A stretch of 64,000 bases of DNA from an uncultured Clostridia bacterium. GTDB taxonomy: Bacteria > Bacillota > Clostridia > Oscillospirales > Ruminococcaceae. Made by a program: the position numbers and the translations under genes. A model generated the notes under the pieces. It worked only from the letters and a program-made list of their open reading frames with translations. It searched no databases and was not told the DNA's origin. Where the stretch lies: contig CALWZO010000008.1 of the NCBI GenBank assembly GCA_944386045.1, positions 1 to 64,000 of the forward strand. Direction: 5' to 3'. Of this stretch, positions 1-64,000 are shown one piece after another. The stretch's first letter is position 1. The number at the start of each line of letters is the position of its first letter.

Positions 1-6
1 AAATAT

Positions 7-82
7 TCCCCTATAGCTCAGTCGGTAGAGCACATGACTGTTAATCATGGGGTCGTTGGTTCGAGTCCAACTGGGGGAGCCA
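7..82 (+). tRNA. tRNA-Asn (anticodon GTT)
   Basis: A full cloverleaf can be folded. The acceptor stem TCCCCTA (7-13) pairs with TGGGGGA (72-78). The anticodon stem CATGA/TCATG encloses the loop CTGTTAA, with anticodon GTT at 40-42. The T arm contains GGTTCGAGTCC. The discriminator base is G79 and CCA is encoded at 80-82. Confidence 0.97.
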
Positions 83-87
83 TCTAT

Positions 88-119
88 GGCAGGGTATCAT
101 TTGATACCCTGCCTTTTTT
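88..119 (+). terminator. Intrinsic terminator of the tRNA gene
   Basis: GGCAGGGTATCA pairs with TTGATACCCTGCC and is followed by a run of six T. It lies five bases after the tRNA CCA end. Confidence 0.9.
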
Positions 120-388
120 CTTCCTCAAATTCCTCCGCTGGACGGTGGAATTTTTTTATATGCTGCCTTGTATTTTGCCCCTGTGAAATGCAGAGCTTTT
201 TTATTATTTGAAGCTTAATATCCCTTTATATATATTTACATCAGAAAATTATCGTACTGCCGGTTTTGCTGCTTTTGCCTATATGTATGCAATAAGGAAG
301 CATAAGTGTGCCGAATACATACAAAATGTATTGATTTATACATCGTTATTATTATAGAATAAAAGAAAATGCTTCCGGCAGGTGAGAG
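120..388. other. Intergenic region with a weak promoter candidate
   Basis: No gene is visible between the tRNA terminator and the next coding region. A possible sigma-A promoter is TTGATT (331-336), a 16-base spacer and TATAGA (353-358), correctly placed for the downstream two-gene unit. Nothing else stands out. Confidence 0.4.
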
Positions 389-841
389 GTGAATGTTTTG
401 CAGATAGAAGTTAAGATAAAAAAAGCGGGCAGGAAGGAAAACAGCATTGCCGGCGTCAATATACAGCTGCCCAAAGCTCCGGTGACGGTAAGCGAGCTGA
501 TAGAGTGCGTTGTAGCAGAGGTTTACAGCAATTACATGTCAAAATCGCAGCTGTCGGCCGGGTTTGAAGGCGGAGAACTGTCCAAAGCCGGGTATATGAC
601 GGATGAAGAGATAGACCGGAAGTCTGCCGGCGGAAAAATTGATTTTGGATTTCCGGCAATGGCCGAAAATCAAAGCAGGCGGCAGGCTGTTCAGCTGGCA
701 AAACAGGCTTTTTGCGACGGTGAAGTCGCATTGTTTATAGACGGAAAAAGATATGAAAACCTGACGGATAAAATCAGCATTTCCGGCGGGGAAACCGTGA
801 CATTTGTTAAGCTGGCTATGCTTACCGGCAGATTGTGGTAG
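389..841 (+). CDS. Small conserved protein upstream of DUF4132 protein, unknown function
   Basis: A 150-residue soluble protein with no signal peptide or membrane segment. The GTG at 389 is the longest start; a TTG at 398 stands six bases after GAGGTG and may be the true one. The N-terminus (LQIEVKIKKAGRK) and C-terminus (VTFVKLAMLTGRLW) look like beta strands, with an acidic helix-like patch between and a FIDGK turn near residue 117. From memory, proteins of this type, ending in a similar GRxW motif, sit next to DUF5724/DUF4132 genes in other Firmicutes. It ends 12 bases before the giant gene and is surely co-transcribed with it. A beta-grasp-like fold is only my guess, and no biochemical role is assigned. 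Confidence 0.7.
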   Translation: MNVLQIEVKIKKAGRKENSIAGVNIQLPKAPVTVSELIECVVAEVYSNYMSKSQLSAGFEGGELSKAGYMTDEEIDRKSAGGKIDFGFPAMAENQSRRQAVQLAKQAFCDGEVALFIDGKRYENLTDKISISGGETVTFVKLAMLTGRLW

Positions 842-853
842 AGGAGGCAGGAT

Positions 854-3800
854 ATGAGTTACAACCGGGAAACAAGGAACGAGCTGTATAAGAAATTTGT
901 AAATAAGCACAGTCCGTCGGCTGTGTTTGTGCTGAAAAACGGCATTCACTGCAAGGAAGTTTTTGATGTAATAACGGGGCATGCCTATTCCTTTGATGAA
1001 CACCAGCAACAGGTTTACTCCGATTTGCAGAGGTCAATCGACGGATATGAACATACGCCGTCAAAATTTTTCAAAGACAACTACCGGGCGGTGGTGTCGC
1101 TGTGCGCAGGCGGCAAAGAGGAAGAAAAACTGCTGTATGCCTATTTTGACAAACTGAATAAATTCCCTTATTCTGTGGGAATAAGCAGGCGCAGTGTGCG
1201 CACCGCCACATACATAGACCCGGTGGACAGCGTGAAAAGAATACTGAGCTGTGCGTATCATATGCAGATATACAACACCACGCTGGACAGGTATCTGCTG
1301 GACGATATGGGCCCGCGGGAGCTGGATTATAAGAAAAACTCCGGCAGGACACCGGGCGGAGTGGACGATTTGATAGCCGCCCACCTGGATGGCGGAGATA
1401 CGGCTGTAAAGGAAGCACTGATAAAAATAATCACAGGAGAAAACAATTCGGCTTTTATAACAGTTGACATTATAAGAGGTATAATAAAAAGTGATGACGG
1501 CCAGCTGCACCGGCTGCTGGGACAGCTTTTGCTGGCGGCAAGATTGCAGGAGGGGCTGAGGCAGGCGATATGTGAAAATATGGACTGCGGCACTGCCGAA
1601 GCATTCAAAACACTTTTTGAAGTTATTGAAAACAACAACCTGATAAGGTTTTCGTCTGTGCGCAGGGCTGTGGCCACATGGATAGGGGTGTTGGACCCGG
1701 ACAGTCTTGCCCGCACATCGGACAAAACATTCCGGCTGATGAAACAGGCGCTGGCCGGCACCGGCGAAGCGATGGCACTGACAGAAAGCGATGATGCCAT
1801 GAGCATAGTTGTGGGCCTGTGGGGGCTGGGTTTTTATGAGGCGGAAAACGCGCTGAATGTGATGATCCGTTTTGCACAAAGCGGCACACCGCAGCAGAAA
1901 AGGGCGGCGGCCTTTTATAACATAAACATATACTACGGCAGATTGCAGCGAAGATTTGCAAACAAGCTGATGGAAAATATAAACGGCGACATAGAGCTGG
2001 CGGCCGCGGTTTTTGCCACATATATGACCGGCTGCAACCGCCGGGCCTATGCGGCCAGCGGCGGCTGGGGCGATAAAAGAGAAAATCCAAAGCCGGTGGA
2101 TATAAAAAACTGGTTTGACAGCGAAGAGGAAGCCGCACGGCATATGCAGATTTTGCGCGGCCTGCTGGCTGTTATGAAACACAAAAAATATGTTTTTAAT
2201 CCGCACCTGTTCCCCTGGTACATGGTGGATATAACCCGCGGCCAGGTGATGATAAGGATAAGTGCGCTGGCCAACGGTCTGGGCGACGGAGATGTGATGG
2301 ACGAGATGGCCGCAAGGCTGGAGGATTTTGACGGACGGAGCGGCGAAAGAAGTGTACGGGCAAGACTGCTGTTCTCTCCCCGGCTGTCGCCTGTGCGCAG
2401 GAAACGGCTTGTATCAGCTCTGGCAGACAAGGAAACATACACCAGGCGAGAAGCGTTTTATACGGCGCAAAAGCTGTCCTTCACACCCCGGGAATATGAT
2501 CAAATGTGCGCAATGCTCCGCTTTAAAAACCGGGACCTGCGCCTGAATATCATCGCGCTGATAAAAAAACAGGATGATGAGGGACTGTGCCGTTCGCTGG
2601 AAATACTTCTTACGGACAAAAAAGAAGATATGCGCCTGGCCGGGCTGGATATTGTCAAATGGCTGAAAGACGAGCATAAAGACGGGCGCGCACTGGACAC
2701 CGGCAAAAAGCTGGCGGCTTTTATTCCGTCTGCTACACAGAGGGAAAATGCGCTGCTGAAGGACATACTGGGCGGCCGGAGCCGGTCGGCGGAGGAAAAT
2801 CCCCTTTACAGTGACAAAGATGTAATTGACCTGCCCCGGATAACGCGGAACAGTGCCGACTATCCCATATTCAAAATAAGCCGCGAGCGACTGAGCCGGC
2901 TGTTTGACCGGCTGGACAGCCTGATAGACAGCTACAAGGATTATGAGGTGAAAACCGCATACGGTGAAAAGGTTTTGCTTACGCAGGCAAATGGTCTGCC
3001 CAGAATGAAGTATACAGGCACCCCGGAAGAAGTGTATCCGCTTACCGATGTATGGAAAAAATTTTATGTGGACAATGTAAACGGCGAAGAAGAGCTTATG
3101 GCCATGCTTATGGCGCTTACAAGCCGGAATGTGCAGATAAATTCCAATGCGGGCAATGCCTGTGACGGATACAACCGGTATCTGCGCATGCTGTCGGAGA
3201 AGCTGTTCGGCAAAGAAGTGACAGAATTTGACCGGTCTGTCTACAAATACGGGAAGAACCGAAGCAGTGGTATGTTTTTTTATTACACCGATAACCTGCT
3301 GCGCCGGGTGGTAAAACTGATGGCGGATATGCTTATAGGCAGTGAATACCGCTTTGCCTTTGGCTTGAAAACGGCCAGGTATCTGTGCCGGCAGGTCCCG
3401 AAGGAAAAAAGAGGGCAGACAATACATTATAAAGTGGGCCCTGTAAGCAAACAGGAGTATGTGACACCGCTGAATGCGCGGATTTTTTCCACATCGGTGG
3501 ACTTTATGTCCGACAACCGGTGCAGCGGCCGGCAGTGGAAAGAGCGATTTGAAACTCTGTATGCCCTCAACCAACTGTACACCAAACAAGACGGGGAGCC
3601 AGGCGGAGACTTTAAAGGCGGCAAGCCTCTGCGGTCGCTGGACTATGTAAGCGGTGCCTATTACGGCGCAATAACAACCGCGCAGATGTTCCGCGGAATA
3701 TTTGAGGACGGCAGTCTTAGGGACAAACTGAACAGCCTGTTTGCGGTATACAGGGCGCAGAGGTGGAAAGGCCTGCAAAAGACGATAGAAAAATACGGAA

Positions 3801-5980
3801 TATACAAGAATGAAAAGCTGAAAGAATTTTTGCTGGACGCCGCGGACAAGGTGGCCGACAGGATAGTCAGCGTGGAGTGCCGCCGCACCGACAGCCCCAC
3901 CGAATATTCCTCCGCCGTCACAAGCATAGAGTATTTCTGCGGCACAGACCATCTGGCCAGCCTTCTTACGGCACTGGGCGATGACAAGTTTGTACGCAGG
4001 GACAGTTTCGGCTTTAGCTTTGGCAGCAGTGGCAGCAAGAGGGTAAATCTGTGCCATCTGGTATCTGTGTGCCATCCCCGGCCGGGCGAAGATGCCGACA
4101 CACTGGCGAAGGCACTGTCGGGCAGAAATATAAGCGAAAAACGCCTGATAGAAACGGCAATGTATGCCCCGCAGTGGCTGGAGATCGTCGAAAAATACCT
4201 CAGCTTCACCGGCCTGACAACCGGCGCATATTATTTTATCGCCCATATGAACGACCGGTACGGTACCGACCGGCGCAGATTTGCACAGATTTCCAGGTTT
4301 ACGCCGCTGGAAAAACAGGAGCTGCTGGACGGAGCCTTTGATATAGACTGGTTTTATGAGGCCTATGAAATACTGGGCGAAAAGCGTTTTGACATGCTGT
4401 ATGATGCGGCAAAATATATCAGCGACGGAAGCCGTCATACCCGTGCCAGAAAGTATGCCGATGCGGCGCTGGGCAGGGTGAGCACCGGGCGGCTGGAAGA
4501 AGAAATAAAGGCAAAGCGAAACAAGGATTTGCTGATGAGCTATCCGCTGGTGCCGCTGGCAGGCAGGCGGGATATGCTGCACAGGTATCAGTTTATACAG
4601 CAGTTCCGCAAGGAGAGCGCACAGTTTGGCTCCCAAAGGCGCGCCAGCGAGGGCACAGCCTGCGACATGGCCCTGCGCAACCTGGCCACAAGAGCCGGTT
4701 TCAAGGATACCACACGCCTGATACTGGCCATGGAAAACGACCTGGCCGAAAGCATGAAGGAATGCTTTGAATACAGGACAGTCACTGCCGGCGGGCGGAC
4801 TGTCAGCCTGCGCCTTTCACTGCCGGAAAACGGCCGTTCAAAGCTGGAGGTGATGAAAGACGGCAAAAAACTGTCCTCATTGCCGGCGGCATTCAAAAAA
4901 GATGAATATGCGCTGATGCTGAAAGAGAACGCGAAAAAAATTGCCTCTCAGTACAGCCGTACAGTCAAGATGCTGGAGCAGGCCATGGAGGACAGGGAAA
5001 CATTCACCGCCCGGGAGATATATCCGCTGAAAAGCAATCCGGCTTTGGCGCCGGTGGTTGAAAATATTCTTTTCACCGCAGACAGCACCGGAGTTTTCGG
5101 AATAATCAGCGGCGAAAATAAGCTGGTGGCAGAAAACGGTCAGACAGTGGAGATAAGCCGGGACCTGCCGCTGAGGGTTGCCCATCCGTACGATATGTAC
5201 AAGGCAAGAAACTGGTCTGCATGGCAGAAATTTTTCTTTGAAAAACAACAGGCAGACGGCTCAAAACAGCCGTTCAGACAGGTGTTCAGGCAGTTGTATG
5301 TCAAACTGGACGAAGAGCTGGACAGCGAATATTCCAGGCAGTTTGCAGGCTATCAGATACGGCCGGCACGCACCGCCGCCGCGCTGAAAGGCCGCCGCTG
5401 GGCCCCGGACCGGGAAAACGGCCTGCAAAAGGTGTACTACAGGGACAATATAGCGGTTAATATGTATGCGCTGGCAGACTGGTTTTCACCGTCGGACATA
5501 GAGGCGCCCACACTGGAATATGTGGCATTTTACGACAGGAAAAACCTTGAACCCGTCAAGGTGGGCCGGGTGCCGGACATTGTGTACTCCGAGACCATGA
5601 GGGATGTGGACCTGGCGGTTAGCATTGCCGGTGCCGGCTCCACCGACCCGCTGTCCAGTCATTCCACAATGGAGATGCGCCGGGTGATAGCTGAATACAA
5701 TATACAGCTGTTCGGTCTTGATAATGTTACGGTTAAAGGCTCCCACGCGTTTATACAGGGCACAAGGGGAGAATATACGGTGCATCTGGGCAGCGGCGCA
5801 GTGCACATGCTTTTCGGCCGAATGCTGAATGTACTGCCGGTACACTCACGGCACAGGGGAAAAATTTTCCTGCCGTTCCTGGATGAAGACCCCAAAACTG
5901 CGGAGATTATATCCAAAATTATTCTGTTTGCCGACGACGGCAAAATAAAAGACCCGTATATTTTAAACCAGATGCAGTAA
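854..5980 (+). CDS. Giant DUF5724/DUF4132 (MolR-like) protein
   Basis: A 1708-residue cytosolic protein, the largest in the window, with GAGGAGG eight bases before its ATG. The middle part (about residues 430-630) has repeated helical pairs that look HEAT-like. The C-terminal 300 residues carry the DUF4132 signature: a GRRWAPDRENG stretch, then ADWFSPSD, APTLEYV and a VYSETMRDVDL motif. DUF4132 is shared with E. coli YehI/MolR-type proteins, whose function is not settled. No signal peptide, transmembrane helix, Walker motif or other catalytic motif is obvious. It forms a unit with the small protein just upstream. The family call is fairly sure; its role is unknown. Confidence 0.85.
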   Translation: MSYNRETRNELYKKFVNKHSPSAVFVLKNGIHCKEVFDVITGHAYSFDEHQQQVYSDLQRSIDGYEHTPSKFFKDNYRAVVSLCAGGKEEEKLLYAYFDKLNKFPYSVGISRRSVRTATYIDPVDSVKRILSCAYHMQIYNTTLDRYLLDDMGPRELDYKKNSGRTPGGVDDLIAAHLDGGDTAVKEALIKIITGENNSAFITVDIIRGIIKSDDGQLHRLLGQLLLAARLQEGLRQAICENMDCGTAEAFKTLFEVIENNNLIRFSSVRRAVATWIGVLDPDSLARTSDKTFRLMKQALAGTGEAMALTESDDAMSIVVGLWGLGFYEAENALNVMIRFAQSGTPQQKRAAAFYNINIYYGRLQRRFANKLMENINGDIELAAAVFATYMTGCNRRAYAASGGWGDKRENPKPVDIKNWFDSEEEAARHMQILRGLLAVMKHKKYVFNPHLFPWYMVDITRGQVMIRISALANGLGDGDVMDEMAARLEDFDGRSGERSVRARLLFSPRLSPVRRKRLVSALADKETYTRREAFYTAQKLSFTPREYDQMCAMLRFKNRDLRLNIIALIKKQDDEGLCRSLEILLTDKKEDMRLAGLDIVKWLKDEHKDGRALDTGKKLAAFIPSATQRENALLKDILGGRSRSAEENPLYSDKDVIDLPRITRNSADYPIFKISRERLSRLFDRLDSLIDSYKDYEVKTAYGEKVLLTQANGLPRMKYTGTPEEVYPLTDVWKKFYVDNVNGEEELMAMLMALTSRNVQINSNAGNACDGYNRYLRMLSEKLFGKEVTEFDRSVYKYGKNRSSGMFFYYTDNLLRRVVKLMADMLIGSEYRFAFGLKTARYLCRQVPKEKRGQTIHYKVGPVSKQEYVTPLNARIFSTSVDFMSDNRCSGRQWKERFETLYALNQLYTKQDGEPGGDFKGGKPLRSLDYVSGAYYGAITTAQMFRGIFEDGSLRDKLNSLFAVYRAQRWKGLQKTIEKYGIYKNEKLKEFLLDAADKVADRIVSVECRRTDSPTEYSSAVTSIEYFCGTDHLASLLTALGDDKFVRRDSFGFSFGSSGSKRVNLCHLVSVCHPRPGEDADTLAKALSGRNISEKRLIETAMYAPQWLEIVEKYLSFTGLTTGAYYFIAHMNDRYGTDRRRFAQISRFTPLEKQELLDGAFDIDWFYEAYEILGEKRFDMLYDAAKYISDGSRHTRARKYADAALGRVSTGRLEEEIKAKRNKDLLMSYPLVPLAGRRDMLHRYQFIQQFRKESAQFGSQRRASEGTACDMALRNLATRAGFKDTTRLILAMENDLAESMKECFEYRTVTAGGRTVSLRLSLPENGRSKLEVMKDGKKLSSLPAAFKKDEYALMLKENAKKIASQYSRTVKMLEQAMEDRETFTAREIYPLKSNPALAPVVENILFTADSTGVFGIISGENKLVAENGQTVEISRDLPLRVAHPYDMYKARNWSAWQKFFFEKQQADGSKQPFRQVFRQLYVKLDEELDSEYSRQFAGYQIRPARTAAALKGRRWAPDRENGLQKVYYRDNIAVNMYALADWFSPSDIEAPTLEYVAFYDRKNLEPVKVGRVPDIVYSETMRDVDLAVSIAGAGSTDPLSSHSTMEMRRVIAEYNIQLFGLDNVTVKGSHAFIQGTRGEYTVHLGSGAVHMLFGRMLNVLPVHSRHRGKIFLPFLDEDPKTAEIISKIILFADDGKIKDPYILNQMQ

Positions 5981-6033
5981 AATTTTTAAAGCAAATTTGA
6001 CAGGCATCAGCGGCTGGAAATAAAAGCAAAAAA

Positions 6034-6051
6034 GGCCCGGATATCCGGGCC
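6034..6051. terminator. Perfect GC-rich hairpin after the DUF4132 gene
   Basis: GGCCCGG pairs with CCGGGCC around an ATAT loop. The T-rich tract lies on the left side (minus-strand reading), so as a plus-strand terminator it is imperfect. It may work by stalling or simply mark the end of the unit. Confidence 0.4.
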
Positions 6052-6110
6052 CCCGGCTTTGCTTGCCGTAAGGGGTAAATTATGATATAAGAAATATAAC
6101 GGAGGCAGAT

Positions 6111-6617
6111 ATGAGAAGCGAAAAGATAAAAAATATAATCAGGGGCGAGTTTACCTATGAGGGGGAGGCTTATTTCCCGCTGCTTGATACACAAATAGAT
6201 GTGTATTTTGATTATGATGTGCCGACAGAGTATGCGGACAGGTGCGTAAGCCGGCTGGAAAACCTGAAACAGAGCACAATAGACCGGCTGTGTGCCGGTG
6301 CGTATAACTACTGCGAGGATTTCAGCCTTATGGCCGGCGAGGAGACTGTTCCCCGGGGCACTGCGCCGGCGCAGATACTGGAATATGTATACCCGCTGGT
6401 TATGATAATTGAAACTCCGCTGACCGACGAGGTGGCCTGGCATATGGAGTGCGGCTGCCGGTGGGACGAAGAGCACGGCCTGGAATGGACCGTGCGCGGC
6501 GATGAGGTGCTGTATGTGGGCGCCTTCAGCGACGAAAGCCCCTGGCTGGACAGGGAATATTTTGCCACCGCCGACTGGAACTATGCGCCGATAGCCACAG
6601 GCTGTTCGCAGCGGTAA
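6111..6617 (+). CDS. Hypothetical acidic protein, DUF6985-like
   Basis: A 168-residue soluble, acidic protein preceded by ACGGAGG, seven bases from the ATG. It has no signal peptide or membrane segment. The segment CGCRWDEEHGLEW near residue 118 resembles the WDxEHGLG core of DUF6985-type proteins, which often lie among accessory genes. That match is from memory and weak. It stands alone between the DUF4132 gene and an HTH gene, with 100-base gaps on both sides. No function can be assigned. Confidence 0.6.
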   Translation: MRSEKIKNIIRGEFTYEGEAYFPLLDTQIDVYFDYDVPTEYADRCVSRLENLKQSTIDRLCAGAYNYCEDFSLMAGEETVPRGTAPAQILEYVYPLVMIIETPLTDEVAWHMECGCRWDEEHGLEWTVRGDEVLYVGAFSDESPWLDREYFATADWNYAPIATGCSQR

Positions 6618-6718
6618 AAGCGGATATGCAACCTCAGGTAGCGTAAATGCAAATTTAGTTTGGTGGATTTTCGCCGCTCAGCTGATGTAAAATACCGCCA
6701 AAAGGAGATGATTATACA

Positions 6719-7201
6719 ATGAGCTTTGCAGAAAATCTGAAACAGGCCAGAAAGGACAGGGGACTTTCCCAGGAACAGCTGGCCGAGATGCTGTCTGTCA
6801 GCCGACAGGCGGTGGGAAAATGGGAGGCCGGCCGGGGATACCCGGAGGCGGAAAAACTTGTTGAACTGGCCGGGAAACTGTCTTTGTCCCTGGACTGGCT
6901 GTTCTTTGGCCAAAGCGGTGAAAAAGACAGGGCAGGACAGCAAATAATCACCATATATTCCAAAGATGCCATTGTAAACTGCACCAAGGTGAGAATGACC
7001 AGAATGTATATGTTTTCCCGGCGAAAAAACAAGCCAAATTATGCGCTGTACGGCTCTGACAGGAACTATAGCTTCTGGGGCGAAAACAACACAATCCTGG
7101 GCCTGTATTCCACCAAAGAGGACGCGGAAAAGGAAATGCAGGAAATTACGCAGGCGATAAAGGCAAACAAAAACAGCTACGACATAAAATATGCACTGTA
7201 G
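6719..7201 (+). CDS. XRE-family HTH regulator with a C-terminal sensor-like part
   Basis: A 160-residue protein. Residues 4-60 form a Cro/CI helix-turn-helix (QARKDRGLSQEQLAEMLSVS, then RQAVGKWEAGRGYPE), the DNA-binding part. The remaining 100 residues are not a family I recognise; they include aromatic-rich strands (NYALYGSDRNYSFWG) and a helix, and may be a ligand or dimer domain. AAAGGAG lies 11 bases before the ATG. It has no divergent partner, so its target could be its own promoter. The HTH is certain; the regulated genes are unknown. Confidence 0.85.
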   Translation: MSFAENLKQARKDRGLSQEQLAEMLSVSRQAVGKWEAGRGYPEAEKLVELAGKLSLSLDWLFFGQSGEKDRAGQQIITIYSKDAIVNCTKVRMTRMYMFSRRKNKPNYALYGSDRNYSFWGENNTILGLYSTKEDAEKEMQEITQAIKANKNSYDIKYAL

Positions 7202-7247
7202 CTTATGGAAAAATTATACTGTAAGTTATATTTTGAAAAAATAAAAC

Positions 7248-7275
7248 AAAAAAGCCGCCTTTTGGCGGCCTTTTT
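7248..7275. terminator. Bidirectional terminator between convergent genes
   Basis: AAAAAAGCCGCC pairs with GGCGGCCTTTTT around a short T-rich loop. It separates the HTH gene (+) from the membrane protein gene (-) and carries A and T tracts on both sides. Confidence 0.85.
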
Positions 7276-8081
7276 CATTCATTTGGCTTGCTCTGCGGTA
7301 TCAGCATACCGATGACAGATTTTGATATCCATATAAAAAACATAAACACACAAACAGGTATAAAACAGGAGGTTACCAGCGTAACTGCGATAAATTCCAC
7401 GGTGTTGCCCATATAGTTGCGGGCATTTTCCAGCGCCCGGGAAACACCGTCAGAGGCGCTTTGTATCGAGCCGGAGAAAAAACCGGTTATTGCAGAAAAC
7501 CAGCCCTCTTCTTTTTCTTCTTCCGGTGCAGCAGCTTCTTCAGAAACATCTGCCTGTACAGAAAAAAATTGTTCGTTTGTAATCCGGTATGTTTCTTCTA
7601 TCATTTTTGAAGCTTTTACGCTTACGGGCACGGCAATGAATATGGCCAGTGAAAATACGCAAAGTTTTACAGCCAGCTGTTTTACTTTCTGCTTGCCTGT
7701 AAAAAAGTATACAGACAGCAGAATACACGCGGCCGGCATCAGAAATTTAAAGGAAAGGCAGCCGGTTATCACTATAAGGTATTTTTCCAGATACAGCGCG
7801 CACATGACAATAAGAAAATATACGCTCATCTGCGCCAGCTGGTCTGCTATAGGCGTGGCCGCATCACCGGGCATGGCTGAAAGCCCGGCTGAAACCGATG
7901 CCGTCACGGCGGCAAATTCCATGACTGTTTCACTTTTACTGTCAAGATACTCAATGGTAGAGGCGTGGAACTGCGGCGAAGCGACAGCAGGCGATATCAT
8001 AAAAATCAGTGCAAGGGCGGTAATTACCGGCAGAAAAATTTTTATAATCTTTTGATTTCTGGGGGATATTTTGAAATACAT
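7275..8081 (-). CDS. Integral membrane protein of unknown function
   Basis: A 268-residue membrane protein. Hydrophobic helices occur at about residues 14-34, 88-106, 112-128, 138-154 and 235-258. Between them is a soluble, acidic loop (about 168-215: EEAAAPEEEKEEGW) with a helical, Ser-rich stretch resembling an amphipathic domain. The first segment could be a signal anchor. The leftward terminator hairpin at its end is shared with the HTH gene. It lies downstream of the ZIP transporter gene, but a terminator separates them. I recognise no family and infer no function beyond membrane location. Confidence 0.75.
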   Translation of the reverse strand: MYFKISPRNQKIIKIFLPVITALALIFMISPAVASPQFHASTIEYLDSKSETVMEFAAVTASVSAGLSAMPGDAATPIADQLAQMSVYFLIVMCALYLEKYLIVITGCLSFKFLMPAACILLSVYFFTGKQKVKQLAVKLCVFSLAIFIAVPVSVKASKMIEETYRITNEQFFSVQADVSEEAAAPEEEKEEGWFSAITGFFSGSIQSASDGVSRALENARNYMGNTVEFIAVTLVTSCFIPVCVFMFFIWISKSVIGMLIPQSKPNE

Positions 8082-8183
8082 AATACTTTTCTCCTTTTAC
8101 GGTGTGTAGTTTAGGCACACACCGGATATTGCTTGTATTATATCGCCCTTGTAACCTGTATTCAAGCCGCTGTGCAATAAAAA

Positions 8184-8204
8184 AAGCAGTCATATTGACT
8201 GCTT
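8184..8204 (-). terminator. Terminator of the ZIP transporter gene
   Basis: On the minus strand AAGCAGTCA pairs with TGACTGCTT and is followed by TTTTTTATT. The hairpin overlaps the stop codon region of the ZIP gene. Confidence 0.85.
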
Positions 8205-8983
8205 TACCCCAGTGCCACATCCAGCACCATCATAACTGTGAAGCCAAGGGAAAAGATCACTGTGCCTATATTTGAATGTTTTCCCACGCTCATTTCCGGT
8301 ATAAGCTCCTCCACAACCACATATATCATAGCTCCGGCGGCAAAGCTGAGGGTATAGGGAAGTATGGGAAGTATCATCGATGAAGCGGCAATGGTAAGAA
8401 AGGCGCCGATGGGCTCGACTATGCCGGACAGCGCCCCAAGGACAAAGGCTTTGGTCTTGCCCACACCCCGGGAGCGCAGGGGCATGGATATAATTGCCCC
8501 TTCGGGAAAATTCTGTATCGCAATTCCCACAGACAGCGCCAGGGCTGCTGCCAGCGGCGAGTCGGAGCCGGCTGCCATGGCCGCCGCGTAAACGGCGCCC
8601 ACCGCCATTCCTTCCGGCAGATTGTGCAAAGCCACCGCAAACAGCAAAAGGGTGTTTTTGTCCAGCCGGCACCGGGGCCCTTCACACTGCCGGTCCAGAT
8701 GCATGTGCGGTATCACCTTGTCCATAAAAAGCAGGAAGGCAATTCCTGCAAGAAAACCCACAGCCGCCGGCACAAAGGCCATTTTCCCCATATCCTGCGA
8801 CATATCCATTGCCGGTATCAAAAGGCTCCACACCGAGGCAGCGACCATAACACCGCCGGCAAAACCCAGCAGGGCCTTCTGTACAGACTCCTTCATTTCA
8901 TTTTTCATTACAAACACACAGGCAGAACCCAGTGCTGTTCCTATAAAAGGGATGAACAACCCTTGCATAACTTTAAATGTCAT
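8204..8983 (-). CDS. ZIP-family divalent metal transporter (ZupT/GufA type)
   Basis: A 259-residue polytopic transporter importing divalent metals such as zinc, iron or manganese across the cytoplasmic membrane. ZIP hallmarks are present: helix IV has HNLPEGMAVG and helix V has QNFPEGAIISM, supplying the metal-site His, Asn and Glu. A His/Cys-containing cytoplasmic loop (HMHLDRQCEGPRC) lies near residues 90-102. I chose the ATG at 8983 because GGAGG sits seven bases upstream; a longer reading to 9070 runs through the promoter. An operator-like dyad fills the promoter spacer and matches the feo operator, so metal repression is likely. The metal specificity cannot be read from the sequence. Confidence 0.92.
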   Translation of the reverse strand: MTFKVMQGLFIPFIGTALGSACVFVMKNEMKESVQKALLGFAGGVMVAASVWSLLIPAMDMSQDMGKMAFVPAAVGFLAGIAFLLFMDKVIPHMHLDRQCEGPRCRLDKNTLLLFAVALHNLPEGMAVGAVYAAAMAAGSDSPLAAALALSVGIAIQNFPEGAIISMPLRSRGVGKTKAFVLGALSGIVEPIGAFLTIAASSMILPILPYTLSFAAGAMIYVVVEELIPEMSVGKHSNIGTVIFSLGFTVMMVLDVALG

Positions 8984-9016
8984 AGCTTTACCTCCGGTAC
9001 AGTTTAGTTTAGATGT

Positions 9017-9045
9017 ATTATAAGTTAGCTTATGATAACTGTCAA
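9017..9045 (-). promoter_or_regulatory. ZIP promoter with operator dyad in the spacer
   Basis: Reading leftward: -35 TTGACA (9040-9045), a 17-base spacer, -10 TATAAT (9017-9022), a consensus sigma-A promoter. The spacer is almost wholly the dyad GTTATCATAAGCTAAC (9024-9039). Read on the plus strand it is GTTAGCTTATGATAAC, which matches GTTAGCTAAGGTTAAC at the feo promoter in 12 of 16 positions. A repressor bound there would block RNA polymerase. The style resembles DtxR/MntR-family sites. Confidence 0.8.
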
Positions 9046-9112
9046 TACAAACAGTAATCAGGTCACACAACCGGTACCGGTCGCTTTATTTTTACAGTCC
9101 CCGAAAAGGAAA

Positions 9113-9138
9113 AAAAGACGGACAGTGTCCGTCTTTTG
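9113..9138 (-). terminator. Terminator of spo0A
   Basis: On the minus strand, AAAAGACGGAC pairs with GTCCGTCTTTTT, with a run of T after the stem, just past the spo0A stop. Confidence 0.9.
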
Positions 9139-9151
9139 GCTGATGGGTAAA

Positions 9152-9907
9152 TCATCCGATTTTATATTTTTTGTTTTCCAGGCGAAGCCTGTCAGCTATC
9201 ATGGCAATAAATTCGCTGTTGGTGGGCTTGCCGCGCATATTGTTTATGGTATAGCCAAAGTAATCGTTCAGCACATCCACATTTCCTCTGTCCCAGGCCA
9301 CTTCGATTGCGTGCCTTATGGCGCGCTCCACTCTGGAAGCTGTGGTGGAATTCATCTTTGCTATATCGGGATACAATCTTTTGGTAACCAGGCTGATAAC
9401 TTCCGGCGATTCCATCACCATTATTATGGACTGTCTCAGGAAACCATAGCCTTTGATATGGGCCGGTACGCCCATATTGTGCAAAACTTCTGTTACGCGG
9501 CTTTCCAGATCGGGCATCGGCTCTGTCTGCTGTTTGATGTTAAGCATGGATGTAATCCTGGCAAAAACTGCTTCAAAGGAATAAGGTTTAAGAAAATAAT
9601 AATTAAACCCTGCCTCCATAACCCGGCGCATGGTGTCCTCGTTGTCAAAGGAACAGGCGGCGAAAAACAGTTTTGGCGGATTTGGCAGCCGGCATGCCTT
9701 TTCTTTCATGGCAATGGCGTCCAGCCCGCTTAAAAATACATCGGTGAAAACCACATCGGGACAAAACCGCCCGATCTTTTCCAAAAGGAGATTTCCGTCC
9801 TTTTCGCAAAATTCGACCTCGGCGTTTTTGTCTTCAAAGAAATGTTTGCATCCTTCAATAATTTGAGTGTTTTGTTCACAAAAAAGAATTTTGAGTTTGG
9901 TGTTCAT
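9152..9907 (-). CDS. spo0A: Sporulation master regulator Spo0A
   Basis: A 251-residue response regulator, the phosphorelay-driven switch for entry into sporulation. Residues 5-120 form the receiver, with the phosphoacceptor Asp56 in FTDVF and Lys107 in FLKPY. The effector domain (about 140-251) is strongly conserved: [16 protein letters not shown], the recognition helix [18 protein letters not shown] and [10 protein letters not shown]. Oddities are in the acidic pocket: the usual Asp-Asp pair near residue 10 is Glu11-Gln12, and the switch Thr before AF is Ala in FFAACSF. The start follows AGGAGAACAAT. As in bacilli and clostridia it lies downstream of spoIVB, but the gap is about 700 bases. 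Confidence 0.97.
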
Positions 9908-10574
9908 ATTGTTCTCCTGAATAAACTAATACACAGTTTGACAAGCATTTCTATCAACCACTACAATGTTACCATTTTTTAACAAAGCCGTTCAATGGGA
10001 ATAATATCGAAAAAAGTCGAATTTCTTAAAATATGAAAAAATTGCAAAAATTTTAATATTTATAAGTTTTCTTATGCCCGCAGACGGCGATTTTGCCATC
10101 TTTTGTTTTTTTGCCCCCGGCTGTACAGGTCGGGCAGTGCCGTTTTTGCGCAGATGTTATGCTGTGCAAAAACATCCACCGTAACACAATTTGTGTGTTG
10201 CAGGCATCTGAAATATATGGTGTGTTAAATGGCGATTGCTGACTGCATAGACAAATATGTGAAGTTTTTGTGTTGATTAGTGCCTTATTTTGAAATTGTA
10301 TAGTGAAATCCGGATAGATTTGCTGTAAATTTTACCACAAATGATAGATGTAAAAATAAACCTTTAAGAAAGCAGCGGTACAAAAAAGCCGGCGTTTTCC
10401 GCAAAGCTTACCTTTAGATTTCTGAGATGGTTCCTCCTTATTATATAAAAATGTTGCATATTCAGCCATGCATCAAATGTGCGCAGGGAAATAAACAGTG
10501 TTTTCCAGTATATTTTACACTATAAAATGCAAAATATCAAAACAAAAAACATATTTGCATTACAAAAAACATAC
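9908..10574. other. Long non-coding gap between spoIVB and spo0A
   Basis: About 670 bases with no supported gene on either strand; only short ORFs without ribosome binding sites occur. The part nearest spo0A is very AT-rich and holds two 0A-box-like sequences. Further left-reading sequence contains GC-rich islands (near 10080-10160 and 10390-10410) that could fold, but I could not define an RNA gene with a promoter and terminator. Confidence 0.5.
10005..10021. promoter_or_regulatory. Tandem 0A-box-like sites upstream of spo0A
   Basis: TATCGAA (10005-10011) and AGTCGAA (10015-10021) each match the Spo0A box TGTCGAA at six of seven positions and are spaced 10 bases apart, one helical turn. They lie about 100 bases upstream of the spo0A start codon. 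Autoregulation by Spo0A~P is an inference. Confidence 0.45.
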
Positions 10575-10602
10575 AAAAACCCGTACAGCAGTACGGGTTT
10601 TT
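10575..10602 (-). terminator. Terminator of spoIVB
   Basis: AAAAACCCGTAC pairs with GTACGGGTTTTT around an AGCA loop, located 13 bases past the spoIVB stop on the minus strand. Confidence 0.9.
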
Positions 10603-10614
10603 GTTGTTGTCAGA

Positions 10615-11853
10615 TTATGCCGCCATATTTTCCCGGGCGATACTGTCTATGGTGTCCAGCATGTTCCGGGCAAATATGCCGTATCCGCTTTCCACCTGGT
10701 TTACAAACACATGGGTTACGGCACCCACCAGATATCCGTCCTGGATTATGGGGCTGCCGCTCATTCCCCGCACTATACCGCCGGTCAGGGACAAAAGACG
10801 GCTGTCGGTTATCCTGATAACCATGTTTTTGTTTACATCTTCGGCATTCAGGGAAATTTTTTCTATCTCAATTTCGTATTTTTCCGGCTCGGTACCGTTT
10901 ATGGTGGTCAGAATATATGCCTTGCCGGTTTTTACCCGGGCGGGATTGGCCACCGGCATCGGGTTTTCATTTTCCATTGTCCAGGCTTTGCCGTACACGC
11001 CGGTTTCGCCGTTGTGCAGTACGCTGCCGCTGCCTATGGTGGAAAGAAATGTGCCTTTCAGCCGCCCTGCGCTGCCGTTTTTGCTTTTTACAATGCCGGT
11101 AATTTTTACCGGTACAATTTCACCGGACAAAAGCCTGAGTTCCTGCTGTGTGTCCACATCCTTTATCCCGTGGCCCAGCCCGGCAAAATATCCCAGGTTG
11201 TATTCGTAAAATGTCATGGTGCCTATTCCGGCGCCGGAGTCGCGCACCCACATGCCGCTGCGCCAGGTGTCACTGCCGGTGTCCTTTACGGCCTGCAATG
11301 TGGTGCTGTCCTCTTTTTCGCCCCTGATATAGCTTATTTCCAAAGGCTGACAAGCGCTTTTTGATATCAGTTTTCCCACATCTTCATTGGTCTGCACCAG
11401 CTGCCCGTTTATATGGGTTATGATGTCACCCAGCTTTAAGCCGGCGGCTTTTGCCGGGTTCTGGTATCCGTTTTGTGTCAGTATATCTGAAAATCCCACC
11501 ACCATTACACCGTCGCAGAACATTTTTATGCCAAAGGGCTTGCCGGAAACATTTACATATCTTTCCTCTGTCTGGCGCACACTGACCTCTTTCAGCGGAA
11601 ATACGCCGAAAAGCGATGCGGTGTAAGACAGGCTGCTTTCAGTCTGCCGCACCTGTCTTTGCGCCGCGCTTTCACCCACCGGGCGCAGGCTGACAGAGGG
11701 CAACGACTGTATGGCGATGTTTTCGCCGTAATTAAAGTACATTGTATCCGGAATTTTGCCGGCTGTATAAGCGCACATCAGCGAAACGCCGGCAGCCGCA
11801 AACAAAGCTGACTTTATAATTTTTTTAAACAATTTTGCATTCCTCCAAACCAT
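10615..11853 (-). CDS. spoIVB: SpoIVB serine peptidase (sigma-K checkpoint)
   Basis: A 412-residue protein exported into the space between forespore and mother cell, where SpoIVB of known sporeformers triggers pro-sigma-K processing. An N-terminal signal anchor (about residues 10-30) is followed by a PDZ domain (about 105-190, with VVGFSDILTQNG and AGLKLGDIITHINGQ). The SpoIVB-type peptidase domain (S55) follows. The catalytic His lies in GLGHGI and the nucleophile Ser in GMSGSPII. Length fits the family. The start is the ATG at 11853, preceded by AGGA in TTTGGAGGAATGC. It lies upstream of spo0A in the usual order, though with its own terminator and an unusually long gap. Confidence 0.95.
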   Translation of the reverse strand: MVWRNAKLFKKIIKSALFAAAGVSLMCAYTAGKIPDTMYFNYGENIAIQSLPSVSLRPVGESAAQRQVRQTESSLSYTASLFGVFPLKEVSVRQTEERYVNVSGKPFGIKMFCDGVMVVGFSDILTQNGYQNPAKAAGLKLGDIITHINGQLVQTNEDVGKLISKSACQPLEISYIRGEKEDSTTLQAVKDTGSDTWRSGMWVRDSGAGIGTMTFYEYNLGYFAGLGHGIKDVDTQQELRLLSGEIVPVKITGIVKSKNGSAGRLKGTFLSTIGSGSVLHNGETGVYGKAWTMENENPMPVANPARVKTGKAYILTTINGTEPEKYEIEIEKISLNAEDVNKNMVIRITDSRLLSLTGGIVRGMSGSPIIQDGYLVGAVTHVFVNQVESGYGIFARNMLDTIDSIARENMAA

Positions 11854-11896
11854 AAGCTATTATGCCCTTAAAGCCCCGCTTTATAACCGAAAAGAA

Positions 11897-11924
11897 AAAA
11901 CACGCTGAAACCGGCGTGCTTTTT
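11897..11924. terminator. Bidirectional hairpin upstream of spoIVB
   Basis: AAAACACGC pairs with GCGTG(C)TTTT around an eight-base loop, with A and T tracts on both sides. It lies in the 358-base gap between spoIVB (-) and the marR-type gene (+). That gap has no supported gene; two short overlapping ORFs there lack family resemblance. On the minus strand the hairpin could end transcription coming toward spoIVB. Confidence 0.5.
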
Positions 11925-12145
11925 CCATCGCTTATATTTGTTTTTAGAGGAGTGCTTTCGCAAAGAAAGCTGCATGAAAAATTATTGGCCTTGTTGCACT
12001 TTGGCCATACAGGCAATGCCTGTTTGCCTGTATGCTTATATTATAATAGCCCTATGTGACGGCTGTATGAATGCAGGGTGTAAATTTTGAGTATTTTATA
12101 AAAATAAGGTGAAAAAGAAAAAAGTATAAAATTTTTCGCGTATTG

Positions 12146-12198
12146 TTGACGCCTGCCCCAAAAAGGTGTATTATAAATAAAAAGTTTACTTGTAAACT
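12146..12198 (+). promoter_or_regulatory. Promoter and perfect operator dyad of the MarR-type gene
   Basis: TTGACG (12146-12151), a 17-base spacer and TATTAT (12169-12174) form the promoter. Nine bases downstream is the perfect inverted repeat AGTTTAC-TT-GTAAACT (12183-12198), placed over the expected transcription start. Its size and position suit autorepression by the MarR-family protein it precedes. Confidence 0.75.
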
Positions 12199-12212
12199 AT
12201 CTGGAGAAAACA

Positions 12213-12698
12213 ATGTGTATTGACGGCAGCGAAAATGTTGCAGGCTCCTCCGGCTGGCAGGAGGTATTCATATCATTGGCCAGTGCTTTCCGCAGATATA
12301 AAAAATTTCTTGGTTTTTGCGCCGGCCGCTACGGGCTCAGCTTTGGGCAGCTCAGCATCCTGCTGACGATGTATCGCTTCCCCTGCCTGGACAGCGCCGG
12401 GAAGATTGCCCGCAAGCTGGATATAACCAAAGGCCTGGCCAGCCGAAATGTGGACATCCTTTGCCGCAAAGGTTTTTTGCTGGCTGTTGAAGACAGGCAG
12501 GACAAAAGGATAGTCAGGCTGACAATGAGCCAAAATGCCAGGCGGATATGCCGACAGGTACAGCGGCACAGCCGGCGGATTTATTCAGCGGCTGCAAATG
12601 GCATCTGCCCCCGGGACATGGCCACAGCTGTTGCAGTGCTGGAAAAGATGTCCGAAAATATGGAAAAAAACGGCAGCGGCCGGAATATTTTCCCTTAA
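12213..12698 (+). CDS. MarR-family transcriptional regulator
   Basis: A 161-residue winged-helix repressor. The central region (about residues 45-105) has the MarR pattern: LSFGQLSILLTMYRF, a recognition-helix region KLDITKGLASRNVDILCRKGFL, and the wing with EDRQDKRIVRLTM. Flanking helices would form the dimer interface. Proteins of this family usually repress their own operon and release DNA on binding small aromatic ligands. GGAG lies seven bases before the ATG. It is monocistronic, ended by a strong terminator, so the regulated target besides itself is not evident. Confidence 0.92.
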   Translation: MCIDGSENVAGSSGWQEVFISLASAFRRYKKFLGFCAGRYGLSFGQLSILLTMYRFPCLDSAGKIARKLDITKGLASRNVDILCRKGFLLAVEDRQDKRIVRLTMSQNARRICRQVQRHSRRIYSAAANGICPRDMATAVAVLEKMSENMEKNGSGRNIFP

Positions 12699-12762
12699 AC
12701 AAAGCTTACTTCACGCGCCGTGTGCGCATTAAAATACCTTTTCCTTTATTCATATATCTCAA

Positions 12763-12804
12763 AAGGCAGAGAGCCGGCAGTTACAATGCCGGCTCTCTGC
12801 CTTT
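12763..12804 (+). terminator. Strong terminator after the MarR-type gene
   Basis: AAGGCAGAGAGCCGGCA pairs with TGCCGGCTCTCTGCCTT, a 17-pair stem with a seven-base loop and a short T tract. Confidence 0.85.
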
Positions 12805-12898
12805 ATAAGGATAAAAATGTTAAAAATAGGTGTATTTATTGACATTGACGCCGCGGAAAGAGTACAATATTTATGACTAATTTTCAAGGAGAAAGAAA

Positions 12899-13582
12899 TT
12901 GAGCAGGGACAACAACAAATCAGCCGCGCCGATATATGCGGTAGCCGCTTTATGGGTTTTATGGATGATACTTTTTCCGCTGTACAGCTTGGGGCATTAT
13001 ATTTTGCTGGTGCTTTCCTCGTTGATTTTGTACAACATTGTCACCAATGCAGGGCTGAAAAAAGTCCGGCGGAAACAGCAGCCTGAAAAACAGCGGGCAG
13101 AGCCCGAAAAGAAGGCTTCCACCGGAAATGAGCAGGTGGACAAACTGATAAAGGACAGAGACCTGGCGGTAAAGGAAATGCGTCGTCTGGACGACAATAT
13201 AAAGGATGAAAAAATATCCCGGCAGATAAATGACCTGGAAGCCACAACCCAGAAGATATTCGACTATGTCATAGTTCATCCGGACAAGGTCGGACAGATA
13301 AGCAAGTTTTTGAATTACTATCTGCCCACCACACTGAAGCTGCTTAATACATACGACAGGATGGGCGCCCGGGGTGTGGAAGGCGAAAATATTACCGGAA
13401 CCATGCAGAAGGTGGAGGACACGCTGGAAATGGTTGTAAATGCGTTTCACAAGCAGCTGGACACCCTTTTTGCCGGTGAAGCCATAGATGTCAGCGCAGA
13501 TATTACCGTTATGGAAAATCTTATGAAAAACGAAGGACTTACCGACGACGGACTCGGCCGGTATAACATAACACAGGAATAA
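12899..13582 (+). CDS. XpaC-like membrane protein
   Basis: A 227-residue protein of the XpaC family, historically named for 5-bromo-4-chloroindolyl phosphate hydrolysis; the true function is not established. Two hydrophobic segments at about residues 12-30 and 34-50 anchor it. The basic, charged linker (KKVRRKQQPEK) leads into a helical soluble domain with VHPDKVGQISKFLNYYLPTTLKLLNTYDRM, the family core. The start is TTG at 12899, six bases after AAGGAG. It precedes telA by 15 bases; the XpaC-TelA pairing is common in Firmicutes and suggests a shared envelope stress role. Confidence 0.88.
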   Translation: MSRDNNKSAAPIYAVAALWVLWMILFPLYSLGHYILLVLSSLILYNIVTNAGLKKVRRKQQPEKQRAEPEKKASTGNEQVDKLIKDRDLAVKEMRRLDDNIKDEKISRQINDLEATTQKIFDYVIVHPDKVGQISKFLNYYLPTTLKLLNTYDRMGARGVEGENITGTMQKVEDTLEMVVNAFHKQLDTLFAGEAIDVSADITVMENLMKNEGLTDDGLGRYNITQE

Positions 13583-13597
13583 AGGAGAGAAAACAAA

Positions 13598-14779
13598 ATG
13601 AATGAAAACAAATTTGCCCCTCAGCTTACACTTGAGTCCCGGCAGCGGGAAGAAATGCCGCAGCTTACACTGGAGCCTATGGCACAGCCCACCGAAGAAG
13701 AAAAGGCACTGGCTTTGCAGGAGCAAAGGGACCTTACGGCGGTTCACCTGGATGAAAGCATGCTCAGCGAACAGGAGCAGAAGATGGTGGACGAGTTCAG
13801 CAAAAAAATCGACATTACAAACTCCAACATGGTGCTGCAGTACGGCGCCGCAGCCCAGAAAAATATAGCCAACTTTTCTGAAACTGCGCTGAACAGCGTA
13901 AGGACAAAGGATCTGGGCGAAATAGGCGATGACCTGGCAGATTTGGTAAACGAGCTGAAAGGCTTTGACGCCGTCGAAGAGAAAAAAGGTATTTTCGGCT
14001 TTTTCAAAAAACAGGCCAACGCCCTGGAAAACCTGAAAACAAAATATACATCTGCCGAAAAGAATGTAAATAAAATTGTCCGGGCCCTGGAAAATCATCA
14101 GATTGTGCTGATGAAGGATGTGGCCATGCTGGATCAGATGTATGCTTTGAATGAAAAATATTTCAAGGAACTGACCATGTATATCCTGGCCGGCAAAAAA
14201 CGCATTGAAGAGATAAAGGCCGGCGAGCTGGAGCAGTGCCGCCAAAAGGCCCAGGCCAGCGGCAGCCCGGAAGATGCACAGGCATACAATGACATGGTAA
14301 ATCTTATCAACCGCTTTGAGAAAAAGATACACGACCTGGAACTGACCAGGCAGATATCCATACAGATGGGCCCCCAGACCAGGCTGCTTCAGAACAATGA
14401 CACACTGATGATTGAAAAAATACAGTCCAGCCTGGTAAACACCATACCTCTGTGGAAAAGCCAGATGGTCATCGCCCTTGGCCTGGAGCATTCCAGACAG
14501 GCCACAATGGCCCAGCGTGAGGTGACGGAAATAACCAACTCCATGCTGAAAAAGAATGCCGACCTGCTGAAATCCAGCACCATCGAAACAGCCAAAGAGG
14601 CAGAGAGAAGCATTATTGATATCGAAACATTGCAGCATACAAATCAGCAGCTGATATCAACTTTGGACGAAGTGATGAAGATACAGACAGAAGGCGCTGC
14701 CAAGCGCAAAGCCGCCGAGGCAGAGCTGGGCAGGATTGAAGGCGAGCTGAAAGCAAAACTGCTGGAACTGCGCCGGTAA
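13598..14779 (+). CDS. TelA-family toxic anion resistance protein
   Basis: A 393-residue, nearly all-helical cytosolic protein of the TelA/KlaA family (Pfam toxic anion resistance). Members are linked to tellurite or cell-envelope stress tolerance; the mechanism is not known. Characteristic parts are the central FFKKQANALENLKTKYTSAEKNVNKI and the LNEKYFKELTMYILAGKKRIEEI segments. The N-terminus carries two copies of a PQLTLE motif (residues 8-13 and 24-29). AAAGGAGAG lies ten bases before the ATG. It is between the XpaC-like and TPM-domain genes in one apparent operon. Confidence 0.92.
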   Translation: MNENKFAPQLTLESRQREEMPQLTLEPMAQPTEEEKALALQEQRDLTAVHLDESMLSEQEQKMVDEFSKKIDITNSNMVLQYGAAAQKNIANFSETALNSVRTKDLGEIGDDLADLVNELKGFDAVEEKKGIFGFFKKQANALENLKTKYTSAEKNVNKIVRALENHQIVLMKDVAMLDQMYALNEKYFKELTMYILAGKKRIEEIKAGELEQCRQKAQASGSPEDAQAYNDMVNLINRFEKKIHDLELTRQISIQMGPQTRLLQNNDTLMIEKIQSSLVNTIPLWKSQMVIALGLEHSRQATMAQREVTEITNSMLKKNADLLKSSTIETAKEAERSIIDIETLQHTNQQLISTLDEVMKIQTEGAAKRKAAEAELGRIEGELKAKLLELRR

Positions 14780-14820
14780 ATTGTTGCCTGTAAAATATTT
14801 TTTGTAATTTGGGAGTAAAG

Positions 14821-15753
14821 ATGGAATTTTTCAAAAAACGCAGCACCGCATGGGTTGTACTGATACTGGTTGTGCTGACAGCGGTTTTTAACGGTATAAG
14901 GAACAAACCCGCCGACAAAGTGCAGATATTGCCCAGCGGCCAGTATGTTCAGGACAATGCCGATGTGCTGTCCCGGGATACGGAAGAGTACATAACCAAA
15001 ATGAACAACGGCCTTGTATCAAAGGTCGGCGGCGAAATACATGTTATAACGCTGGATACCACCGGTGGCCGGCGGGCGCCGGACACTGCCCTTGACCGGG
15101 GCATAGACCTTAATTTATCGGCCAACAGCTGTGTTTTCCTGATAGCTGTAGACGATGTGGACCGGGCGATAGTACAGGGCGAAGAGCTGATGTATGCTTT
15201 CTATGATGACGAGCTTACACGGCTGCTGCAAAACTCATTTACAGTCCGGGATTTTGAAAACAAAAACCTGGACAGCCCGGCAAAAGAAGCCTTCGGCAAG
15301 CTGATAGGAATGTATGAAGATTATTACGGCATAAGCGTGAGCCCGTCAGAAAATGTGACCGTGCAGCAGCACAGCCGTGCAGGCACCGTCAGCAACTTTG
15401 TAATAGTCATGATAGTTTTCCTGCTGATATTGCTGATTGTCACAAGCATGACAGTAAGGCGCCGCCGCACCGTCATATTCGGTGCGCCCCGTCCGCCCAG
15501 AGGATATTATCCGCCCAGGGGTTCTTACCGCACACCCCCTCCGTTTAGAGGTGGGTTTGGCTCGTCCTCCCGCGGGGGCTCCTTCTCATCATCCAGCCGC
15601 AGCGGCGGTTTTGGTTCTTCTTCCCGCGGAGGCAGTTTCTCCTCCCGCAGCTTTGGTTCGTCCAGCCGCAGCGGCGGTTTCGGCTCTTCGTCCCGCGGCG
15701 GCAGCTTTGGCTCTCGCGGCGGTTCCCGCGGAGGCAGTTTCAGAGGCAAATAA
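14821..15753 (+). CDS. TPM-domain membrane protein with a Gly/Ser/Arg-rich tail
   Basis: A 310-residue protein. An N-terminal signal anchor (about residues 10-26) is followed by an extracytoplasmic TPM domain (YVQDNADVLSRDTEEYI through about residue 165), then a second membrane segment (about 180-203). The last 75 residues are low-complexity repeats of SSSRGGSF, SRSGGFG and SRGGS, rich in Arg and lying in the cytoplasm if the topology is N-in/C-in. TPM domains occur in YgcG-type proteins and photosystem repair factors. I chose the ATG at 14821 because GGGAG, which an upstream TTG would overlap, stands five bases before it. It completes the XpaC-TelA group. Confidence 0.87.
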   Translation: MEFFKKRSTAWVVLILVVLTAVFNGIRNKPADKVQILPSGQYVQDNADVLSRDTEEYITKMNNGLVSKVGGEIHVITLDTTGGRRAPDTALDRGIDLNLSANSCVFLIAVDDVDRAIVQGEELMYAFYDDELTRLLQNSFTVRDFENKNLDSPAKEAFGKLIGMYEDYYGISVSPSENVTVQQHSRAGTVSNFVIVMIVFLLILLIVTSMTVRRRRTVIFGAPRPPRGYYPPRGSYRTPPPFRGGFGSSSRGGSFSSSSRSGGFGSSSRGGSFSSRSFGSSSRSGGFGSSSRGGSFGSRGGSRGGSFRGK

Positions 15754-15762
15754 AATATTGCA

Positions 15763-15798
15763 AAAGGCAAAGCCATTGGCTTTGCCTTTATTTTTTTT
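15763..15798 (+). terminator. Terminator of the XpaC-TelA-TPM group
   Basis: AAAGGCAAAGCC pairs with GGCTTTGCCTTT around ATT and is followed by a long T run. Confidence 0.92.
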
Positions 15799-15889
15799 GC
15801 CACCACAGTAAAAGTAACAATAGTTTTGACGGTCAAATATAATAAAAATAAGCACGGCGCAGCCGTTTTTTTAAGGGAGGTGGTAAGGA

Positions 15890-16642
15890 TTGTTTTTATC
15901 CGTTGAAAATATAGGCTTGTCCTATCAGACGGCCGAAAGAGAAACAATGGCTGTAAAGGATGTCAGCTTTGATGTGAAAGAGGGGGAATTTGTCAGTATT
16001 GTAGGACCGTCCGGCTGCGGCAAAAGCACGCTGCTGTCCTGCATAGCCGGACTTACTGTGCCCACCACAGGACAAATAATTTTTAAAGGCCGCCCCACAG
16101 ATGGTGTAAGGGAAGATGTGGGCTATATGCTGCAAAGCGATAATCTGATGCCCTGGCGCTCCATTTATAAAAATGTGACCCTGGGCCTGGAAATACAAAA
16201 TAAGCTGACGGCAGAAAACGAAGCCTATGCCCAAAGTCTTTTGAAAAAATATGACTTGTGGGAATTTAAGGACAGTTATCCGTCGCGGCTTTCCGGAGGA
16301 ATGCGCCAAAGGGCCGCACTGATACGCACCCTGGCGGTAAAGCCGGATTTATTGCTTTTGGACGAGGCTTTTTCGGCGCTGGACTATCAGACCAGGGTCA
16401 ATGTCAGCCGGGATGTTTACAGAATACTGCGCGCTGAAAACAAGACGATGGTAATGGTTACCCATGATATACCGGAAGCGGTTGCCATGAGCGACAGGGT
16501 GGTTGTGCTGTCAAAGCGCCCGTCTGTGGTGCAGAAGATACTCACTTTGCCCTTTGGGCGCCGGCGCGACCCTATATCTGTTCGCGGTCACGGCCGGTTT
16601 CAGTCATTTTTTGATGCGGTGTGGAAGGAGATGAATATATGA
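15890..16642 (+). CDS. ABC transporter ATP-binding protein, NitT/TauT type
   Basis: A 250-residue ATPase energising the importer encoded with the next two genes. Walker A is GPSGCGKST (about residues 41-49), the Q-loop is near YMLQSDNLMPW, the signature is LSGGMRQRA and Walker B is LLLLDEAFSAL, followed by VTHD of the H-loop. It belongs to the SsuB/TauB/ThiZ branch. Translation starts at TTG (15890), seven bases after GGGAGGTGG. Its TGA overlaps the permease ATG (ATGA), which indicates translational coupling. A small hairpin with seven T (15853-15872) precedes it. Confidence 0.95.
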   Translation: MFLSVENIGLSYQTAERETMAVKDVSFDVKEGEFVSIVGPSGCGKSTLLSCIAGLTVPTTGQIIFKGRPTDGVREDVGYMLQSDNLMPWRSIYKNVTLGLEIQNKLTAENEAYAQSLLKKYDLWEFKDSYPSRLSGGMRQRAALIRTLAVKPDLLLLDEAFSALDYQTRVNVSRDVYRILRAENKTMVMVTHDIPEAVAMSDRVVVLSKRPSVVQKILTLPFGRRRDPISVRGHGRFQSFFDAVWKEMNI

Positions 16643-17442
16643 ACAATACCCGTTACAGCCGCAGCCGGTATCTGCGGGCTGTACAAAAAGAAAAGCGAGC
16701 CGTCAGGATTTTGCAGCTGTCGATAGTCGCCGGACTGCTGTTTGCCTGGGAGGCAGGCACAAGGCTGGGGCTGGCAGACGCGTTTATAGTATCCAGCCCG
16801 GTGAGGATGTTCAGCATGTTTGTTACCATGGCCGGCGGCGACCTGGCCAGGCATGTGATGTATACGGTGGGTGAAACAATGGCAGGATTTTTCCTGGGGG
16901 TTGCCATGGGCTTTGGTGCCGCGGTGGGCCTGTGGTATTCGCCCTTTGCGCACAAGGTGCTTTCGCCTTATCTTGTGGTGCTCAACAGCCTGCCGAAAGT
17001 TGCGCTGGGGCCGGTTATAATTGTGTGGGCCGGCGCAGGTATCAGTGCTGTCATAACCATGGCCCTGGCCATATCACTGATAGTCACCATAATGGAGCTG
17101 ACCCACGGCTTTTACTCTACCGATGCCAACATGATGACAACTGTCCAAAGCTTTGGCGCAGGCAAATGGGAATGTTTCAAAAAGGTGGTTATGCCTTACA
17201 ATGTTCCGGTGCTGTTTCAAAGCCTGAAAGTAAACATCGGCCTGTGTCTGGTGGGCGTTATCACCGGGGAATTTCTGGTTTCCAGGGCCGGCCTGGGCTA
17301 CCTGATAGTTTACGCAGGACAGGTGTTTAAAATGGACCTGGTCATGATGAGTGTTGTTTTGCTGGGATTTATCGCCTTTTTGATGTACAGTGCTGTCAGC
17401 GCGGCGGAAAAACTGGCGGTAAAGATTATAAACCATATTTAA
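16639..17442 (+). CDS. ABC transporter permease, NitT/TauT type
   Basis: A 267-residue inner-membrane permease with about six helices. The EAA loop that docks on the ATPase is visible in MTTVQSFGAGKWECFKKVVMPYNVP. The ATG at 16639 overlaps the stop of the ATPase gene and follows GGAAGGAG; a GTG at 16621 would include this binding site and is unlikely. Together with the lipoprotein that follows it forms a three-part uptake system of the aliphatic sulfonate, nitrate, taurine or thiamine-precursor class. Confidence 0.95.
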   Translation: MNNTRYSRSRYLRAVQKEKRAVRILQLSIVAGLLFAWEAGTRLGLADAFIVSSPVRMFSMFVTMAGGDLARHVMYTVGETMAGFFLGVAMGFGAAVGLWYSPFAHKVLSPYLVVLNSLPKVALGPVIIVWAGAGISAVITMALAISLIVTIMELTHGFYSTDANMMTTVQSFGAGKWECFKKVVMPYNVPVLFQSLKVNIGLCLVGVITGEFLVSRAGLGYLIVYAGQVFKMDLVMMSVVLLGFIAFLMYSAVSAAEKLAVKIINHI

Positions 17443-17457
17443 TCGGAGGTATCATAC

Positions 17458-18456
17458 ATGAATTTGAAAAAAATAATTGCGTTGATTTTGTGCGCGGCTG
17501 CGGCGCTGACGGTGACAGCCTGCACACAGGACACAAATTCGCAGATGGAAAAGGTTAAGGTAAGCGAAGTTACCCATTCAATATTCTATGCGCCCATGTA
17601 CGCGGCCATAAACAACGGTTATTTCCGGCAGGAGGGCATAGAAATAGAACTGACCAACGCCGGCGGCTCGGATAAGGTTATGACCAGCGTAATTACCGGC
17701 GGCGTGGATATAGGTTTTGCCGGGCCCGAATCGGTAATATATGTCTGTGCCCGGGGCAAGGAAGATTACCCGAAAGTTTTTGCTCAGCTGACCCAGTGCG
17801 ACGGGTCTTTCCTTGTGGGCAGACAGCCAGTGGAAGATTTTTCATGGCAGGACCTGAAAGGCAGTACGATTTTGCCCGGCCGCAAAGGCGGGATGCCCTA
17901 TATGACACTGCTGTATTGCCTTAACCAGAACGGCCTGGAAGTGGGAAAAGATGTGATGTTTGACGAATCTGTCAGCTTTGACGCCATGACAGGCGCCTTT
18001 GTGGCCGGTACAGGCGATTATGTGACAGTGTTTGAACCCGGCGCCACCCGGCTGGAAACCGAAGGCAAAGGATATATACTGGCGTCTGTGGGCGAAGAGG
18101 GAGGTCAGGTGCCTTATACCGCATATTTTGCCAACAGCGACTTTATCCGGGAAAACAGCGACCTTGTACAGCGTTTCACCAACGCCATATACAAAGGCCA
18201 GCAGTTTGTGGCATCTTCTGACCGGCGGCGGATAGCCCGGGCAATAGCCCCGTCCTTTGCGGATACGGATGTGTCTGTTATAGAAAAAGTGGTACAGAAT
18301 TACAAGGATATAGGCGCTTTCAGCGAAGACGGTGCCATGAGAAGGGAAGATTTTGACAGACTGTGCCTTATTCTGGAAAATGCCGGCGAGCTTTCTGCCG
18401 ATGTGAATTTTGATGACATCGTAGACAATACATACGCACTGCGGGCGAAAAAATAA
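17458..18456 (+). CDS. ABC transporter substrate-binding lipoprotein (NMT1/SsuA-like)
   Basis: A 332-residue lipoprotein capturing the substrate of the importer. The signal peptide ends in a lipobox (TVTAC, Cys22). The NMT1/THI5-like fold shows in HSIFYAPMYAAINNGYFRQEGIEIEL, then GGVDIGFAGPESVIYV and the GRKGGMP segment. ATCGGAGG lies ten bases before the ATG. No enzyme genes accompany the three transport genes, so the substrate cannot be decided between sulfonates, thiamine precursors or other small anions. Confidence 0.93.
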   Translation: MNLKKIIALILCAAAALTVTACTQDTNSQMEKVKVSEVTHSIFYAPMYAAINNGYFRQEGIEIELTNAGGSDKVMTSVITGGVDIGFAGPESVIYVCARGKEDYPKVFAQLTQCDGSFLVGRQPVEDFSWQDLKGSTILPGRKGGMPYMTLLYCLNQNGLEVGKDVMFDESVSFDAMTGAFVAGTGDYVTVFEPGATRLETEGKGYILASVGEEGGQVPYTAYFANSDFIRENSDLVQRFTNAIYKGQQFVASSDRRRIARAIAPSFADTDVSVIEKVVQNYKDIGAFSEDGAMRREDFDRLCLILENAGELSADVNFDDIVDNTYALRAKK

Positions 18457-18484
18457 AATTTGATTTATAACGCCCATAGAGCTG

Positions 18485-18513
18485 TTGACTGTTTTATCTG
18501 ATTGTGGTACAAT
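18485..18513 (+). promoter_or_regulatory. Promoter of the ABC-F leader
   Basis: TTGACT (18485-18490), a 17-base spacer and TACAAT (18508-18513). It would give a leader of about 240 bases before the ABC-F start codon. Confidence 0.8.
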
Positions 18514-18544
18514 TACACAGAAATATGAAAAGTAAGGTGAAAAG

Positions 18545-18568
18545 ATGTTTAATTTTTCTTGCATGTAA
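18545..18568 (+). CDS. Seven-residue leader peptide MFNFSCM
   Basis: A short reading frame directly after AAGGTGAAAAG, a good ribosome binding site at proper spacing. It lies between the promoter and an intrinsic terminator, upstream of an ABC-F resistance-type gene, where short stalling peptides are common. Bases 18556-18563 (TTCTTGCA), inside the frame, are exactly complementary to TGCAAGAA at 18700-18707 in the terminator's left arm. Translation of the frame is inferred. Confidence 0.6.
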   Translation: MFNFSCM

Positions 18569-18693
18569 ATTGAAATATGCATTGATTCTGTTATGATACA
18601 GTGTTGGTGTGTCCATTGCAGGAAAGTTAAAAGTCTGTTCACTCGGAATATTGTATTTATGCCGCCCGTGAAGGGTGATGTTGTTATACTGTG

Positions 18694-18739
18694 AAGAGCT
18701 GCAAGAATTGGCTTTCTTGCGGCTCTTATTTTTATTTTT
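18694..18739 (+). terminator. Attenuator in the ABC-F leader
   Basis: AAGAGC-T-GCAAGAA pairs with TTCTTGC-G-GCTCTT, a 14-pair stem with one G-T wobble, followed by ATTTTTATTTTT. It stands 20 bases before the ABC-F ATG and its binding site, so read-through is needed for expression. Confidence 0.85.
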
Positions 18740-18758
18740 GATAAAGGAGGATTGAGAT

Positions 18759-20237
18759 ATGTCGATGATAAAAGTTGAAAATCTTACCTTTTCGTATCCG
18801 TCAAGCTATGACAATATTTTTGAAAATGTCAGTTTCCAAATTGATACAGACTGGAAACTGGGATTTATAGGAAGAAACGGACGAGGGAAAACCACTTTTC
18901 TTAATTTGCTTATGGGATGTTATGAGTACAGCGGGAAAATAATTTCATCGGTGCAGTTTGATTATTTTCCATACAAAGTGAAAGATAAAAGCAGGCTGAC
19001 GGATGATGTGATGGCCCAAATATGCCCTGCTGCAGCCGGTTGGGAGATAACAAGAGAATTGAATTATCTGGAAGTTGACCCAAATGTGCTTTACCGTCCC
19101 TTTGAAACACTTTCCAACGGCGAACAGACAAAAGTGCTGCTTGCAGCTTTGTTTCTTAATGAGGGGCATTTTCTCCTGATAGATGAACCGACAAATCACC
19201 TTGATGAACATGCTCGCAAGGTTGTGTCGGCATATCTTCACAAGAAAAAAGGTTTTATTCTGGTTTCTCACGACCGCAGTTTTATAGACGGCTGTGTTGA
19301 CCACATTCTTTCCATTAACAGGGCAGATATACAGGTTGTAAAGGGAAATTTCAGCTCGTGGCAGGAGAACAAGCAAAGGCAAGATGATCTGGAGGCAGCT
19401 GAGAATGAAAAGCTGAAAAAAGAAATTGGGAGACTTTCCCAAGCGGCTAAACGAACATCCCTTTGGTCCGACAAAGCGGAAAAAAGCAAAAAGGGAAATA
19501 AAGACGCTGATCTATCACCGGACAGGGGATATATAGGCCATAAAGCTGCAAAAATGATGAAGCGTGCAAAAGTGTTGGAAACTAGGCAGCAGAAGGCAAT
19601 AGAGCAGAAATCTGCGCTTATGAAAAATTTGGAAACAACAGAGGATTTAAAAATAACGGCACTGATGCATCATGCGCCTGTTCTTGTCGAGTTTTCGGAA
19701 GTGCGGGCTGTTTATGGCGGGAAAGAGGTTTGCAATCCGGTCAGTTTTTCGGTCAGACAAGGCGACAGAATTTTGCTGTCAGGCAAAAACGGAAGTGGTA
19801 AAAGCAGTCTTTTAAAGCTGCTGACCGGTGAAATAACCGAGTATACCGGCGAGATAAAAAGAGCGCGGGGACTTGTAATTTCCTATGTGCCTCAGGATAC
19901 CTCCCATCTGCATGGTGATTTGTCTGACTTTGCGCAGGAGCACAGGATTGATGAGAGCCTGTTTAAAGCTATACTGAGAAAGCTGGATTTCGACAGAGTA
20001 CAGTTTGAAAAAGATATCCGTAGTTTTTCGGAGGGTCAAAAGAAAAAAGTTTTGATTGCGGGAAGTCTTTGCAGTCAGGCACATCTTTATGTCTGGGATG
20101 AGCCGCTGAATTTTATTGATGTTTATTCGCGTATACAGATTGAAAAGCTGATAATTTCATATCGTCCTACAATGATTTTTACAGAGCATGATACCGCCTT
20201 TCAGAAAAAGATCATGACCCGAAAAGTTTCATTGTAA
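18759..20237 (+). CDS. ABC-F ribosomal protection protein, Lsa/CplR type
   Basis: A 492-residue cytosolic protein with two ATPase domains and no membrane segment. Walker A motifs are GRNGRGKTT (about 37-45) and SGKNGSGKS (about 344-352). The signatures are LSNGEQTK and FSEGQKKK, and the Walker B is LLIDEPTNHLDEH. The linker (about 200-290) is charged and helical, as in antibiotic-resistance ABC-F proteins that dislodge drugs from the peptidyl transferase centre. Length and N-terminal sequence resemble the Lsa group (lincosamide, pleuromutilin, streptogramin A). Codons are more AT-rich than the neighbours, and the leader-attenuator is typical of such genes, so recent transfer is likely. The drug range is not readable from sequence. 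Confidence 0.92.
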   Translation: MSMIKVENLTFSYPSSYDNIFENVSFQIDTDWKLGFIGRNGRGKTTFLNLLMGCYEYSGKIISSVQFDYFPYKVKDKSRLTDDVMAQICPAAAGWEITRELNYLEVDPNVLYRPFETLSNGEQTKVLLAALFLNEGHFLLIDEPTNHLDEHARKVVSAYLHKKKGFILVSHDRSFIDGCVDHILSINRADIQVVKGNFSSWQENKQRQDDLEAAENEKLKKEIGRLSQAAKRTSLWSDKAEKSKKGNKDADLSPDRGYIGHKAAKMMKRAKVLETRQQKAIEQKSALMKNLETTEDLKITALMHHAPVLVEFSEVRAVYGGKEVCNPVSFSVRQGDRILLSGKNGSGKSSLLKLLTGEITEYTGEIKRARGLVISYVPQDTSHLHGDLSDFAQEHRIDESLFKAILRKLDFDRVQFEKDIRSFSEGQKKKVLIAGSLCSQAHLYVWDEPLNFIDVYSRIQIEKLIISYRPTMIFTEHDTAFQKKIMTRKVSL

Positions 20238-20297
20238 AAAAAGGAAAGTTATGTGCAGAAATGCGGTGTCGGCTTTTGTTTTTCTTATCTTTATTTT

Positions 20298-20326
20298 TTG
20301 ACAAACCGGCGGCAAAATTGTATTAT
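20298..20326 (+). promoter_or_regulatory. Promoter of the membrane glycosyltransferase gene
   Basis: TTGACA (20298-20303), a 17-base spacer and TATTAT (20321-20326), about 30 bases before the start codon. Confidence 0.75.
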
Positions 20327-20358
20327 ATAACATAATAAAAAACAGGAGTGGTTTTGAC

Positions 20359-21756
20359 ATGTCCATAAAAACAGCCAGAATAAATACCGCGGAAAAAATA
20401 ATCATTGCCGCGGCGGTGATATTTGCATATTTTTTTATGTCCCATCCGGATTTGTGGGAGACTGCCAACCACAGTTATGTTTTCCTGGAAAGTATTTTTG
20501 ACGGCAAGGTTATGGATTTTTACCGGTACTGTGCCCGGCATGAAAACACATATTATTACATCAACCGGGCCAATTACAACATTATGGTGTATGTGGTGTT
20601 CGGCCTGTGGGAACTGCCTGTGTTCCTTTTCAACAGGATATTTTCCCTGCCGCTGAACGAAGCTTTTTTGATATACTGGGCCAAGGCTGTCAGTGTGATG
20701 TTTTTTGCAGGCAGCGGCCTTATGGTGAAAAAAATATGCCGCCGGATGGGACTTTCACAGACAGACGCTTTGGCAGCGGCCATGTTTTTCCTGTTTAATC
20801 CCATAGCTTTTTATTCCCCGGTGGCGATGGGGCAGTATGACAGCCTGTGCCTGTTTTTCACCCTCTGGGCGCTGGTGTGGTATCTGAAAAAGGACATGAA
20901 AAAGTTTTCCCTGATAATGGGCGCCGGGGTGGTGTTCAAATTTTTTCCGTTCCTGATATTCATTCCGCTGCTGCTTCTGGCGGAGAAAAAGATATTAAAT
21001 ATAGTAAAATACGGCCTTTTCAGCCTGTGGCTGTATATTCCCACCACATTGCTGTATATGGGCAGGACGGGCAATGCAGCGGCATTTACCGGCATGATGA
21101 TAGAAAGAATGTTTGCCTCTTCCTTCCATGCAGGCATAACCAGCGCGCCGGTGTTTTTCACTGTGTATATAATTATAGTTTTTGCCTGCTACCTGTACAA
21201 AAAAGACGGTCCGTCTTTTGATTACCTGGCAGTTTATCTGCCCATGGTTGTGTTTTCGCTGCTGTTTACCTGTATATACTGGCATCCCCAGTGGCTGATT
21301 TTGCTGATGCCCTTTGTGGTGATAACCACATTTCTGCAAAAGGGCCGCACGGTGTGGTTTTATCTGGATGTCGCCATGTCAGCCGGATTTTTCGGCCTTT
21401 GCTATCTGGCGTTTCCGGGTCGGTGCGCCAGCCGGCTTTTCGGCGGCGGTGTTCTGAACCACATTTTCGGCCTTAATATCTACGAAACACAAATCACATA
21501 TGTGTGGCAGTTTTTGCGGCTGGTGCCTTACTGCATACAGCTGATACCGGCAGTTTTTGCCGCCTGCCTGATAATAGGGCGGCTGTTTAAGTTCCCCGTT
21601 AAGGGTGTCAGCCTGGCAGACAGGCTGAGCGATGGCGCCCGGTATGACAAAATACCGCTGAAGGTGTTCGGGTATGGCATATTTGCCGCAGGTTTCGGCC
21701 TGTGCTGGCTGGCGCCCAGCGCTTTGGAATGGCTAAACGCATTGTCAATTATATAA
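20359..21756 (+). CDS. Polytopic GT-C type membrane glycosyltransferase
   Basis: A 465-residue protein with about ten membrane helices. An extracytoplasmic loop after the first helix (HPDLWETANHSYVF, then YYYINRANYN) and the PVAMGQYDSL motif near residue 155 resemble GT-C mannosyltransferase-type enzymes that use lipid-linked sugars (GT39/GT87 style). AGGAG lies 11 bases before the ATG. The family is inferred from architecture and the Gly-Gln-Tyr-Asp motif; donor and acceptor are unknown. It is monocistronic and converges on tcdA. Confidence 0.75.
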   Translation: MSIKTARINTAEKIIIAAAVIFAYFFMSHPDLWETANHSYVFLESIFDGKVMDFYRYCARHENTYYYINRANYNIMVYVVFGLWELPVFLFNRIFSLPLNEAFLIYWAKAVSVMFFAGSGLMVKKICRRMGLSQTDALAAAMFFLFNPIAFYSPVAMGQYDSLCLFFTLWALVWYLKKDMKKFSLIMGAGVVFKFFPFLIFIPLLLLAEKKILNIVKYGLFSLWLYIPTTLLYMGRTGNAAAFTGMMIERMFASSFHAGITSAPVFFTVYIIIVFACYLYKKDGPSFDYLAVYLPMVVFSLLFTCIYWHPQWLILLMPFVVITTFLQKGRTVWFYLDVAMSAGFFGLCYLAFPGRCASRLFGGGVLNHIFGLNIYETQITYVWQFLRLVPYCIQLIPAVFAACLIIGRLFKFPVKGVSLADRLSDGARYDKIPLKVFGYGIFAAGFGLCWLAPSALEWLNALSII

Positions 21757-21762
21757 AAATAA

Positions 21763-21802
21763 AAATCCGCACAAGCCGGCATCTTCCGGAATGTGCGGAT
21801 TT
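21763..21802. terminator. Terminator between convergent genes
   Basis: AAATCCGCACA pairs with TGTGCGGATTT; an inner GCCGG/CCGG pairing extends it. It serves the glycosyltransferase gene (+) and perhaps tcdA (-). Confidence 0.8.
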
Positions 21803-21842
21803 CATTTTGTGTATTTTGCACGCAGAGGGGGCTGTGCGGCCG

Positions 21843-22550
21843 TTATTTGCCTTCTGCCAGCTGCCGGCAAACATATTGCGCTATCATAATACCGGCCATA
21901 TTTGGGGCAAATACGGTGGATCCGGGTGCATGTCTGCCTCCGGAAGAGTTTACTGCTTTGGTTTTGGGCGGTTTGGTATTGAAAAGGCTGATGTGGCCAT
22001 CTATACCTCTTTTGCGCAGTTCCTGGCGCATTACCCTGGAAAGGCCGCAGCCGTTCCCGGCGGTGTTTTCCACCTTGTCTATCACAAAACCGGATATGTC
22101 AAATCGGTTTCCGGTGCCCATGGCGGATATTATTTTTATATCGTTTTTTCGGCAGTACTCTATCAGATCCAGCTTGCTTTTTACACTGTCTATGGCGTCT
22201 ATCACATAGTCGGGTTTCAGCGTGCCTATAAAATCCATATTTTCGGCGGACAAAAACATATTGTATCCTTTTATGTCGCACTGCGGGTTTATGGACAGGG
22301 CCCTGCTGACGACCACATCTGTTTTAAGCTGTCCGATATTGTCGGTATTGGATATTATCTGCCTGTTCAGGTTGGTTATGTCCACCGTGTCAAAATCTAT
22401 CACGGATATTTTTTTTACCCCGAAACGCACAAGGCATTCCAGCACGGCGCCGCCTACGCCGCCTACTCCCACCAGGAGTATATGCCGGCAGACAATCCTG
22501 TTGTATTCCTCCCGGTCCATTGTCATCAGGGTGCGCTGGTTAAACTGCAT
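21843..22550 (-). CDS. tcdA: tRNA threonylcarbamoyladenosine dehydratase TcdA
   Basis: A 235-residue E1/MoeB-like enzyme that dehydrates t6A37 in tRNA to its cyclic form, using ATP. The adenylation Rossmann fold shows as LLVGVGGVGGAVLE, then IDFDTVDITNLNRQ with the Arg that contacts ATP. Later features include DAIDSVKSKLDLI, a Cys-bearing segment and GSTVFAPNMAGIMIAQYV. It is slightly shorter than E. coli TcdA at the C-terminus, as is usual in Firmicutes. GGAGG lies seven bases before the ATG. A structured RNA candidate precedes it on the same strand. Confidence 0.94.
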   Translation of the reverse strand: MQFNQRTLMTMDREEYNRIVCRHILLVGVGGVGGAVLECLVRFGVKKISVIDFDTVDITNLNRQIISNTDNIGQLKTDVVVSRALSINPQCDIKGYNMFLSAENMDFIGTLKPDYVIDAIDSVKSKLDLIEYCRKNDIKIISAMGTGNRFDISGFVIDKVENTAGNGCGLSRVMRQELRKRGIDGHISLFNTKPPKTKAVNSSGGRHAPGSTVFAPNMAGIMIAQYVCRQLAEGK

Positions 22551-22565
22551 AAAACCTCCGTAAAA

Positions 22566-22778
22566 TAAAACGCAACCCGAAGGTTGCGTGTTTTTTTATA
22601 TATATAAACCCGCCAAGCCGTATGTGGCTATATTAGAACCCGGCTTGTAAAGCTAGGGTGGATATGCCGCGCTGTCCGCTTCATGTTCCCTTCTTCCCCG
22701 GTGGGGGAGGTCTACAATTCCCGGCCAGACAACAGCCTCCGATAAATATAGTTGTAGGATTAAAAATAACCACATTTT
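22566..22778 (-). ncRNA. Candidate 6S RNA upstream of tcdA
   Basis: A non-coding stretch able to fold into one long, interrupted hairpin. CTATATT (22628-22634) pairs with AATATAG (22745-22751) and ATGTGG (22622-22627) with CCACAT (22770-22775). Inside, GCTGT (22671-22675) pairs with ACAGC (22732-22736), and the CTTCCCC/GGGGGAGG apex lies at 22692-22710. A small hairpin occupies one side of the central bubble, on the 3' side if read leftward, as in 6S RNA. A terminator (ACGCAACC/GGTTGCGT, then TTTTATTTT) ends it leftward at about 22566. From memory, B. subtilis 6S-1 RNA also lies beside the tcdA homolog. The promoter is not clear and the strand is inferred. Confidence 0.5.
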
Positions 22779-22829
22779 ATCGCACAAGACAGGCTTATAC
22801 GCTTGATATTTTGCAAAGAAACAGCCGGA

Positions 22830-23165
22830 TTATTCCTCTTCTTCAAAAAGTTTGCTGAGTCTTTCTTCAAAAATTCCGCCGACTTCAAAATATTCTTCGT
22901 CGTCGTCAACCACATCAAAGGTGTCCAGACCTTCTTCGTCCGGCTCGCCCACGCGGAATATTATCAGCACAGGATCAGCTTCCAATGCTTTCTGAGGGTC
23001 GTCAAAATATTCCACAACTGCCATATAATGTTCTTCATTGTGGTCTATTTCGTCCACAACTTCAAACTGGAAATCCTCGCCGTTTTCGTCGGTAAGGGTT
23101 ATTATTGTGGGGGAATAATCATCACCGGCTTCTTCCGGCTGAAGATTTATATCTTTATCCTGCAT
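22830..23165 (-). CDS. DUF1292 (YrzB-like) acidic protein
   Basis: A 111-residue, strongly acidic cytosolic protein. The DUF1292 pattern is evident: ITLTDENGEDFQFEVVDEI, EHYMAVVEYF and a DPVLIIFRV segment, ending in an acidic tail. The family is widespread in Firmicutes, usually near alaS/ruvX homologs, and has no assigned function. I chose the ATG at 23165, which follows GGAGG by seven bases, rather than the one at 23192. It stands alone here, upstream of the 6S-like candidate and without ruvX. Confidence 0.9.
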   Translation of the reverse strand: MQDKDINLQPEEAGDDYSPTIITLTDENGEDFQFEVVDEIDHNEEHYMAVVEYFDDPQKALEADPVLIIFRVGEPDEEGLDTFDVVDDDEEYFEVGGIFEERLSKLFEEEE

Positions 23166-23354
23166 TGGAATAACCTCCGTTTCTTTTATCATTATATTAC
23201 AACATTTGGACAGTCAAGTCAATAATATATGAGATTTTTAATAAAATGCTCATAATTGAAAATAAAAAGTAAAATTAACATATATTTTTAACAGTTTTTG
23301 TGTTAATATATTATAACTGAAAAAATGATGATGATCTGTGGAGAGTTTGAATAT

Positions 23355-24056
23355 ATGAAAAAATTTCTGGCATTTTTGCTGTTCATGGCCATGATGCTGT
23401 CCGGATGCGGCGGCACCCTTGGGGGAGAAAAACTGAAGGTGGACAGCGATGAGATGCAGTTTGCGCGGCCGCAGGCCGGCGACAAGGTGGCGATAATAAC
23501 CACCAGCGAAGGGGTTATAAAGGTGCGCCTGTTTGAAGAACTTGCCCCGAAAGCGGTAAATAATTTCATATTTCTGGCCCAAAGCGGGTATTATAACAAT
23601 GTTACATTTCACCGTGCAATAGAAGATTTTCTGATACAGTCCGGTTCCCCGGACGGCAGCACCAACGGCGGAACCAGCGCCTGGGGGCTGGAATTTGAGG
23701 ACGAATTTTCTGACCTTCTGCACCATTATAACGGCGCGTTGTCCATGGCAAACCACGGAGAGGATACCAACGGCAGCCAGTTTTTCTTTGTCACCGCGCC
23801 CATAGGGCAGCTGGACAGCGAAAAAGAAGAACAGATGAGCCGGGCCGGCTGGCGCAGCGAGGTGATAGATGCCTACAAACAGGCCGGCGGCCTGCCTGCT
23901 TTGGATTACAGGTATACGGTGTTCGGACAGATATATGAGGGGCTGAATGTGGCTTATTCCATCAGCAGGGCGAAAACTGATGAGAACGACCGCCCCAAAA
24001 ATGATATTGTTATTGAGTCTGTGGAAATTCAGACAATAGAACAGACAACAGAATAA
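23355..24056 (+). CDS. Cyclophilin-type peptidyl-prolyl isomerase lipoprotein
   Basis: A 233-residue extracytoplasmic folding enzyme. The signal peptide ends with the lipobox LSGC. The cyclophilin domain spans residues 45-228: LAPKAVNNFIFLAQSGYYNNVTFHR includes the catalytic Arg, and GALSMANHGEDTNGSQFFF is the hallmark. The Trp that confers cyclosporin binding is not obvious. The ATG at 23355 was chosen because GGAGAG lies upstream at proper distance and the signal peptide begins there. It lies 23 bases before degV and is likely co-transcribed with it. Confidence 0.93.
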   Translation: MKKFLAFLLFMAMMLSGCGGTLGGEKLKVDSDEMQFARPQAGDKVAIITTSEGVIKVRLFEELAPKAVNNFIFLAQSGYYNNVTFHRAIEDFLIQSGSPDGSTNGGTSAWGLEFEDEFSDLLHHYNGALSMANHGEDTNGSQFFFVTAPIGQLDSEKEEQMSRAGWRSEVIDAYKQAGGLPALDYRYTVFGQIYEGLNVAYSISRAKTDENDRPKNDIVIESVEIQTIEQTTE

Positions 24057-24079
24057 ATATTTTAAAGGAGAAAAGTGTA

Positions 24080-24928
24080 ATGGCAATCAGGATTATCACC
24101 GATTCCACCAGTGATATCAGCAAGCGGGAGGCGGCGCAGAAGGGGATAGGCGTCGCAGGACTTACCGTTGTGATAGACGGTGTGGAGTATACAGAGGGGG
24201 AGGATATAACCTATGAAAACTTTTATTCCCTGGCGGAAAACAGCACCCAGGTGCTGACAAGCCAGCCGTCGCCGTCGGTTTTTGCAAAGTTGTTCAACGA
24301 AGCTAAACGGGCGGGGGACAAGGTTATAGGGCTGTTTGTGTCCTCGCACCTGTCGGGCACATATCAGTCTGCCTGCATAGCGGCCGAAAGCTGTGAAATG
24401 AAGGATATATACCTTATCGACACCCAAAATATTTCCATCAGTGTACGCCTGATGGTTTATACCGCGCTGGAGCTTATCAAAAAAGGTATAAGCTTTGACA
24501 AACTGTGCGAAAAGATGGAAGAGTACAAGGAAAGGCTGGACGCCTATGCCATAATAGGGGACCTGAAATATCTCAAACGCAGCGGCAGGCTTTCGCCCAC
24601 AACGGCTTTTGTGGCCAATCTCTTCAATATGAAACCGATAACCACCCTGAAAGGCAAGGTGGAGGTTATATCCAAGGCCCGCGGCGCCCGTGCGGCCATT
24701 GAAAAAACGCTGGATATAATACAAAATACAACTACAGGCATTGACAGGCAGGAAATGTGCATAGTCGGCTATACAGGCCCGGAAACCGTGTGGCACAAAG
24801 ACCTGGTAATCAGCCTGGAAGAAAAGTTTTCCATGGGCAAAAACCTGTCAATTCACCCCATAGGTGCATCTGTGGGCAACCATGTGGGCGCCGGCACCGT
24901 GGCGCTGGCTTTTTTCAGAAATAAATAA
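24080..24928 (+). CDS. DegV-family fatty-acid-binding protein
   Basis: A 282-residue cytosolic protein. The N-terminal IITDSTSDIS motif, LTSQPSPSVF, and SSHLSGTYQSA are diagnostic for DegV/FakB. In studied members these residues bind the carboxylate of a fatty acid for phosphorylation by FakA. No fakA is nearby, so its partner must lie elsewhere. AAAGGAG precedes the ATG. The C-terminal lobe with LKYLKRSGRLS and HPIGASVGNHVGAGT completes the fold. Confidence 0.93.
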   Translation: MAIRIITDSTSDISKREAAQKGIGVAGLTVVIDGVEYTEGEDITYENFYSLAENSTQVLTSQPSPSVFAKLFNEAKRAGDKVIGLFVSSHLSGTYQSACIAAESCEMKDIYLIDTQNISISVRLMVYTALELIKKGISFDKLCEKMEEYKERLDAYAIIGDLKYLKRSGRLSPTTAFVANLFNMKPITTLKGKVEVISKARGARAAIEKTLDIIQNTTTGIDRQEMCIVGYTGPETVWHKDLVISLEEKFSMGKNLSIHPIGASVGNHVGAGTVALAFFRNK

Positions 24929-24934
24929 ATAATT

Positions 24935-24967
24935 AACAGACTGTCTATTTTTGACAGTCTGTTTTTA
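24935..24967 (+). terminator. Terminator of degV
   Basis: AACAGACTGTC pairs with GACAGTCTGTT around a T-rich loop, followed by TTTTT. Confidence 0.9.
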
Positions 24968-25069
24968 TGTTAAAATTGAAAATATGCAGATAAAATGTCG
25001 TTTTTAAAATTATAAATAACAGATATTTTTGTTATAATATATAATAATAAAAAAGTTTCAAGGAGAGCC

Positions 25070-26608
25070 ATGAAAAAGATAAAAAGACTTTTGCTGAGCA
25101 AACGATTTCTCATAGGCCTTGTGGCCTGTGTGCAGATTGGTTTGTTTGTCTTTATAACAAGTGAGCTGTACATTGTGGGTTCCACGGCTTATATACTGCT
25201 GACGATATTCAGCGTTTTTGTGATGCTGTATCTTTTTGAAAAAGATAATATGAACCCGTCCTACAAAATAATATGGATTTTGTTTATGGCGGTATTTCCC
25301 ATATCCGGCGCGGCGCTGTACTTTTTCTGTGGCGACACAAAGCTGACAAGAAAACAGCAGGAACACATAAACGGCATACTGGACCGCAGCCATGACAATA
25401 TAACGCCAAATCCCCGGCTGTGCCGTAAAATAAGCCTTATGGACGGCGGCCTGGGAAGGCAGGCATATTATCTGGAAAACACCGGCTTTTCTCCCCCGTA
25501 CGAAAATACGGCCGTAAAATATTATGATATCGGGGCTGCAATGTTCCGCGATTACCTCAATGACCTGAAAAATGCCCGCAAAAGCATTTTCATACAGTAT
25601 TTTATAATTGATGAAGGCTATATGTGGGACAGGATAATGGAGGTGCTGAAAGAAAAGGTGGCTGACGGCGTGGATGTGCGTGTGGTTTACGACGGCTTCG
25701 GCACTTTGCTGACCCTGCCCGAAGATTATGAAAAGACACTGCGCGCGGCCGGTATAAAGGCATATATATTCAATGATGTAAAGTTCAGTATGCACATAGG
25801 CGACTACCTTATGCTCAACCACCGCGACCACAGGAAAATAACGGTTATAGACTCCACCATAGGCTACGGCGGCGGAATAAACATAGCGGATGAATACATC
25901 AATGTCATCGAGCGCTTCGGCGTATGGAAAGACACCGGCTTCCGCCTGGAAGGGGAAGGCGTGTGGGGGCTGACCACCACATTTTTGCAGACATGGGAAT
26001 TTGTCAGCGGGGCCAAAGCGGATTACAGCCGGTTCCGCCCGGACTACGGCGTCAAATCGGACTGTATTGTACAGCCTTATTTTGATACGCCCCTGGACAA
26101 AATCAATCTGTGCGCCAACACATACCTGAATGTTGTAAACAATGCAAAGGATTATGTTTACATCGCTTCGCCCTACCTGATAGTTGACAACGAAGTGCTG
26201 ACTGCCATCACCCTTGCGGCCAGAAGCGGCGTTGATGTGCGCGTTATAGTGCCCGGAATACCGGACAAATGGTATGTTTATTATGTGACCCAGAGCTATT
26301 ACAAACCTCTGCTGGAAGCGGGCGTAAAGGTCTATGAATACACACCTGGTTTTCTTCATGCCAAAATGTATGTGAGCGATGATATGCAGGCCATTGTGGG
26401 CGGTGCCAATACGGATTACCGTTCGCTGTATCTCAATTTCGAAAACTGCTGCGCCTTTTACGGCGGCGAAATTGTCAGCCGGGTAAAAAAAGATTTTGAC
26501 GCCATGTTCCGCCAAAGTCACCTGGTAACGGCAGAAGATATACGAAATACTCCGCTGTACAAAAGAATATTCCAAATAGCTTTCAGAGTATTAAGCCCTT
26601 TAATGTAA
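25070..26608 (+). CDS. cls: Cardiolipin synthase
   Basis: A 512-residue membrane enzyme joining two phosphatidylglycerols into cardiolipin. Two N-terminal helices (about residues 12-32 and 36-55) precede two phospholipase-D domains. The first HKD motif is in LNHRDHRKITVIDSTIGYGGG and the second in FLHAKMYVSDD, followed by GGANTDYRS. Length matches the 480-520 residue Firmicute enzymes. AAGGAG lies five bases before the ATG. It is a single-gene unit ended by a terminator. Confidence 0.95.
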   Translation: MKKIKRLLLSKRFLIGLVACVQIGLFVFITSELYIVGSTAYILLTIFSVFVMLYLFEKDNMNPSYKIIWILFMAVFPISGAALYFFCGDTKLTRKQQEHINGILDRSHDNITPNPRLCRKISLMDGGLGRQAYYLENTGFSPPYENTAVKYYDIGAAMFRDYLNDLKNARKSIFIQYFIIDEGYMWDRIMEVLKEKVADGVDVRVVYDGFGTLLTLPEDYEKTLRAAGIKAYIFNDVKFSMHIGDYLMLNHRDHRKITVIDSTIGYGGGINIADEYINVIERFGVWKDTGFRLEGEGVWGLTTTFLQTWEFVSGAKADYSRFRPDYGVKSDCIVQPYFDTPLDKINLCANTYLNVVNNAKDYVYIASPYLIVDNEVLTAITLAARSGVDVRVIVPGIPDKWYVYYVTQSYYKPLLEAGVKVYEYTPGFLHAKMYVSDDMQAIVGGANTDYRSLYLNFENCCAFYGGEIVSRVKKDFDAMFRQSHLVTAEDIRNTPLYKRIFQIAFRVLSPLM

Positions 26609-26625
26609 AAGGGCTTTTATTTTTG
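26593..26625 (+). terminator. Terminator of cls
   Basis: AAGCCCTTT pairs with AAAGGGCTT around AATGTA and is followed by TTATTTTT. The left arm lies inside the last codons of cls. Confidence 0.8.
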
Positions 26626-26830
26626 CTTGTTTTTGTAATGTAATAATAGTAATTTTCAATATAGTTTAAAATATTTAGTAATTTTATATACATTTTGGAC
26701 ATTTGTTGGGTATAATGCTGATTTTGCAGAAAAGTGTTGAAAAAATGAAAATCCGGGCATGCAATGAAGGCAAATAAAGCAAGGCCGGTGGCTGAGGACC
26801 TTGCCAAAAAAATGAAAAGGAGAAAGTTTT

Positions 26831-28009
26831 ATGGCACAACAAAATTCTGCAACAGAAGTTGAAAGAACCCTGGGTCGTATGGATTTGATGGCCATAGCGG
26901 TCGGACAGATTATAGGCGCCGGCGTTATGGTAATGTCCATTGCAGCCATGAAGATGGTTAATATTGCCTTCATGATAGCTGCCGTATTTACGATTTTCAA
27001 AACTTTCCCAACATTGTTCGTAAGCTCGATTATTCGCCTTAAAGGCGGCGCTTACACACAGGCTATAATTTTTGTAAGCGAATCCTACGCCGGATTTACC
27101 AAGTTTGTGGGTCTTTTGGGCACTGTTTCAATGGCGATGTTTGCAGTTGGTCTGACTTCATACATCGGCATGCTGGTGCCCGGGATAAAAGAGCATGAAG
27201 TATTGGTTTCCTTTGCAATACTTACATTTTTCTTTGTTCTTAACTTTTTCGGTACGGCGTGGACGGCCAAGGCCCAAAGCTTTATGTTCTATTTCCTGAT
27301 TGCTGCGCTGCTTATATTCACCCTCTTTGGCCTGCCAAAGGTTCACTGGAGCGGATATTTCGGCAATCACCTGTTTGACCGGCCGCTGTTCAACAACGGA
27401 ATAAGCGGCCTTATGGAAGCCTCGGCGTATCTCACATTTGCCACAGGCGCGCAACTGTAATAGTATCATTCTCTGCCGATGCAATAAATCCTCAGAAGGA
27501 TATACCTTTTGTAGTTATCGTTTCCACCCTTATGGTTGCTTTCCTGTACGGCCTTATGGCTACTGTTATAGGCGGTGTCCTGCCTCCGGATCAGGTTATA
27601 GAAGCGGGCAACCTGGCTCCTATCGCAAAGATAATTCTGCCAACGCCTCTTTATTATTTCTTCATAATAGGCGGCGCCATATTTGCGCTGGGTACCACCC
27701 TTAACTCCACAATCGCCTCCGGCCTGCGTCCGATGGCGGTCTGCTGCGCCGACGGCTGGTTCCCCGCCTGGATAGGTAAACTCCATCCCAAGACCGGTGT
27801 CCCGGTGGGCTTTTTGACAATACTGTATCTTATCAATGCTCCTATAATACTTCTGGGACTTGATGTGGGTCAGATAGGAAAATGGCCCCTGACCATAGGC
27901 AATGTAATGGGCTTTGTAAACGCGCTGTCGGTTATCCGACTGCCCAAACTTTTCCCGGAAGCCTGGGAAAAATCACCCTTCCATGTATCCAACGGTGTTC
28001 TTACCCTGC
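26831..28009 (+). pseudogene. Frameshifted, truncated APC-family permease (first of three paralogs)
   Basis: Translation matches the two downstream permeases throughout but is broken. It starts at an ATG after AAAAGGAG and keeps the APC motif GQIIGAGVMVMSI. At about 27449 one G is missing from what should read GGCGGCGCAACT; the frame ends in a stop and the homology continues in another frame (VSFSADA onward). Four residues after KM (TGRA in the paralog) are deleted in frame. The last 60 or so residues, including the final helix, are missing: homology stops after GVLTL, where a terminator hairpin begins. Codons are those of ordinary genes here, not the optimised set of its paralogs. Clearly inactive as a full transporter. 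Confidence 0.88.
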
Positions 28010-28048
28010 AGAAGCGGCAGGCCTGTCCTGCCGCTTCTGTCTTTTTTT
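28010..28048 (+). terminator. Strong terminator at the truncated end of the permease pseudogene
   Basis: AGAAGCGGCAGG pairs with CCTGCCGCTTCT around a five-base loop and is followed by a run of seven T. It replaces the expected 3' coding end of the permease. Confidence 0.92.
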
Positions 28049-28420
28049 GGCCTGTTCATGGTACTACTTTTAAAATTGTACGCATTATAATATATAAAGT
28101 GTCAAAGCGTACAGCGAAAGGAGGAAAGTACAAACTATGTTAAGTAAATAACAAAGTTTGTAAAATTAGAAAGCCGTTAATTGTGCAAAAAAACGACAAG
28201 GAAAAATTGCAATAGTTTTGTGAAAAAAACTTTTGTTCAAAATATACAATTATTAATTACAAATTTAATAAAAATTGCCGTTTTGAATGGAAATAATAAA
28301 AAAACTATTGCAGGAAAATGAATAAACTGTTAATATGTAATCGTAGACAACGTGATTGATTTCTGACAGTCAGTGGACACAGTTAAAGTACGTTGAAAAT
28401 TTATAAAAAGGAGAACTATT
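28049..28420. other. AT-rich upstream region of the second permease
   Basis: About 370 bases without a supported gene. It is markedly AT-rich from 28140 on, as expected for the upstream region of a strongly expressed gene, and contains several possible -10 hexamers; I could not choose one promoter. AAAAGGAG stands just before the next ATG. Confidence 0.4.
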
Positions 28421-29794
28421 ATGGCTCAAACACAAAAAAAAATAGAGCTTAAGGACGTTAAACAAACCCTTGGCCGTATGGACATATTTGCCATAGCTGT
28501 TGGTCAGATCATCGGCGCGGGCGTTATGACAATGTCTATCGCAGCTCTTAAAATGACAGGTCGTGCAGTTAACATCGCTTTCGTTATTGCCGCCGTATTT
28601 ACAATCTTCGGTGCTATCCCGTCAATCTTCGCTTCATCTGTTTTGAGAATGCGCGGCGGTCTTTATACACAGGCTCTCGTATTCGTTGGCGAAAAATTTG
28701 CCGGTTTCTACACCATCACATCAATCCTGGGCAAACTGTCCATGGCTATGTTTGCTATCGGTATAGCAGACTACCTGATCAGCTTGGTTCCCGGTCTGGG
28801 CGCTTACCACACAATGCTTTCATTCGTTATCCTGACATTGTTCTTTATCCTGAACTTCTTCGGTACCGAATGGATGGCTAAAGCACAGAGCTTCATGTTC
28901 TACTTCCTGGTTGCCGCTTTGCTGATATTCACAGCATTCGGTGTTCCGAAAGTACAATGGGCCGGTTACTTCGGCAACGAACTGTTTGGCCAGCCTTTGC
29001 TGAGCAATGGTATAGGCGGTTTGCTGGAAGCATCTTCCTACCTGACATTCGCCACAGGCGGTGCTACAGTTATCCTGTCTTTCTCCGCTGACGCTAAAGA
29101 CCCCGGTAAAGACTTCCCGTTCGTTATCATCACATCTACATTGTTGGTTGCTACACTGTATGCCTTCCTTGCTTCTTGTATCGGTGGTATCATGCCTCCT
29201 GAAGAAGTTATAGCTGCTGGCACACTGGGCCCGATAGCTAAACTTATCCTGCCTACACCTTTGTACTACTTCTTCATGATCGCCGGTGCTATCTTCGCGC
29301 TGGGCACAACATTGAACTCCTCTATCGCTTCCGCTCTGAAACCGCTGGTTTCTGCTTGTGAAGACGGTTGGCTGCCCGCATGGATCGGCCAGCTGCATCC
29401 GAAGACCCAGGTTGCTTGGGTACTGCTGATAATCTTCTACGCAGTTAACGCTCCTGCTATCCTGTTCGGTCTGGACGTTGGTTCTCTGGGTAAATGGGCT
29501 TTGATCATTGGTAACGTTACAAACTTCTTTATCTCTCTGGGCGTTATCAGAATCCCCAAACTCTTCCCCGAAGCATGGGAAAGATCAGCATTCCATGTAT
29601 CTAACGGTGTTCTCACACTCTTGCTCGGCGGTACTGCTGCAACAATCGCAATGCAGGCTTACTTGAACCTCCAGGGTCTGAACCTGTACATAATCGGTAT
29701 AAACATTGCCACATTCATATTCGCAGTTCTGTGGGTATGGTACAGAACAAAAGCTGGTAAAGTTAATATCAGACAGTCTTACGAGGTTCTGTAA
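28421..29794 (+). CDS. APC-family amino acid permease (second paralog)
   Basis: A 457-residue transporter with 12 predicted helices. The first helix has the unwound APC substrate motif GQIIGAGVM; helix VI contains SYLTFATGGATVILSFSADA. Substrates of the family are amino acids, but which one is not decidable. Codon use is strongly optimised: GGT, GCT, GTT and ATC dominate and ATA is rare, unlike most neighbours, pointing to very high expression. About 65 percent of residues appear shared with the third paralog. It has its own AT-rich upstream region and terminator. The nearby ridA and Lrp genes suggest an amino-acid fermentation role. Confidence 0.93.
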   Translation: MAQTQKKIELKDVKQTLGRMDIFAIAVGQIIGAGVMTMSIAALKMTGRAVNIAFVIAAVFTIFGAIPSIFASSVLRMRGGLYTQALVFVGEKFAGFYTITSILGKLSMAMFAIGIADYLISLVPGLGAYHTMLSFVILTLFFILNFFGTEWMAKAQSFMFYFLVAALLIFTAFGVPKVQWAGYFGNELFGQPLLSNGIGGLLEASSYLTFATGGATVILSFSADAKDPGKDFPFVIITSTLLVATLYAFLASCIGGIMPPEEVIAAGTLGPIAKLILPTPLYYFFMIAGAIFALGTTLNSSIASALKPLVSACEDGWLPAWIGQLHPKTQVAWVLLIIFYAVNAPAILFGLDVGSLGKWALIIGNVTNFFISLGVIRIPKLFPEAWERSAFHVSNGVLTLLLGGTAATIAMQAYLNLQGLNLYIIGINIATFIFAVLWVWYRTKAGKVNIRQSYEVL

Positions 29795-30107
29795 TCCGGA
29801 AATACACGGATATAAAAGAGTATTAGGTACTTAACAGTCCATAGATAATTATCAATCAGCAAAACGCGCTCCGTAATGGGGCGCGTTTTGTTTTGTATAA
29901 AAATTATTCTTAATTTTCACACTTTATTGAATATTTGCTGGCATTTTGCACAAAAATATATTAAAAAAACAGTTTAAAATGCTGTTTTTGCTATTTTAAG
30001 GCTTTAATTTGTTGGCAAATTATGAATAGGGAGTGTAAAATAACACTTGTGTTAAGAGGGGATAACATTAAAAAACCCCGTCAACGAAAAAAAAGGAGAT
30101 AATTATC
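29795..30107. other. Intergenic region between permeases 2 and 3
   Basis: Holds the terminator of the second permease, then about 200 AT-rich bases without a gene. GTGTTAAGAGGGG near 30050 and AAAAGGAG just before the next ATG are the only notable points. No riboswitch pattern was recognised. Confidence 0.4.
29861..29896 (+). terminator. Terminator of the second permease
   Basis: AAAACGCGCTCC pairs with GGGGCGCGTTTT around GTAAT, followed by GTTTTG. Confidence 0.9.
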
Positions 30108-31463
30108 ATGGCTTCATCAACAAAAGACCTGAAAAGGGTTCTTACCCGTGGCAACTTGATGTCGATGGCTGTTGGTCAGATTATCGGTGCCGGTGTTATG
30201 GTTATGTCCATATCAGCGTTGCAGATGACAGGCCGTTCAGTTAACATCGCCTTCGTTGTTGCTTCAATACTCACCGTTATCGGTGCTATACCGACAATTT
30301 TCTACGGTTCAATCGTTCGTCTTCGCGGCGGTACGTACTCACAGGCTGCTCTGTTTTGCGGCGAAAAGTTTGCAGGTTTCTACATTATAACCTACATCTT
30401 CTCCAACATGTCTTTGGCTATGTACGCTACAGGCTTCACAAGCTACTTTGTAAGCTTGTTCCCCGGTACAGCAGGCAAAGAAACACTGATTTCCGGTGTA
30501 GTTCTGACACTGTTCTTCATCCTGAACTTTGTTGGTACTGAATGGATGGCTAAAATCCAGGACATCATGTTCTATGTTCTGATCGCTGCTCTGGTGCTGT
30601 TCACAGCTTTCGGTATCCCGAGAGTAGAATGGTCCGGTTATTTCGGTAACGAACTGTTTGGCCGTCCTCTTTTTGAAAACGGTATTTCCGGCCTGTTGCA
30701 GGCTGCTTCCTTCCTGACATTCGCCACAGGCGGTGCTACAATTATCGTTAACTTCTCTGCCGAGGCTGTAAGCCCCCAGAAGGATATTCCTTTTGTAGTT
30801 ATCGTTTCTACAGTTGGCGTTGCTGTTCTGTACGCTTTCATGGCTACATGTATCGGCGGTATCCTGCCTCCTGACCAGGTTATAGCTGCTGGCAACCTGG
30901 CTGTTATTGCTGAAACAATTATGCCTAGATCATTGTACTATGTATTTGTTATCGGCGGTGCTATGTTCGCTTTGGGCACAACATTGAACGCTTCTATCGG
31001 TTGGGTTACAAAACCGATTCTGCAGGCTGTTGAAGATGGCTGGTTCCCGGCTTGGCTGGGCAAACTGTCCAAATTCAAAACACCTTGGGTTCTGCAGTTG
31101 CTGTTCTATATCGTAAACATGGCTGCTATTTTCCTGGGCCTGGATGTTTCCACACTGGGTAAAATGGTTCTGGTTATCGGTAACGTTGTTGGTATCGTTT
31201 TGGTTGCAGGTGTTATGAGACTGCCCAAACTGTTCCCCGAACAGTGGGAAAAATCTCCCTTCCATGTTTCCAACGGTGTGTTTAACACATTGATGATTCT
31301 TGGTATGGCAGTTCTGGTAATGCAGGCTTACATGAACCTGCAGGATCTTGCTACATGGGTTATATTCTTCAACATCGGTATGTTTATATTCTCACTGGTA
31401 TATTCCTACCTGATGACAAAATCCGGCAAGGTTCACATGACAGTTTCTTATGACCTTGACTAA
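30108..31463 (+). CDS. APC-family amino acid permease (third paralog)
   Basis: A 451-residue, 12-helix amino acid permease closely related to the preceding one. It keeps GQIIGAGVMVMSI in the first helix and FLTFATGGATIIVNFSAEA in helix VI; the NFSAEA versus SFSADA change there may affect substrate. Codon use is again the optimised set, so high expression is expected. AAAAGGAG stands before the ATG. It is separated from ridA by a terminator and a promoter, so the two are not one operon though they may be co-regulated. Confidence 0.93.
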   Translation: MASSTKDLKRVLTRGNLMSMAVGQIIGAGVMVMSISALQMTGRSVNIAFVVASILTVIGAIPTIFYGSIVRLRGGTYSQAALFCGEKFAGFYIITYIFSNMSLAMYATGFTSYFVSLFPGTAGKETLISGVVLTLFFILNFVGTEWMAKIQDIMFYVLIAALVLFTAFGIPRVEWSGYFGNELFGRPLFENGISGLLQAASFLTFATGGATIIVNFSAEAVSPQKDIPFVVIVSTVGVAVLYAFMATCIGGILPPDQVIAAGNLAVIAETIMPRSLYYVFVIGGAMFALGTTLNASIGWVTKPILQAVEDGWFPAWLGKLSKFKTPWVLQLLFYIVNMAAIFLGLDVSTLGKMVLVIGNVVGIVLVAGVMRLPKLFPEQWEKSPFHVSNGVFNTLMILGMAVLVMQAYMNLQDLATWVIFFNIGMFIFSLVYSYLMTKSGKVHMTVSYDLD

Positions 31464-31472
31464 TTTGTAAAT

Positions 31473-31505
31473 AAATACCCCCGCTTGCCGGGGGTATTTT
31501 ATTTA
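31473..31505 (+). terminator. Terminator of the third permease
   Basis: AATACCCCC pairs with GGGGGTATT around GCTTGCC, followed by TTATTT. Confidence 0.9.
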
Positions 31506-31513
31506 TATCAGTA

Positions 31514-31542
31514 TTGAAAAACAACACAAAAAATGATATACT
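31514..31542 (+). promoter_or_regulatory. Promoter of ridA
   Basis: TTGAAA (31514-31519), a 17-base spacer and TATACT (31537-31542). A small hairpin CCCGG/CCGGG follows in the untranslated leader near 31560-31575. Confidence 0.75.
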
Positions 31543-31607
31543 GTGTATGTAAAATAATGCCCGGTTTTACCGGGTTATTAAACTAAAACGGAAAGGAAAT
31601 TACTAAA

Positions 31608-31988
31608 ATGAAAAAAGTAGTTTACAGCGAAAAAGCTCCTGCAGCAATCGGCCCGTACTCACAGGCTATCAAAACAGAAAAAACAATCTATGTTTCCGGT
31701 CAGCTTCCGGTTGATCCTGCAACAGGTGCTTTCCCGTCAGATGACATCAAAGATCAGACAAAACAGTCTTTGACAAACATTAAAAACATCCTTGAAAGCG
31801 AAGGCTATACAATGGCCAATGTTGTAAAAACAACAGTTCTGCTGGCTGACATCAATGATTTTGCAGCTATGAACGAAGTTTACGCAACATTCTTTGAAGG
31901 TGATTTCCCGGCAAGAAGCGCGTTCCAGGTTGTTGCTGTTCCGAAGGGCGCAAAACTGGAAATCGAAGCTATTGCTTACAAAGAATAA
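31608..31988 (+). CDS. ridA: RidA family reactive imine/enamine deaminase
   Basis: A 126-residue cytosolic trimeric enzyme that hydrolyses reactive enamines and imines produced by PLP enzymes. The complete family pattern is present: PAAIGPYSQAI, VSGQLPVDPATG, and the C-terminal ARSAFQVVAVPKGAKLEIEAIA with the active-site Arg and Glu. Length is typical. GGAAAGGAAATT lies before the ATG. Codon use is optimised as in the two intact permeases, suggesting heavy amino-acid catabolism that yields reactive imines. Confidence 0.96.
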   Translation: MKKVVYSEKAPAAIGPYSQAIKTEKTIYVSGQLPVDPATGAFPSDDIKDQTKQSLTNIKNILESEGYTMANVVKTTVLLADINDFAAMNEVYATFFEGDFPARSAFQVVAVPKGAKLEIEAIAYKE

Positions 31989-31999
31989 TTTTCGAAAAT

Positions 32000-32028
32000 A
32001 AAACACCGCCTTTGGCGGTGTTTTTTTA
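32000..32028 (+). terminator. Terminator of ridA
   Basis: AAAACACCGCC pairs with GGCGGTGTTTT around TTT, then a T run. Confidence 0.93.
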
Positions 32029-32045
32029 TGGCATATTGTAAAATT

Positions 32046-32077
32046 AAAACCACCGGAAAGCCGGTGGTTTTTTATTT
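32046..32077. terminator. Second terminator, serving ppk on the opposite strand
   Basis: AAAACCACCGG pairs with CCGGTGGTTTT around AAAG, with T and A tracts on both sides between convergent genes. Confidence 0.88.
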
Positions 32078-32091
32078 TAGTGTGTTTTGCT

Positions 32092-34218
32092 TTAATTGTT
32101 TTTTGCTTTGAGGTTTGCAAAGGAGGCGGATATATTGTCAAGCAAATTTTTAAAAACGCCGGACTTTTCAGGAGCTTTGGTTTCGTTTTTCCACCTGTAA
32201 TTTTGCGCAAAGTACCGCTGACTGTCTATCCGGATTTTGTTTTTATTTTTGGTGATGTATGTGCCGTCATTTTGCATTGACCTTGCCTTTACATTATCAT
32301 TCAGTATAACATCTGTAATGTTGTTTATGGCTTCGATTATATTTTGGTCATAGACAGGGCAGGCCAGCTCTATACGCTTTTCGGTGTTTCTGGTCATCAG
32401 GTCGGCGGAACCTATATACATTTTCTGCCGGTTGTATTTACCGAAAGAGTAAAAGCGGGAGTGCTCTAAAAATCTTCCCACTACCGATGTCACTTGTATG
32501 TTTTCCGTATATCCTTTTACACCCGGCAGCAGACAGCATATTCCGCGCACGATAAGGTCAGTTTTCACGCCGGCCTGGGAAGCTTTTACCAGTTCTTTTA
32601 TCAGGTCAAGGTCTGTGAGCGAATTTATTTTTATAATTATACGCCCTTCAGGGCCTTTTTCGGCTTCCCGACGGATAAGGCTGGTCAGTTTCTCTTTCAA
32701 ATTGGAGGGCGCCACCATCAGTGTGGGGTATTCGGCATCGGTGCAGCCGGTAGAAATGTTATAGAACAGCTTTGCGGCATCGGAACCTATATCATTGTTG
32801 GGTGTTATAAGGGAGAAGTCGGTGTACAGGTCGGATGTTTTTTCGTTGTAGTTTCCTGTGCCTATCTGGGTTATGTATTTCAGACTGCCCTTGTCCCTGT
32901 ATGTTATCAGACAGATTTTGGAATGTACCTTGTATTTTTCCAATCCGTAAAGTATGCGGCAGCCGGCCTGCTCCAGCTTTTCTGACCAGTCAATATTGTT
33001 GTATTCATCAAACCTGGCGCGCAGTTCCATTATAACAGTTACATCTATGCCGTTTTCAGCGGCGGCGCACAGATACTCCACCAGTTTGGAATTTTTTGAA
33101 AGCCTGTAGATTGTTATTTTTATGGAAATAACTTTGCTGTTATAGGCCGCTTCCTTTATAAGCTGTAAAAAGTTCTGCATGCTGTCAAAGGGATAAAACA
33201 GGAAAATATCCCTGCTTTTGGCCACCGGAAAAATTTTTTCAAACAAGTTTTCTTTCCTTTCCAAAGGCGGAAAACTCAACTGTCTTTTCAGTCCGTCCGG
33301 AGCTTTTGCCAAAAGGTCGTAAATATAATCGTAAGACAGGTCATCATAGGAAGTGAATATCTGCCGCGGTGAAATTTTCAGCTTCTGACACAGATATTTT
33401 TGCATTTTGTCATTTAAAATACCGGTGGTTTCCAGTCTGACGGGTTGCAGTCGCTTTCTTTTGTGAAGAAGGGCGGCCATGTGAGAGCGTATATCTTCGT
33501 CCATTTCAAAATATTTTTCTTCAAATCTTATGTCTGCATTCCTGGTAACACATATACAGTTTTTGGATTTGACTGTAAATTTTTTGAATATTTTTTCGCT
33601 GAAAGATAAAAGCAACTGCTCGGTTTTGATAAACTGTACTCCATCACCCGGAAGATAAACAACTGAAGGAACCATCTGGGGAATAGAAATTATCCCCATA
33701 TAATCTTTATCTTTTTGTTGCAAGGACGCAATGACAAAAATAGATTTGTTGGCCATGAACGGAAACGGGTGATGGGGATCGACTATCTGGGCTGATATAA
33801 CAGGTTCAATATTTGCATAGAAATATTCCTTTGCAAATTTTTGCTGTTCATCATCAAGATCTTCATATTTCAGCTTTTTGATGTGATAATTTCCCAGCCG
33901 GGTGAACAATTCATAGGATATTTTGTCCTTTAACGGATACAGATCCTTCACATGGGCAAATATTTCGGCAAGCTGCTGGTCAGCAGTCATATTTGATTTG
34001 TTGTCCACATAGCTTTTGTCCATGGCCGAGATATCAAACAGACTGCCGACCCTTATCATAAAAAACTCGTCCAGGTTGGAACAGAATATGGATAAAAATT
34101 TCAGCCTTTCAAACAGTGGTACAGATGTGTCCGACGCTTCTTCCAGCACGCGCCGGTCAAATCTGAGCCATGAGAGTTCACGGTTTTGTGTAAAAGCGTA
34201 AGGTATATTATTGTTCAT
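32092..34218 (-). CDS. ppk: Polyphosphate kinase (PPK1)
   Basis: A 708-residue enzyme that reversibly builds polyphosphate from ATP. The N-terminal domain begins with NRELSWLRFDRRVLEEA. The catalytic part has FLFYPFDSMQNF, the phosphorylated His in YKVHSKICLI, GTGNYNEKTSDLYTDFSL and the second His in LEHSRFYSFGK. Length is typical. Its start overlaps the end of the ppx gene by 11 bases, so the pair is translationally coupled. The two make and degrade or sense polyphosphate, which in bacteria is linked to phosphate storage and stress. Confidence 0.97.
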   Translation of the reverse strand: MNNNIPYAFTQNRELSWLRFDRRVLEEASDTSVPLFERLKFLSIFCSNLDEFFMIRVGSLFDISAMDKSYVDNKSNMTADQQLAEIFAHVKDLYPLKDKISYELFTRLGNYHIKKLKYEDLDDEQQKFAKEYFYANIEPVISAQIVDPHHPFPFMANKSIFVIASLQQKDKDYMGIISIPQMVPSVVYLPGDGVQFIKTEQLLLSFSEKIFKKFTVKSKNCICVTRNADIRFEEKYFEMDEDIRSHMAALLHKRKRLQPVRLETTGILNDKMQKYLCQKLKISPRQIFTSYDDLSYDYIYDLLAKAPDGLKRQLSFPPLERKENLFEKIFPVAKSRDIFLFYPFDSMQNFLQLIKEAAYNSKVISIKITIYRLSKNSKLVEYLCAAAENGIDVTVIMELRARFDEYNNIDWSEKLEQAGCRILYGLEKYKVHSKICLITYRDKGSLKYITQIGTGNYNEKTSDLYTDFSLITPNNDIGSDAAKLFYNISTGCTDAEYPTLMVAPSNLKEKLTSLIRREAEKGPEGRIIIKINSLTDLDLIKELVKASQAGVKTDLIVRGICCLLPGVKGYTENIQVTSVVGRFLEHSRFYSFGKYNRQKMYIGSADLMTRNTEKRIELACPVYDQNIIEAINNITDVILNDNVKARSMQNDGTYITKNKNKIRIDSQRYFAQNYRWKNETKAPEKSGVFKNLLDNISASFANLKAKNN

Positions 34219-35119
34219 ATTTATTCATTTCCTCCTGCATTTTCATCCGCAGATAGCCTTCCCTTATACCGTAAGGGGAAACATGAATGTCCGGCTGTTT
34301 GCACCGGCGGCATATACCGTACAAAACTGTCAGCCCGGGGATAAGAGTGTGTATTCTTTCCGGTGCTGTTTTAAGGATTTCTTTTGCAAATTTCTGCGGG
34401 TTTTCTTTGTACATGCTCAACAAATATTTCAGGTTGTCATAACTTATGACGGTGTTGTCGTTGTCAAGCCGCAGCAGGCGGTTGGATATGCTGAGTATGG
34501 TCCTGGCACTGCCGCCTATGGCGCAGATATCCTTTTGGCCGCACAGGCATGGGGTATTTTGTGTGTATTCCCGGACGGCTTTCAGTATATGTTTTATTTC
34601 TTTTTCGTCAGGAAGAATTCCGTCCACATATTTTTTGTAAATACTGAGCGAGCCGAAGGGGAGAGATATGGATTTTTTGACCATTTTGTTTTCAAAAAAT
34701 ACCAGCTCGGTGCTGCCGCCGCCGATATCGGTCATAAGGCCGCTGTCCAGCGAAGATTGCAGGTTTGCACCGGAAAATCCCAGTATGCCCTCCTGTTCGC
34801 CGCTTATCAGCTGTATATCAAATCCGCTGCGCCGGCTGATGGTTTTCAGCGCATATTCTGAATTTCTTATGTTGCGCAGTGAAGCAGTGGCAAAAACATA
34901 AACAGCCTTCAGGTTTACATTTTCCAGTATAGGTGTAAACTGTTTCAGTGTAGCTACAGCTTTTTCAATTCCCTTTTTGGAAAGTGCGCCGCTTTTGTTT
35001 ATATATGAAGCAAGGCCGGCGGTAAATTTTTTTGAAAAAAGAGGCCTGGGGCTTCCGTTTTCAAGTTTGTATACTGCCAGCCTGATGGTGTTTGATCCTA
35101 TGTCTATAACTCCGTACAT
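34208..35119 (-). CDS. ppx: Exopolyphosphatase / pppGpp phosphatase family (Ppx/GppA)
   Basis: A 303-residue member of the actin-like ASKHA superfamily that removes phosphate from polyphosphate ends or from pppGpp. The phosphate-1 motif is YGVIDIGSNTIRLAVY, the second TDIGGGSTELVFF. It is the short, single-module form common in clostridia, without the C-terminal HD part of E. coli Ppx. I chose the ATG at 35119 because GGGGG stands six bases upstream; the earlier ATG at 35140 lacks a binding site. It is the first gene of the ppx-ppk unit. Confidence 0.92.
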   Translation of the reverse strand: MYGVIDIGSNTIRLAVYKLENGSPRPLFSKKFTAGLASYINKSGALSKKGIEKAVATLKQFTPILENVNLKAVYVFATASLRNIRNSEYALKTISRRSGFDIQLISGEQEGILGFSGANLQSSLDSGLMTDIGGGSTELVFFENKMVKKSISLPFGSLSIYKKYVDGILPDEKEIKHILKAVREYTQNTPCLCGQKDICAIGGSARTILSISNRLLRLDNDNTVISYDNLKYLLSMYKENPQKFAKEILKTAPERIHTLIPGLTVLYGICRRCKQPDIHVSPYGIREGYLRMKMQEEMNKYEQ

Positions 35120-35286
35120 GGTTACCCCCGTTTTTTTCATATATTATATTTATGCAGCAGGAAAAACTGCTATCCTGCTGATGTAAAATTATTGTAATTT
35201 TTCTGTGTTTTAAAGGTGTGGGTTATGATTGACGGACAGAAAAATATACTTTATAATAAAAGCACCGAAATAAATAAGGGGAAGAC

Positions 35287-36279
35287 ATGAAAGCAAGTAT
35301 AATTATACCCAACCTTAACGGTGAAGGCTGGCTGAAAGACAGCATAGACAGCTGTATAAACCAGGACTTTGACGGTGAATATGAGATAATAATAGTTGAT
35401 AACGGCAGCACTGATTCTTCGGTTGATATTATAAAAGAATGTGCAACCAGGTTTGAAAGGCTGAAGCTGGTGGAATTTAAAGAAAATACCGGTTTTTCCT
35501 ATGCGGTAAATCACGGCATAAAGATGAGCAGTGCACAGTATGCGGTGCTTTTTAACAACGACGCCTTTGCCCAGCCGGACTGGCTGAGCCAGCTGGTAAA
35601 AGTGGCAGACAGCGACGAAAATATATTTTCTGTAGGCAGCCTGATGATACAGCACTACAACAGGGAACTGGCCGATGATGCGGGCGACTATGTGCCGCTG
35701 TTCGGCTGGACATGCAAAAGAGGCGACGGACTGTCCAAGGACAGATATCAGAAACAGGAAAGAATTTTTTCCGCCTGCGGAGGGGCCGCCCTTTACCGCA
35801 AAAGCATATTGAACGAGATAGGTTTGTTTGATGAAAACTTCTTTGCCTACGGTGAAGATGTGGATATAGGCTGGAGGGCAAATAACCGGGGTTATAAAAA
35901 TATATTCAACCCCAAAGCGGTTTGCTATCATATATGTTCGGCTACCACAGGCGGCAGGTACAATGCTTTTAAAGCAGTCAAGTCGGGTCAGAATACAGCA
36001 CTGCTTCTGTACAAAAATATGCCTGTGCTGATGCTGCTGCTGAATTTGCCTTTTATACTGATAGGCTTTTTGCCAAAATATCTGGCTTTCCTGCACAACG
36101 GATATGCAAAAGAACTGATGCAGGGCACCAAAAACGCCTTTAAAATGCGCAAAGAAATTGACAAACCAAAGTTCAGGCTGAAAAACCTGCCCAACTATAT
36201 ATGGGTTGAATGGAAGATGTTTGTAAATTGTTTTGTCTATGTGGATTACAGGATAAAGCGCGCGCTGAAAATCAAATAG
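35287..36279 (+). CDS. Family 2 glycosyltransferase
   Basis: A 330-residue enzyme. The GT-A fold is plain at the N-terminus: ASIIIPNLNGEGWLKDSIDS, IIIVDNGSTDSS and, as the DXD equivalent, LFNNDAFAQPDWL. The acceptor side shows FSACGGAALYRKS and FAYGEDVDIGWRANNRGY. A hydrophobic segment near residues 245-262 may bring it to the membrane. It resembles rhamnosyl- or similar cell-surface transferases, but its sugar is unknown. GGGGAAGAC precedes the ATG. A small hypothetical gene follows after eight bases. Confidence 0.92.
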   Translation: MKASIIIPNLNGEGWLKDSIDSCINQDFDGEYEIIIVDNGSTDSSVDIIKECATRFERLKLVEFKENTGFSYAVNHGIKMSSAQYAVLFNNDAFAQPDWLSQLVKVADSDENIFSVGSLMIQHYNRELADDAGDYVPLFGWTCKRGDGLSKDRYQKQERIFSACGGAALYRKSILNEIGLFDENFFAYGEDVDIGWRANNRGYKNIFNPKAVCYHICSATTGGRYNAFKAVKSGQNTALLLYKNMPVLMLLLNLPFILIGFLPKYLAFLHNGYAKELMQGTKNAFKMRKEIDKPKFRLKNLPNYIWVEWKMFVNCFVYVDYRIKRALKIK

Positions 36280-36287
36280 GTGAAGAT

Positions 36288-36500
36288 ATGAACTTTATAA
36301 ATGCGCTGGCCGGTATGTCAGCGGCCCACCCGGATACTGTCAAAAAACTGACTGTGAAAAAAGTAGGGCCCAAATTTTATATATATGCCCATACACCGGG
36401 CAGGCATCCGTGTATTGTGGGCAGATATGACAGCCTTGACCGGGCCCGCCGGGCTGCCCAAAGCATAGGGCGGCTGGCCAGGTCTTATGCCGGCAAGTAA
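36288..36500 (+). CDS. Small basic protein of unknown function
   Basis: A 70-residue, strongly basic protein following the glycosyltransferase by eight bases; AGGTGAAG lies just before the ATG at 36288. A beta-like core (KKVGPKFYIYAHTPGRHPCIVGRYDSLDRA) is followed by an Arg-rich helix (RRAAQSIGRLARSYAGK). No cysteine pair or membrane segment. I do not recognise the family. Strong ribosome binding site and coupling make it likely real. Confidence 0.65.
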   Translation: MNFINALAGMSAAHPDTVKKLTVKKVGPKFYIYAHTPGRHPCIVGRYDSLDRARRAAQSIGRLARSYAGK

Positions 36501-36572
36501 TTTTTGCCTGAAAATTTCGCCGCAAAAGCTGATGCAGTGGGAAATGTTATGCGGCGGATAAAATAAATAAAC

Positions 36573-36606
36573 AAAGACCGGGGAATAATCTCCGGTCTTT
36601 GTTTTC
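36573..36606 (+). terminator. Terminator after the glycosyltransferase unit
   Basis: AAAGACCGG pairs with CCGGTCTTT, followed by GTTTT. It also borders the convergent membrane protein gene. Confidence 0.85.
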
Positions 36607-36620
36607 TCAAATGAAAAAAT

Positions 36621-37400
36621 TTATTTGTAGTATCTCTTTTTCAACTCTTCCAGCCAGTCGTTGAATTTTTCGTGCTTCATGTTGGGAAAAGCCTTTATAA
36701 GTCTGGAACGCAGTATGGAACGGCTGTTGATAAATCCGGCTTTAAGTTCTTCAAAATGCTCCAGTATTTCGTCCTTTTGCCGGTTGAATTTTTTGTCATT
36801 TTGTATGGCAGAGTTGCCCAGCCTCATGGCCAAAGCCTGGCTGCCTTGTTCCAGCTGAGCCGCCATCATATTCAAAAGTTCCATATCTTTGTTAAGTTTG
36901 GCAATGGTTGCCACTGTTACAACACAGTCTGCTGTAAAAACTGACAGCGCAACCCAAAGGAAAACAGTTCCGACGCTGTGGTTTATAAGTGACAGCAGCC
37001 AGGCTATAGTCGGGTGAACAAACAGCATCATAACGCTGCCGCCCACCGCCCACATCAGGCTGAAAGACAGGCACACATAACCGCCGATGTTGAAAGGCTG
37101 GTCAGAGTAATCCCACCAAACGGTGTGGAAAAGCTTTTTCATAAAATATCCTGTAAGCCCCTCCAGTATGGTTGTAAGGAAAAATGAGGCAATAAACAAT
37201 ACTATCAGATTGTCCTTTACAGGTGTCAGGAAAAATATCAGTGCCACCATACCAAATCCGTATATGGGACACAGCGGCCCGTTGAGAAAACCGCGGTTTA
37301 CAAATTTTCCTGTGTTTATGCTGCAAAAGCAGACTTCGGCGCACCAGCCCAGAAAAGAATAAGTCAGAAAGAAAAACAGATAGTCGTATAGATTGTACAT
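36621..37400 (-). CDS. CmpB-type putative ABC transporter permease (membrane protein)
   Basis: A 259-residue membrane protein of the Pfam family named ABC_trans_CmpB, common in Firmicutes and of unproven function. About six helices lie in residues 5-165, with the diagnostic LGWCAEVCFCSINTGKFVNRGFLNGPLCPIYG split here by the first loop, then LEGLTGYFMKKLF and WWDYSDQPFNIGGYVCL. The last 85 residues are a soluble helical, charged tail (GNSAIQNDKKFNRQKDEILE). No ATPase gene is nearby, so the ABC label is only by family name. Confidence 0.87.
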   Translation of the reverse strand: MYNLYDYLFFFLTYSFLGWCAEVCFCSINTGKFVNRGFLNGPLCPIYGFGMVALIFFLTPVKDNLIVLFIASFFLTTILEGLTGYFMKKLFHTVWWDYSDQPFNIGGYVCLSFSLMWAVGGSVMMLFVHPTIAWLLSLINHSVGTVFLWVALSVFTADCVVTVATIAKLNKDMELLNMMAAQLEQGSQALAMRLGNSAIQNDKKFNRQKDEILEHFEELKAGFINSRSILRSRLIKAFPNMKHEKFNDWLEELKKRYYK

Positions 37401-37492
37401 AAAATAATTACCTCGTTGTATCTGTGAGTATAATGTTATTATATGTAATATCTATGTAATCCGGTGATTTTCTCCAAATTATCACAAATAAA

Positions 37493-37517
37493 AAAAGCGC
37501 CGCGAGGCGCTTTTTTT
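37493..37517 (-). terminator. Terminator of the Lrp-type gene
   Basis: AAAAGCGCC pairs with GGCGCTTTT around GCGA, with a T run on each side. Confidence 0.88.
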
Positions 37518-37526
37518 AAAACCGGG

Positions 37527-37955
37527 TTACAGTATGGCTTTGCGTGCAATAGGTGTGGAGAGAATTATCTGTGTGCTGGTTTCGCCCATTTTCTGGAATT
37601 TCATTATAAGTTTTTCCAGATCGTTGATTTCAAAGGCGTCAACCTTTACCAGATAGCTGTACGCACCTGTAACATGGTGACATTCCACCACCATGGGCTC
37701 GTTGTTGACAAGGTTCAGCAATTTCTCTGTATCTCCGGGCTGAACGGAAACATTGATGATAGCATGCACTGTCCTGCCCATTTTGCGGGGGCTGACCAAA
37801 GCAGTATATCCTTCGATAACTCCGTCTTTTTCCAGTCTTTTAATTCTTTCGCTGACAGCAGGCGCTGTAAGAGAGATTGTCTGTGTTATCTCTTTTACTG
37901 TCATTCTTCCGTTTTGCTGCAAAAGCTCCAAAATCTTTTTGTCAATAGCATCCAT
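37527..37955 (-). CDS. Lrp/AsnC-family transcriptional regulator
   Basis: A 142-residue regulator. The N-terminal HTH (DAIDKKILELLQQNGRMTVKEITQ, then LTAPAVSERIKRLEKDGVIEGY) binds DNA; the C-terminal RAM domain (about 70-140, with VVECHHVTGAYSYLVKVDA) senses amino acids. A strong GGAGGTG stands before the ATG. Given the amino-acid permeases, ridA, racemase and cyclodeaminase-like genes in this window, control of amino-acid metabolism is a reasonable inference, but its targets are unknown. Confidence 0.95.
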   Translation of the reverse strand: MDAIDKKILELLQQNGRMTVKEITQTISLTAPAVSERIKRLEKDGVIEGYTALVSPRKMGRTVHAIINVSVQPGDTEKLLNLVNNEPMVVECHHVTGAYSYLVKVDAFEINDLEKLIMKFQKMGETSTQIILSTPIARKAIL

Positions 37956-38115
37956 TGAAAATTACACCTCCGGGGACAATAAGCCATATATGTCAATCAT
38001 GCTTAGATAAAAAAGCATAAAGGAATATTAACTTATATTATATTTGCCCTCCATTATATATATAAGTTAAAATTTTGTAAAGCAAAAATTTAAAGTTTGT
38101 TAAAAGATACATTTT

Positions 38116-39354
38116 TCAGCTTTTATCCTGCTGATAGCTGGTAAAAATGTATAAAAATTTTCTGTCAATGCTGCCTTTGACCGCTATTCCCTGAGGGGTG
38201 TAATCTTCTTTTTCCACACGGCCGTTTTCCCTGATTGTGTTTATCAGGCCGGCTTTGTCATAGGGCAAAAGCAAATCAAGCCGGGCCATTCTGGCGGCCA
38301 GCAGCCGGTCGATTTTTTCCAGCAGCTGCGGCAGACCCCGGCCGGTTTTGGCGCTGGTCACCACAGCGTTTTTGGGCACAGGTTCAATAGCGCCTTTGTC
38401 GCACATGTTGTATACGGTTATGACATTTTCCATCTGGCAGCCGATCTGCCGCAGGGTGTTTTGTGTCACTTTCAGCTGTGTGTCCCTGTCGGGGCTGGAT
38501 ATGTCGCAGACATTCAGAATTATATCGGCATATTTGGCCTGCTCCAGTGTTGACTTGAACGCTTCCACCAGATTGTGGGGCAAGCGGCTGACAAAGCCGA
38601 CGGTATCCACCAGTATCACATTCTGTCCGCTGGGCAGTGTCAGCCTGCGCGCAGTCGGGTCCAGGGTGGCAAACAGCATGTCCTTTTCCAAAATATCGCT
38701 GCCTGTCAAAGCGTTGAGCAGGCTGGATTTGCCCACATTGGTATAGCCGGTCAAAGCGACGATGGGCACATCGTTTTTCTTTCTTTGGGCATACATCAAA
38801 TCGCGGCGCTTTTCCACATCTGCCAGCTTGCTTTTTATAAAATCTATTCGGGACGATATATATCTGCGGTCATATTCCAGCTTGGTTTCACCGCCGCCGC
38901 GACGGGCGCCGCCACCGCCGCCACCGCCGCCGCCCTGCCTGGACATGGACGCGCCAAGGCCGGTCAGCCTGGGCAGACGGTATTTCAGCAGTGTGAGTTC
39001 GGTCTGAAGTTTGCCTTCCGCAGTGGTTGCCCTTTTGGAGAAGATTTCCAGAATAAGCATTGTGCGGTCTATGACTTCCATTTCCAGATAATCTGAAATA
39101 CTGCGTATCTGGCTGCCTGTCAGCTCGCAGTCAAAAACACACAGTTCAACTTCGTTGGCCTGGGCAATCTGTTTTGCTTCTTCCAGCTTGCCTTCGCCCA
39201 GGTAATATTTGCTGTCCGGCGCGGTGCGTTTTTGGCTGATGGAAAAAACCACCTCCATATCGGCAGCCCGGCAAAGGGCCTGCAATTCCTTCAAAGACTC
39301 TTCGCTGTCATATTCACCCAAATCAACGGCGGCAATCATTGTTTTTACTGCCAT
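38116..39354 (-). CDS. hflX: Ribosome-associated GTPase HflX
   Basis: A 412-residue GTPase that splits or rescues stalled ribosomes under stress. The N-terminal domain has YYLGEGKLEEAKQIA and DCELTGSQIRSI; the conserved glycine-rich loop between the domains is here seven consecutive Gly followed by ARRGGGE. The G domain has G1 GYTNVGKSSLLNAL, G3 DTVGF and G4 NMCD. Length is normal. No clear terminator is seen downstream. Confidence 0.96.
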   Translation of the reverse strand: MAVKTMIAAVDLGEYDSEESLKELQALCRAADMEVVFSISQKRTAPDSKYYLGEGKLEEAKQIAQANEVELCVFDCELTGSQIRSISDYLEMEVIDRTMLILEIFSKRATTAEGKLQTELTLLKYRLPRLTGLGASMSRQGGGGGGGGGARRGGGETKLEYDRRYISSRIDFIKSKLADVEKRRDLMYAQRKKNDVPIVALTGYTNVGKSSLLNALTGSDILEKDMLFATLDPTARRLTLPSGQNVILVDTVGFVSRLPHNLVEAFKSTLEQAKYADIILNVCDISSPDRDTQLKVTQNTLRQIGCQMENVITVYNMCDKGAIEPVPKNAVVTSAKTGRGLPQLLEKIDRLLAARMARLDLLLPYDKAGLINTIRENGRVEKEDYTPQGIAVKGSIDRKFLYIFTSYQQDKS

Positions 39355-39458
39355 AAATTTCCCCCAATTATCACATTTGTTTTAAAGTCAATAATCATAA
39401 TACTTTATTTTATCACACATCTGTGCTAAAATAAACCAAAATAAAGGAGATGATATAT

Positions 39459-40031
39459 ATGTTTTGTCCAAGATGCGGACGCCCGGTAAGCGATGCGGCA
39501 AATTTTTGCGGCGGATGCGGACTTCCAAGGGCTGAAATAGAAAAATATTATAAAGATAAACAGCGGGATACAGCTGCTGCTGACACAGTGTCCCCCCGGC
39601 CTGAAGCCGGACGGTACAACGAAACAGCGGAAAGCGCAGTACAGCCGGAGCCGGCAAACACCGCCGCCCACGACAGCACAGCGCAGACAGCCGATGTATA
39701 CACTGATGTTCAGTATGGCGGCAACAATTCTTACAGCCAGGCAGAAACAGTATATACAGAACCCGTACAGGGAGAAAACTGGCATTACAGCGAAGATTTC
39801 GGCTTTGAAAAAAGCGAGGAAAATGAAAACCTGACCACAGTGGATTACATCTGGATGATGATTATTTCATCCATACCGGTTGTGGGTATAATATATCTGA
39901 TATATCTGGCATTTTTCAGCCGGGGCAATGTGAACAAACGCTCCTTTGCCAGGGCCATGCTTGTTCTTATGGCTTTTTGGGTTGTTCTTGCTTTCACATT
40001 TTCTGTGGGCCTTTTCATGTCTTTGGGCTGA
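39459..40031 (+). CDS. Zinc-ribbon membrane protein
   Basis: A 190-residue protein. The first 25 residues form a zinc ribbon (CPRCGRP and CGGCGLP). A long, Ala/Thr/Glu-rich, probably disordered linker follows (about 35-118), then two membrane helices (about 132-152 and 167-188). This layout is common in clostridial proteins of unknown function. I chose the ATG at 39459 because GGAGA lies ten bases upstream, while an ATG at 39450 overlaps that site. No partner gene. Confidence 0.82.
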   Translation: MFCPRCGRPVSDAANFCGGCGLPRAEIEKYYKDKQRDTAAADTVSPRPEAGRYNETAESAVQPEPANTAAHDSTAQTADVYTDVQYGGNNSYSQAETVYTEPVQGENWHYSEDFGFEKSEENENLTTVDYIWMMIISSIPVVGIIYLIYLAFFSRGNVNKRSFARAMLVLMAFWVVLAFTFSVGLFMSLG

Positions 40032-40040
40032 TGGCATACA

Positions 40041-40069
40041 AAAAACGGCGGGCGTAAGCCCGCTTTTTT
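40041..40069 (+). terminator. Terminator of the zinc-ribbon membrane protein gene
   Basis: GGCGGGC pairs with GCCCGC around GTAA, followed by six T. Confidence 0.88.
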
Positions 40070-40099
40070 ATTGCTTTGTACAAAATTATTGTTTATTTG

Positions 40100-40188
40100 T
40101 TGACAAACTGCCGGGTATGATATATTATAAAAATAAAGTTAGCTAAGGTTAACTTTATTTTTAAACCTTATAGTTAGAGTGAACTAAC
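40100..40188 (+). promoter_or_regulatory. feo promoter with two operator-like dyads
   Basis: TTGACA (40100-40105), a 17-base spacer and TATTAT (40123-40128). The dyad GTTAGCTAAGGTTAAC (40138-40153) covers the expected transcription start. A second, GTTAGAGTGAACTAAC (40173-40188), begins exactly 35 bases later and keeps the GTTAG/CTAAC arms. The first is shared with the ZIP promoter. Style fits a DtxR/MntR/IdeR-type metal repressor; no such gene is in this window. Confidence 0.8.
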
Positions 40189-40209
40189 CCAAGTGGACAA
40201 GGAGGCAAT

Positions 40210-40434
40210 ATGGCTCTTTCGGAACTCAATATAGGCGATGTCAAAATTGTGGATAAAGTTGGCGCAGATGTAAAAACCCAAAGGTTTTTGCAGAATGTTG
40301 GCCTTATGCCCGGTGTGGGTGTGCGCGTTGTGGCCAAGGTGGGCAAAAATATGATTATCAGTGTGAAAAACACACGCCTTGCCATGGATAAAACCCTGGC
40401 CGAAGCCATTACGGTTACAGAGGAAGAGGAGTAA
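40210..40434 (+). CDS. feoA: Ferrous iron transport protein FeoA
   Basis: A 74-residue SH3-like protein supporting FeoB. The family pattern is seen in LNIGDVKIVDKVGADVKTQRFLQNVGLMPGVGVRVVAK cut here by position 5-40 and in DKTLAEAITV at the end. AAGGAGG lies six bases before the ATG. It is the first gene of feoA-feoB, ending five bases before feoB. Confidence 0.95.
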   Translation: MALSELNIGDVKIVDKVGADVKTQRFLQNVGLMPGVGVRVVAKVGKNMIISVKNTRLAMDKTLAEAITVTEEEE

Positions 40435-40438
40435 TTAT

Positions 40439-42283
40439 ATGAATGTGGAAGCAGTCACTGCGCCGGGAGAAGAAATTCAGAGGGCGCGGATAAAAAACAT
40501 AAAAGATAAAAAATTTACCATAGCCCTGGTGGGCAACCCCAACTGCGGCAAAACCACATTGTTTAACCTGATGACAAAAAGCAGGGAATATGTGGGCAAC
40601 TGGCCGGGTGTCACGGTGGAAAAAAAGGTGGCAAAACTGGTGGGCAACGACAATGTGGCGGTGGTGGACCTGCCGGGTGTTTACTCCCTGAGCCCATTCA
40701 CACCGGACGAAAGAGTTACCCATGACTATATAGAAAATGAAAACCCGGACCTGGTGCTGAACATCATTGACACCAGCCTGCTGGAACGCAGCCTGGTGCT
40801 GACCCACGCCATAGCCAGCCATGGTGTGCCCATGGTATGCGCGCTGAACATGGCTGATATTGCCAGGCGCAACGGTATAGAGGTGGACACACGGTATCTG
40901 GAAAGCGTGTTCAACTGTCCTTTTGTGCAGATTTCTGCGGCAAAGGAAGTGGGCATAGATGTACTGCTGGACACCATTGCACATCAGCTGGTGGAAAGGC
41001 GTCCGGCCAGGAGCGTTCTGCCGGAAGATGCGCCGATGGACGATGTGCGCAAGGCTGTGGCCGAAATAGCCGGAAAAAGCGCCGTGATAGACGATGTGGA
41101 CAACTTTTCTGACCGACTGGACAGGATAGTAACCGACAAATGGCTGGCTATACCGATATTTTTTCTTGTCAGCTGGCGGATTTACTTTTTGTCAATTCAG
41201 GTGGTCGGCGAAATCACAGGCGGCTGGGCTGAAAGTGCCGTAGAGGCACTGGGCACGCTGATAACCAACGGTTTTGCCGCCATGGGTGTCAGCGAGATGC
41301 TGACCAGCCTGGTGGTGGACGGCATACTGGGCGGTGCAGGAAGCGTTATAATATTTGTTCCGCAGCTGTTTGTGCTGTTTGTGCTGTTGTCTGTCCTGGA
41401 AGACTGCGGCTATATGTCCCGCGTGGCTTTTGTGATGGACAGGATATTCAGGGTGTTCGGGCTGTCAGGCAAAAGCTTTATCCCCATGGTAGTCGGCACC
41501 GGATGCAGCGTTCCGGGAATAATGGCCAGCCGCACCATAGAAAACAAAAAAGACAGGCTGATGACAGTTGTGCTGGTGCCTTTTATGCCTTGCAGCGCAA
41601 AACTGCCGGTTATAGCTCTTTTTGCCGGACTTATGTTCAGCGGACACTCATGGGTTGCGCCGTCATTTTACATAATGGGTGTGGCCAGCGTAATCCTGGG
41701 CGGAGTTATACTGAAACATACCGGATTTTTTAAACAGGAGCCGGCTCCCTTTGTGCTGGAACTGTCACAGTATCATCTTCCCACAGTAAAAAATGTATGG
41801 GAATCGGCGCGGCAAAGGACAAAGGAATTTATCAAAAAGGTGACAACAATAATCCTGGCCGCATCGGCTGTGATTTGGTTTTTGCAGTATTTCACCCCGT
41901 CTTTGCAGGTGGCAGACAGTGCCGAGTACAGCATGTTGGGATATATCGGCAAATTTATAGCTCCCGTATTTGCGCCGCTGGGCTTTGGCAACTGGCAGAG
42001 CGCAGTAAGTATTCTTACCGGTTTTGCCGCCAGGGAAAATGTTGCGGCGTCCATAAACATTCTTTTTGGTTCGGAGTCAGCCATAAAGGCAGCCTTTACA
42101 CAGGTGTCCGCCTATGCTTTCTGCGCCTTCGTGCTGCTGTCCAGCCCCTGCATGGGTGCTGTGGCGGCCATGAAAAAGGAAATCGGCAACATGAAAGACA
42201 CATTGCTGGCCATGTGTTTTCAGACAGGTTTTGCCTATGTTATAGCCCTGGTGATATATCAGGCCGGCAGACTTATTTTTTGA
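40439..42283 (+). CDS. feoB: Ferrous iron transporter FeoB
   Basis: A 614-residue ferrous iron importer. The N-terminal G domain has G1 GNPNCGKTTLFN, G3 DLPGVYSLSPF and G4 NMAD; a helical spacer follows; the C-terminal two thirds form the Gate and Nucleoside-recognition membrane parts, with CSVPGIMASRT and a PCSAKLPVI segment. It is at the short end for the family (many are 650-780 residues). The ATG at 40439 follows AGAGGAG; the earlier in-frame start at 40379 lies inside feoA. Regulation by iron through the upstream dyads is inferred. Confidence 0.96.
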   Translation: MNVEAVTAPGEEIQRARIKNIKDKKFTIALVGNPNCGKTTLFNLMTKSREYVGNWPGVTVEKKVAKLVGNDNVAVVDLPGVYSLSPFTPDERVTHDYIENENPDLVLNIIDTSLLERSLVLTHAIASHGVPMVCALNMADIARRNGIEVDTRYLESVFNCPFVQISAAKEVGIDVLLDTIAHQLVERRPARSVLPEDAPMDDVRKAVAEIAGKSAVIDDVDNFSDRLDRIVTDKWLAIPIFFLVSWRIYFLSIQVVGEITGGWAESAVEALGTLITNGFAAMGVSEMLTSLVVDGILGGAGSVIIFVPQLFVLFVLLSVLEDCGYMSRVAFVMDRIFRVFGLSGKSFIPMVVGTGCSVPGIMASRTIENKKDRLMTVVLVPFMPCSAKLPVIALFAGLMFSGHSWVAPSFYIMGVASVILGGVILKHTGFFKQEPAPFVLELSQYHLPTVKNVWESARQRTKEFIKKVTTIILAASAVIWFLQYFTPSLQVADSAEYSMLGYIGKFIAPVFAPLGFGNWQSAVSILTGFAARENVAASINILFGSESAIKAAFTQVSAYAFCAFVLLSSPCMGAVAAMKKEIGNMKDTLLAMCFQTGFAYVIALVIYQAGRLIF

Positions 42284-42296
42284 CGAGGTGTATGCC

Positions 42297-42428
42297 ATGA
42301 TGAATTATATAATAGGTGCAGCGGTGATGTTTTTGGTTTTCCGCGGCATAAAGGCCTATTTTAAACATGATTCAGGCTGCTGCGGCAGCTGTGCCGGCTG
42401 CAAAAGCGCCTGTTCAATGAGAAAATAA
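42297..42428 (+). CDS. FeoB-associated Cys-rich membrane protein
   Basis: A 43-residue protein. A single N-terminal helix (NYIIGAAVMFLVFRGI) is followed by a cysteine-rich tail (CCGSCAGCKSAC). This matches the small FeoB-associated family found after feoB in many Firmicutes, which may act as a metal chaperone or gate partner. GAGGTG precedes the ATG pair at 42297 and 42300; either could be used. Third gene of the feo operon. Confidence 0.9.
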   Translation: MMNYIIGAAVMFLVFRGIKAYFKHDSGCCGSCAGCKSACSMRK

Positions 42429-42430
42429 TA

Positions 42431-42457
42431 AAAAACCGCCTTTAAAGGCGGTTTTTG
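42431..42457. terminator. Terminator of the feo operon
   Basis: AAACCGCC pairs with GGCGGTTT around TTTAAA, followed by a T run; also borders the convergent CPCC gene. Confidence 0.9.
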
Positions 42458-42534
42458 TTTTTTGTAAAATACAAAACAGCGGCATTATTACGAAAGCCGG
42501 GAAAAACGGCGACAATATCTGCGGAGATATGGTT

Positions 42535-42885
42535 TTATTCGGCCTTTTGGGTTTTGTCCGGAATTGGCATTTCCTGCCGCCTGGGCGGTCGTGTGTACTT
42601 CGCCAGCCTTTCGCGGGCCGCGGAAAACTTTTTATAATTTTCCCTGGCGGTATTCAGGGTAATTCCGCCGTTTTCGTCGCTGGGTTCGTCATCGGAGGAT
42701 ATAAAAACATCGTTTTCCCAAAAGCACACCGGGCAGATATAGGCGATAGCCTCGTTTTGGGGAACAGGCAGAGTTATACATCCGCAGCATGGGCAGGGGT
42801 ATTTTCCCTCAGGCTCCGGCCGGCAAAATTCTTCCGCGTCATCGGTGCAGTTGTCATAGGCTGTGGGCAGATATTTGTATTTCAT
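42535..42885 (-). CDS. CPCC-type cysteine-rich protein
   Basis: A 116-residue protein with two cysteine pairs, KYPCPCCGCITL and YICPVCFWENDV, the signature of the Cys_rich_CPCC family. The Cys pairs probably bind zinc. A charged helix (TARENYKKFSAARERLAKY) follows, as is typical. It starts after AAAGGAGG and lies 16 bases after the Crp/Fnr-type gene, so the two are probably co-transcribed. Function unknown. Confidence 0.88.
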   Translation of the reverse strand: MKYKYLPTAYDNCTDDAEEFCRPEPEGKYPCPCCGCITLPVPQNEAIAYICPVCFWENDVFISSDDEPSDENGGITLNTARENYKKFSAARERLAKYTRPPRRQEMPIPDKTQKAE

Positions 42886-42901
42886 CTTTTCCTCCTTTAT
42901 G

Positions 42902-43582
42902 TTATGTGCCTTCGGCAGTTTCTCCCAAAAGACAGAAAAAATTTTTGTCGCATTCCAGCATACCCTCTTTTTTCAGCCGGCTTATCCGCACAGACAGGCC
43001 GCTTCTGTCCACTTCCAGATAATCGGCCAGTTCCTGTCGGCTGAAAGGTATATAAAAGCTGCGGCTGTTGTTTTCGGCGGCCATATAGGAAAGATATGCC
43101 AGAAGTTTTTCCTTTGTGGTGCGCCTGGAAATAATATCCAGCTTCCGGTGAAAACGGATATTTTTGGCGGCGATTATCTTCATCAGGTTGTATATCAGCT
43201 GGCGGTGAAAATGGCAGCTGCTGTCACAGGGAGCCATTATCCTGGCACTGTCTATCAGCAAAACACTGCTGTCCCGGGCGCAAACAGCCGACACCGGCAG
43301 AGTTGCGCCCCCGGCACAGGCGAAGGATTCGGCAAATATATCTGCCGGCTGACAGGTGCTGACAATGCCTCTTTGTCCGGAATAATCCAGCTGCTCAATC
43401 CGCACACTGCCCGAAAGCACCACTCCCACATACCTGGCCGGCTGTCCCCGGGCAAATACAACCTGCTTTTTGGAATATTCCTTTGCCTTGGCGCCCAGGC
43501 AGGCCAGCATTCCAAAGATATCCTGCTGCTCTATATGCTCGAAAAGAGCGCAGGCGCGTAAAATTTCAAAATATTTTTCCAT
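42902..43582 (-). CDS. Crp/Fnr-family transcriptional regulator
   Basis: A 226-residue regulator. The N-terminal cyclic-nucleotide-like beta barrel has VVFARGQPARYVGVVLSG followed by a VSTCQPADIFAESFA segment; the C-terminal winged helix contains SRQELADYLEVDRSGLSVRISRLKKEGML. There is no N-terminal Fe-S Cys cluster as in Fnr, so it is more like the HcpR/redox group of anaerobes. It is divergent from a 4Fe-4S protein gene with a perfect palindrome between. Targets likely include that neighbour. Confidence 0.93.
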   Translation of the reverse strand: MEKYFEILRACALFEHIEQQDIFGMLACLGAKAKEYSKKQVVFARGQPARYVGVVLSGSVRIEQLDYSGQRGIVSTCQPADIFAESFACAGGATLPVSAVCARDSSVLLIDSARIMAPCDSSCHFHRQLIYNLMKIIAAKNIRFHRKLDIISRRTTKEKLLAYLSYMAAENNSRSFYIPFSRQELADYLEVDRSGLSVRISRLKKEGMLECDKNFFCLLGETAEGT

Positions 43583-43596
43583 ATATCCTCATTTTT

Positions 43597-43610
43597 GTTG
43601 AATTTTCAAC
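43597..43610. promoter_or_regulatory. Palindrome between the Crp/Fnr gene and the 4Fe-4S gene
   Basis: GTTGAA-TT-TTCAAC is a perfect dyad. A TATAAT lies at 43636-43641 for the rightward gene; its start would be near 43648, placing the dyad centre about 44 bases upstream, near the class II activator position of Crp-family proteins. The -35 there is poor, which fits activator dependence. Confidence 0.65.
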
Positions 43611-43678
43611 ATACAATATATATTTATTATACTATTATAATGATGCGAAAGCAATTATAACCAGCAAGGAGTAATTTT

Positions 43679-44368
43679 ATGATAAGAAGAATTATTAAAA
43701 TAGACCGGGAAAAATGCAATGGCTGTTCCGCCTGCGCCAATGCCTGCCATGAGGGCGCCATTGAAATGTTAAACGGAAAAGCGGTACTGACCAGGGAGGA
43801 CTATTGCGACGGGCTGGGAGACTGCCTGCCCGCCTGTCCGACAGGGGCAATCACCTTTGAAGAAAGGGAAGCACCGGCTTATGATGAACGGGCGGTGATG
43901 CGGGCTAAGGCCGCAAAAGGCTGCGCCGGCGGATGCCCCTCTGCCCAGAGCCGCCGGATACCACGGCAGCACAGCCGGCCGGTACAGAGTACTGCGCCCC
44001 AAAGCCGGCTGTCACAGTGGCCTGTGCAGATAAAACTGGCACCTGTGTGCGCCCCGTATTTTGACGGCGCCAATCTTCTGGTGGCGGCAGACTGCTCGGC
44101 CTTTGCCTTTGGAGATTTCCACAATCAGTTTATAAAAAATCATGTGACACTGATAGGCTGTCCAAAACTGGACGGCGTGGATTACAGTGAAAAATTAAAA
44201 CGGATAATAGCATCCAACGACATTAAAAGCCTGACGGTGGTGCGCATGGAAGTGCCCTGCTGCGGTGGGCTGGAAAATGCGGCGGTAAAAGCTTTGAAAG
44301 ACAGCGGCAAATTTATCCCATGGCAGGTGGTGACAATATCAATTGACGGAAAAATACTGGACAGGTGA
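43679..44368 (+). CDS. 4Fe-4S dicluster ferredoxin-like protein
   Basis: A 229-residue protein. The N-terminal 65 residues hold two cluster motifs, CNGCSACANACHEG and CDGLGDCLPACPTG, for electron transfer. A variable, Arg/Gln-rich linker (about 75-115) leads to a C-terminal domain with conserved Cys (VAADCSAFAFGDF, IGCPKLDG, VPCCGGLENA). Such proteins commonly accompany hydroxylamine reductase (hcp) under Crp/Fnr control in anaerobes. No hcp is seen here. AAGGAG precedes the ATG. A second gene follows after four bases. Confidence 0.92.
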   Translation: MIRRIIKIDREKCNGCSACANACHEGAIEMLNGKAVLTREDYCDGLGDCLPACPTGAITFEEREAPAYDERAVMRAKAAKGCAGGCPSAQSRRIPRQHSRPVQSTAPQSRLSQWPVQIKLAPVCAPYFDGANLLVAADCSAFAFGDFHNQFIKNHVTLIGCPKLDGVDYSEKLKRIIASNDIKSLTVVRMEVPCCGGLENAAVKALKDSGKFIPWQVVTISIDGKILDR

Positions 44369-44372
44369 CAGC

Positions 44373-44843
44373 TTGAATGCAGAAAAAGAGGCACTGCTGG
44401 GCGCGGTAATCGGGCTGTGCAGGGCGGCGGAAAGCAATATGCACCGAGTAAGTCAGAATACGGATGATATACTGATCAAAGCACTGTGCACGCTGGGTGC
44501 AGAGGGCGAAAAAGAAATGGGCCTTATCGCCGACCGGGTAAAAAAAGAAAAGCAGAGGCTGGCGCCCGGGTGCGCCGGATGTGGCTCGCCCTGCGGCAGG
44601 ACGGAGGACGCAAGCCTGCGGGATGTGACAGCCGGGGAAGAAGCGGCGGTAAAAGCCAAAACCCGGCTGATAAACAAGGCAGTCAGCACAGCCAAAGCCC
44701 TGGCCGGCGGCAGAGTGGAGCAAAAGGGCAGGACGGCAGCAGTGGCTTTTTTGTACAGATCGGTTTTTGCCGCAGGAATGAAAAACCGGCAGGCAGACCA
44801 GATTTTTGCCACGGCGGGAATAACAGGCGGCGAGAAAATTTAA
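44373..44843 (+). CDS. Hypothetical protein coupled to the 4Fe-4S gene
   Basis: A 156-residue, mainly helical protein. A loop with four Cys in GCAGCGSPCGR (about residues 66-76; three Cys plus spacing) could bind a metal or cluster. The C-terminus has RQADQIFATAGITGGEK. The start is best placed at TTG 44373, five bases after AGGTGA and four after the stop of the ferredoxin-like gene. I do not recognise the family for certain. The coupling suggests it works with the 4Fe-4S protein in a redox step. Confidence 0.72.
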   Translation: MNAEKEALLGAVIGLCRAAESNMHRVSQNTDDILIKALCTLGAEGEKEMGLIADRVKKEKQRLAPGCAGCGSPCGRTEDASLRDVTAGEEAAVKAKTRLINKAVSTAKALAGGRVEQKGRTAAVAFLYRSVFAAGMKNRQADQIFATAGITGGEKI

Positions 44844-44916
44844 AATTTTGCCGGGCAGGGCAGTTGTATGCGGCGGAATTTCCGGCACAGTTTATACATC
44901 CTTACGGCAATTTACG

Positions 44917-44950
44917 GGCGGAAAATACAGCGTGATTTTCCGCCTTTTTG
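44917..44950 (+). terminator. Terminator of the 4Fe-4S unit
   Basis: GGCGGAAAAT pairs with ATTTTCCGCC around ACAGCGTG, followed by TTTTTG. Confidence 0.9.
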
Positions 44951-45030
44951 TATACCGGTTAAAATCACAGCCTTGACAATTTTCCTGACGGATAAAAATT
45001 CATAATATCCGGCTTTCAACAGGTTTTATG

Positions 45031-45059
45031 TTGAAAAAAATTATGCCGGATGTTATTAT
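45031..45059 (+). promoter_or_regulatory. Promoter of the racemase unit
   Basis: TTGAAA (45031-45036), a 17-base spacer and TATTAT (45054-45059). The -35 overlaps the right arm of TTTCAAC (45014-45020) and GTTGAAA (45030-45036), an everted repeat that might bind a regulator. Confidence 0.65.
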
Positions 45060-45093
45060 TATAGATATTAAATTTCGTTTAAGGAGAATTTTT

Positions 45094-45789
45094 ATGAAAA
45101 AAGTAGGTCTCATAGGCGGACTCAGCTGGCAGTCATCTGTTGACTATTACAGGATTGTCAACGAAGAGTCCAACAAGCGTCTGGGCGGAAATTCAACCAT
45201 TGAGTCAATAATGTACTCCACCGACCTGCACGGCAAGCTGGAGCATGTTTTCAAAGGTGAATACCGGCAGCTGGCCCGGGAGTTTACCGATATTGCCCAA
45301 AGTTTGGAAAAAGCCGGCGCTGATGTGATTGTGCTGTGTACCAACACAATGCACCTGGTTTTTGACCAGGTGGCGCGGAATGTAGGTGTTCCGATGATAC
45401 ACATTGTGGATGCAACTGCACAGGCCATAAAAAAGGCGGGCCTGGAAAAAGTGGCGTTGCTGGGCACCACATTTACCATGACACAGCCTTTTTACAAAGA
45501 AAAGCTGAAGGAGCAGTACGGCATTGAAACCCTGGTGCCCAAAGAAGAACAGATGACAGAGATAATGCGTGTCATCGAAGAAGAACTGACATTCAATATA
45601 CTCAAGGAAGAATCCAGGCAGTATTTTGTAAATGTAATAAAAGAACTGCAGCGGCAGGGCGCCCAGGGCGTAATTTTGGGCTGTACCGAAATACCCATGC
45701 TGATAAAACAGAAAGATTCTCCCATACCGGTGTTTGACACCACATATCTGCATGCGGTTGCCGCGCTGGACTGGGCCATGGAAAACTGA
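45094..45789 (+). CDS. Aspartate/glutamate racemase family protein
   Basis: A 231-residue PLP-independent racemase. Both catalytic cysteines are present in VLCTNTMHL (about residue 82) and LGCTEIPML (about 194), and the N-terminus has GLIGGLSWQSSVDYYR. It probably interconverts L- and D-aspartate or a related amino acid. The ATG at 45094 follows AAGGAG; the longer frame back to 45028 passes through the promoter. It precedes an ornithine cyclodeaminase-like gene by 14 bases, forming one operon. Confidence 0.93.
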   Translation: MKKVGLIGGLSWQSSVDYYRIVNEESNKRLGGNSTIESIMYSTDLHGKLEHVFKGEYRQLAREFTDIAQSLEKAGADVIVLCTNTMHLVFDQVARNVGVPMIHIVDATAQAIKKAGLEKVALLGTTFTMTQPFYKEKLKEQYGIETLVPKEEQMTEIMRVIEEELTFNILKEESRQYFVNVIKELQRQGAQGVILGCTEIPMLIKQKDSPIPVFDTTYLHAVAALDWAMEN

Positions 45790-45803
45790 TACAGGAGCAG
45801 GTT

Positions 45804-46751
45804 ATGGAAATAAAATACATATCTCCCCGACAGGTCTATGAAAAACTGACAATGGAAAAGTGCATAGGGCTGATGAAGGGCGTTTTTATGGCTTTTGCAC
45901 AGGACAAAGCCCAAAACCGGCTGCGCAGCGTGCTTCCGGTGGACAGCGGCAAGCTGATGGGCATAATGCCCTCATTGCTGGAAGACAGGGGCGCGGTAGG
46001 TGCCAAGCTGATAACGGTTTTTCACGAAAACTATAAAAAGGGCCTGCCCAGCCACCAGGGTGTAGTGGCTGTCTTTTCCACGGAAGACGGCAGTCTGAAA
46101 GGTCTTTGTGACGGCAGTGCCATAACGGCTGTGCGCACCGGCGCAGTCAGTGCCGTTGCCACAGATATACTGGCGGACAGACAGGCAAGCAGTCTTTGCC
46201 TTATGGGCGGCGGAGTTCAGGCGGATATGCACCTGCGCCGGATGAAAGCGGTAAGGGATATAAAGTCTGTCACTGTGTGGTGCCCCACCATGGAAGAAAG
46301 CCGCGCTTTTATAGAAAGAAATGAAAAAAATTATCCTGATATAACATTTACACCCTGCCGGGAAGGCAGGCAGGCGGCAGAAAATGCTGATATAATATGC
46401 ACCGTAACAGCCAGCCACACTCCGGTTTTGCTGGGTGACTGGGTCAAAAAAGGTGCCCATATAAATGCTGTGGGTGCCTGCGCCGCAAAGGACAGGGAAC
46501 TGGACAGCGCCTGTGTGGCCGCCTCCAGGTTTTTCTGCGACAGTTTTAATTCATGCCGGGCAGAAAGCGGCGATTACCTGATACCTTTGTCCGAAGGGGT
46601 TATAGGTGATGACCATGTTGTGTGCGACATGGCACGGCTGGTAAGCGGAAAGTGCAAAGGCAGGCAGACGGCAGAAGATATTACTGTTTTTGAAGCCCTG
46701 GGACTTGCGGCAGAAGATCTGGCCTGTGCCCACTGGCTGCTGGAAAATTAA
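45804..46751 (+). CDS. Ornithine cyclodeaminase / mu-crystallin family protein
   Basis: A 315-residue NAD(P)-dependent enzyme of the OCD/mu-crystallin family. KLITVFHENYKKGLPSHQGV contains the substrate-binding region, GSAITAVRTGAVSAVATDIL is the family hallmark, and the nucleotide fold is in LCLMGGGVQADMHLRRM. Family members act as ornithine cyclodeaminase, ketimine reductase, or alanine and related dehydrogenases; the substrate is not readable. Coupling to an amino-acid racemase points to amino-acid catabolism. Confidence 0.92.
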   Translation: MEIKYISPRQVYEKLTMEKCIGLMKGVFMAFAQDKAQNRLRSVLPVDSGKLMGIMPSLLEDRGAVGAKLITVFHENYKKGLPSHQGVVAVFSTEDGSLKGLCDGSAITAVRTGAVSAVATDILADRQASSLCLMGGGVQADMHLRRMKAVRDIKSVTVWCPTMEESRAFIERNEKNYPDITFTPCREGRQAAENADIICTVTASHTPVLLGDWVKKGAHINAVGACAAKDRELDSACVAASRFFCDSFNSCRAESGDYLIPLSEGVIGDDHVVCDMARLVSGKCKGRQTAEDITVFEALGLAAEDLACAHWLLEN

Positions 46752-46753
46752 AA

Positions 46754-46787
46754 AAAGCAAAAAGCCCTGAAAAGGGCTTTTTGCTTT
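46754..46787 (+). terminator. Terminator of the racemase unit
   Basis: AAAGCAAAAAGCCC pairs with GGGCTTTTTGCTTT around TGAAAA. Confidence 0.92.
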
Positions 46788-46850
46788 GCTATAAAGCATT
46801 TTTATCGTCAAATTGCACAAATTTTATTTGAAAAATTTTACATTACTGCC

Positions 46851-46880
46851 TTGCTTTTAAACATATGAAAATGGTATAAT
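46851..46880 (+). promoter_or_regulatory. Promoter of the DUF401 gene
   Basis: TTGCTT (46851-46856), an 18-base spacer and TATAAT (46875-46880), about 48 bases before the start codon. Confidence 0.7.
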
Positions 46881-46927
46881 TTTTAAGTCAGATTTTTAAG
46901 ATTAAAGAGAAAAAAATCAGGAGGAAA

Positions 46928-48142
46928 ATGATGGTTATTTTAAAACTTGTTGTGGTTTTTGCCGTTGTAATGGGCATCGTTGCAATGAAAAAACCCATGT
47001 CTTTTGCCGTTGTTGTCGGCTCTTTTCTGACCTGGCTGCTGTACTGGCTGCCGGCTAAAGAAGTTGCCGTGCTGACAATAAATGCACTGACATCCCTCAG
47101 CACATTACAGCTGGTGCTGGTTATGTATCTTATTACATTTTTGCAGAGAATGATGGAAAAAAGAGGAGCTATCGAAAAAGCGAGAATATCCCTCAGCCGT
47201 TTGTTCAACAACCGCTGGGTAAACTGTGTTGCCGCTCCTATATTTATCGGTCTGCTGCCTTCCCCCAACGCCGCTTTTATAGCCGGTGATATGGTAAAGG
47301 CTTCCGCAGGCGAATATCTCAATGACGAACAGCAGGCTGTTACAACAACCTTCTTCCGTCATATATCAGAGGCTTTCCTGCCTACATACAGCTCCATACT
47401 TATGGCTTTGACACTGACAGGTATTTCTGCCGCTGACTTTGTTCTGGGCATGATACCCATGGTGGCCATACTGATTGTCCTGGGCATACTGTTCTTCCTC
47501 AAAGGAAAAGTTCCCACCGAAACAGGCGAAGAACCGTCACAGAACAGATGGCATGACTTTTTGCAGCTGTGCGAAGGCGTATGGGCAATATTCCTGATAA
47601 TAGGCCTGATTCTGGCATTTAACTTTACAACAATCAATGCCACAGCCATTGTTTTGGTGCTGTATTTCTTTGTAAACAGATTTAAACTGAGCGAAATAAA
47701 ACCCTTCTTCCTGTCCGCATTTGAGTCCAAAATTGTATTTAACACATTTGCAGTTATGGTATTTAAAGAAATGCTGACAGCCTCCGGTGCTATCAACGCT
47801 CTGCCGGACTTTTTCGCACAGTTCCCCATTCCGCCCTTCCTTATCTTTACATTGATATTCCTGTTTGGTACACTGGTTGCCGGATCTCTGGCCATCATTG
47901 TTCTGGTACTGCCCGTTGCCATGGCCACTGTGCCCAATGCAGGCCTGCCGCTGCTTGTTCTGCTGATGAGTACCACATACACAGCCATGCAGATTTCACC
48001 CACACACATCTGCCTGTCTTTGGTTGCCGAACATTTCAATGTTTCTCTGGGCTCCATAATCAAAAGGACAGTGCCGCTGGTTGCCGTGTTCATGGTTATC
48101 AGCATTGCCTACTACCTGGCTGTAACAACACTGTTTGCCTGA
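46928..48142 (+). CDS. DUF401-family membrane transporter
   Basis: A 404-residue membrane protein with about ten helices of the DUF401 family, related to anion or organic-acid permeases. Characteristic are GLLPSPNAAFIAGDMVKAS and the C-terminal STTYTAMQISPTHICLSLVAEHF, which mirror each other as in two-fold pseudo-symmetric transporters. AGGAGG lies three bases before the first ATG and six before the second (46931), which may be the true start. Codon use is partly optimised. Substrate unknown; an amino or organic acid would fit the neighbours. Confidence 0.9.
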   Translation: MMVILKLVVVFAVVMGIVAMKKPMSFAVVVGSFLTWLLYWLPAKEVAVLTINALTSLSTLQLVLVMYLITFLQRMMEKRGAIEKARISLSRLFNNRWVNCVAAPIFIGLLPSPNAAFIAGDMVKASAGEYLNDEQQAVTTTFFRHISEAFLPTYSSILMALTLTGISAADFVLGMIPMVAILIVLGILFFLKGKVPTETGEEPSQNRWHDFLQLCEGVWAIFLIIGLILAFNFTTINATAIVLVLYFFVNRFKLSEIKPFFLSAFESKIVFNTFAVMVFKEMLTASGAINALPDFFAQFPIPPFLIFTLIFLFGTLVAGSLAIIVLVLPVAMATVPNAGLPLLVLLMSTTYTAMQISPTHICLSLVAEHFNVSLGSIIKRTVPLVAVFMVISIAYYLAVTTLFA

Positions 48143-48156
48143 TTTTGATGCAAACT

Positions 48157-48188
48157 AAACCCGGAAGCTTTGGCTTCCGGGTTTTTTT
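48157..48188 (+). terminator. Terminator of the DUF401 gene
   Basis: AACCCGGAAGC pairs with GCTTCCGGGTT around TTTG, then a T run. Confidence 0.93.
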
Positions 48189-48264
48189 ATGGGAAAAACA
48201 GGGGATGAATATTTTTCCCGGCTCCTTTATAATTTTTTCGGGGAAATTGGAAGGAGTTTAATTT

Positions 48265-48522
48265 ATGGACAAAAAACTGGATTTTGAAAGCAAGCTGAAA
48301 AAAATGATGAAAAGCCGGGTGAATGAAAGCTTTGCCCAAAACCTGGACTTTCTGCCGGAGGGCAAAAAATGCACATGGATGAATGCAATCTGCATATCCC
48401 TGGCCTGCAAGGCCGCCAAAGGTGATATACAGGCGATAAAATATATAAATGAAATCTGTCAGAAAAATGATGATGAAAAGGGAAATGAGCCCTTTACCCT
48501 TACCGTCAAGGTGGTGGAGTGA
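48265..48522 (+). CDS. Small terminase-subunit-like protein
   Basis: An 85-residue charged helical protein just before a terminase large subunit gene, overlapping it by one base. AAGGAG lies nine bases before the ATG. The segment TWMNAICISLACKAAKGDIQAIKYINEI resembles a part seen in phage small terminase-like proteins, where it helps oligomerise. It lacks an obvious HTH at the N-terminus, so it may be a shortened DNA-recognition partner. Its role is inferred mainly from position. Confidence 0.7.
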   Translation: MDKKLDFESKLKKMMKSRVNESFAQNLDFLPEGKKCTWMNAICISLACKAAKGDIQAIKYINEICQKNDDEKGNEPFTLTVKVVE

Positions 48523-49832
48523 TGCAGCTGGAAATAACGCCGAAGCAAAGCCGGTTTATATCGGCCGATGCCGATGAGGTGCTGTTCGGCGGTGCGGCCG
48601 GCGGCGGCAAAAGCTATGGGCAGATAGCAGACGCGCTGATTTATGCCCTCAGATATCCCGGCTCAAAACAGCTTATACTGCGCCGCACCTATCCGGAACT
48701 GGACAAAAGCATTATAAGGCAAAGCCTGGCTGTTTACCCGAAGGAAATTTTTAAATATTCCTCGTCATCACACACAGGGGTGTTTTCCAACGGCAGTATA
48801 ATTGACTATGGGTATTGCGACAGCGAAAATGATGTCTATCGTTACCAGTCGGCAGAATTTGATGTGATACGCTTTGATGAGCTGACCCATTTCACAAAGG
48901 AGATGTATGTATACCTTATCAGCCGCCTGCGCGGTGCCAACGGCTATCCAAAACAGATGAAAAGCACCACCAACCCCGGGTCCCTGGGTCACAAATGGGT
49001 GAAAGAAAGGTTTATAGATATAGGCCGGCCGGAGGAAAAGCATTTTATAAACGGACAGAGCAGACTTTTTATACCTTCACTGGTGTCAGACAACAGATTT
49101 TTATTGAAAAATGATGCACGGTATGTGAAGAGGCTGGAAAATCTTTCTGAAAAGGACAAGAAAGCCCTGCTGTACGGACAGTGGGATATATTTGAAGGGC
49201 GGTATTTTGACGAATGGGACAGGGATATACATGTGTGCCGACCCTTTGAACTGCCGGTTCATTGGAAAAGATATGCCTGTATGGACTACGGCCTGGATAT
49301 GCTGGCGGTATATTTTGTCGCTGTTGATGATGAGGGCAAGGCCTATGTGTACAAGGAAATTTATAGACCCAACCTGATAATCAGCCGGGCGGCACAGCTG
49401 ATAAAAAGTATGATCAGCGAAAACCTGACCGCATTTTATGCGCCTCCGGATTTGTGGAACCGCCGACAGGACAGCGGCAAAAGCGTGGCCGGAATATTTG
49501 CCCGGCAGGGGATAATACTAACAAAATCGGTAAACGACAGACAAACCGGCTGGTATGCGGTAAAGGAGTTTTTGCACCCCTATACCGACGGTGCCGGGGA
49601 CAAAAACCGGAAACTGCAGATTTTTTCAAATTGCATAAATCTTATCAGAACCCTGCCGGCATTGGTGCACGATGGCAAAAATGTAAATGATGTGTCATCT
49701 GTGCCCCACGAGTATACCCACGGCCCGGACGCGCTGAGATACTTCTGTGTGATGCACTGTCAGGGGGCAAAAAGCGAAACGGCGGAAGAAAATTTACTGC
49801 CGGAAGAATTTTTCAACTTTACGCAGCTGTAA
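48522..49832 (+). CDS. Phage-type terminase large subunit, stand-alone
   Basis: A 436-residue DNA-packaging motor protein. The ATPase has Walker A GGAAGGGKS (residues 23-31) and Walker B DVIRFDE (Asp119-Glu120), and the coupling motif in KSTTNPGS. The C-terminal RNase-H-like nuclease shows its acidic residues in YACMDYGLD (about 247), FYAPPDLWN and HGPDALRYF. Everything needed looks intact. The ATG at 48522 overlaps the preceding stop. No portal, capsid, tail, integrase or lysis gene lies within the window on either side, and its codons look like those of host genes, so it may be a long-resident remnant or a domesticated enzyme. Confidence 0.92.
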   Translation: MQLEITPKQSRFISADADEVLFGGAAGGGKSYGQIADALIYALRYPGSKQLILRRTYPELDKSIIRQSLAVYPKEIFKYSSSSHTGVFSNGSIIDYGYCDSENDVYRYQSAEFDVIRFDELTHFTKEMYVYLISRLRGANGYPKQMKSTTNPGSLGHKWVKERFIDIGRPEEKHFINGQSRLFIPSLVSDNRFLLKNDARYVKRLENLSEKDKKALLYGQWDIFEGRYFDEWDRDIHVCRPFELPVHWKRYACMDYGLDMLAVYFVAVDDEGKAYVYKEIYRPNLIISRAAQLIKSMISENLTAFYAPPDLWNRRQDSGKSVAGIFARQGIILTKSVNDRQTGWYAVKEFLHPYTDGAGDKNRKLQIFSNCINLIRTLPALVHDGKNVNDVSSVPHEYTHGPDALRYFCVMHCQGAKSETAEENLLPEEFFNFTQL

Positions 49833-49908
49833 TTTTGGTGATAAGGACACATAATATGTCTTTTTTTTGTGGTAAAATAATGGTATTTAATCAAAGGAGA
49901 TTTTGAAA

Positions 49909-51141
49909 ATGGCTTTTAATGTGGTAGAAGAAGCAAAAAGATGCCTTAACTGCAAAAATCCTATGTGCAGAAAAGGGTGCCCGGTAAACACACCCATACC
50001 GATGATAATACAGCAGTTTCTTGCCGGACAGATTGACGAGGCCGGCAGACGGCTGTTTGAAAACAACCCGTTGAGCGTGGTATGTTCTTTGGTTTGTGAC
50101 CATGAAAAACAGTGCGAAGGCAACTGCGTGCTGGGCAGAAAAGGCACTCCCGTGCATTTTTCTCACATTGAAAATTATATATCAGATAATTACCTGGACA
50201 AACTCAACCTGGAAAAAGGCGAAAGAAAAGGTCAGCGAGTGGCTATAATCGGTTCCGGCCCCGCCGGAATAACCATAGCGGTGATATTGGCGCAGAAAGG
50301 CTATGATATTACCATATTTGAAGGCAGGGAAAAGATAGGCGGCGTGCTGAGATACGGCATTCCTTCTTTCCGCCTGCCAAAAAGTATCCTGGACAGATAT
50401 AAAACAGAGCTGGAAAAACTGGGAATAAAGATAAGGCAGAATACACTGATAGGCAGTGCGCTGACCATTGATGATTTGAAACGCGACGGCTACAAAGCCA
50501 TATTTATCGGCACCGGTGTGTGGAAACCGGTTACCCTGAATATAAAAGGCGAAAGCCTGGGCCATGTGCATTACGCCATTGATTACCTGGTTGACCCGGA
50601 CGGCTACAGCCTGGGCGACACAGTGGCTGTAATCGGCGCGGGCAACGCGGCGATGGACGCTGCCAGGACTGCACTGCGAAAAGGTGCAAAACAGGTTACG
50701 GTATATGCCCGCAGCAACCGCATAGCCGCTTCCGCCATAGAGGTGGATTATGCAATTGCGGATGGGGTGGTGTTCAAAAAATGTATGCGCCCTGTTGAAA
50801 TATGCGACGAAGGAGTCATGTTCCAAAAGGCACAGCTGGACGAAAACGGCAACCTTGTCAGCCTGTCAGATCCAATTTTGGAAAAGGCTGACACAGTGAT
50901 AATAGCTGTCAGCCAGGGCCCGCAGAACCGCCTTACCGGCACAACCAAAGGCCTGAAAGCCAACGACAGGGGTCTGCTGGAAACGGATGAAAGCGGCCGC
51001 ACCAGCCTGGAAGGTATATTTGCCAGCGGCGATGTGGTGAACGGCGCCAGGACTGTGGTGGAGGCTGTAAGCTATTCCAAGACAGTGGCACGGGCCATTG
51101 ACGAATATCTTACATCACTGCGAGAAAAAGAAAGCTTGTAA
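49909..51141 (+). CDS. GltD-like NAD(P)-dependent oxidoreductase
   Basis: A 410-residue flavoprotein like the small subunit of glutamate synthase. An N-terminal Fe-S domain has RCLNCKNPMCRKGCPVNTP and VCDHEKQCEGNC. FAD binding is shown by RVAIIGSGPAGITIA, and NADPH binding by DTVAVIGAGNAAMDAARTA; the closing motif is GIFASGDVVNGARTVVEA. No gltB partner is present. Such stand-alone forms pass electrons from NADPH in anaerobes, for example as NfnB- or SudA-like enzymes. The ATG at 49909 follows AAAGGAG; an upstream TTG is in frame. Confidence 0.92.
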   Translation: MAFNVVEEAKRCLNCKNPMCRKGCPVNTPIPMIIQQFLAGQIDEAGRRLFENNPLSVVCSLVCDHEKQCEGNCVLGRKGTPVHFSHIENYISDNYLDKLNLEKGERKGQRVAIIGSGPAGITIAVILAQKGYDITIFEGREKIGGVLRYGIPSFRLPKSILDRYKTELEKLGIKIRQNTLIGSALTIDDLKRDGYKAIFIGTGVWKPVTLNIKGESLGHVHYAIDYLVDPDGYSLGDTVAVIGAGNAAMDAARTALRKGAKQVTVYARSNRIAASAIEVDYAIADGVVFKKCMRPVEICDEGVMFQKAQLDENGNLVSLSDPILEKADTVIIAVSQGPQNRLTGTTKGLKANDRGLLETDESGRTSLEGIFASGDVVNGARTVVEAVSYSKTVARAIDEYLTSLREKESL

Positions 51142-51176
51142 AAGTTTTCAACAGCCACAGCGGATAATGTTGAAAG

Positions 51177-51212
51177 AAAAATCGGGTTTGCAAAACGCAA
51201 ACCCGATTTTTA
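51177..51212 (+). terminator. Terminator of the oxidoreductase gene
   Basis: AAAATCGGGTTTGC pairs with GCAAACCCGATTTT around AAAAC, followed by T. Confidence 0.93.
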
Positions 51213-51241
51213 TATGAGATGGTTATTTTATAACAAATGTC

Positions 51242-51562
51242 TTATTTGTATTCACCCCTGATATGCACACCGCAATGAGGACAGTCATAGGGTATATATC
51301 GCCAGGAGCAGTCAAACAGCCGCCTGTCCCTGAAAGGCTTGCCGCAGACCGGGCATGTGGACACAGACGCCGCAATGTAAAAGGTGTGAAATATAAGCCG
51401 GACACCGATGGCAATGGCAAAATATTTGCCAAAAGGTTTTACTCCTGCAACAAGTATCATCACCAGCAGACCGACAAACAGGGATGAAAAATAAATTACC
51501 ATTCTCTTTTTGGCTTTCCTTAAATATTCAGCTACTATGGCTTTGCTGTTGTCATTATCCAT
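51242..51562 (-). CDS. Small membrane protein with zinc-ribbon tail
   Basis: A 106-residue protein. Two helices at about residues 21-40 and 48-65 are followed by a cytosolic zinc ribbon with CPVCGKPF and CPHCGVHI. GAGGTG stands nine bases before the ATG. It lies 15 bases after a 54-residue hydrophobic peptide gene on the same strand, forming a small operon. Unknown function; a membrane accessory or immunity role for the peptide is a speculation. Confidence 0.75.
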   Translation of the reverse strand: MDNDNSKAIVAEYLRKAKKRMVIYFSSLFVGLLVMILVAGVKPFGKYFAIAIGVRLIFHTFYIAASVSTCPVCGKPFRDRRLFDCSWRYIPYDCPHCGVHIRGEYK

Positions 51563-51577
51563 AATATAACACCTCGA

Positions 51578-51742
51578 TTATGTATAGGACTTGACCGTGT
51601 TATATGCGTTTTTAGCACCATGATAATATGCGTACGCTAATGCCAGATCTGACACCAATAATCCTGTATTGGCAATTTCCCCAATACCCGGAATAGCTGT
51701 AACTAATATCATTACTGCATCAAAAAGAGTGTCGCTTGTCAT
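51578..51742 (-). CDS. 54-residue hydrophobic peptide
   Basis: A short reading frame with a good site (GGAGG, nine bases before the ATG). The protein begins MTSDTLFDAVMILVTAIPG, continues with a Gly-spaced hydrophobic stretch (GIGEIANTGLLVSDLALAYA) and ends in a polar tail with YYHGAKNAYNTVKSYT. It resembles small membrane-active or bacteriocin-like peptides but has no double-glycine leader. Codons (TTA, ATA, GCA, ATT) are more AT-rich than the following gene. Real translation is likely from the site; function unknown. Confidence 0.6.
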   Translation of the reverse strand: MTSDTLFDAVMILVTAIPGIGEIANTGLLVSDLALAYAYYHGAKNAYNTVKSYT

Positions 51743-51769
51743 TCCTTATTGCCTCCGCGATTTATAAAT

Positions 51770-51820
51770 TCATACAATTAAAACTAAAAAATGCGAATGA
51801 TTTATAGCCTTTGAGTTCAT
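51770..51820 (-). CDS. 16-residue candidate leader peptide
   Basis: ATG preceded by GGAGTGA at good spacing encodes MNSKAINHSHFLVLIV and stops 27 bases before the 54-residue gene. It may be a leader or a chance frame. The 220 bases further upstream to the thrS terminator are AT-rich and hold no gene. Confidence 0.3.
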   Translation of the reverse strand: MNSKAINHSHFLVLIV

Positions 51821-52040
51821 TGGAATCACTCCATATTAAAAATATATTTTACAGCTTAATAATATCATAAGACAAAATGGAAAAAAAGTTGTGAAAAGTA
51901 GAATTTGACAAGAGTATTTTATACAAGGTACATAAATGTGGTATGACCGGCAGTTTATTGAATAATTATGCTGAAATCTGAAGCATTTTACAGACTAAAA
52001 ACGCTATATCTGGATCACAAAAAGCATGTTACAGCGCAAT

Positions 52041-52067
52041 AAAAACGGCAGGCTGTAAAGCCTGCCG
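52041..52067 (-). terminator. Terminator of thrS
   Basis: CGGCAGGC pairs with GCCTGCCG around a six-base loop; on the minus strand it is followed by TTTTTATTG. Confidence 0.9.
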
Positions 52068-52086
52068 CTGTTTTTACAGATTGATA

Positions 52087-53988
52087 TTACAGTCTGCGTT
52101 CTTTGATTTCTTTTACCACATAGTCTATAAAGTCTGCTGTGGGCATTGCGTCTTTCAGCACTTCTTTTCTGTCGCGTACAGAAACTGAGCCGTCTGCGAT
52201 TTCCTTGTCGCCTACAACCAGCATGTACGGAACTTTTTGCAGCTGATTTTCCCTGATGCGGTAGCCCATCTTTTCGTTGCGGTCGTCCACTTTGGCGCGG
52301 ATGCCGGCTGCTTCCAGCTTTTTCAGCACTTCGTATGCGTAGTCTTTGTGTGCTTCGCCTACCGGGATAACCACTGCCTGTACAGGAGCCAGCCATGTGG
52401 GGAATGCACCGGCAAAGTGTTCGATAAGTATGCCGATAAAGCGTTCGATAGAGCCGTAGGCAACGCGGTGAATCATTACCGGGCGGTGTTTTTCACCGTC
52501 TGCGCCCACATATTCCAGCTCAAAGCGTTCGGGCATCTGCATATCCAGCTGGATTGTACCGCACTGCCATGTTCTTCCCAGGGCATCTTTCAGGTGGAAG
52601 TCGATCTTCGGACCGTAGAATGCGCCGTCGCCTTCGTTTACAACATAGGGCAGGCCCAGTTCTTCCAAAGCGCCGCGCAAACCTTCTGTTGCCAGTTCCC
52701 AATCTTCGTCAGAGCCCATGGAATCTTCCGGTCTTGTGGACAGTTCGGCATGGTATGACAGGCCGAACAGGTTGTAAACTTCGTTGAACAGTTTTACAAC
52801 GCCTTTGATCTCGTCGCGGATCTGGTCAGGTGTCATAAAGATGTGGGCGTCGTCCTGGTGGAAGCATCTTACACGCATAAGGCCGTTCAGGGCGCCGGAC
52901 AGTTCGTGACGGTGCACCAGACCTATTTCACCCACTCTCATGGGCAGGTCACGATAGGAATGGGGCTCCATTTTGTACACCAGCATTCCGCCGGGGCAGT
53001 TCATGGGTTTTACAGCGTAATCGTCACCGTCTATCTTTGTAAAGTACATGTTGTCTTTGTAGTTATCCCAGTGACCGGATGTTTCCCACAGCTGACGGTT
53101 GAGGATGATAGGTGTGGATATTTCCACATAGCCTTCGCGTTTGTGCAGCTCTCTCCAGTAGTCCAGCAGTGTGTTGTAGATTATCATACCATTAGGCAGG
53201 AAGAACGGGAAACCGGGGCCTTCATCGCACATTTCAAATATGCGCAGCTCTTTGCCCAGTTTTCTGTGGTCGCGTTTTTTTGCCTCTTCCAGCATGTTCA
53301 GATATTCGTCCAGCTGTTTCTGTTTGGGGAAGGATATGCCGTAAACGCGTTTGAGCATCTTGTTGTTGCTGTCACCGCGCCAGTAGGCGCCGGCTACGCT
53401 CATTATTTTGTATGCGCCTATGGGTGATGTGCTCATCAGGTGAGGGCCGGCGCACAGGTCTGTAAAGCCTTCCTGTTCGTAGAAGGAGATTTCTTCGCCT
53501 TCCGGCAGTTCGTTTATCAGCTCCTGTTTGTATTCATTGCCGGCAAATTTTGCCAGGGCTTCTTCCTTGCCCAGTACATAGCGTTTTATTTCGCTGCCGG
53601 CCTTGGATATTGCTTTCATTTCGGCTTCGATTTTGGCAATCAGCTCTTCGTCGAAGTTTACATCTGTGTCGATGTCATAGTAAAAACCATTTTCAATGGC
53701 CGGGCCTATTGTCAGTTTTGCATCGGGTATAAATTTCAGTATTGCCTGAGCCATAACATGGCTGGATGTATGCCAGAATGCCTTTTTGCCTTCTTTGTCA
53801 TCAAATGTAAGAATTTCCAGGTTTACATCTTTGTCAGCTACATCACGCAGATCGTGAATTTCGCCGTCAACTTTGGCACAGGTGGCGTTTTCATACAGCC
53901 TGCCGCTGATGGATTTTGCTATTTCGCCATAGCTTACGGGGCTGTCAAATTCTTTGACGCTGCCGTCTTTAAGTGTTACTTTAATCAT
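52087..53988 (-). CDS. thrS: Threonyl-tRNA synthetase
   Basis: A 633-residue class II synthetase. Order: TGS domain (residues 1-60), the second additional editing domain with the HTSSHVMAQAI zinc/editing motif (H73-xxx-H77), the catalytic core with VKPMNCPGGM containing the zinc Cys, RVRCFHQDDAHIF and VMIHRVAYGSIERFIGIL, and a C-terminal anticodon-binding domain (VIPVGEAHKDYA onward). The start is ATG 53988; a longer frame runs back through the T-box. The upstream T-box leader makes expression depend on uncharged tRNA-Thr. Codon use is optimised. Confidence 0.97.
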   Translation of the reverse strand: MIKVTLKDGSVKEFDSPVSYGEIAKSISGRLYENATCAKVDGEIHDLRDVADKDVNLEILTFDDKEGKKAFWHTSSHVMAQAILKFIPDAKLTIGPAIENGFYYDIDTDVNFDEELIAKIEAEMKAISKAGSEIKRYVLGKEEALAKFAGNEYKQELINELPEGEEISFYEQEGFTDLCAGPHLMSTSPIGAYKIMSVAGAYWRGDSNNKMLKRVYGISFPKQKQLDEYLNMLEEAKKRDHRKLGKELRIFEMCDEGPGFPFFLPNGMIIYNTLLDYWRELHKREGYVEISTPIILNRQLWETSGHWDNYKDNMYFTKIDGDDYAVKPMNCPGGMLVYKMEPHSYRDLPMRVGEIGLVHRHELSGALNGLMRVRCFHQDDAHIFMTPDQIRDEIKGVVKLFNEVYNLFGLSYHAELSTRPEDSMGSDEDWELATEGLRGALEELGLPYVVNEGDGAFYGPKIDFHLKDALGRTWQCGTIQLDMQMPERFELEYVGADGEKHRPVMIHRVAYGSIERFIGILIEHFAGAFPTWLAPVQAVVIPVGEAHKDYAYEVLKKLEAAGIRAKVDDRNEKMGYRIRENQLQKVPYMLVVGDKEIADGSVSVRDRKEVLKDAMPTADFIDYVVKEIKERRL

Positions 53989-54046
53989 CGTTTTTTCCCT
54001 TTCTGTTTTTGTATTTTTGTTTACAGATTTTGGGACGGCAGGCAAT

Positions 54047-54270
54047 AAAAAAACACCTGCATCCCAAACGGGATGAGGTGTGTCATACCCCACGGTTCCA
54101 CCCGAATTGCAGAAATTATCTGCCACTCTTGAAAGATATAACGGTCTTGCCCGGGCAAAGTTCGCTTTGCCGCTCTGCGGTGGTACCTTACACCTGGCTT
54201 TTGCCTTTTTTCACCGGCCAAAGGCTCTCTGAAAAAGCGTTGGTATAAAACATGTCCGCATCAATGCTTT
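54047..54270 (-). promoter_or_regulatory. T-box riboswitch of thrS
   Basis: Reading leftward, a stem I region with the AGAGAG element and GGTACC (a likely ACC Thr specifier near 54177-54186) is followed by the T-box sequence GGGTGGAACCGTGG (54090-54103). Then a terminator ACACCTGCATCCC/GGGATGAGGTGT (54053-54082) with a run of seven T follows. Uncharged tRNA-Thr would pair with the TGGAAC bulge and form the antiterminator. Placed 60 bases before the thrS start. Confidence 0.93.
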
Positions 54271-54276
54271 ATTGTT

Positions 54277-54305
54277 ATATTAGCACTTTTTACAAAGGCT
54301 GTCAA
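54277..54305 (-). promoter_or_regulatory. Promoter of the thrS T-box transcript
   Basis: On the minus strand: TTGACA (54300-54305), a 17-base spacer, TAATAT (54277-54282). Confidence 0.8.
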
Positions 54306-54313
54306 TATATTTC

Positions 54314-54342
54314 TTGACAAGTGGGAAGTATACATTTAAAAT
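54314..54342 (+). promoter_or_regulatory. Promoter candidate of rny
   Basis: TTGACA (54314-54319), a 17-base spacer and TAAAAT (54337-54342), giving a leader of about 100 AT-rich bases. It is back to back with the thrS promoter. Confidence 0.65.
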
Positions 54343-54452
54343 ATAATATGTAACATATTTATTTATGAAAATTGTATTTTATATTATAAATATAAGACAT
54401 TATATATAAATAAAATTGAAAATGTTAAAGATTTTAACAAAGGAGAAACAGC

Positions 54453-56012
54453 ATGACATTACCATTGTGGCAGGTTGCCTTGGTAGTGCTCATTGTGTCA
54501 GTCGTCGCCGGCCTGATTTGTTTCAAGCTGGGCGAATCTTATAGACGCAGGACTGCTGAACGGAAAATCGGCAGTGCAGAAGACGAAGCAAAAAGAATAA
54601 TCAATGACGCTATCAAGTCAGCTGAACAAAAGAGAAAAGAAACATTACTGGAAGCAAAAGACGAGATTTTCAAGCTGAAAGCGGAGGGCGACAAAGAACT
54701 GAAAGAGCGCCGCAACGAGGTGTCCCGTCAGGAGCGCAGGCTCAACCAGAAGGAAGAAAACCTGGACAAAAAGACCGAAGCCTTGGAGAAAAAAGATGCG
54801 GACATGAAGCAGAAAGAACTGCTTATCGCCGCCCGCCTGGACGAAGTGGAGCAGATAAAACAGCGCCAGCTGGACAAACTGGAATCAATTTCCGGTCTGT
54901 CACAGGAAGCCGCAAAAGGCATAATTCTCCAGCGACTGGATGAACAGCTGACCCATGAAAAAGCTGTTAAAATCAATTCTTATGAAACACAGTTGAAAGA
55001 AGAAAGCGATGAAATCGCCAGAAATCTTCTTACACAGGCTATTGCCCGCTGTGCCGCAGACCATTCGCGGGAAGCTGTTGTCAGCGTGGTACCGCTGCCC
55101 AGCGACGAGATGAAGGGCCGTATTATAGGCCGTGAAGGCCGCAATATCCGCGCTTTGGAAAACGCCACCGGTGTTGATCTGATAATTGACGACACACCGG
55201 AAGCCATCACAATATCCAGTTTTGACCCGATACGCCGCGAGGTGGCAAGACAGACGCTGGAAAAACTTATCTCTGACGGACGCATACATCCGGCCAGAAT
55301 AGAAGAAACAGTGGAAAAAGCCCGCAGGGAAGTGGACATCACCATAAAAAAAGAGGGCGAAAGAGCTGTTATGGAAGCCGGTATCCACGGTTTGCACCCG
55401 GAGATGGTCAAACTGCTGGGCAGGCTGAAATACCGTACCAGCTACGGACAGAATGTGCTGAAACATTCGCTGGAAGTCAGCTTTTTGTCAGGACTTCTGG
55501 CCAGCGAGCTGGGCGTGGATGTGGCCCTGGCAAAGCGTGCAGGTCTGCTGCATGACATAGGCAAAGGCCTGGATCACGAGTATGAAGGCACACATGTTAC
55601 CATCGGTGTTGAAATGGCCAAAAAATATAAAGAGCCGGCAGCGGTTATTCATGCGATACATGCCCATCACAATGATGTGGAGCCGCAGACACCTCTGGCA
55701 TTTATAGTTATGGCAGCGGATGCTATCAGCGCGGCCAGACCCGGCGCAAGAAGGGAAAACCTGGAAAACTATATCAAGCGTCTGGAAAAGCTGGAAGAGA
55801 TATCCAACAGCTTTGCCGGTGTTGAAACAAGCTATGCAGTACAGGCCGGCCGTGAAGTGAGAATTATGGTCAAACCCGAAGCGGTGAATGACGACCAGAT
55901 TGTAATTCTTGCACGCGACATTGTTTCCAAAATAGAAAACGAGCTGGACTATCCCGGACAGATAAAGGTAAATGTCATCAGGGAAAGCCGCGCGGTGGAT
56001 TACGCAAAATAA
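54453..56012 (+). CDS. rny: Ribonuclease Y
   Basis: A 519-residue membrane-anchored endoribonuclease that starts mRNA decay in Firmicutes. An N-terminal helix (about residues 5-26) is followed by a long coiled coil (about 35-200, Glu/Lys/Arg-rich), a KH domain with [19 protein letters not shown], and an HD domain with [15 protein letters not shown] and [12 protein letters not shown]. Length is typical. AAAGGAG lies eight bases before the ATG. In many relatives ymdB and spoVS follow directly; here two small genes are inserted. Confidence 0.97.
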
Positions 56013-56021
56013 TTAAATTAC

Positions 56022-56050
56022 AAGGCGGCCGGAAGGCCGCTTTTGTTTTT
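56022..56050 (+). terminator. Terminator of rny
   Basis: GCGGCC pairs with GGCCGC around GGAA, flanked by AAG and TTTTGTTTTT. Confidence 0.9.
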
Positions 56051-56060
56051 GGGCAATATT

Positions 56061-56091
56061 AAAGCCGGCGTCTGAATGATGCCGGCTTTTT
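56061..56091 (+). terminator. Second hairpin terminator after rny
   Basis: AAAGCCGGC pairs with GCCGGCTTT with an 11-base loop, followed by T. The rest of the gap to 56336 holds no supported gene. Confidence 0.7.
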
Positions 56092-56336
56092 ATGCAAACT
56101 TGCAGTGCCGCCTCCTCTCAAATGTGATTGTTGCCGCCGCTTTACAAAAAACAGCGGTATCTAACCGTAAAACCGTAAGCTGGCTGCGCGGTAATATTGA
56201 ATGTCGGCTTGCTTTGTTATATGGTAGTAATACCGGCGTATCCGCCTGTAAAATCATGTTTTGCGGCCAAAATGTAAATACCGGACATATACACACTTTT
56301 TATTGATTTCATTTGTCCGGAAATGTCTGTTATGTA

Positions 56337-56394
56337 TTGACAGCAAATTTATTATGTGATATATTTATAACATAAAGTTGTAAATATATCACAT
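56337..56394 (+). promoter_or_regulatory. Promoter and long perfect inverted repeat of the DUF3796-HTH unit
   Basis: TTGACA (56337-56342), a 17-base spacer and TATATT (56360-56365). The -10 lies inside the left arm of a perfect repeat: ATGTGATATATTTA (56354-56367) and TAAATATATCACAT (56381-56394), 14-base arms with a 13-base centre. The right arm ends just before the ribosome binding site. The HTH protein encoded second in the unit is the natural candidate to bind it. Confidence 0.8.
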
Positions 56395-56407
56395 GGAGGT
56401 TTTTACA

Positions 56408-56752
56408 ATGAAACGAAAACAGATAAACTACCTTGGATTTGTGTCGCTGCTGTCTTTGCTGGCCTTGCTGGGTTTTGGCGGAAACAGGGGATTTTTCGGT
56501 TTTCTGGGCTTTCTTGCCTATGCCAGATATTTCACTGTCCTGCCGGACGAGCTGTTTATGGAAAATCTGTGCAAAAGCTGTACAGCAGCAGCTATTTCAC
56601 AGCTGTTGTCACTCCTGCCGCTGATGTTCGGCTTTTATATGTTTATGGGAGATAAAGGCACCGGGGTTGCATTTGCAATGGCTTTTGTTGTTTTTCTTAT
56701 TGTGTTTTCTGTGGTTTTGGTTTATTATGAGTTAAAGGAAAGTAAAGCATAA
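56408..56752 (+). CDS. DUF3796-type membrane protein
   Basis: A 114-residue membrane protein with three to four helices (about 7-20, 24-36, 57-75, 86-108). The opening [36 protein letters not shown] is the recognisable family part; it is given here only by description of its Leu/Gly-rich helices and the FxGFLxY motif. The ATG at 56408 is eight bases after GGAGG; a start at 56393 would include that site. In other Firmicutes such genes sit beside a small HTH gene, as here. The pair is probably a membrane sensor or anti-regulator and its repressor. Confidence 0.82.
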
Positions 56753-56754
56753 AT

Positions 56755-56970
56755 ATGATAAAAAACAGGATAAAAGAATACCGCGCAAAATTTGGCCTGA
56801 AACAGGAGGAGCTGGCGGCGGCAGTGGGGGTCCGTCGCGAAACCATAGTCAACCTGGAAAAAGGCAGGTACAATCCGTCGCTGGTGCTGGCCTGGAACAT
56901 AGCGGCAGTTTTTGGGGCAAGCATAGAGGATGTATTTACTGTTTGCAGCGATGAAGGAGAAAAGGCATAA
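56755..56970 (+). CDS. Small XRE-type HTH regulator (YozG-like)
   Basis: A 71-residue protein that is almost only a helix-turn-helix: [20 protein letters not shown], then [29 protein letters not shown]. This form is common in pairs with DUF3796-like or DUF2178-like membrane proteins. It begins two bases after the membrane gene and its stop overlaps the ymdB start by one base (TAATG), so all three are probably translated from one transcript. It likely binds the long repeat upstream. Confidence 0.9.
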
Positions 56971-57740
56971 TGAATATTTTATTTATAGGCGATGTGGTGG
57001 GAAGCAATGGCCGCAGGCGGCTTTTGAACAACCTGCCGCGGCTTAAAAGGCAGTATGGTGCCGACCTGTGCATTGTAAACGGCGAAAACTCCAACGAAAG
57101 CGGTACGGGCATAACCAGAAGTGATGCGTCTGATATATTTGCCCGGGGGGCGGATGTGATAACCGGCGGCAACCATTCCATGCGCCGCGCAGACATAAGT
57201 TTTTACAGTGAAAACGAATACATCCTTTGCCCGCAGAATTTGCTGTATGCCGAAAAGGGCTGCGGTGTATGCACAGTGGACATGGGAAGATATACTGCGG
57301 CTGTTATAAATTTGATGGGAACCGCTTTTATAGAAAACCATAAAAACCCGTTTTTCCGGCTGGACGAGATACTGAAAGAGGTGGACTGCAAAACAGTAAT
57401 AGTAGATTTTCACGCCGAATCCACCGCCGAAAAGGCTGCTTTTGCCCATTATGCCGACGGGCGCGTAAGCGCAGTGATAGGCACCCACACCCATGTACAG
57501 ACCAATGATGAGAGAATATTGCCGGGCGGCACTGCATTTATCACCGATGCCGGCGCGGTTTGCGCAGAAAATTCGGTGCTGGGGGTGTCGGTTGACCTGG
57601 CCGTGGCAAAACAGAAATACCTGAAGCCTGTAAAATTTTGCACCGCTGAAGGTCCGGGATATATATGCGGTGTGCTTGTACAGACGGACCGGGAGGGAAA
57701 AGCGGTAAATATTGAAAAGGTTCACGCAGAATTCAGGTAA
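56970..57740 (+). CDS. ymdB: YmdB-family metallophosphoesterase
   Basis: A 256-residue enzyme of the YmdB/TIGR00282 family, a 2',3'-cNMP phosphodiesterase in B. subtilis that affects motility and biofilm choice. Metal-binding positions are all present: Asp8 in FIGDVVGS, VNGENSN, GGNHS (usual form GNHTWD), DFHAESTAEK and GTHTHVQTNDERI. The Trp-Asp after the His of GNH is replaced by Ser-Met. It directly follows the HTH gene, separated from rny by the inserted unit, which is unusual. Confidence 0.93.
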   Translation: MNILFIGDVVGSNGRRRLLNNLPRLKRQYGADLCIVNGENSNESGTGITRSDASDIFARGADVITGGNHSMRRADISFYSENEYILCPQNLLYAEKGCGVCTVDMGRYTAAVINLMGTAFIENHKNPFFRLDEILKEVDCKTVIVDFHAESTAEKAAFAHYADGRVSAVIGTHTHVQTNDERILPGGTAFITDAGAVCAENSVLGVSVDLAVAKQKYLKPVKFCTAEGPGYICGVLVQTDREGKAVNIEKVHAEFR

Positions 57741-57884
57741 AGTCAAAAAAATTAATTTAATTTTAACTTAATTTTCACTTATTCTATATATCATATAATG
57801 TAAGTATTTTAACAAGGTTAGTATTAGGCATATATCAGTGGATTATAGCCAATATTAAACTACATTACAGTAAGGAGATTTAAT

Positions 57885-58148
57885 ATGGATACATTAAAAG
57901 TTTCATCAAAGTCAAATCCTGTTTCCGTAGCCGGTGCCATAGCCGGAATTATCAGAGAAAAAGGCATAGTTGAAGTACAGGGCATAGGTGCAGGGGCTGT
58001 AAACCAGGCATTGAAAAGCGTAGCTGTTGCCAGAGGTTATCTTGCTCCGGGCGGTATAGATCTGGTTTGTGTACCTGCTTTTACCACAGTTGAAGTTGAC
58101 GGCGAGACCAAAACCGCAATGAAACTGATAGTTGAAACAAGAAAGTAA
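57885..58148 (+). CDS. spoVS: Stage V sporulation protein S
   Basis: An 87-residue protein nearly identical in pattern to SpoVS: LKVSSKSNPVSVAGAIAG, VQGIGAGAVNQALKSVAVARGY and DLVCVPAFTTVEVDGE. It is required for proper spore coat and core formation in B. subtilis and is widely kept in sporeformers. AAGGAG lies eight bases before the ATG. An AT-rich 140-base gap separates it from ymdB and probably has its own promoter. Confidence 0.97.
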   Translation: MDTLKVSSKSNPVSVAGAIAGIIREKGIVEVQGIGAGAVNQALKSVAVARGYLAPGGIDLVCVPAFTTVEVDGETKTAMKLIVETRK

Positions 58149-58152
58149 TTTG

Positions 58153-58184
58153 AAACCGCCCGCAGGGGCGGTTTTGTTTTTTTT
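58153..58184 (+). terminator. Terminator of spoVS
   Basis: AAACCGCCC pairs with GGGCGGTTT around GCAG, followed by TGTTTTTTTT. Confidence 0.92.
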
Positions 58185-58245
58185 ATGTATTGCGCATGCC
58201 GGCCGTATGGTACCGGAGCCGGCGAAAATAAAGGAGGCAAAATAT

Positions 58246-58722
58246 ATGCAGCTGCCGATACCAAAGCATTTACAGCCTTTTTTTACACCTACAGGCGAAA
58301 AAAACAGCGAATTTGAAGTCACCGGCGGGGTGAAATGCACCTGCGGCCGGCAGCGGTTTGAGGTGTGGGAGAGCAATGACAGACTGATAGTAAAGCTGGT
58401 ATGTCCCGACTGCTCAAAGGAAATAATCGCCTTTGACAGCGGAAAACATGGCTGGGACGGTTTTGTGGGCGGCTGTGATTTTGTGGACCGCAGCCTGCCT
58501 TGGGAAAGATACGGCTGCCCGCAGTGCGCCGGCTCCCTCTTCCGCGTTACAATCCATATAATGTCACAGGGAAAGCAGGATTTTATTAAAGAATGTGTGG
58601 CGCATGACGGCTCATTTTCGCCGGACGACTGGGTGAATGCTTTTGAGTGGATAGATATTTCACTGAAGTGTGAAAACTGCCGTCACACAGAAAACCGGTG
58701 GCTGGATATGGAAACAATGTAG
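58246..58722 (+). CDS. Zinc-binding hypothetical protein
   Basis: A 158-residue soluble protein with three cysteine pairs: VKCTCGRQRFEVW, LVCPDCSKEI and YGCPQCAGSLF, and a fourth at KCENCRHTENRW, so two zinc sites are likely. Alternating strands suggest a rubredoxin-like or zinc-ribbon fold. AAGGAGG is seven bases before the ATG at 58246. No conserved partner and no family I can name. Confidence 0.78.
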   Translation: MQLPIPKHLQPFFTPTGEKNSEFEVTGGVKCTCGRQRFEVWESNDRLIVKLVCPDCSKEIIAFDSGKHGWDGFVGGCDFVDRSLPWERYGCPQCAGSLFRVTIHIMSQGKQDFIKECVAHDGSFSPDDWVNAFEWIDISLKCENCRHTENRWLDMETM

Positions 58723-58904
58723 CACAGAACAGCCGGTGTTTTCGGCAATAAATTTGTATTTGGGGTTTACGGCTTAATTAAAATATAAAAAATATTTATT
58801 TGTGTAATTTTATTAAAATTTACGAATTTGTGAAGAAATTTTCCTTTAAATATGTTATAATATATAAAAATTAAGCCGAAAGGCGGAAAAGGTGGTAAAA
58901 ATTT

Positions 58905-59624
58905 ATGTCAGAATTTAAAGGTACTCCCCATAACCGGGCAAAACTGGGTGATATTGCAAAAACAGTGCTGATGCCCGGCGACCCGTTGAGAGCAAAATTT
59001 ATAGCTGATACTTTTTTGAAAGATGTAAAGCAGTTTAACAATGTGCGCGGCATGCTGGGCTTTACAGGCACATACAAAGGTGTTCCGGTATCTGTTATGG
59101 GCAGCGGTATGGGTATGCCCAGTATCGGTATCTATTCATACGAGCTGTATAAATTTTACGGCGTTGAAAACATCATCCGTGTTGGTACAGCCGGCGCTAT
59201 GAAAGAAGACCTGGCACTGTTTGATGTGGTGTTGGTTGACGGTTCATACAGCCAGTCAACCTATGCCAAATGTGCATACGGATACGAAGAGGATGTTCAG
59301 AAACCTTCTGAAGAATTGAACAGCGCAATAGAAAAAGCAGCAGCTGCCCTGGGCAAAAAAGTTACCAAAGGCTACATCAGCTCCAGCGATACCTTCTACT
59401 CAGACCCCGATGTGAAAAGAGAGCCCTGCAAATATGACCTGCTGTGCGCAGAAATGGAAAGCTTTGCATTGTTTGCAAATGCCCGCTATCTGGGCAAAAA
59501 AGCAGCCTGCATACTGACAATTTCCGACAGCATTGTTCTGAAACAGGAAACAACAGCAGAACAGAGACAGACAGCTTTTGTTGACATGATGGAAATCGCT
59601 TTGGATGCGGCAATTTCCCTGTAA
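58905..59624 (+). CDS. deoD: Purine-nucleoside phosphorylase DeoD type
   Basis: A 239-residue hexameric enzyme splitting purine nucleosides with phosphate. Diagnostic parts: GTPHNRAKLGDIAKTVLMPGDPLRAKFIA, VMGSGMGMPSIGIYSYEL, VGTAGAM and CAEMESFALFANA with the ribose-binding Glu, then ISDSIV. Length is typical. GGTGG precedes the ATG weakly. It is monocistronic between two terminators; nucleoside salvage is the likely role. Confidence 0.96.
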   Translation: MSEFKGTPHNRAKLGDIAKTVLMPGDPLRAKFIADTFLKDVKQFNNVRGMLGFTGTYKGVPVSVMGSGMGMPSIGIYSYELYKFYGVENIIRVGTAGAMKEDLALFDVVLVDGSYSQSTYAKCAYGYEEDVQKPSEELNSAIEKAAAALGKKVTKGYISSSDTFYSDPDVKREPCKYDLLCAEMESFALFANARYLGKKAACILTISDSIVLKQETTAEQRQTAFVDMMEIALDAAISL

Positions 59625-59635
59625 TTAACAGTTGC

Positions 59636-59663
59636 AAAAAGGCGGGATAAAACCCGTCTTTTT
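59636..59663 (+). terminator. Terminator of deoD
   Basis: GGCGGG pairs with CCCGTC (one G-T) around ATAAAA, followed by TTTTTG. Confidence 0.75.
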
Positions 59664-59710
59664 GTGATAAAAATTATGCAGTTTCAAAATAAATGTTTAA
59701 ATACACTATA

Positions 59711-59745
59711 ACAGCCGTTAAAATGCGGCTGTTTTTTTATTTTTA
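59711..59745 (+). terminator. Second terminator after deoD
   Basis: ACAGCCG pairs with CGGCTGT and is followed by TTTTTTATTTTT. Confidence 0.85.
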
Positions 59746-59835
59746 TACAATCTTTTTGGCTTTACATTTACTTTTGCTTTTTTGAGTATTATAATGGTAG
59801 ACAACAAATACGCTTTAGTAAGGAGAGATTGCGAC

Positions 59836-60999
59836 ATGATTGATTTCAAAGAACTTGCCAAGAAAAATCACGATTACACCGTGAAGATGAGAAGGCACTT
59901 TCACAAATATCCCGAGCTCAGCACCCAGGAGGTCAACACAAGCAAGACCATATGTGAAGAGCTGGAGAAGATGGGGGTAGAGTATAAGGCGTATCCTGAC
60001 TATACCGTTATAGCCACAATAGACAGCGGAAAACCCGGAAAGACAGTGCTCATCCGCGGCGATATTGACGCTTTGCCTGTACAGGAGGAAACCGGGGCAG
60101 AATATGCCAGCGTTGTGCCGGGTGTTATGCACGCCTGCGGACACGACTGCCACGGGGCCATGCTTCTTGGTATTGCCAAAAGTCTTTCGGAAGTTAAGGA
60201 CCAGCTGAAAGGCAAAGTGCTCCTGGGCTTCCAGGTGGCTGAAGAGAATCTGAAAGGCAGCCGCCCCATGGTGCAGTATGTAAAGGATATGGGCGGTGCA
60301 GACCATTCTATTGCGATACATGTGGGTGCAGGAGAGGAAATCGGCACATTTTCTATCGTTGGAGGTCCCTTTGCCTCCGGCGTTATCACCTATAAGATTA
60401 TAGTAAAAGGCCAGGGCGGTCACGGTTCGGTTCCCCATCAGGCAAAAGATCCGATCAAGCCTGCCTGCGACCTGCTGCTCAGGCTGTCAGCCCTGCCGTC
60501 CAATGCGATAGATGCCCAGGATCCGATTGTATTTTCATCCTGTGCAATAAATGCCGGCACAGCTCCGAACATTATACCGAACACAGCCACAATTATGGGA
60601 ACTGTCCGTTACTTCAACAAAGATCTCACACAGCCTATTTTTGACTATCTGGAAAATATTTCACAGTTGGTATGCCAAAGCTATGGTGTGGAGAGAGAGG
60701 TTATCTATATGTTCGACCCGATGATTCCGGTTGTAAATGACCCGGAAATTGCCAAAGTAGGCCAGAAAGTGGCCCGGGAAATGGGCATGAAGGTAATTAC
60801 CGAGGGCAAAGGCATGGGCAGTGATGATATGGCACTGCTGCTGGACGCATTCCCCGGTTTCTATGCAAATATCGGCTGCGCCAACGAGGCCAAAGGTATC
60901 GGCCATGTGGCAAACCATAACTGCAGGTTTGACATAGACGAAGATGCCCTGGCACTTGGCACAGAGTTCCTGATGAAAACAGCGTGGGAACTGCTGTAA
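59836..60999 (+). CDS. M20-family amidohydrolase (N-acyl amino acid or hippurate type)
   Basis: A 387-residue dizinc hydrolase that cleaves acyl or aminoacyl amide bonds. M20D hallmarks: RRHFHKYPELSTQEVNT, RGDIDALPVQEETGAEYAS, HACGHDCHGAMLLGIA with metal ligands, VAEENLKGSRPM with the catalytic Glu pair, and GGHGSVPHQAKDP. The C-terminal SDDMALLLDAFPGF supplies the last ligand region. The start at 59836 follows AAGGAGAG. It fits peptide and amino-acid use by this organism. Confidence 0.94.
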   Translation: MIDFKELAKKNHDYTVKMRRHFHKYPELSTQEVNTSKTICEELEKMGVEYKAYPDYTVIATIDSGKPGKTVLIRGDIDALPVQEETGAEYASVVPGVMHACGHDCHGAMLLGIAKSLSEVKDQLKGKVLLGFQVAEENLKGSRPMVQYVKDMGGADHSIAIHVGAGEEIGTFSIVGGPFASGVITYKIIVKGQGGHGSVPHQAKDPIKPACDLLLRLSALPSNAIDAQDPIVFSSCAINAGTAPNIIPNTATIMGTVRYFNKDLTQPIFDYLENISQLVCQSYGVEREVIYMFDPMIPVVNDPEIAKVGQKVAREMGMKVITEGKGMGSDDMALLLDAFPGFYANIGCANEAKGIGHVANHNCRFDIDEDALALGTEFLMKTAWELL

Positions 61000-61013
61000 A
61001 CTGAATAAACATC

Positions 61014-61040
61014 AAAAGCCGCGGTTTTCCGCGGCTTTTG
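61014..61040 (+). terminator. Terminator of the amidohydrolase gene
   Basis: AAAAGCCGCGG pairs with CCGCGGCTTTT around TTTT. Confidence 0.88.
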
Positions 61041-61055
61041 TAATTGGAGTTATTT

Positions 61056-61448
61056 ATGAACAATATACAGTATACAGTGGACGATGACAGCCTGTCCGCC
61101 GCAGAGTTTGTTGGCTTTGCCGTAAAGGTATGGCCCGGCAGCTATGACCCGGAAAAAACTGCGACTGCCCTGTCTGCCACATTAAATATAACAGCCAGAA
61201 GCGAAGGAAGCCTTGTTGGCTGTCTGCGAATACTTACCGACGGATATTATTTTGCCACCATAACCGAAATATTGGTTTTGCCCCGGTTTCAGGGGCAGGG
61301 GATAGGCAGCCGCCTGCTGAAACTGGCAAAGGAATTTTCGCCGGCTTCCCTTTACTTTGGTGCACAGCCGGGCCTTGAAGGCTTTTATGAAAAAAACGGC
61401 TTTGAAAAAGGTATGCAGTCATACACTTTCCGCAAAGAAAGAAAATAA
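61056..61448 (+). CDS. GNAT-family acetyltransferase
   Basis: A 130-residue N-acetyltransferase. The acetyl-CoA site is ITEILVLPRFQGQGIGSRLLKLA, and FYEKNGFEKG is the usual closing motif. Small size and FGAQPGLEGFYEKNGF suggest the common single-domain type. The ATG at 61056 follows TTGGAG; a TTG at 61044 overlaps that site. Substrate unknown; transcription may pass from the gene upstream only by read-through. Confidence 0.93.
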   Translation: MNNIQYTVDDDSLSAAEFVGFAVKVWPGSYDPEKTATALSATLNITARSEGSLVGCLRILTDGYYFATITEILVLPRFQGQGIGSRLLKLAKEFSPASLYFGAQPGLEGFYEKNGFEKGMQSYTFRKERK

Positions 61449-61476
61449 AAGCGCTTTATAAAGCGCTTTTATTTTA
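61447..61476 (+). terminator. Terminator of the GNAT gene
   Basis: AAAAGCGCTTTATAAAGCGCTTTT is nearly self-complementary and is followed by ATTTT. Confidence 0.85.
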
Positions 61477-61522
61477 TGTATATTGATGATACAGCATAAT
61501 GTGTCATGGCTTTGCCTGCCCG

Positions 61523-62338
61523 TTATGAAAAATTTTGCACAGCCGGTCGGCTGGTTATTCTGGCATAGGATATGTAGTATCCGTCCTCCCCTTCCTCCAC
61601 TCGCCGATACAGCGTTACAGGAGAGTCTTTAAACATAGCGTTGATAGAAGTGCTGTACTTTACCGGCCGGCGATTTTCTATGAAAAATATTATATCGGTA
61701 TCTTCAGGTATGGATATTTTCAGCTGGCTGTCAGTTTCCGGGTCATACCCGCTGTAATATTCGGCAAAGTCGGGGGCAATTTGCCGGAATTGCCCTGCGC
61801 TCATCTGTGACAGCGATTTTTTTACATATTCCTGCAGCCGGTCCACGGTCCGCGGCGGTATATATATTCTTATATCATCAAAAACAGATTTTATATAATC
61901 CGGATTTTCCAAAATATAAGCATCTACGGCACCGGCAGCCTCTGATATATAGTGCTCAAAATACATTTCGTCCAAAAACGCCACATAGTTGAAATCATCA
62001 TAAAATCGTACAGTCAGATGGGTCTGACTGCGGTTGGCAAAAAGTCCGATCATATAATTTTTATTGCCGCCCGGATAGTCTGTGGGGTCAATGGTGACTT
62101 TTTCGCCTGTCTTTATTTCGGCCACAATATTTATAATATCATCCACATCATAATCCGGATGATCAGACCAGGCGGAATATTCATTGCCGATTTTATAATT
62201 GATTTTTCCTTCAAAGTCCTGCCAAAATCTTATGTCGGTGACAGGTTTCGGCTTTATAAAAAAGTTCCACCGCATAAATCCGGTTACGATGGAAGCTGCC
62301 GTAAATACTGCTGCGATTATCCGCTTTTTATTTTTCAT
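61523..62338 (-). CDS. Membrane-anchored hypothetical protein
   Basis: A 271-residue protein. One N-terminal helix (about residues 7-24) anchors a long extracytoplasmic, mostly beta-type acidic domain; sequence such as ITVDPTDYPGGNKN near residue 80 and a C-terminal YYISYARITS segment are visible. GGAGGTG stands seven bases before the ATG at 62338; a longer frame to 62392 lacks a site. I recognise no family. It is isolated and converges on the GNAT gene. Confidence 0.7.
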   Translation of the reverse strand: MKNKKRIIAAVFTAASIVTGFMRWNFFIKPKPVTDIRFWQDFEGKINYKIGNEYSAWSDHPDYDVDDIINIVAEIKTGEKVTIDPTDYPGGNKNYMIGLFANRSQTHLTVRFYDDFNYVAFLDEMYFEHYISEAAGAVDAYILENPDYIKSVFDDIRIYIPPRTVDRLQEYVKKSLSQMSAGQFRQIAPDFAEYYSGYDPETDSQLKISIPEDTDIIFFIENRRPVKYSTSINAMFKDSPVTLYRRVEEGEDGYYISYARITSRPAVQNFS

Positions 62339-62505
62339 GCTCTTCACCTCCGGTAAAATATCAGCAGGCAAGCCTGAAATCTGTATTGGCATATCATCCT
62401 CTTATATATATTATAACATTCATCACTTTAAAAATAAATTGTATGACCGGATAATATGGGCGCTTGTTTTTGTTTAAATTACACAAGCACTGTTTTCACA
62501 AAATA

Positions 62506-62533
62506 AAAAAAGGTGCCGTCCGGCACCTTTTCA
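62506..62533. terminator. Terminator of the PanT-like gene
   Basis: AAAAGGTGCCG pairs with CGGCACCTTTT around TC; on the minus strand a T run follows. Confidence 0.9.
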
Positions 62534-62537
62534 TTTG

Positions 62538-63098
62538 TTATATTATATGTGCTTTCTCCGCCGCTTTCATCACAGCCGCGCACAGAATACCGTTGGCGAC
62601 GGCTTCTACCGCGCCGCCTGCCAGTGTGGTGCTCCACACCGCCACGCCGAAAGCGCCGGTTACCAGCTGTCCGCAGAATATGTACAAAAGTCCCAAAAAC
62701 AGCACTGTGTTTACCACTGAAGAGCCCAGGCCAAGGATGAAATATCCGGCGGCATTTTTTCTGCTTCTGGCAAATCTGCCGGCAATACCGGCAAACAGGC
62801 CGACACACACCCTGGGAATTATACATATTACAGCTGTCATAATTCCGCTGTAAGCCAGGATAAGCTGGCCCAGGGCCTCGCTGGGTGCTTTGAAAAAACT
62901 GGTGACGCCAAAGGCCAGCCCGCATATCAGCGCACCGTTCAGGTCCAGCGTGCCGCCGGCTATTGCAACGGGAAGCACCATAATGGTAAAGGACAGGACC
63001 CCGGCAGGTATATAACCCAGCGGTGTTGCTGCCAAAAGCACGGTGATTGCCGCCAACAAAGCTGTTTTTGTCAACGAAGAAATTTTTTTGCTATTCAT
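62538..63098 (-). CDS. ECF transporter S component, PanT-like
   Basis: A 186-residue membrane protein with about six helices, a substrate-binding S unit that works with the shared EcfA/EcfT module. The pattern LTKTALLAAITVLLAATPLGYIPAG and the following GGTLDLNGALICGLAFGVTSFF fit the pantothenate-type PanT. The neighbour that follows transcription from the right is a pantothenate kinase-like gene, supporting that call. AAGGAG lies eight bases before the ATG. Specificity is inferred from the family look and gene pairing. Confidence 0.82.
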   Translation of the reverse strand: MNSKKISSLTKTALLAAITVLLAATPLGYIPAGVLSFTIMVLPVAIAGGTLDLNGALICGLAFGVTSFFKAPSEALGQLILAYSGIMTAVICIIPRVCVGLFAGIAGRFARSRKNAAGYFILGLGSSVVNTVLFLGLLYIFCGQLVTGAFGVAVWSTTLAGGAVEAVANGILCAAVMKAAEKAHII

Positions 63099-63206
63099 TT
63101 TTTACTCCTTTACTGCCGTCCCACCCTGAAAGCGGGTACAGCGTAACCTTTTATTTGCCGGTTGTCCGGCTTTATGTATTATACAGCAAAATTCTTTTTT
63201 TGCAAC

Positions 63207-63232
63207 AAAAAAGCGGACATTTCTGTCCGCTT
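63207..63232 (-). terminator. Terminator after the CoaX-like gene
   Basis: On the minus strand AAGCGGACA pairs with TGTCCGCTT and is followed by TTTTTG. It separates the CoaX-like gene from the PanT-like gene. Confidence 0.9.
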
Positions 63233-63239
63233 CAGGTAT

Positions 63240-64000
63240 TTATTTTGCGTTTTTTTCATATATCAGCCTGAGCCCGTCAAGCACCAGATTTTCTCGGTAT
63301 ATAATCCGGCTGCGGCAGTGTTCCGCCACCCGTGGCAGCATACCGCCTGTACCGATACATACGGCATCCGTCCCCAGCTGTTGTTTAAATCTGTCTATCA
63401 TGCCGTCGATGGCACAGGCGGTGCCTATTACCAGGCCGGACTGAATATTCTGCACCGTATTGGCACCTATAACGCTTTTTATCTGTGTGCTAATATCCAC
63501 ATCGGGCAGCTGGGCGGTAAACATTGACAGGGCCTTGGCCCCCATTTTTATTCCGGGAAGTATCGCGCCGCCCACAAAGCAGCCGCCGTCATCTATTGCA
63601 AAAATTGACAGTGCAGTGCCCATGGAAACCAAAATACAAGGCGGGGAGAATTCGGCCAGTATTGCGGCACTCTGGCATATCAGGCCTGCGCCCACCTGGG
63701 AAGGTATCTCGGTATGAATTTTAACACCGGTTTTCAATCCAGGCCCCACTGTATATATTTTGCATGGAAAAACAGAGGCAAGGGCGGCTTTTATGACGCT
63801 TTGCACGCCGGGCACAACACAGGCGGTTATAACTCCGTCTATATCTGCAGGGCGAATTCCTTTCAGCTGTAAAAGACTGATAAATTTCAAAGCGTATTCA
63901 TCCGCAGTGTACTGCCGGTCAGTGTGAAAAGAAACTTTTGCCGTCAGCTCCTGCCTGCGGAAAACCCCCATCAGTATGTTGGAGTTGCTTATATTAACTG
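63240..64000 (-). CDS. CoaX-like (type III pantothenate kinase family) protein, partial and degenerate
   Basis: The 5' end lies beyond the window; about 253 residues are visible. Overall alignment with CoaX is good: VGPGLKTGVKI, GGAILPGIKMGAKALSMFTAQLP, and IQSGLVIG...GMIDRF, GTGGMLPRVAEHC, LVLDGLRLIYEKN. Yet the catalytic motifs are altered. The phosphate loop expected as DIGNT reads NISNS; the DNPxEVGADR region reads EIPSQVGAGL, losing the catalytic Asp; DFGTATT reads SMGTALS. These changes make pantothenate phosphorylation unlikely. It may be a paralog with a sensing or other role, next to a PanT-like transporter. Confidence 0.88.
   Translation of the reverse strand, partial: VNISNSNILMGVFRRQELTAKVSFHTDRQYTADEYALKFISLLQLKGIRPADIDGVITACVVPGVQSVIKAALASVFPCKIYTVGPGLKTGVKIHTEIPSQVGAGLICQSAAILAEFSPPCILVSMGTALSIFAIDDGGCFVGGAILPGIKMGAKALSMFTAQLPDVDISTQIKSVIGANTVQNIQSGLVIGTACAIDGMIDRFKQQLGTDAVCIGTGGMLPRVAEHCRSRIIYRENLVLDGLRLIYEKNAK

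Follow-up and report, generated by a model that had tools for sequence, protein, structure and literature searches.

A candidate ribosome-mediated transcription attenuator with a reading frame of variable length upstream of Lsa-family ABC-F genes in Bacillota

The leader in front of the ABC-F gene

The window, i.e., the whole stretch of DNA analysed here, comprises 64,000 nucleotides of a contig from an uncultured Clostridia bacterium (CALWZO010000008.1). It carries a gene for an Lsa-family ABC-F ribosomal protection protein, preceded by a putative promoter, a short upstream open reading frame (uORF) with its own Shine-Dalgarno (SD) sequence and an intrinsic terminator (Table 1). All of these were found where the original prediction had placed them, the promoter by consensus alone. 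The promoter boxes, TTGACT (18485-18490) and TACAAT (18508-18513), match the consensus in 10 of 12 positions with a spacer of 17 nt, but as chance would give 2.1 such sites in 800 nt we consider the promoter as plausible only. The terminator (18694-18727) has 14 pairs, a loop of 6 and a T-rich tail; two terminator-like sites were found versus 0.5 expected by chance. The uORF reads ATG TTT AAT TTT TCT TGC ATG TAA, and its SD core, AAGGTG, is modest, the family consensus being GAGGTG or GGAG. The leader folds with a z-score of -5.15 relative to shuffled sequences, none of 200 shuffles being as good. No family in Rfam 15 matched the leader above its gathering threshold. Elsewhere in the window, Rfam matches were obtained for 6S RNA (22603-22798, minus strand) and a T-box leader (54066-54273, minus strand).

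The exact complementarity noticed earlier between TTCTTGCA in the uORF (18556-18563) and TGCAAGAA in the left arm of the terminator (18700-18707) was confirmed. A second complement of the same uORF region, segment B, had been overlooked, and it is the stronger and the conserved partner. Segment B is complementary to segment A in the uORF and also to the terminator loop together with the 3' arm (segment D). A hairpin of TGCAT (18560-18564) with ATGCA (18577-18581), proposed as a competitor, is present as well; its conservation did not hold up, most relatives having AAA, AGA or a stop codon after TGC, and ATGCA belongs to the conserved inner hairpin.

Table 1. Features of the leader and the ABC-F gene in the window (all on the plus strand).
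Feature	Position	Basis or remark
Putative sigma-A type promoter, TTGACT-17-TACAAT, extended -10	18485-18513 (+)	Consensus match only
uORF SD, AAGGTGA	18534-18540 (+)	Silent-state partner is element E (helix P0)
uORF ATGTTTAATTTTTCTTGCATGTAA (MFNFSCM)	18545-18568 (+)	1-7 codons in relatives
Segment A (AATTTTTCTTGCAT), 5' strand of the anti-antiterminator helix P1	18551-18564 (+)	A:B co-adaptation
Inner hairpin P2, apex of P1	18577-18612 (+)	MFE; position kept in alignments A1 and A2
Segment B (TTGCAGGAAAGTTA), partner of A if silent, of D if induced	18616-18629 (+)	Pairing counts and swap tests
Element E (AAAGTCTGTTCACTC), partner of the uORF SD in P0	18630-18644 (+)	SD:E swap test
Intermediate hairpin, within the long B:D antiterminator	18663-18677 (+)	Stem call; antiterminators of relatives folded at full length
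Segment C, 5' arm of the intrinsic terminator	18696-18707 (+)	Terminator call; C:D covariation
Segment D (TTGGCTTTCTTGCGGCTC), terminator loop and 3' arm, loop bases as toehold for B	18708-18725 (+)	B:D counts, swap test
T-rich tract of the terminator	18728-18739 (+)	Terminator call
SD of the ABC-F gene	18744-18750 (+)	Unpaired in MFE
Lsa-family ABC-F ribosomal protection protein, 492 aa	18759-20237 (+)	NF000167, 769 bits (cut-off 750)

Distribution of the leader and the genes downstream

A sequence search returned 80 Lsa-family loci from other genomes, 78 of which were not truncated upstream, and the same leader was found at 49 of these 78 usable loci. The layout was shared, comprising the SD, a uORF which usually reads M-x-N-F-S-C-K/R, a hairpin, TTGCAAGAAAGTTA, a TCTATTCACTC-like element, the intermediate hairpin and the terminator GAGCTGCAAGAATTGACTTTCTTGCAGCTC. 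About 120 related leaders were collected from Bacillota, all built on four conserved RNA segments, of which A lies inside or adjoins the uORF while C and D are the terminator arms. A covariance model (R1), restricted to the 5' part of the leader, was used to search three draws of genomes. It matched in 24 of 398 from the phylum of the window, in 25 of 391 from its class and in 26 of 300 from the Bacillus-type class; the draws overlap, so that some genomes occur in more than one, and the weakest few matches are false. The real matches were nearly always followed by an Lsa gene and were spread across Clostridia and Bacilli. Low-scoring matches lacking the gene or the terminator (L111, L113, L114, and L122), and one lacking both (L163), were regarded as false or decayed. 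A pattern scan of viral contigs gave one match.

A few leaders stood in front of other genes. One preceded a non-Lsa ABC-F gene (L138; 27% identical; NF000355, 421 bits), two preceded broken lsa remnants (L097 and L102), and two, both with AUG-stop uORFs, preceded Cfr-family 23S rRNA methyltransferases (L180 and L187; TIGR04432, 622 and 640 bits, respectively, cut-off 550). The latter two loci have a second conserved short frame before cfr. A plasmid of Enterococcus faecium also carries the present leader at its lsa(E) gene (L156), with a uORF reading MYNFSC-stop. This leader region was matched in 111 plasmid records, mostly from Enterococcus, and no annotated feature lay under it among the matches listed. 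In plasmids NZ_OU015353.1, LR961954.1, and NZ_CP131850.1 a single place accounted for only 26-64% of the query, the lsa(E) leader.

Within the genus of the window, two genomes (G403 and G405; loci L120 and L121) have a two-codon leader (ATGAGATAG) before an Lsa gene which is about 61% identical to that of the window. A second short uORF, located 3' of the leader and adjoining the gene, was observed at L004-L009, L012, L013, and L045 (MNSAEQIVTHDSLRIVSV... in gut Clostridia); lsa(E) is also preceded by a second short uORF (L156, locus positions 620-1000), unlike the one in gut Clostridia. The tandem of leader and second uORF suggests transcription and translation attenuation in series.

Pairings, reading frames and the response to a ribosome

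In 37 aligned leaders, 95.5% of the cells of A:B and C:D were paired, with 12 doubly changed pairs versus a shuffle mean of 6.0 (0 of 500 shuffles as high), and 94.9% of the cells of B:D were paired, with 7 doubly changed pairs versus 2.9 in shuffles. The energy cost of exchanging partners between leaders was further compared for 81 leaders less than 75% identical. This swap test gave z-scores of -9.5 for A:B, -9.8 for B:D and -13.9 for C:D, versus -1.7 for A:C (-1.5 to -1.7 when a smaller set is included); kinship among the sampled sequences inflates such scores, that of A:C equally. The results support the roles of A:B as anti-antiterminator, B:D as antiterminator involving the terminator loop and 3' arm, and C:D as terminator. 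The SD and element E were likewise co-adapted (z -8.3), and P0 was present in the MFE structure of 82 of 82 leaders. As this pairing lies below A:B, the silent hairpin would therefore also hide the uORF from new ribosomes. The A:C pairing, originally put forward as a possible antiterminator, was rejected. It is not co-adapted, and its polarity is wrong because a ribosome stalled on the uORF would cover A, giving the opposite effect. We consider the complementarity of A and C a by-product of the likeness of A to D.

The uORFs were surveyed in 123 leader rows, in which a few genomes occur twice. Lengths of 7, 6, 3, 2 or 1 codons were seen, and the TGC of segment A occurred in all three frames relative to the uORF (88/26/9). 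AUG-stop uORFs (ATGTAA, ATGTAG, ATGTGA) accounted for 16 rows, including the ambiguous L165, and two-codon uORFs, e.g., M-K-stop, for 15; segment A was retained in all 33 leaders with uORFs of 1-3 codons. The distance from the A of AUG to the T of the TGC was 13-16 nt throughout, apart from one outlier of 24 with a GTG at 15, placing segment A within the footprint of a ribosome at the start codon. On the ABC-F tree, uORFs of 2-3 codons required 11 changes, at least four of them forced by starred branches, and AUG-stop uORFs required four, at least one of them forced. One sister pair combined MINFSC (L135, ATGATTAATTTTTCTTGC) with MI-stop (L140, ATGATTTAATTTTCTTGC).

These observations bear on the possibility that MFNFSCM, or MxNFSC in the family, arrests the ribosome as a nascent peptide in a drug-dependent manner, as ErmCL does, with A:C as the antiterminator. 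The FSC residues are conserved among the uORFs of 6-7 codons, being present in most of them, and A and C are exactly complementary in the window, as such peptide arrest would have it. However, the polarity and the swap scores of A:C given above argue against it, and a peptide conserved for stalling is not seen at the family level, where uORFs have 1-7 codons in all frames and some leaders read the retained segment A in another frame, as part of MDNFLA. Moreover, the FSC codons are nearly only TTT, TCT or TCC, and TGC, which is what A:B pairing demands, so that FSC is mostly a readout of the RNA element TTTTCTTGC. Because the uORF changes frame and shrinks as far as AUG-stop while the distance from AUG to A stays, the sequences indicate that the peptide is dispensable in evolution and is not the sensor of the family. 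The peptide may still contribute in the uORFs of 6-7 codons, yet peptide arrest as the general explanation is improbable.

Folding with a ribosome held on the uORF, a check suggested in the original prediction, was modelled by masking positions -20 to +15 around the uORF AUG with soft penalties. Without the ribosome, A:B and C:D were formed in 80 of 82 leaders. With the ribosome at the AUG, 81 of 82 leaders favoured B:D while D was growing (median -6.4 kcal/mol), compared with 3 of 82 without it. The number of leaders flipped, out of 81, was 39, 47, 64 and 80 when the mask edge was moved to +5, +9, +12 and +15, respectively, while masking only upstream of the AUG flipped 15 and masking downstream of A flipped 8. 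The relatives thus shifted to B:D, whereas the gain in the window itself was small: the antiterminator was only weakly favoured with the ribosome, at most by -2.9 kcal/mol, and at full D the final equilibrium structure was back at C:D. Read-through in the window would therefore depend on kinetics. In about half of the leaders the equilibrium at full D prefers C:D with the ribosome present. The terminator loop, TTRACTTTC, is conserved, likely because B reaches D through the loop bases before C:D closes. The segments and their co-adaptation, the fixed distance from AUG to A, the variable uORF, the target genes and the folding response are all read directly from the sequences.

Proposed mechanism and comparison with known attenuators

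The leader in the window is very probably a ribosome-mediated transcription attenuator which senses a ribosome stuck at or just after the start codon. As in other such attenuators of resistance ABC-F genes, there is a short uORF with an SD and an intrinsic terminator between the uORF and the gene; comparison and folding support mutually exclusive conserved pairings that a ribosome on the uORF would switch. In the silent state, after the leader ribosome has gone, A would pair with B to form P1, which encloses P2, while P0 would cover the uORF SD; with B occupied, C:D would form and RNA polymerase would terminate. In the induced state, a drug acting at the peptidyl-transferase centre would arrest the ribosome at the start codon of the uORF, with its leading edge (about +15) covering A. 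The free B would then capture the emerging D, first at the bases of the terminator loop, and B:D would block C:D, allowing transcription of the ABC-F gene. Lincosamides, pleuromutilins and streptogramin A would be the expected inducers. Transcription of the leader, its induction, the drug classes and the kinetics are what we infer here. On an ABC-F uORF, that of vmlR, the 30S initiation complex gives a toeprint at +16 from the start codon (PMC9226507), and lincosamides, pleuromutilins and streptogramin A have been shown by toeprinting to stall ribosomes at the start codons of ABC-F uORFs (PMC12421871). Drug-responsive attenuation by the ribosome, the architecture originally proposed, is well supported by comparative anatomy; the A:C pairing and the emphasis on the peptide did not survive.

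In working, the element resembles the leader of vmlR from Bacillus subtilis (uORF MIN; Takada et al., 2022, PMC9226507), which likewise has the uORF inside an anti-antiterminator hairpin, an intermediate hairpin, a terminator, an ABC-F target and an antiterminator freed by a drug-stalled ribosome. However, a vmlR-like locus of B. atrophaeus (AACTAATCTTATTTT, AGGATTAG, terminator 5' arm CTAATCCT) has no segments in common with the present element. By inspection its B appears to pair with the 5' arm of the terminator, whereas in the present element B pairs with the loop and the 3' arm. The vmlR-type segments ACTAATCTTATTTT / AGGATTAG / CTAATCCTTCC were absent from the present leader family. Since sequence membership thus fails and the antiterminator takes the 3' side of the terminator, we regard the element as vmlR-type in working and distinct in sequence, in effect a new sequence family. 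By contrast, lsa(B) and Bacillus Lsa genes have vmlR-type leaders and are not preceded by the present element. A vmlR-like attenuator (ATGATTAACTAATCT or a variant) followed by a VTHVILRISR-like uORF was observed at lsa(B) of Staphylococcus and at Lsa genes of Bacillus/Priestia (L155, 550-1000; L157, 550-1000; L123, 1100-1500). From such vmlR-like leaders before lsa(B) and Lsa genes, leaders appear to have been exchanged between ABC-F subfamilies.

The enterococcal LsaA leader (uORF MAGN; Obana et al., 2023, PMC10201436) also lies upstream of Lsa-family genes. The Enterococcus-type loci compared (L193-L217) mostly carry another conserved leader (GTGAGGGATCC...TTGAAAAACTAA...GAAGCTGCAT) without the A/B/D segments, and no segments in common with the MAGN leader were found. 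The are5sc and tiaA leaders of Streptomyces (PMC12421871) resemble ours in start-codon stalling, toeprinted there and proposed here, but differ in genes, uORFs (MLV and MVGDDDISG) and phylum, and an AUG-stop uORF was not reported. Control of a Cfr gene by uORFs has been proposed for the cfr leader of pSCFS1 (PMC8752094), which has two overlapping uORFs before the ribosome binding site, whereas the two cfr loci found here have the present element with AUG-stop uORFs.

The cplR leader of Clostridioides difficile (uORF MRI; PMC10201436), whose gene is induced by lincomycin and retapamulin, shares a very short uORF and a terminator with the present leader. There the SD of the gene is sequestered by the stem of the terminator, and translational attenuation of this kind, through control of the access to the SD of the ABC-F gene, could be the chief function here as well, all the more as several relatives have a second uORF adjoining the gene SD. 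We find this very unlikely, as the gene SD in the window is outside the terminator and unpaired, and the conserved unit ends in the terminator and T tract. An attenuator for amino-acid starvation reading Phe, Ser or Cys codons would account for the Phe-Ser-Cys codons conserved in one subclass, but can practically be dismissed in view of the AUG-stop and M-K-stop versions without these codons and of targets which confer resistance to peptidyl-transferase-centre drugs.

Sensing of a ribosome stuck at the start codon thus stays the preferred reading. On balance we favour, with some reserve, a portable and peptide-free sensor of this kind, with a uORF reducible to AUG-stop without loss, serving resistance families unrelated to each other: Lsa genes (including mobile lsa(E)), another ABC-F gene and Cfr. 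The AUG-stop sensors are the unusual part of the family. In the open-access literature, to which our survey was confined, neither the present leader nor any antibiotic sensor with an AUG-stop uORF was found to be described.

The leader is thus an RNA element without a description in the open-access literature surveyed, and it probably controls much of the Lsa family among Bacillota of gut and soil. It probably also controls the mobile and clinically spreading lsa(E) of enterococci, staphylococci and Listeria, in which the leader carries no annotation; some lsa(E) copies may have lost the attenuator. The element predicts which drugs would induce these genes and offers one reason for disagreement between genotype and phenotype. 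Why uORF identities differ among ABC-F leaders of similar drug spectra has been raised as a question (PMC10201436). The AUG-stop sensors would represent a minimal ribosome-stalling regulator, one which cleanly parts start-codon arrest from peptide arrest.

Follow-up and report, generated by a model that had tools for sequence, protein, structure and literature searches.

In the genome analysed here, a CoaX-like gene has almost certainly lost its kinase function, judging from its motifs, and on balance we think that its product is a dead CoaX that has been retained to sense a ligand and regulate the panT-like transporter encoded next to it. The gene, coaX*, occupies 63240..64000 on the minus strand of the window, the 64,000-nucleotide stretch of DNA from an uncultured Clostridia bacterium that was analysed, and its assignment as a CoaX-like pseudokinase is based on the PF03309 match, the full open reading frame, an AlphaFold2 model with the CoaX fold and dN/dS. 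The end of the window cuts the gene, leaving 252 of its 256 codons inside and the start codon 10 nt outside, and the full frame (L003:3241-4011:-, 256 aa, P0001) was completed from the next 2.3 kb of the contig. Genes for tRNA-Lys (L003:4169-4244) and tRNA-Arg (L003:4490-4565) lie upstream of coaX*, and the contigs of other assemblies stop within a few hundred bases of its start.

The first-pass annotation had described a CoaX with three altered motifs in a well-kept framework, and both observations were confirmed. CoaX* scores 166 bits against PF03309 (Pfam cut-off 24.7), with the domain covering most of its length, and 152.8 bits against TIGR00671 (cut-off 58.2); together with its CoaX fold, this places it in the CoaX protein family, below the NCBIfam equivalog scores (for PRK13321.1, as an example, 212.5 bits vs a cut-off of 233). 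The AlphaFold model, built on a 68-sequence alignment, reached a pLDDT of 95.1 and a pTM of 0.91 (a shallow 8-sequence version had a pLDDT of 70), and its best structural matches were CoaX structures, led by 3djc (Z 33.3) and 2h3g (Z 32.4). Three aspartates, in the motifs DIGNT, GAD and DFGTATT, are catalytic in type III pantothenate kinases (PanKs). In coaX*, residues 5-10 read VNISNS where (D)IGNT is expected (D6 to N), residues 105-111 read QVGAGLI at the GAD motif (D109 to G) and residues 127-135 read LVSMGTALS at DFGTATT (D129 to S). The protein thus lacks the three aspartates that define CoaX as an enzyme (N6, G109, S129), as do all 8 orthologues, and by established CoaX chemistry the loss of these three acidic residues should remove phosphoryl transfer. 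For the same reason the earlier suggestion that it might act on another substrate is, for a kinase action, unlikely. In the GAD(R) motif both the Asp and the following residue are altered, which may lower pantothenate binding. CoaX* retains the VGPGxKTG loop and the conserved NTVQN-QSG stretch, and its pI is 8.6, against 4.6 for the far more acidic intact CoaX of the same genome.

These motif changes are not the product of chance or sequencing error, because the altered residues are kept across 8 orthologues. Including the copy of the window genome (G000), coaX* orthologues were found in that genome and in 7 of 15 further genomes of the genus (53-94% identity), and all 8 sequences are 256 aa long, gap-free and open in frame. 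Residues N6, S8, N9, S10, S129, M130 and T132-S135 are invariant among them, position 109 is G or S, and conserved residues concentrate at 147-204. Pairwise dN/dS (NG86) was 0.055 between G000 and G007 and 0.043-0.092 among the other six; these low values (0.04-0.09) were measured at dS of about 0.7-2, while the between-group values of 0.16-0.34 come with dS near or past saturation and are less informative. Homologues sharing the motif changes therefore exist under purifying selection, and the random decay in relatives that would have spoken against a maintained fold was not seen between close pairs (dN/dS about 0.04-0.09). Close relatives that carry a name are metagenome-assembled Oscillospiraceae, several of which come from the gut of goats or sheep.

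Directly 3' of coaX*, at 62538..63098 on the minus strand, lies a panT-like gene that codes for the S component of an ECF transporter (49.7 bits against PF12822, cut-off 30.7). The sole convincing PDB match of its product is chain S of 4rfs (E 8e-11), which we take to be the L. brevis ECF-PanT complex, so that both marks of a PanT that were tested, ECF S-component family and PanT similarity, were found. The linkage to a PanT-like transporter pointed out in the first-pass annotation is real and recurs in the genus and in a wider sample. Within the genus, coaX* and panT occur together in 8 of 16 genomes, adjacent and in the same order, and the panT-like gene is found in these 8 genomes only; the other 8 (G001, G003, G006, G008, G009, G011, G013 and G015) have neither gene, and no panC. 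In the window genome the two genes are probably transcribed separately, since a terminator-like hairpin behind coaX* (63210..63233, minus strand; consensus scan, 5 such hairpins in the region vs 2.1 expected) and a promoter-like site for panT (TTGCAA-16-TATAAT, 63178..63205, minus strand; consensus scan, 10/12 positions, 7 found vs 2.1 expected) lie between them. On the other side of panT, 3' of it, a 289-aa frame (window 61523-62392, minus strand) had no Pfam or NCBIfam match, and further away a T-box leader (RF00230, window 54066-54273, minus strand, 109.6 bits) precedes a threonyl-tRNA-synthetase-like gene.

The panT leader carries a hairpin over the translation start (63111..63145, minus strand) that we class, by its layout, as a pan-type RNA; it was delimited from folds, covariance-model matches at 63105-63175 and covariation over 40 leaders. 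It consists of an outer stem of 3 bp, a bulged A on the 3' side, 5 bp, a bulged A on the 5' side and an inner stem, and a Shine-Dalgarno-like AAAGGAG follows just after it. An upstream simple hairpin (63157..63170, minus strand; GCCGG/CCGGC in the window genome) is not conserved in sequence beyond the genus. The panT leaders of the 8 genus genomes share the invariant stretches ACGCUGUACC and GGACGGCAGUAAA, and six leaders fold into the stem with two bulged A with z-scores of -2.3 to -4.3. When a covariance model of the 8 genus leaders was run over 91 loci, it gave 40 matches at E<=0.3, all 40 of them 5' of a panT-like frame, with the ATG mostly 3-12 nt downstream. In an alignment of these 40 leaders, which was fitted to the covariance model and is thus biased towards its pairing, 95.8% of cells pair vs 81.8% in shuffled alignments, and changes on both sides occur in 12 of 14 pairs. 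Covariation was 0.473 vs 0.215 shuffled, a value reached in 0 of 500 shuffles, and sliding the alignment by 1-3 columns destroys the signal.

The layout of outer 3 - A - 5 - A - UC/GA equals the printed RF01749 consensus. PMC2864571 reports this pan motif in front of panB, panC and genes for aspartate decarboxylase, in an arrangement that it calls suggestive of dimeric protein binding. RF01749 had no Rfam match in the window, where the other Rfam results for the region were the T-box and chance matches at E<=10. Exactly at the panT leader of G045 (L045) there is a tandem sub-threshold RF01749 match of 29.8 bits (gathering score 36.2; E 0.001 in 161 nt). Unlike the pan motif, which occurs mostly in tandem, the hairpin is single in the window; it is tandem in L045 and L050, and in G048 a sub-threshold pan match of 29.3 bits lies at a panB/panC/aspartate-decarboxylase-type operon. 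We therefore use the term pan-type, and not formal membership of RF01749, because the layout matches and the score stays below the gathering threshold. A separate Rfam observation is a Hammerhead type II ribozyme match in G044 (L221:8963-9029, plus strand, 54.4 bits, above the gathering score).

Degenerate CoaX copies were then counted in a sample of 169 CoaX frames from 109 Oscillospirales genomes, made of 61 relatives and 59 family members picked for at least two or for weak CoaX matches, minus those without any match; the sample is therefore biased and not random. Leaving out a frame cut by a contig end (L212), an aberrant one (L213) and both fragments of L054 gave 165 usable copies, of which 52 were without one or more of the three Asp and 38 without at least two; among the 52, D6 was lost in 45, D129 in 40 and D109 in 24. 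One further match, L218 (G097:C46), lies within a 592-aa open frame and is possibly a fusion. Considering the 40 genomes with both an intact and a degenerate CoaX, panT stood beside the degenerate copy only in 26, beside the intact copy only in 9, beside both in 1 and beside neither in 4 (sign test on 26 vs 9, p 0.006); with the genus of the window left out, the linkage was 19 vs 9 (p 0.087). In the raw table, panT adjoins 35 of 56 degenerate and 49 of 113 intact copies. On a CoaX tree built with the motif columns removed, the degenerate state required 18 changes vs 38-50 in 100 shuffles, so that it is inherited in clades and was gained, or reversed, more than once. Degenerate clades with support (SH-aLRT) are the genus (8 members, 99), HDx (91), L032/L121 (91) and SDS/NDS (83); a 21-member all-degenerate clade around coaX* had a support of only 36. 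Whether degeneration goes with panT linkage was also examined by independent pairs; 4 pairs were supported, and the result was not significant. The panT-linked CoaX copies are less acidic on average, a weak hint for RNA binding.

A second RNA model, R2, trained on coaX-linked leaders, placed the RNA (E<0.01) 5' of 68 of 85 coaX-adjacent panT frames (69 with G207; G138 is counted twice). The pan-type RNA was present at panT in 31 of 35 cases beside a degenerate CoaX (G207 included) vs 38 of 50 beside an intact one, and in 1 of 8 cases (G028) where panT is not adjacent to coaX. With filters off, weak matches appeared beside panT in 10 of 12 negative coaX-adjacent loci and in 1 of 7 non-adjacent ones (G034), with E values from 7e-5 to 2.5, and several of the weakly matching panT leaders show a clear variant hairpin. 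As a separate observation, the CoaX-like gene of G028 is split in two frames (L054, G028:C2:368099-368921), and the unlinked panT of that genome (L226) keeps the pan-type RNA.

The RNA also goes together with the VGPGxKTG loop of CoaX. Both were found in 68 genomes, the RNA only in 2 (G045, G168), the loop only in 14 and neither in 6 (p 0.0013), and the same classes with one genome per genus among relatives were 22, 1, 7 and 5 (p 0.012), both p values ignoring kinship. A model-independent descriptor, the window and Shine-Dalgarno bonus of which were tuned after earlier scan results, detected the hairpin in 62 of 82 genomes with the loop, 2 of 8 without it and 36 of 1082 other leaders. The loop is kept in 49 of 52 degenerate CoaX, and among intact CoaX in 42 of 49 beside panT vs 11 of 64 elsewhere. 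As intact CoaX adjoin panT nearly as often with the same RNA, the association of RNA, panT and CoaX seems to be older than kinase loss, and it may be inherited.

A normal second CoaX, sought because the altered gene might have been the only PanK of the genome, was found at G000:C53; it has D6, D109 and D129, is 31% identical to coaX*, is unlinked and has no KTG loop, and it excludes coaX* as the sole PanK. CoaD and CoaE were also found in the window genome, while CoaA, type II PanK, PanC and CoaB/CoaBC were not detectable in this genome, rated 100% complete. Across the genus, PanC, CoaBC and type II PanK are missing from 16 of 16 genomes. CoaA had no match above the TIGR00554 cut-off in the genus; as a second kinase it was rejected, all matches being below 51 bits vs a cut-off of 235 (these weak matches are presumably uridine-kinase-like), and so was a type II PanK, of which none was found in the genus. 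The CoaBC, CoaA and panC searches were confined to the 61 relatives, and CoaB/CoaBC is missing in 44 of them.

Without PanC and CoaBC, pantothenate cannot reach CoA in this genus by the textbook route. A human-gut survey reports strains that lack CoaBC and suggests that a secondary kinase activity gives them a pantetheine shunt (PMC6593275), and PMC11487621 states that pantetheine is not a substrate of B. subtilis CoaX. We infer that either the second CoaX phosphorylates pantetheine or some other step supplies CoA. Given the lack of CoaBC, the vitamer sensed or transported could be pantetheine or CoA, and the vitamer of the genus may be pantetheine rather than pantothenate; the pantothenate named as ligand in the earlier reading is thus uncertain in a genus without PanC and CoaBC. 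An Arg after the GAD Asp was considered as a mark of true pantothenate use, being present in an intact CoaX of 8 of 17 CoaBC-positive vs 0 of 44 CoaBC-negative genomes, and was rejected as such, as 7 CoaBC-positive genomes have CoaX without this Arg.

In the reading that we favour, for which CoaX of M. tuberculosis is the nearest precedent, a metabolite of the CoA pathway, be it pantothenate, pantetheine or CoA, would bind the old substrate site of coaX*, presumably kept as a dimer, and occupancy of the site would change the production or activity of PanT. The likely point of action would be the pan-type hairpin covering the panT translation start, with direct contact to the transporter as the alternative; we would rank the pan-type RNA before the transporter, and the transporter before the other CoaX, as targets. 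That coaX* senses a ligand and regulates panT would fit its conservation and linkage, and that it binds the pan-type RNA itself is speculative. Points that count against the favoured reading are the linkage bias of 19 vs 9 outside the genus, the paired test without significance, the nearly equal panT linkage of intact CoaX, the altered GAD(R) motif, the terminator-like and promoter-like sites between the two genes and the lack of CoaBC. The panT-linked CoaX branch most probably always had a second, regulatory job, with the catalytic residues free to go where another kinase took over phosphorylation. A broader version, which we put forward tentatively and hold to be rather doubtful, is that the KTG-loop branch, kinase or pseudokinase, is a trans-acting, metabolite-responsive reader of pan RNA; coaX*, pan RNA and panT would then form a trigger-enzyme circuit in which the enzyme was lost by mutation several times and the regulator kept, and which may run on pantetheine considering that the genus lacks CoaBC.

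Two other readings also give the protein a partner. CoaX* could be a non-catalytic partner of the intact CoaX in a heterodimer in which the dead subunit contributes residues to the interface or controls activity allosterically, comparable to the apicomplexan PanK1/PanK2 heteromer. Type III PanKs are dimeric with substrate sites at the interface, the conserved residues of coaX* cluster at 147-204, and tandem pairs of an intact and a degenerate CoaX lie directly 3' of panT in G069, G179 and G195 (L151, L157 and L149). We nevertheless regard a heterodimer as unlikely: the intact CoaX of the genus is unlinked, only 31% identical, without KTG loop and of very different pI (4.6 vs 8.6), half of the genus has the intact copy only, and the degenerate copy stands alone in 12 sampled genomes. 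Regulation of uptake by touching the transporter, for which GlnK-AmtB is a model, would leave the pan RNA to be read by another factor. Gene adjacency, the strongest signal, would be explained in this way, as would an RNA that is about as frequent beside dead as beside intact CoaX (31/35 vs 38/50), but PanT is membrane-embedded and shares the ECF module, and a contact site for a cytosolic CoaX is not obvious, making this reading quite unlikely.

The 12 genomes with degenerate CoaX only bear on whether coaX* could still phosphorylate something via a rearranged active site. Five (G036, G045, G049, G160, G215) also encode a type II PanK, and G014 is 83% complete; the remaining six (G016, G022, G098, G174, G188, G226), of which the CoaA search covered G016 and G022, have no type II PanK; either some of their partly altered copies are active, or these assemblies may have gaps, four being 81-87% complete. 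Copies in those six genomes have lost 1-3 of the residues, mostly not all, while coaX* has lost all three acidic residues beside an intact CoaX, and for coaX* a rearranged active site is very improbable. As a pseudogene it was ruled out by its dN/dS of 0.04-0.09; that it is in early decay, as the lost catalytic residues and the broken relative in G028 (L054, two fragments) could suggest, is hardly credible against a same-length open frame in 8 genomes and these dN/dS values. Regulation of panT by a ligand-sensing coaX* is the reading that we prefer.

The idea of a CoaX pseudoenzyme and the pan motif are both already published; in the open-access literature we found no paper that deals with Firmicutes CoaX pseudokinases, with pan RNA in front of panT or with a protein binding pan RNA, and no paper on the pan motif later than its description. 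According to PMC12288473, few bacterial regulatory mechanisms for pantothenate supply are known. The fixed order of pseudokinase gene, pan-type hairpin and transporter gene offers a small, concrete system in which to ask what reads pan RNA, CoaX kinase residues have been lost repeatedly while the fold stays, and a whole gut-bacterial genus without PanC, CoaA, type II PanK and CoaBC has an unexplained CoA route.

Compared with known systems, coaX* resembles type III CoaX (PF03309; 2h3g, 3djc, 3bf3) over its whole length (Z 30-33, rmsd 1.4-1.9 A) and shares the GPG-KTG loop and NT-QSG stretch, but has N, G and S for D6, D109 and D129 in a genome with another CoaX. CoaX of M. tuberculosis (9b78, 9cku) is among the closest structures to the model (Z 31.5) and, as described in PMC12288473, is a non-kinase with an effect on PanB depupylation that depends on pantothenate; it shares with coaX* the lack of PanK activity, which for coaX* is predicted, another PanK in the cell and a tie to pantothenate supply, which for coaX* is putative. 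It keeps the three Asp in its PDB sequence (DVRNT, GAD, DFGSS), unlike coaX*, and its partner is Dop/PanB, whereas coaX* is found beside an ECF transporter gene and a pan-type RNA; the Pup-proteasome system is said to be actinobacterial (PMC4254994). The panT-leader hairpin shares with the pan motif (RF01749; PMC2864571) the two bulged A, the spacing 3 - A - 5 - A - inner UC/GA or CC/GG and an end at the Shine-Dalgarno, and differs in standing before a transporter gene, in being usually single, in its other stem sequence and in its score below 36.2. Finally, the panT-like protein is like PanT of ECF transporters in its PF12822 and 4rfs_S matches, unlike those systems in a host without CoaBC, where the imported vitamer may be pantetheine.
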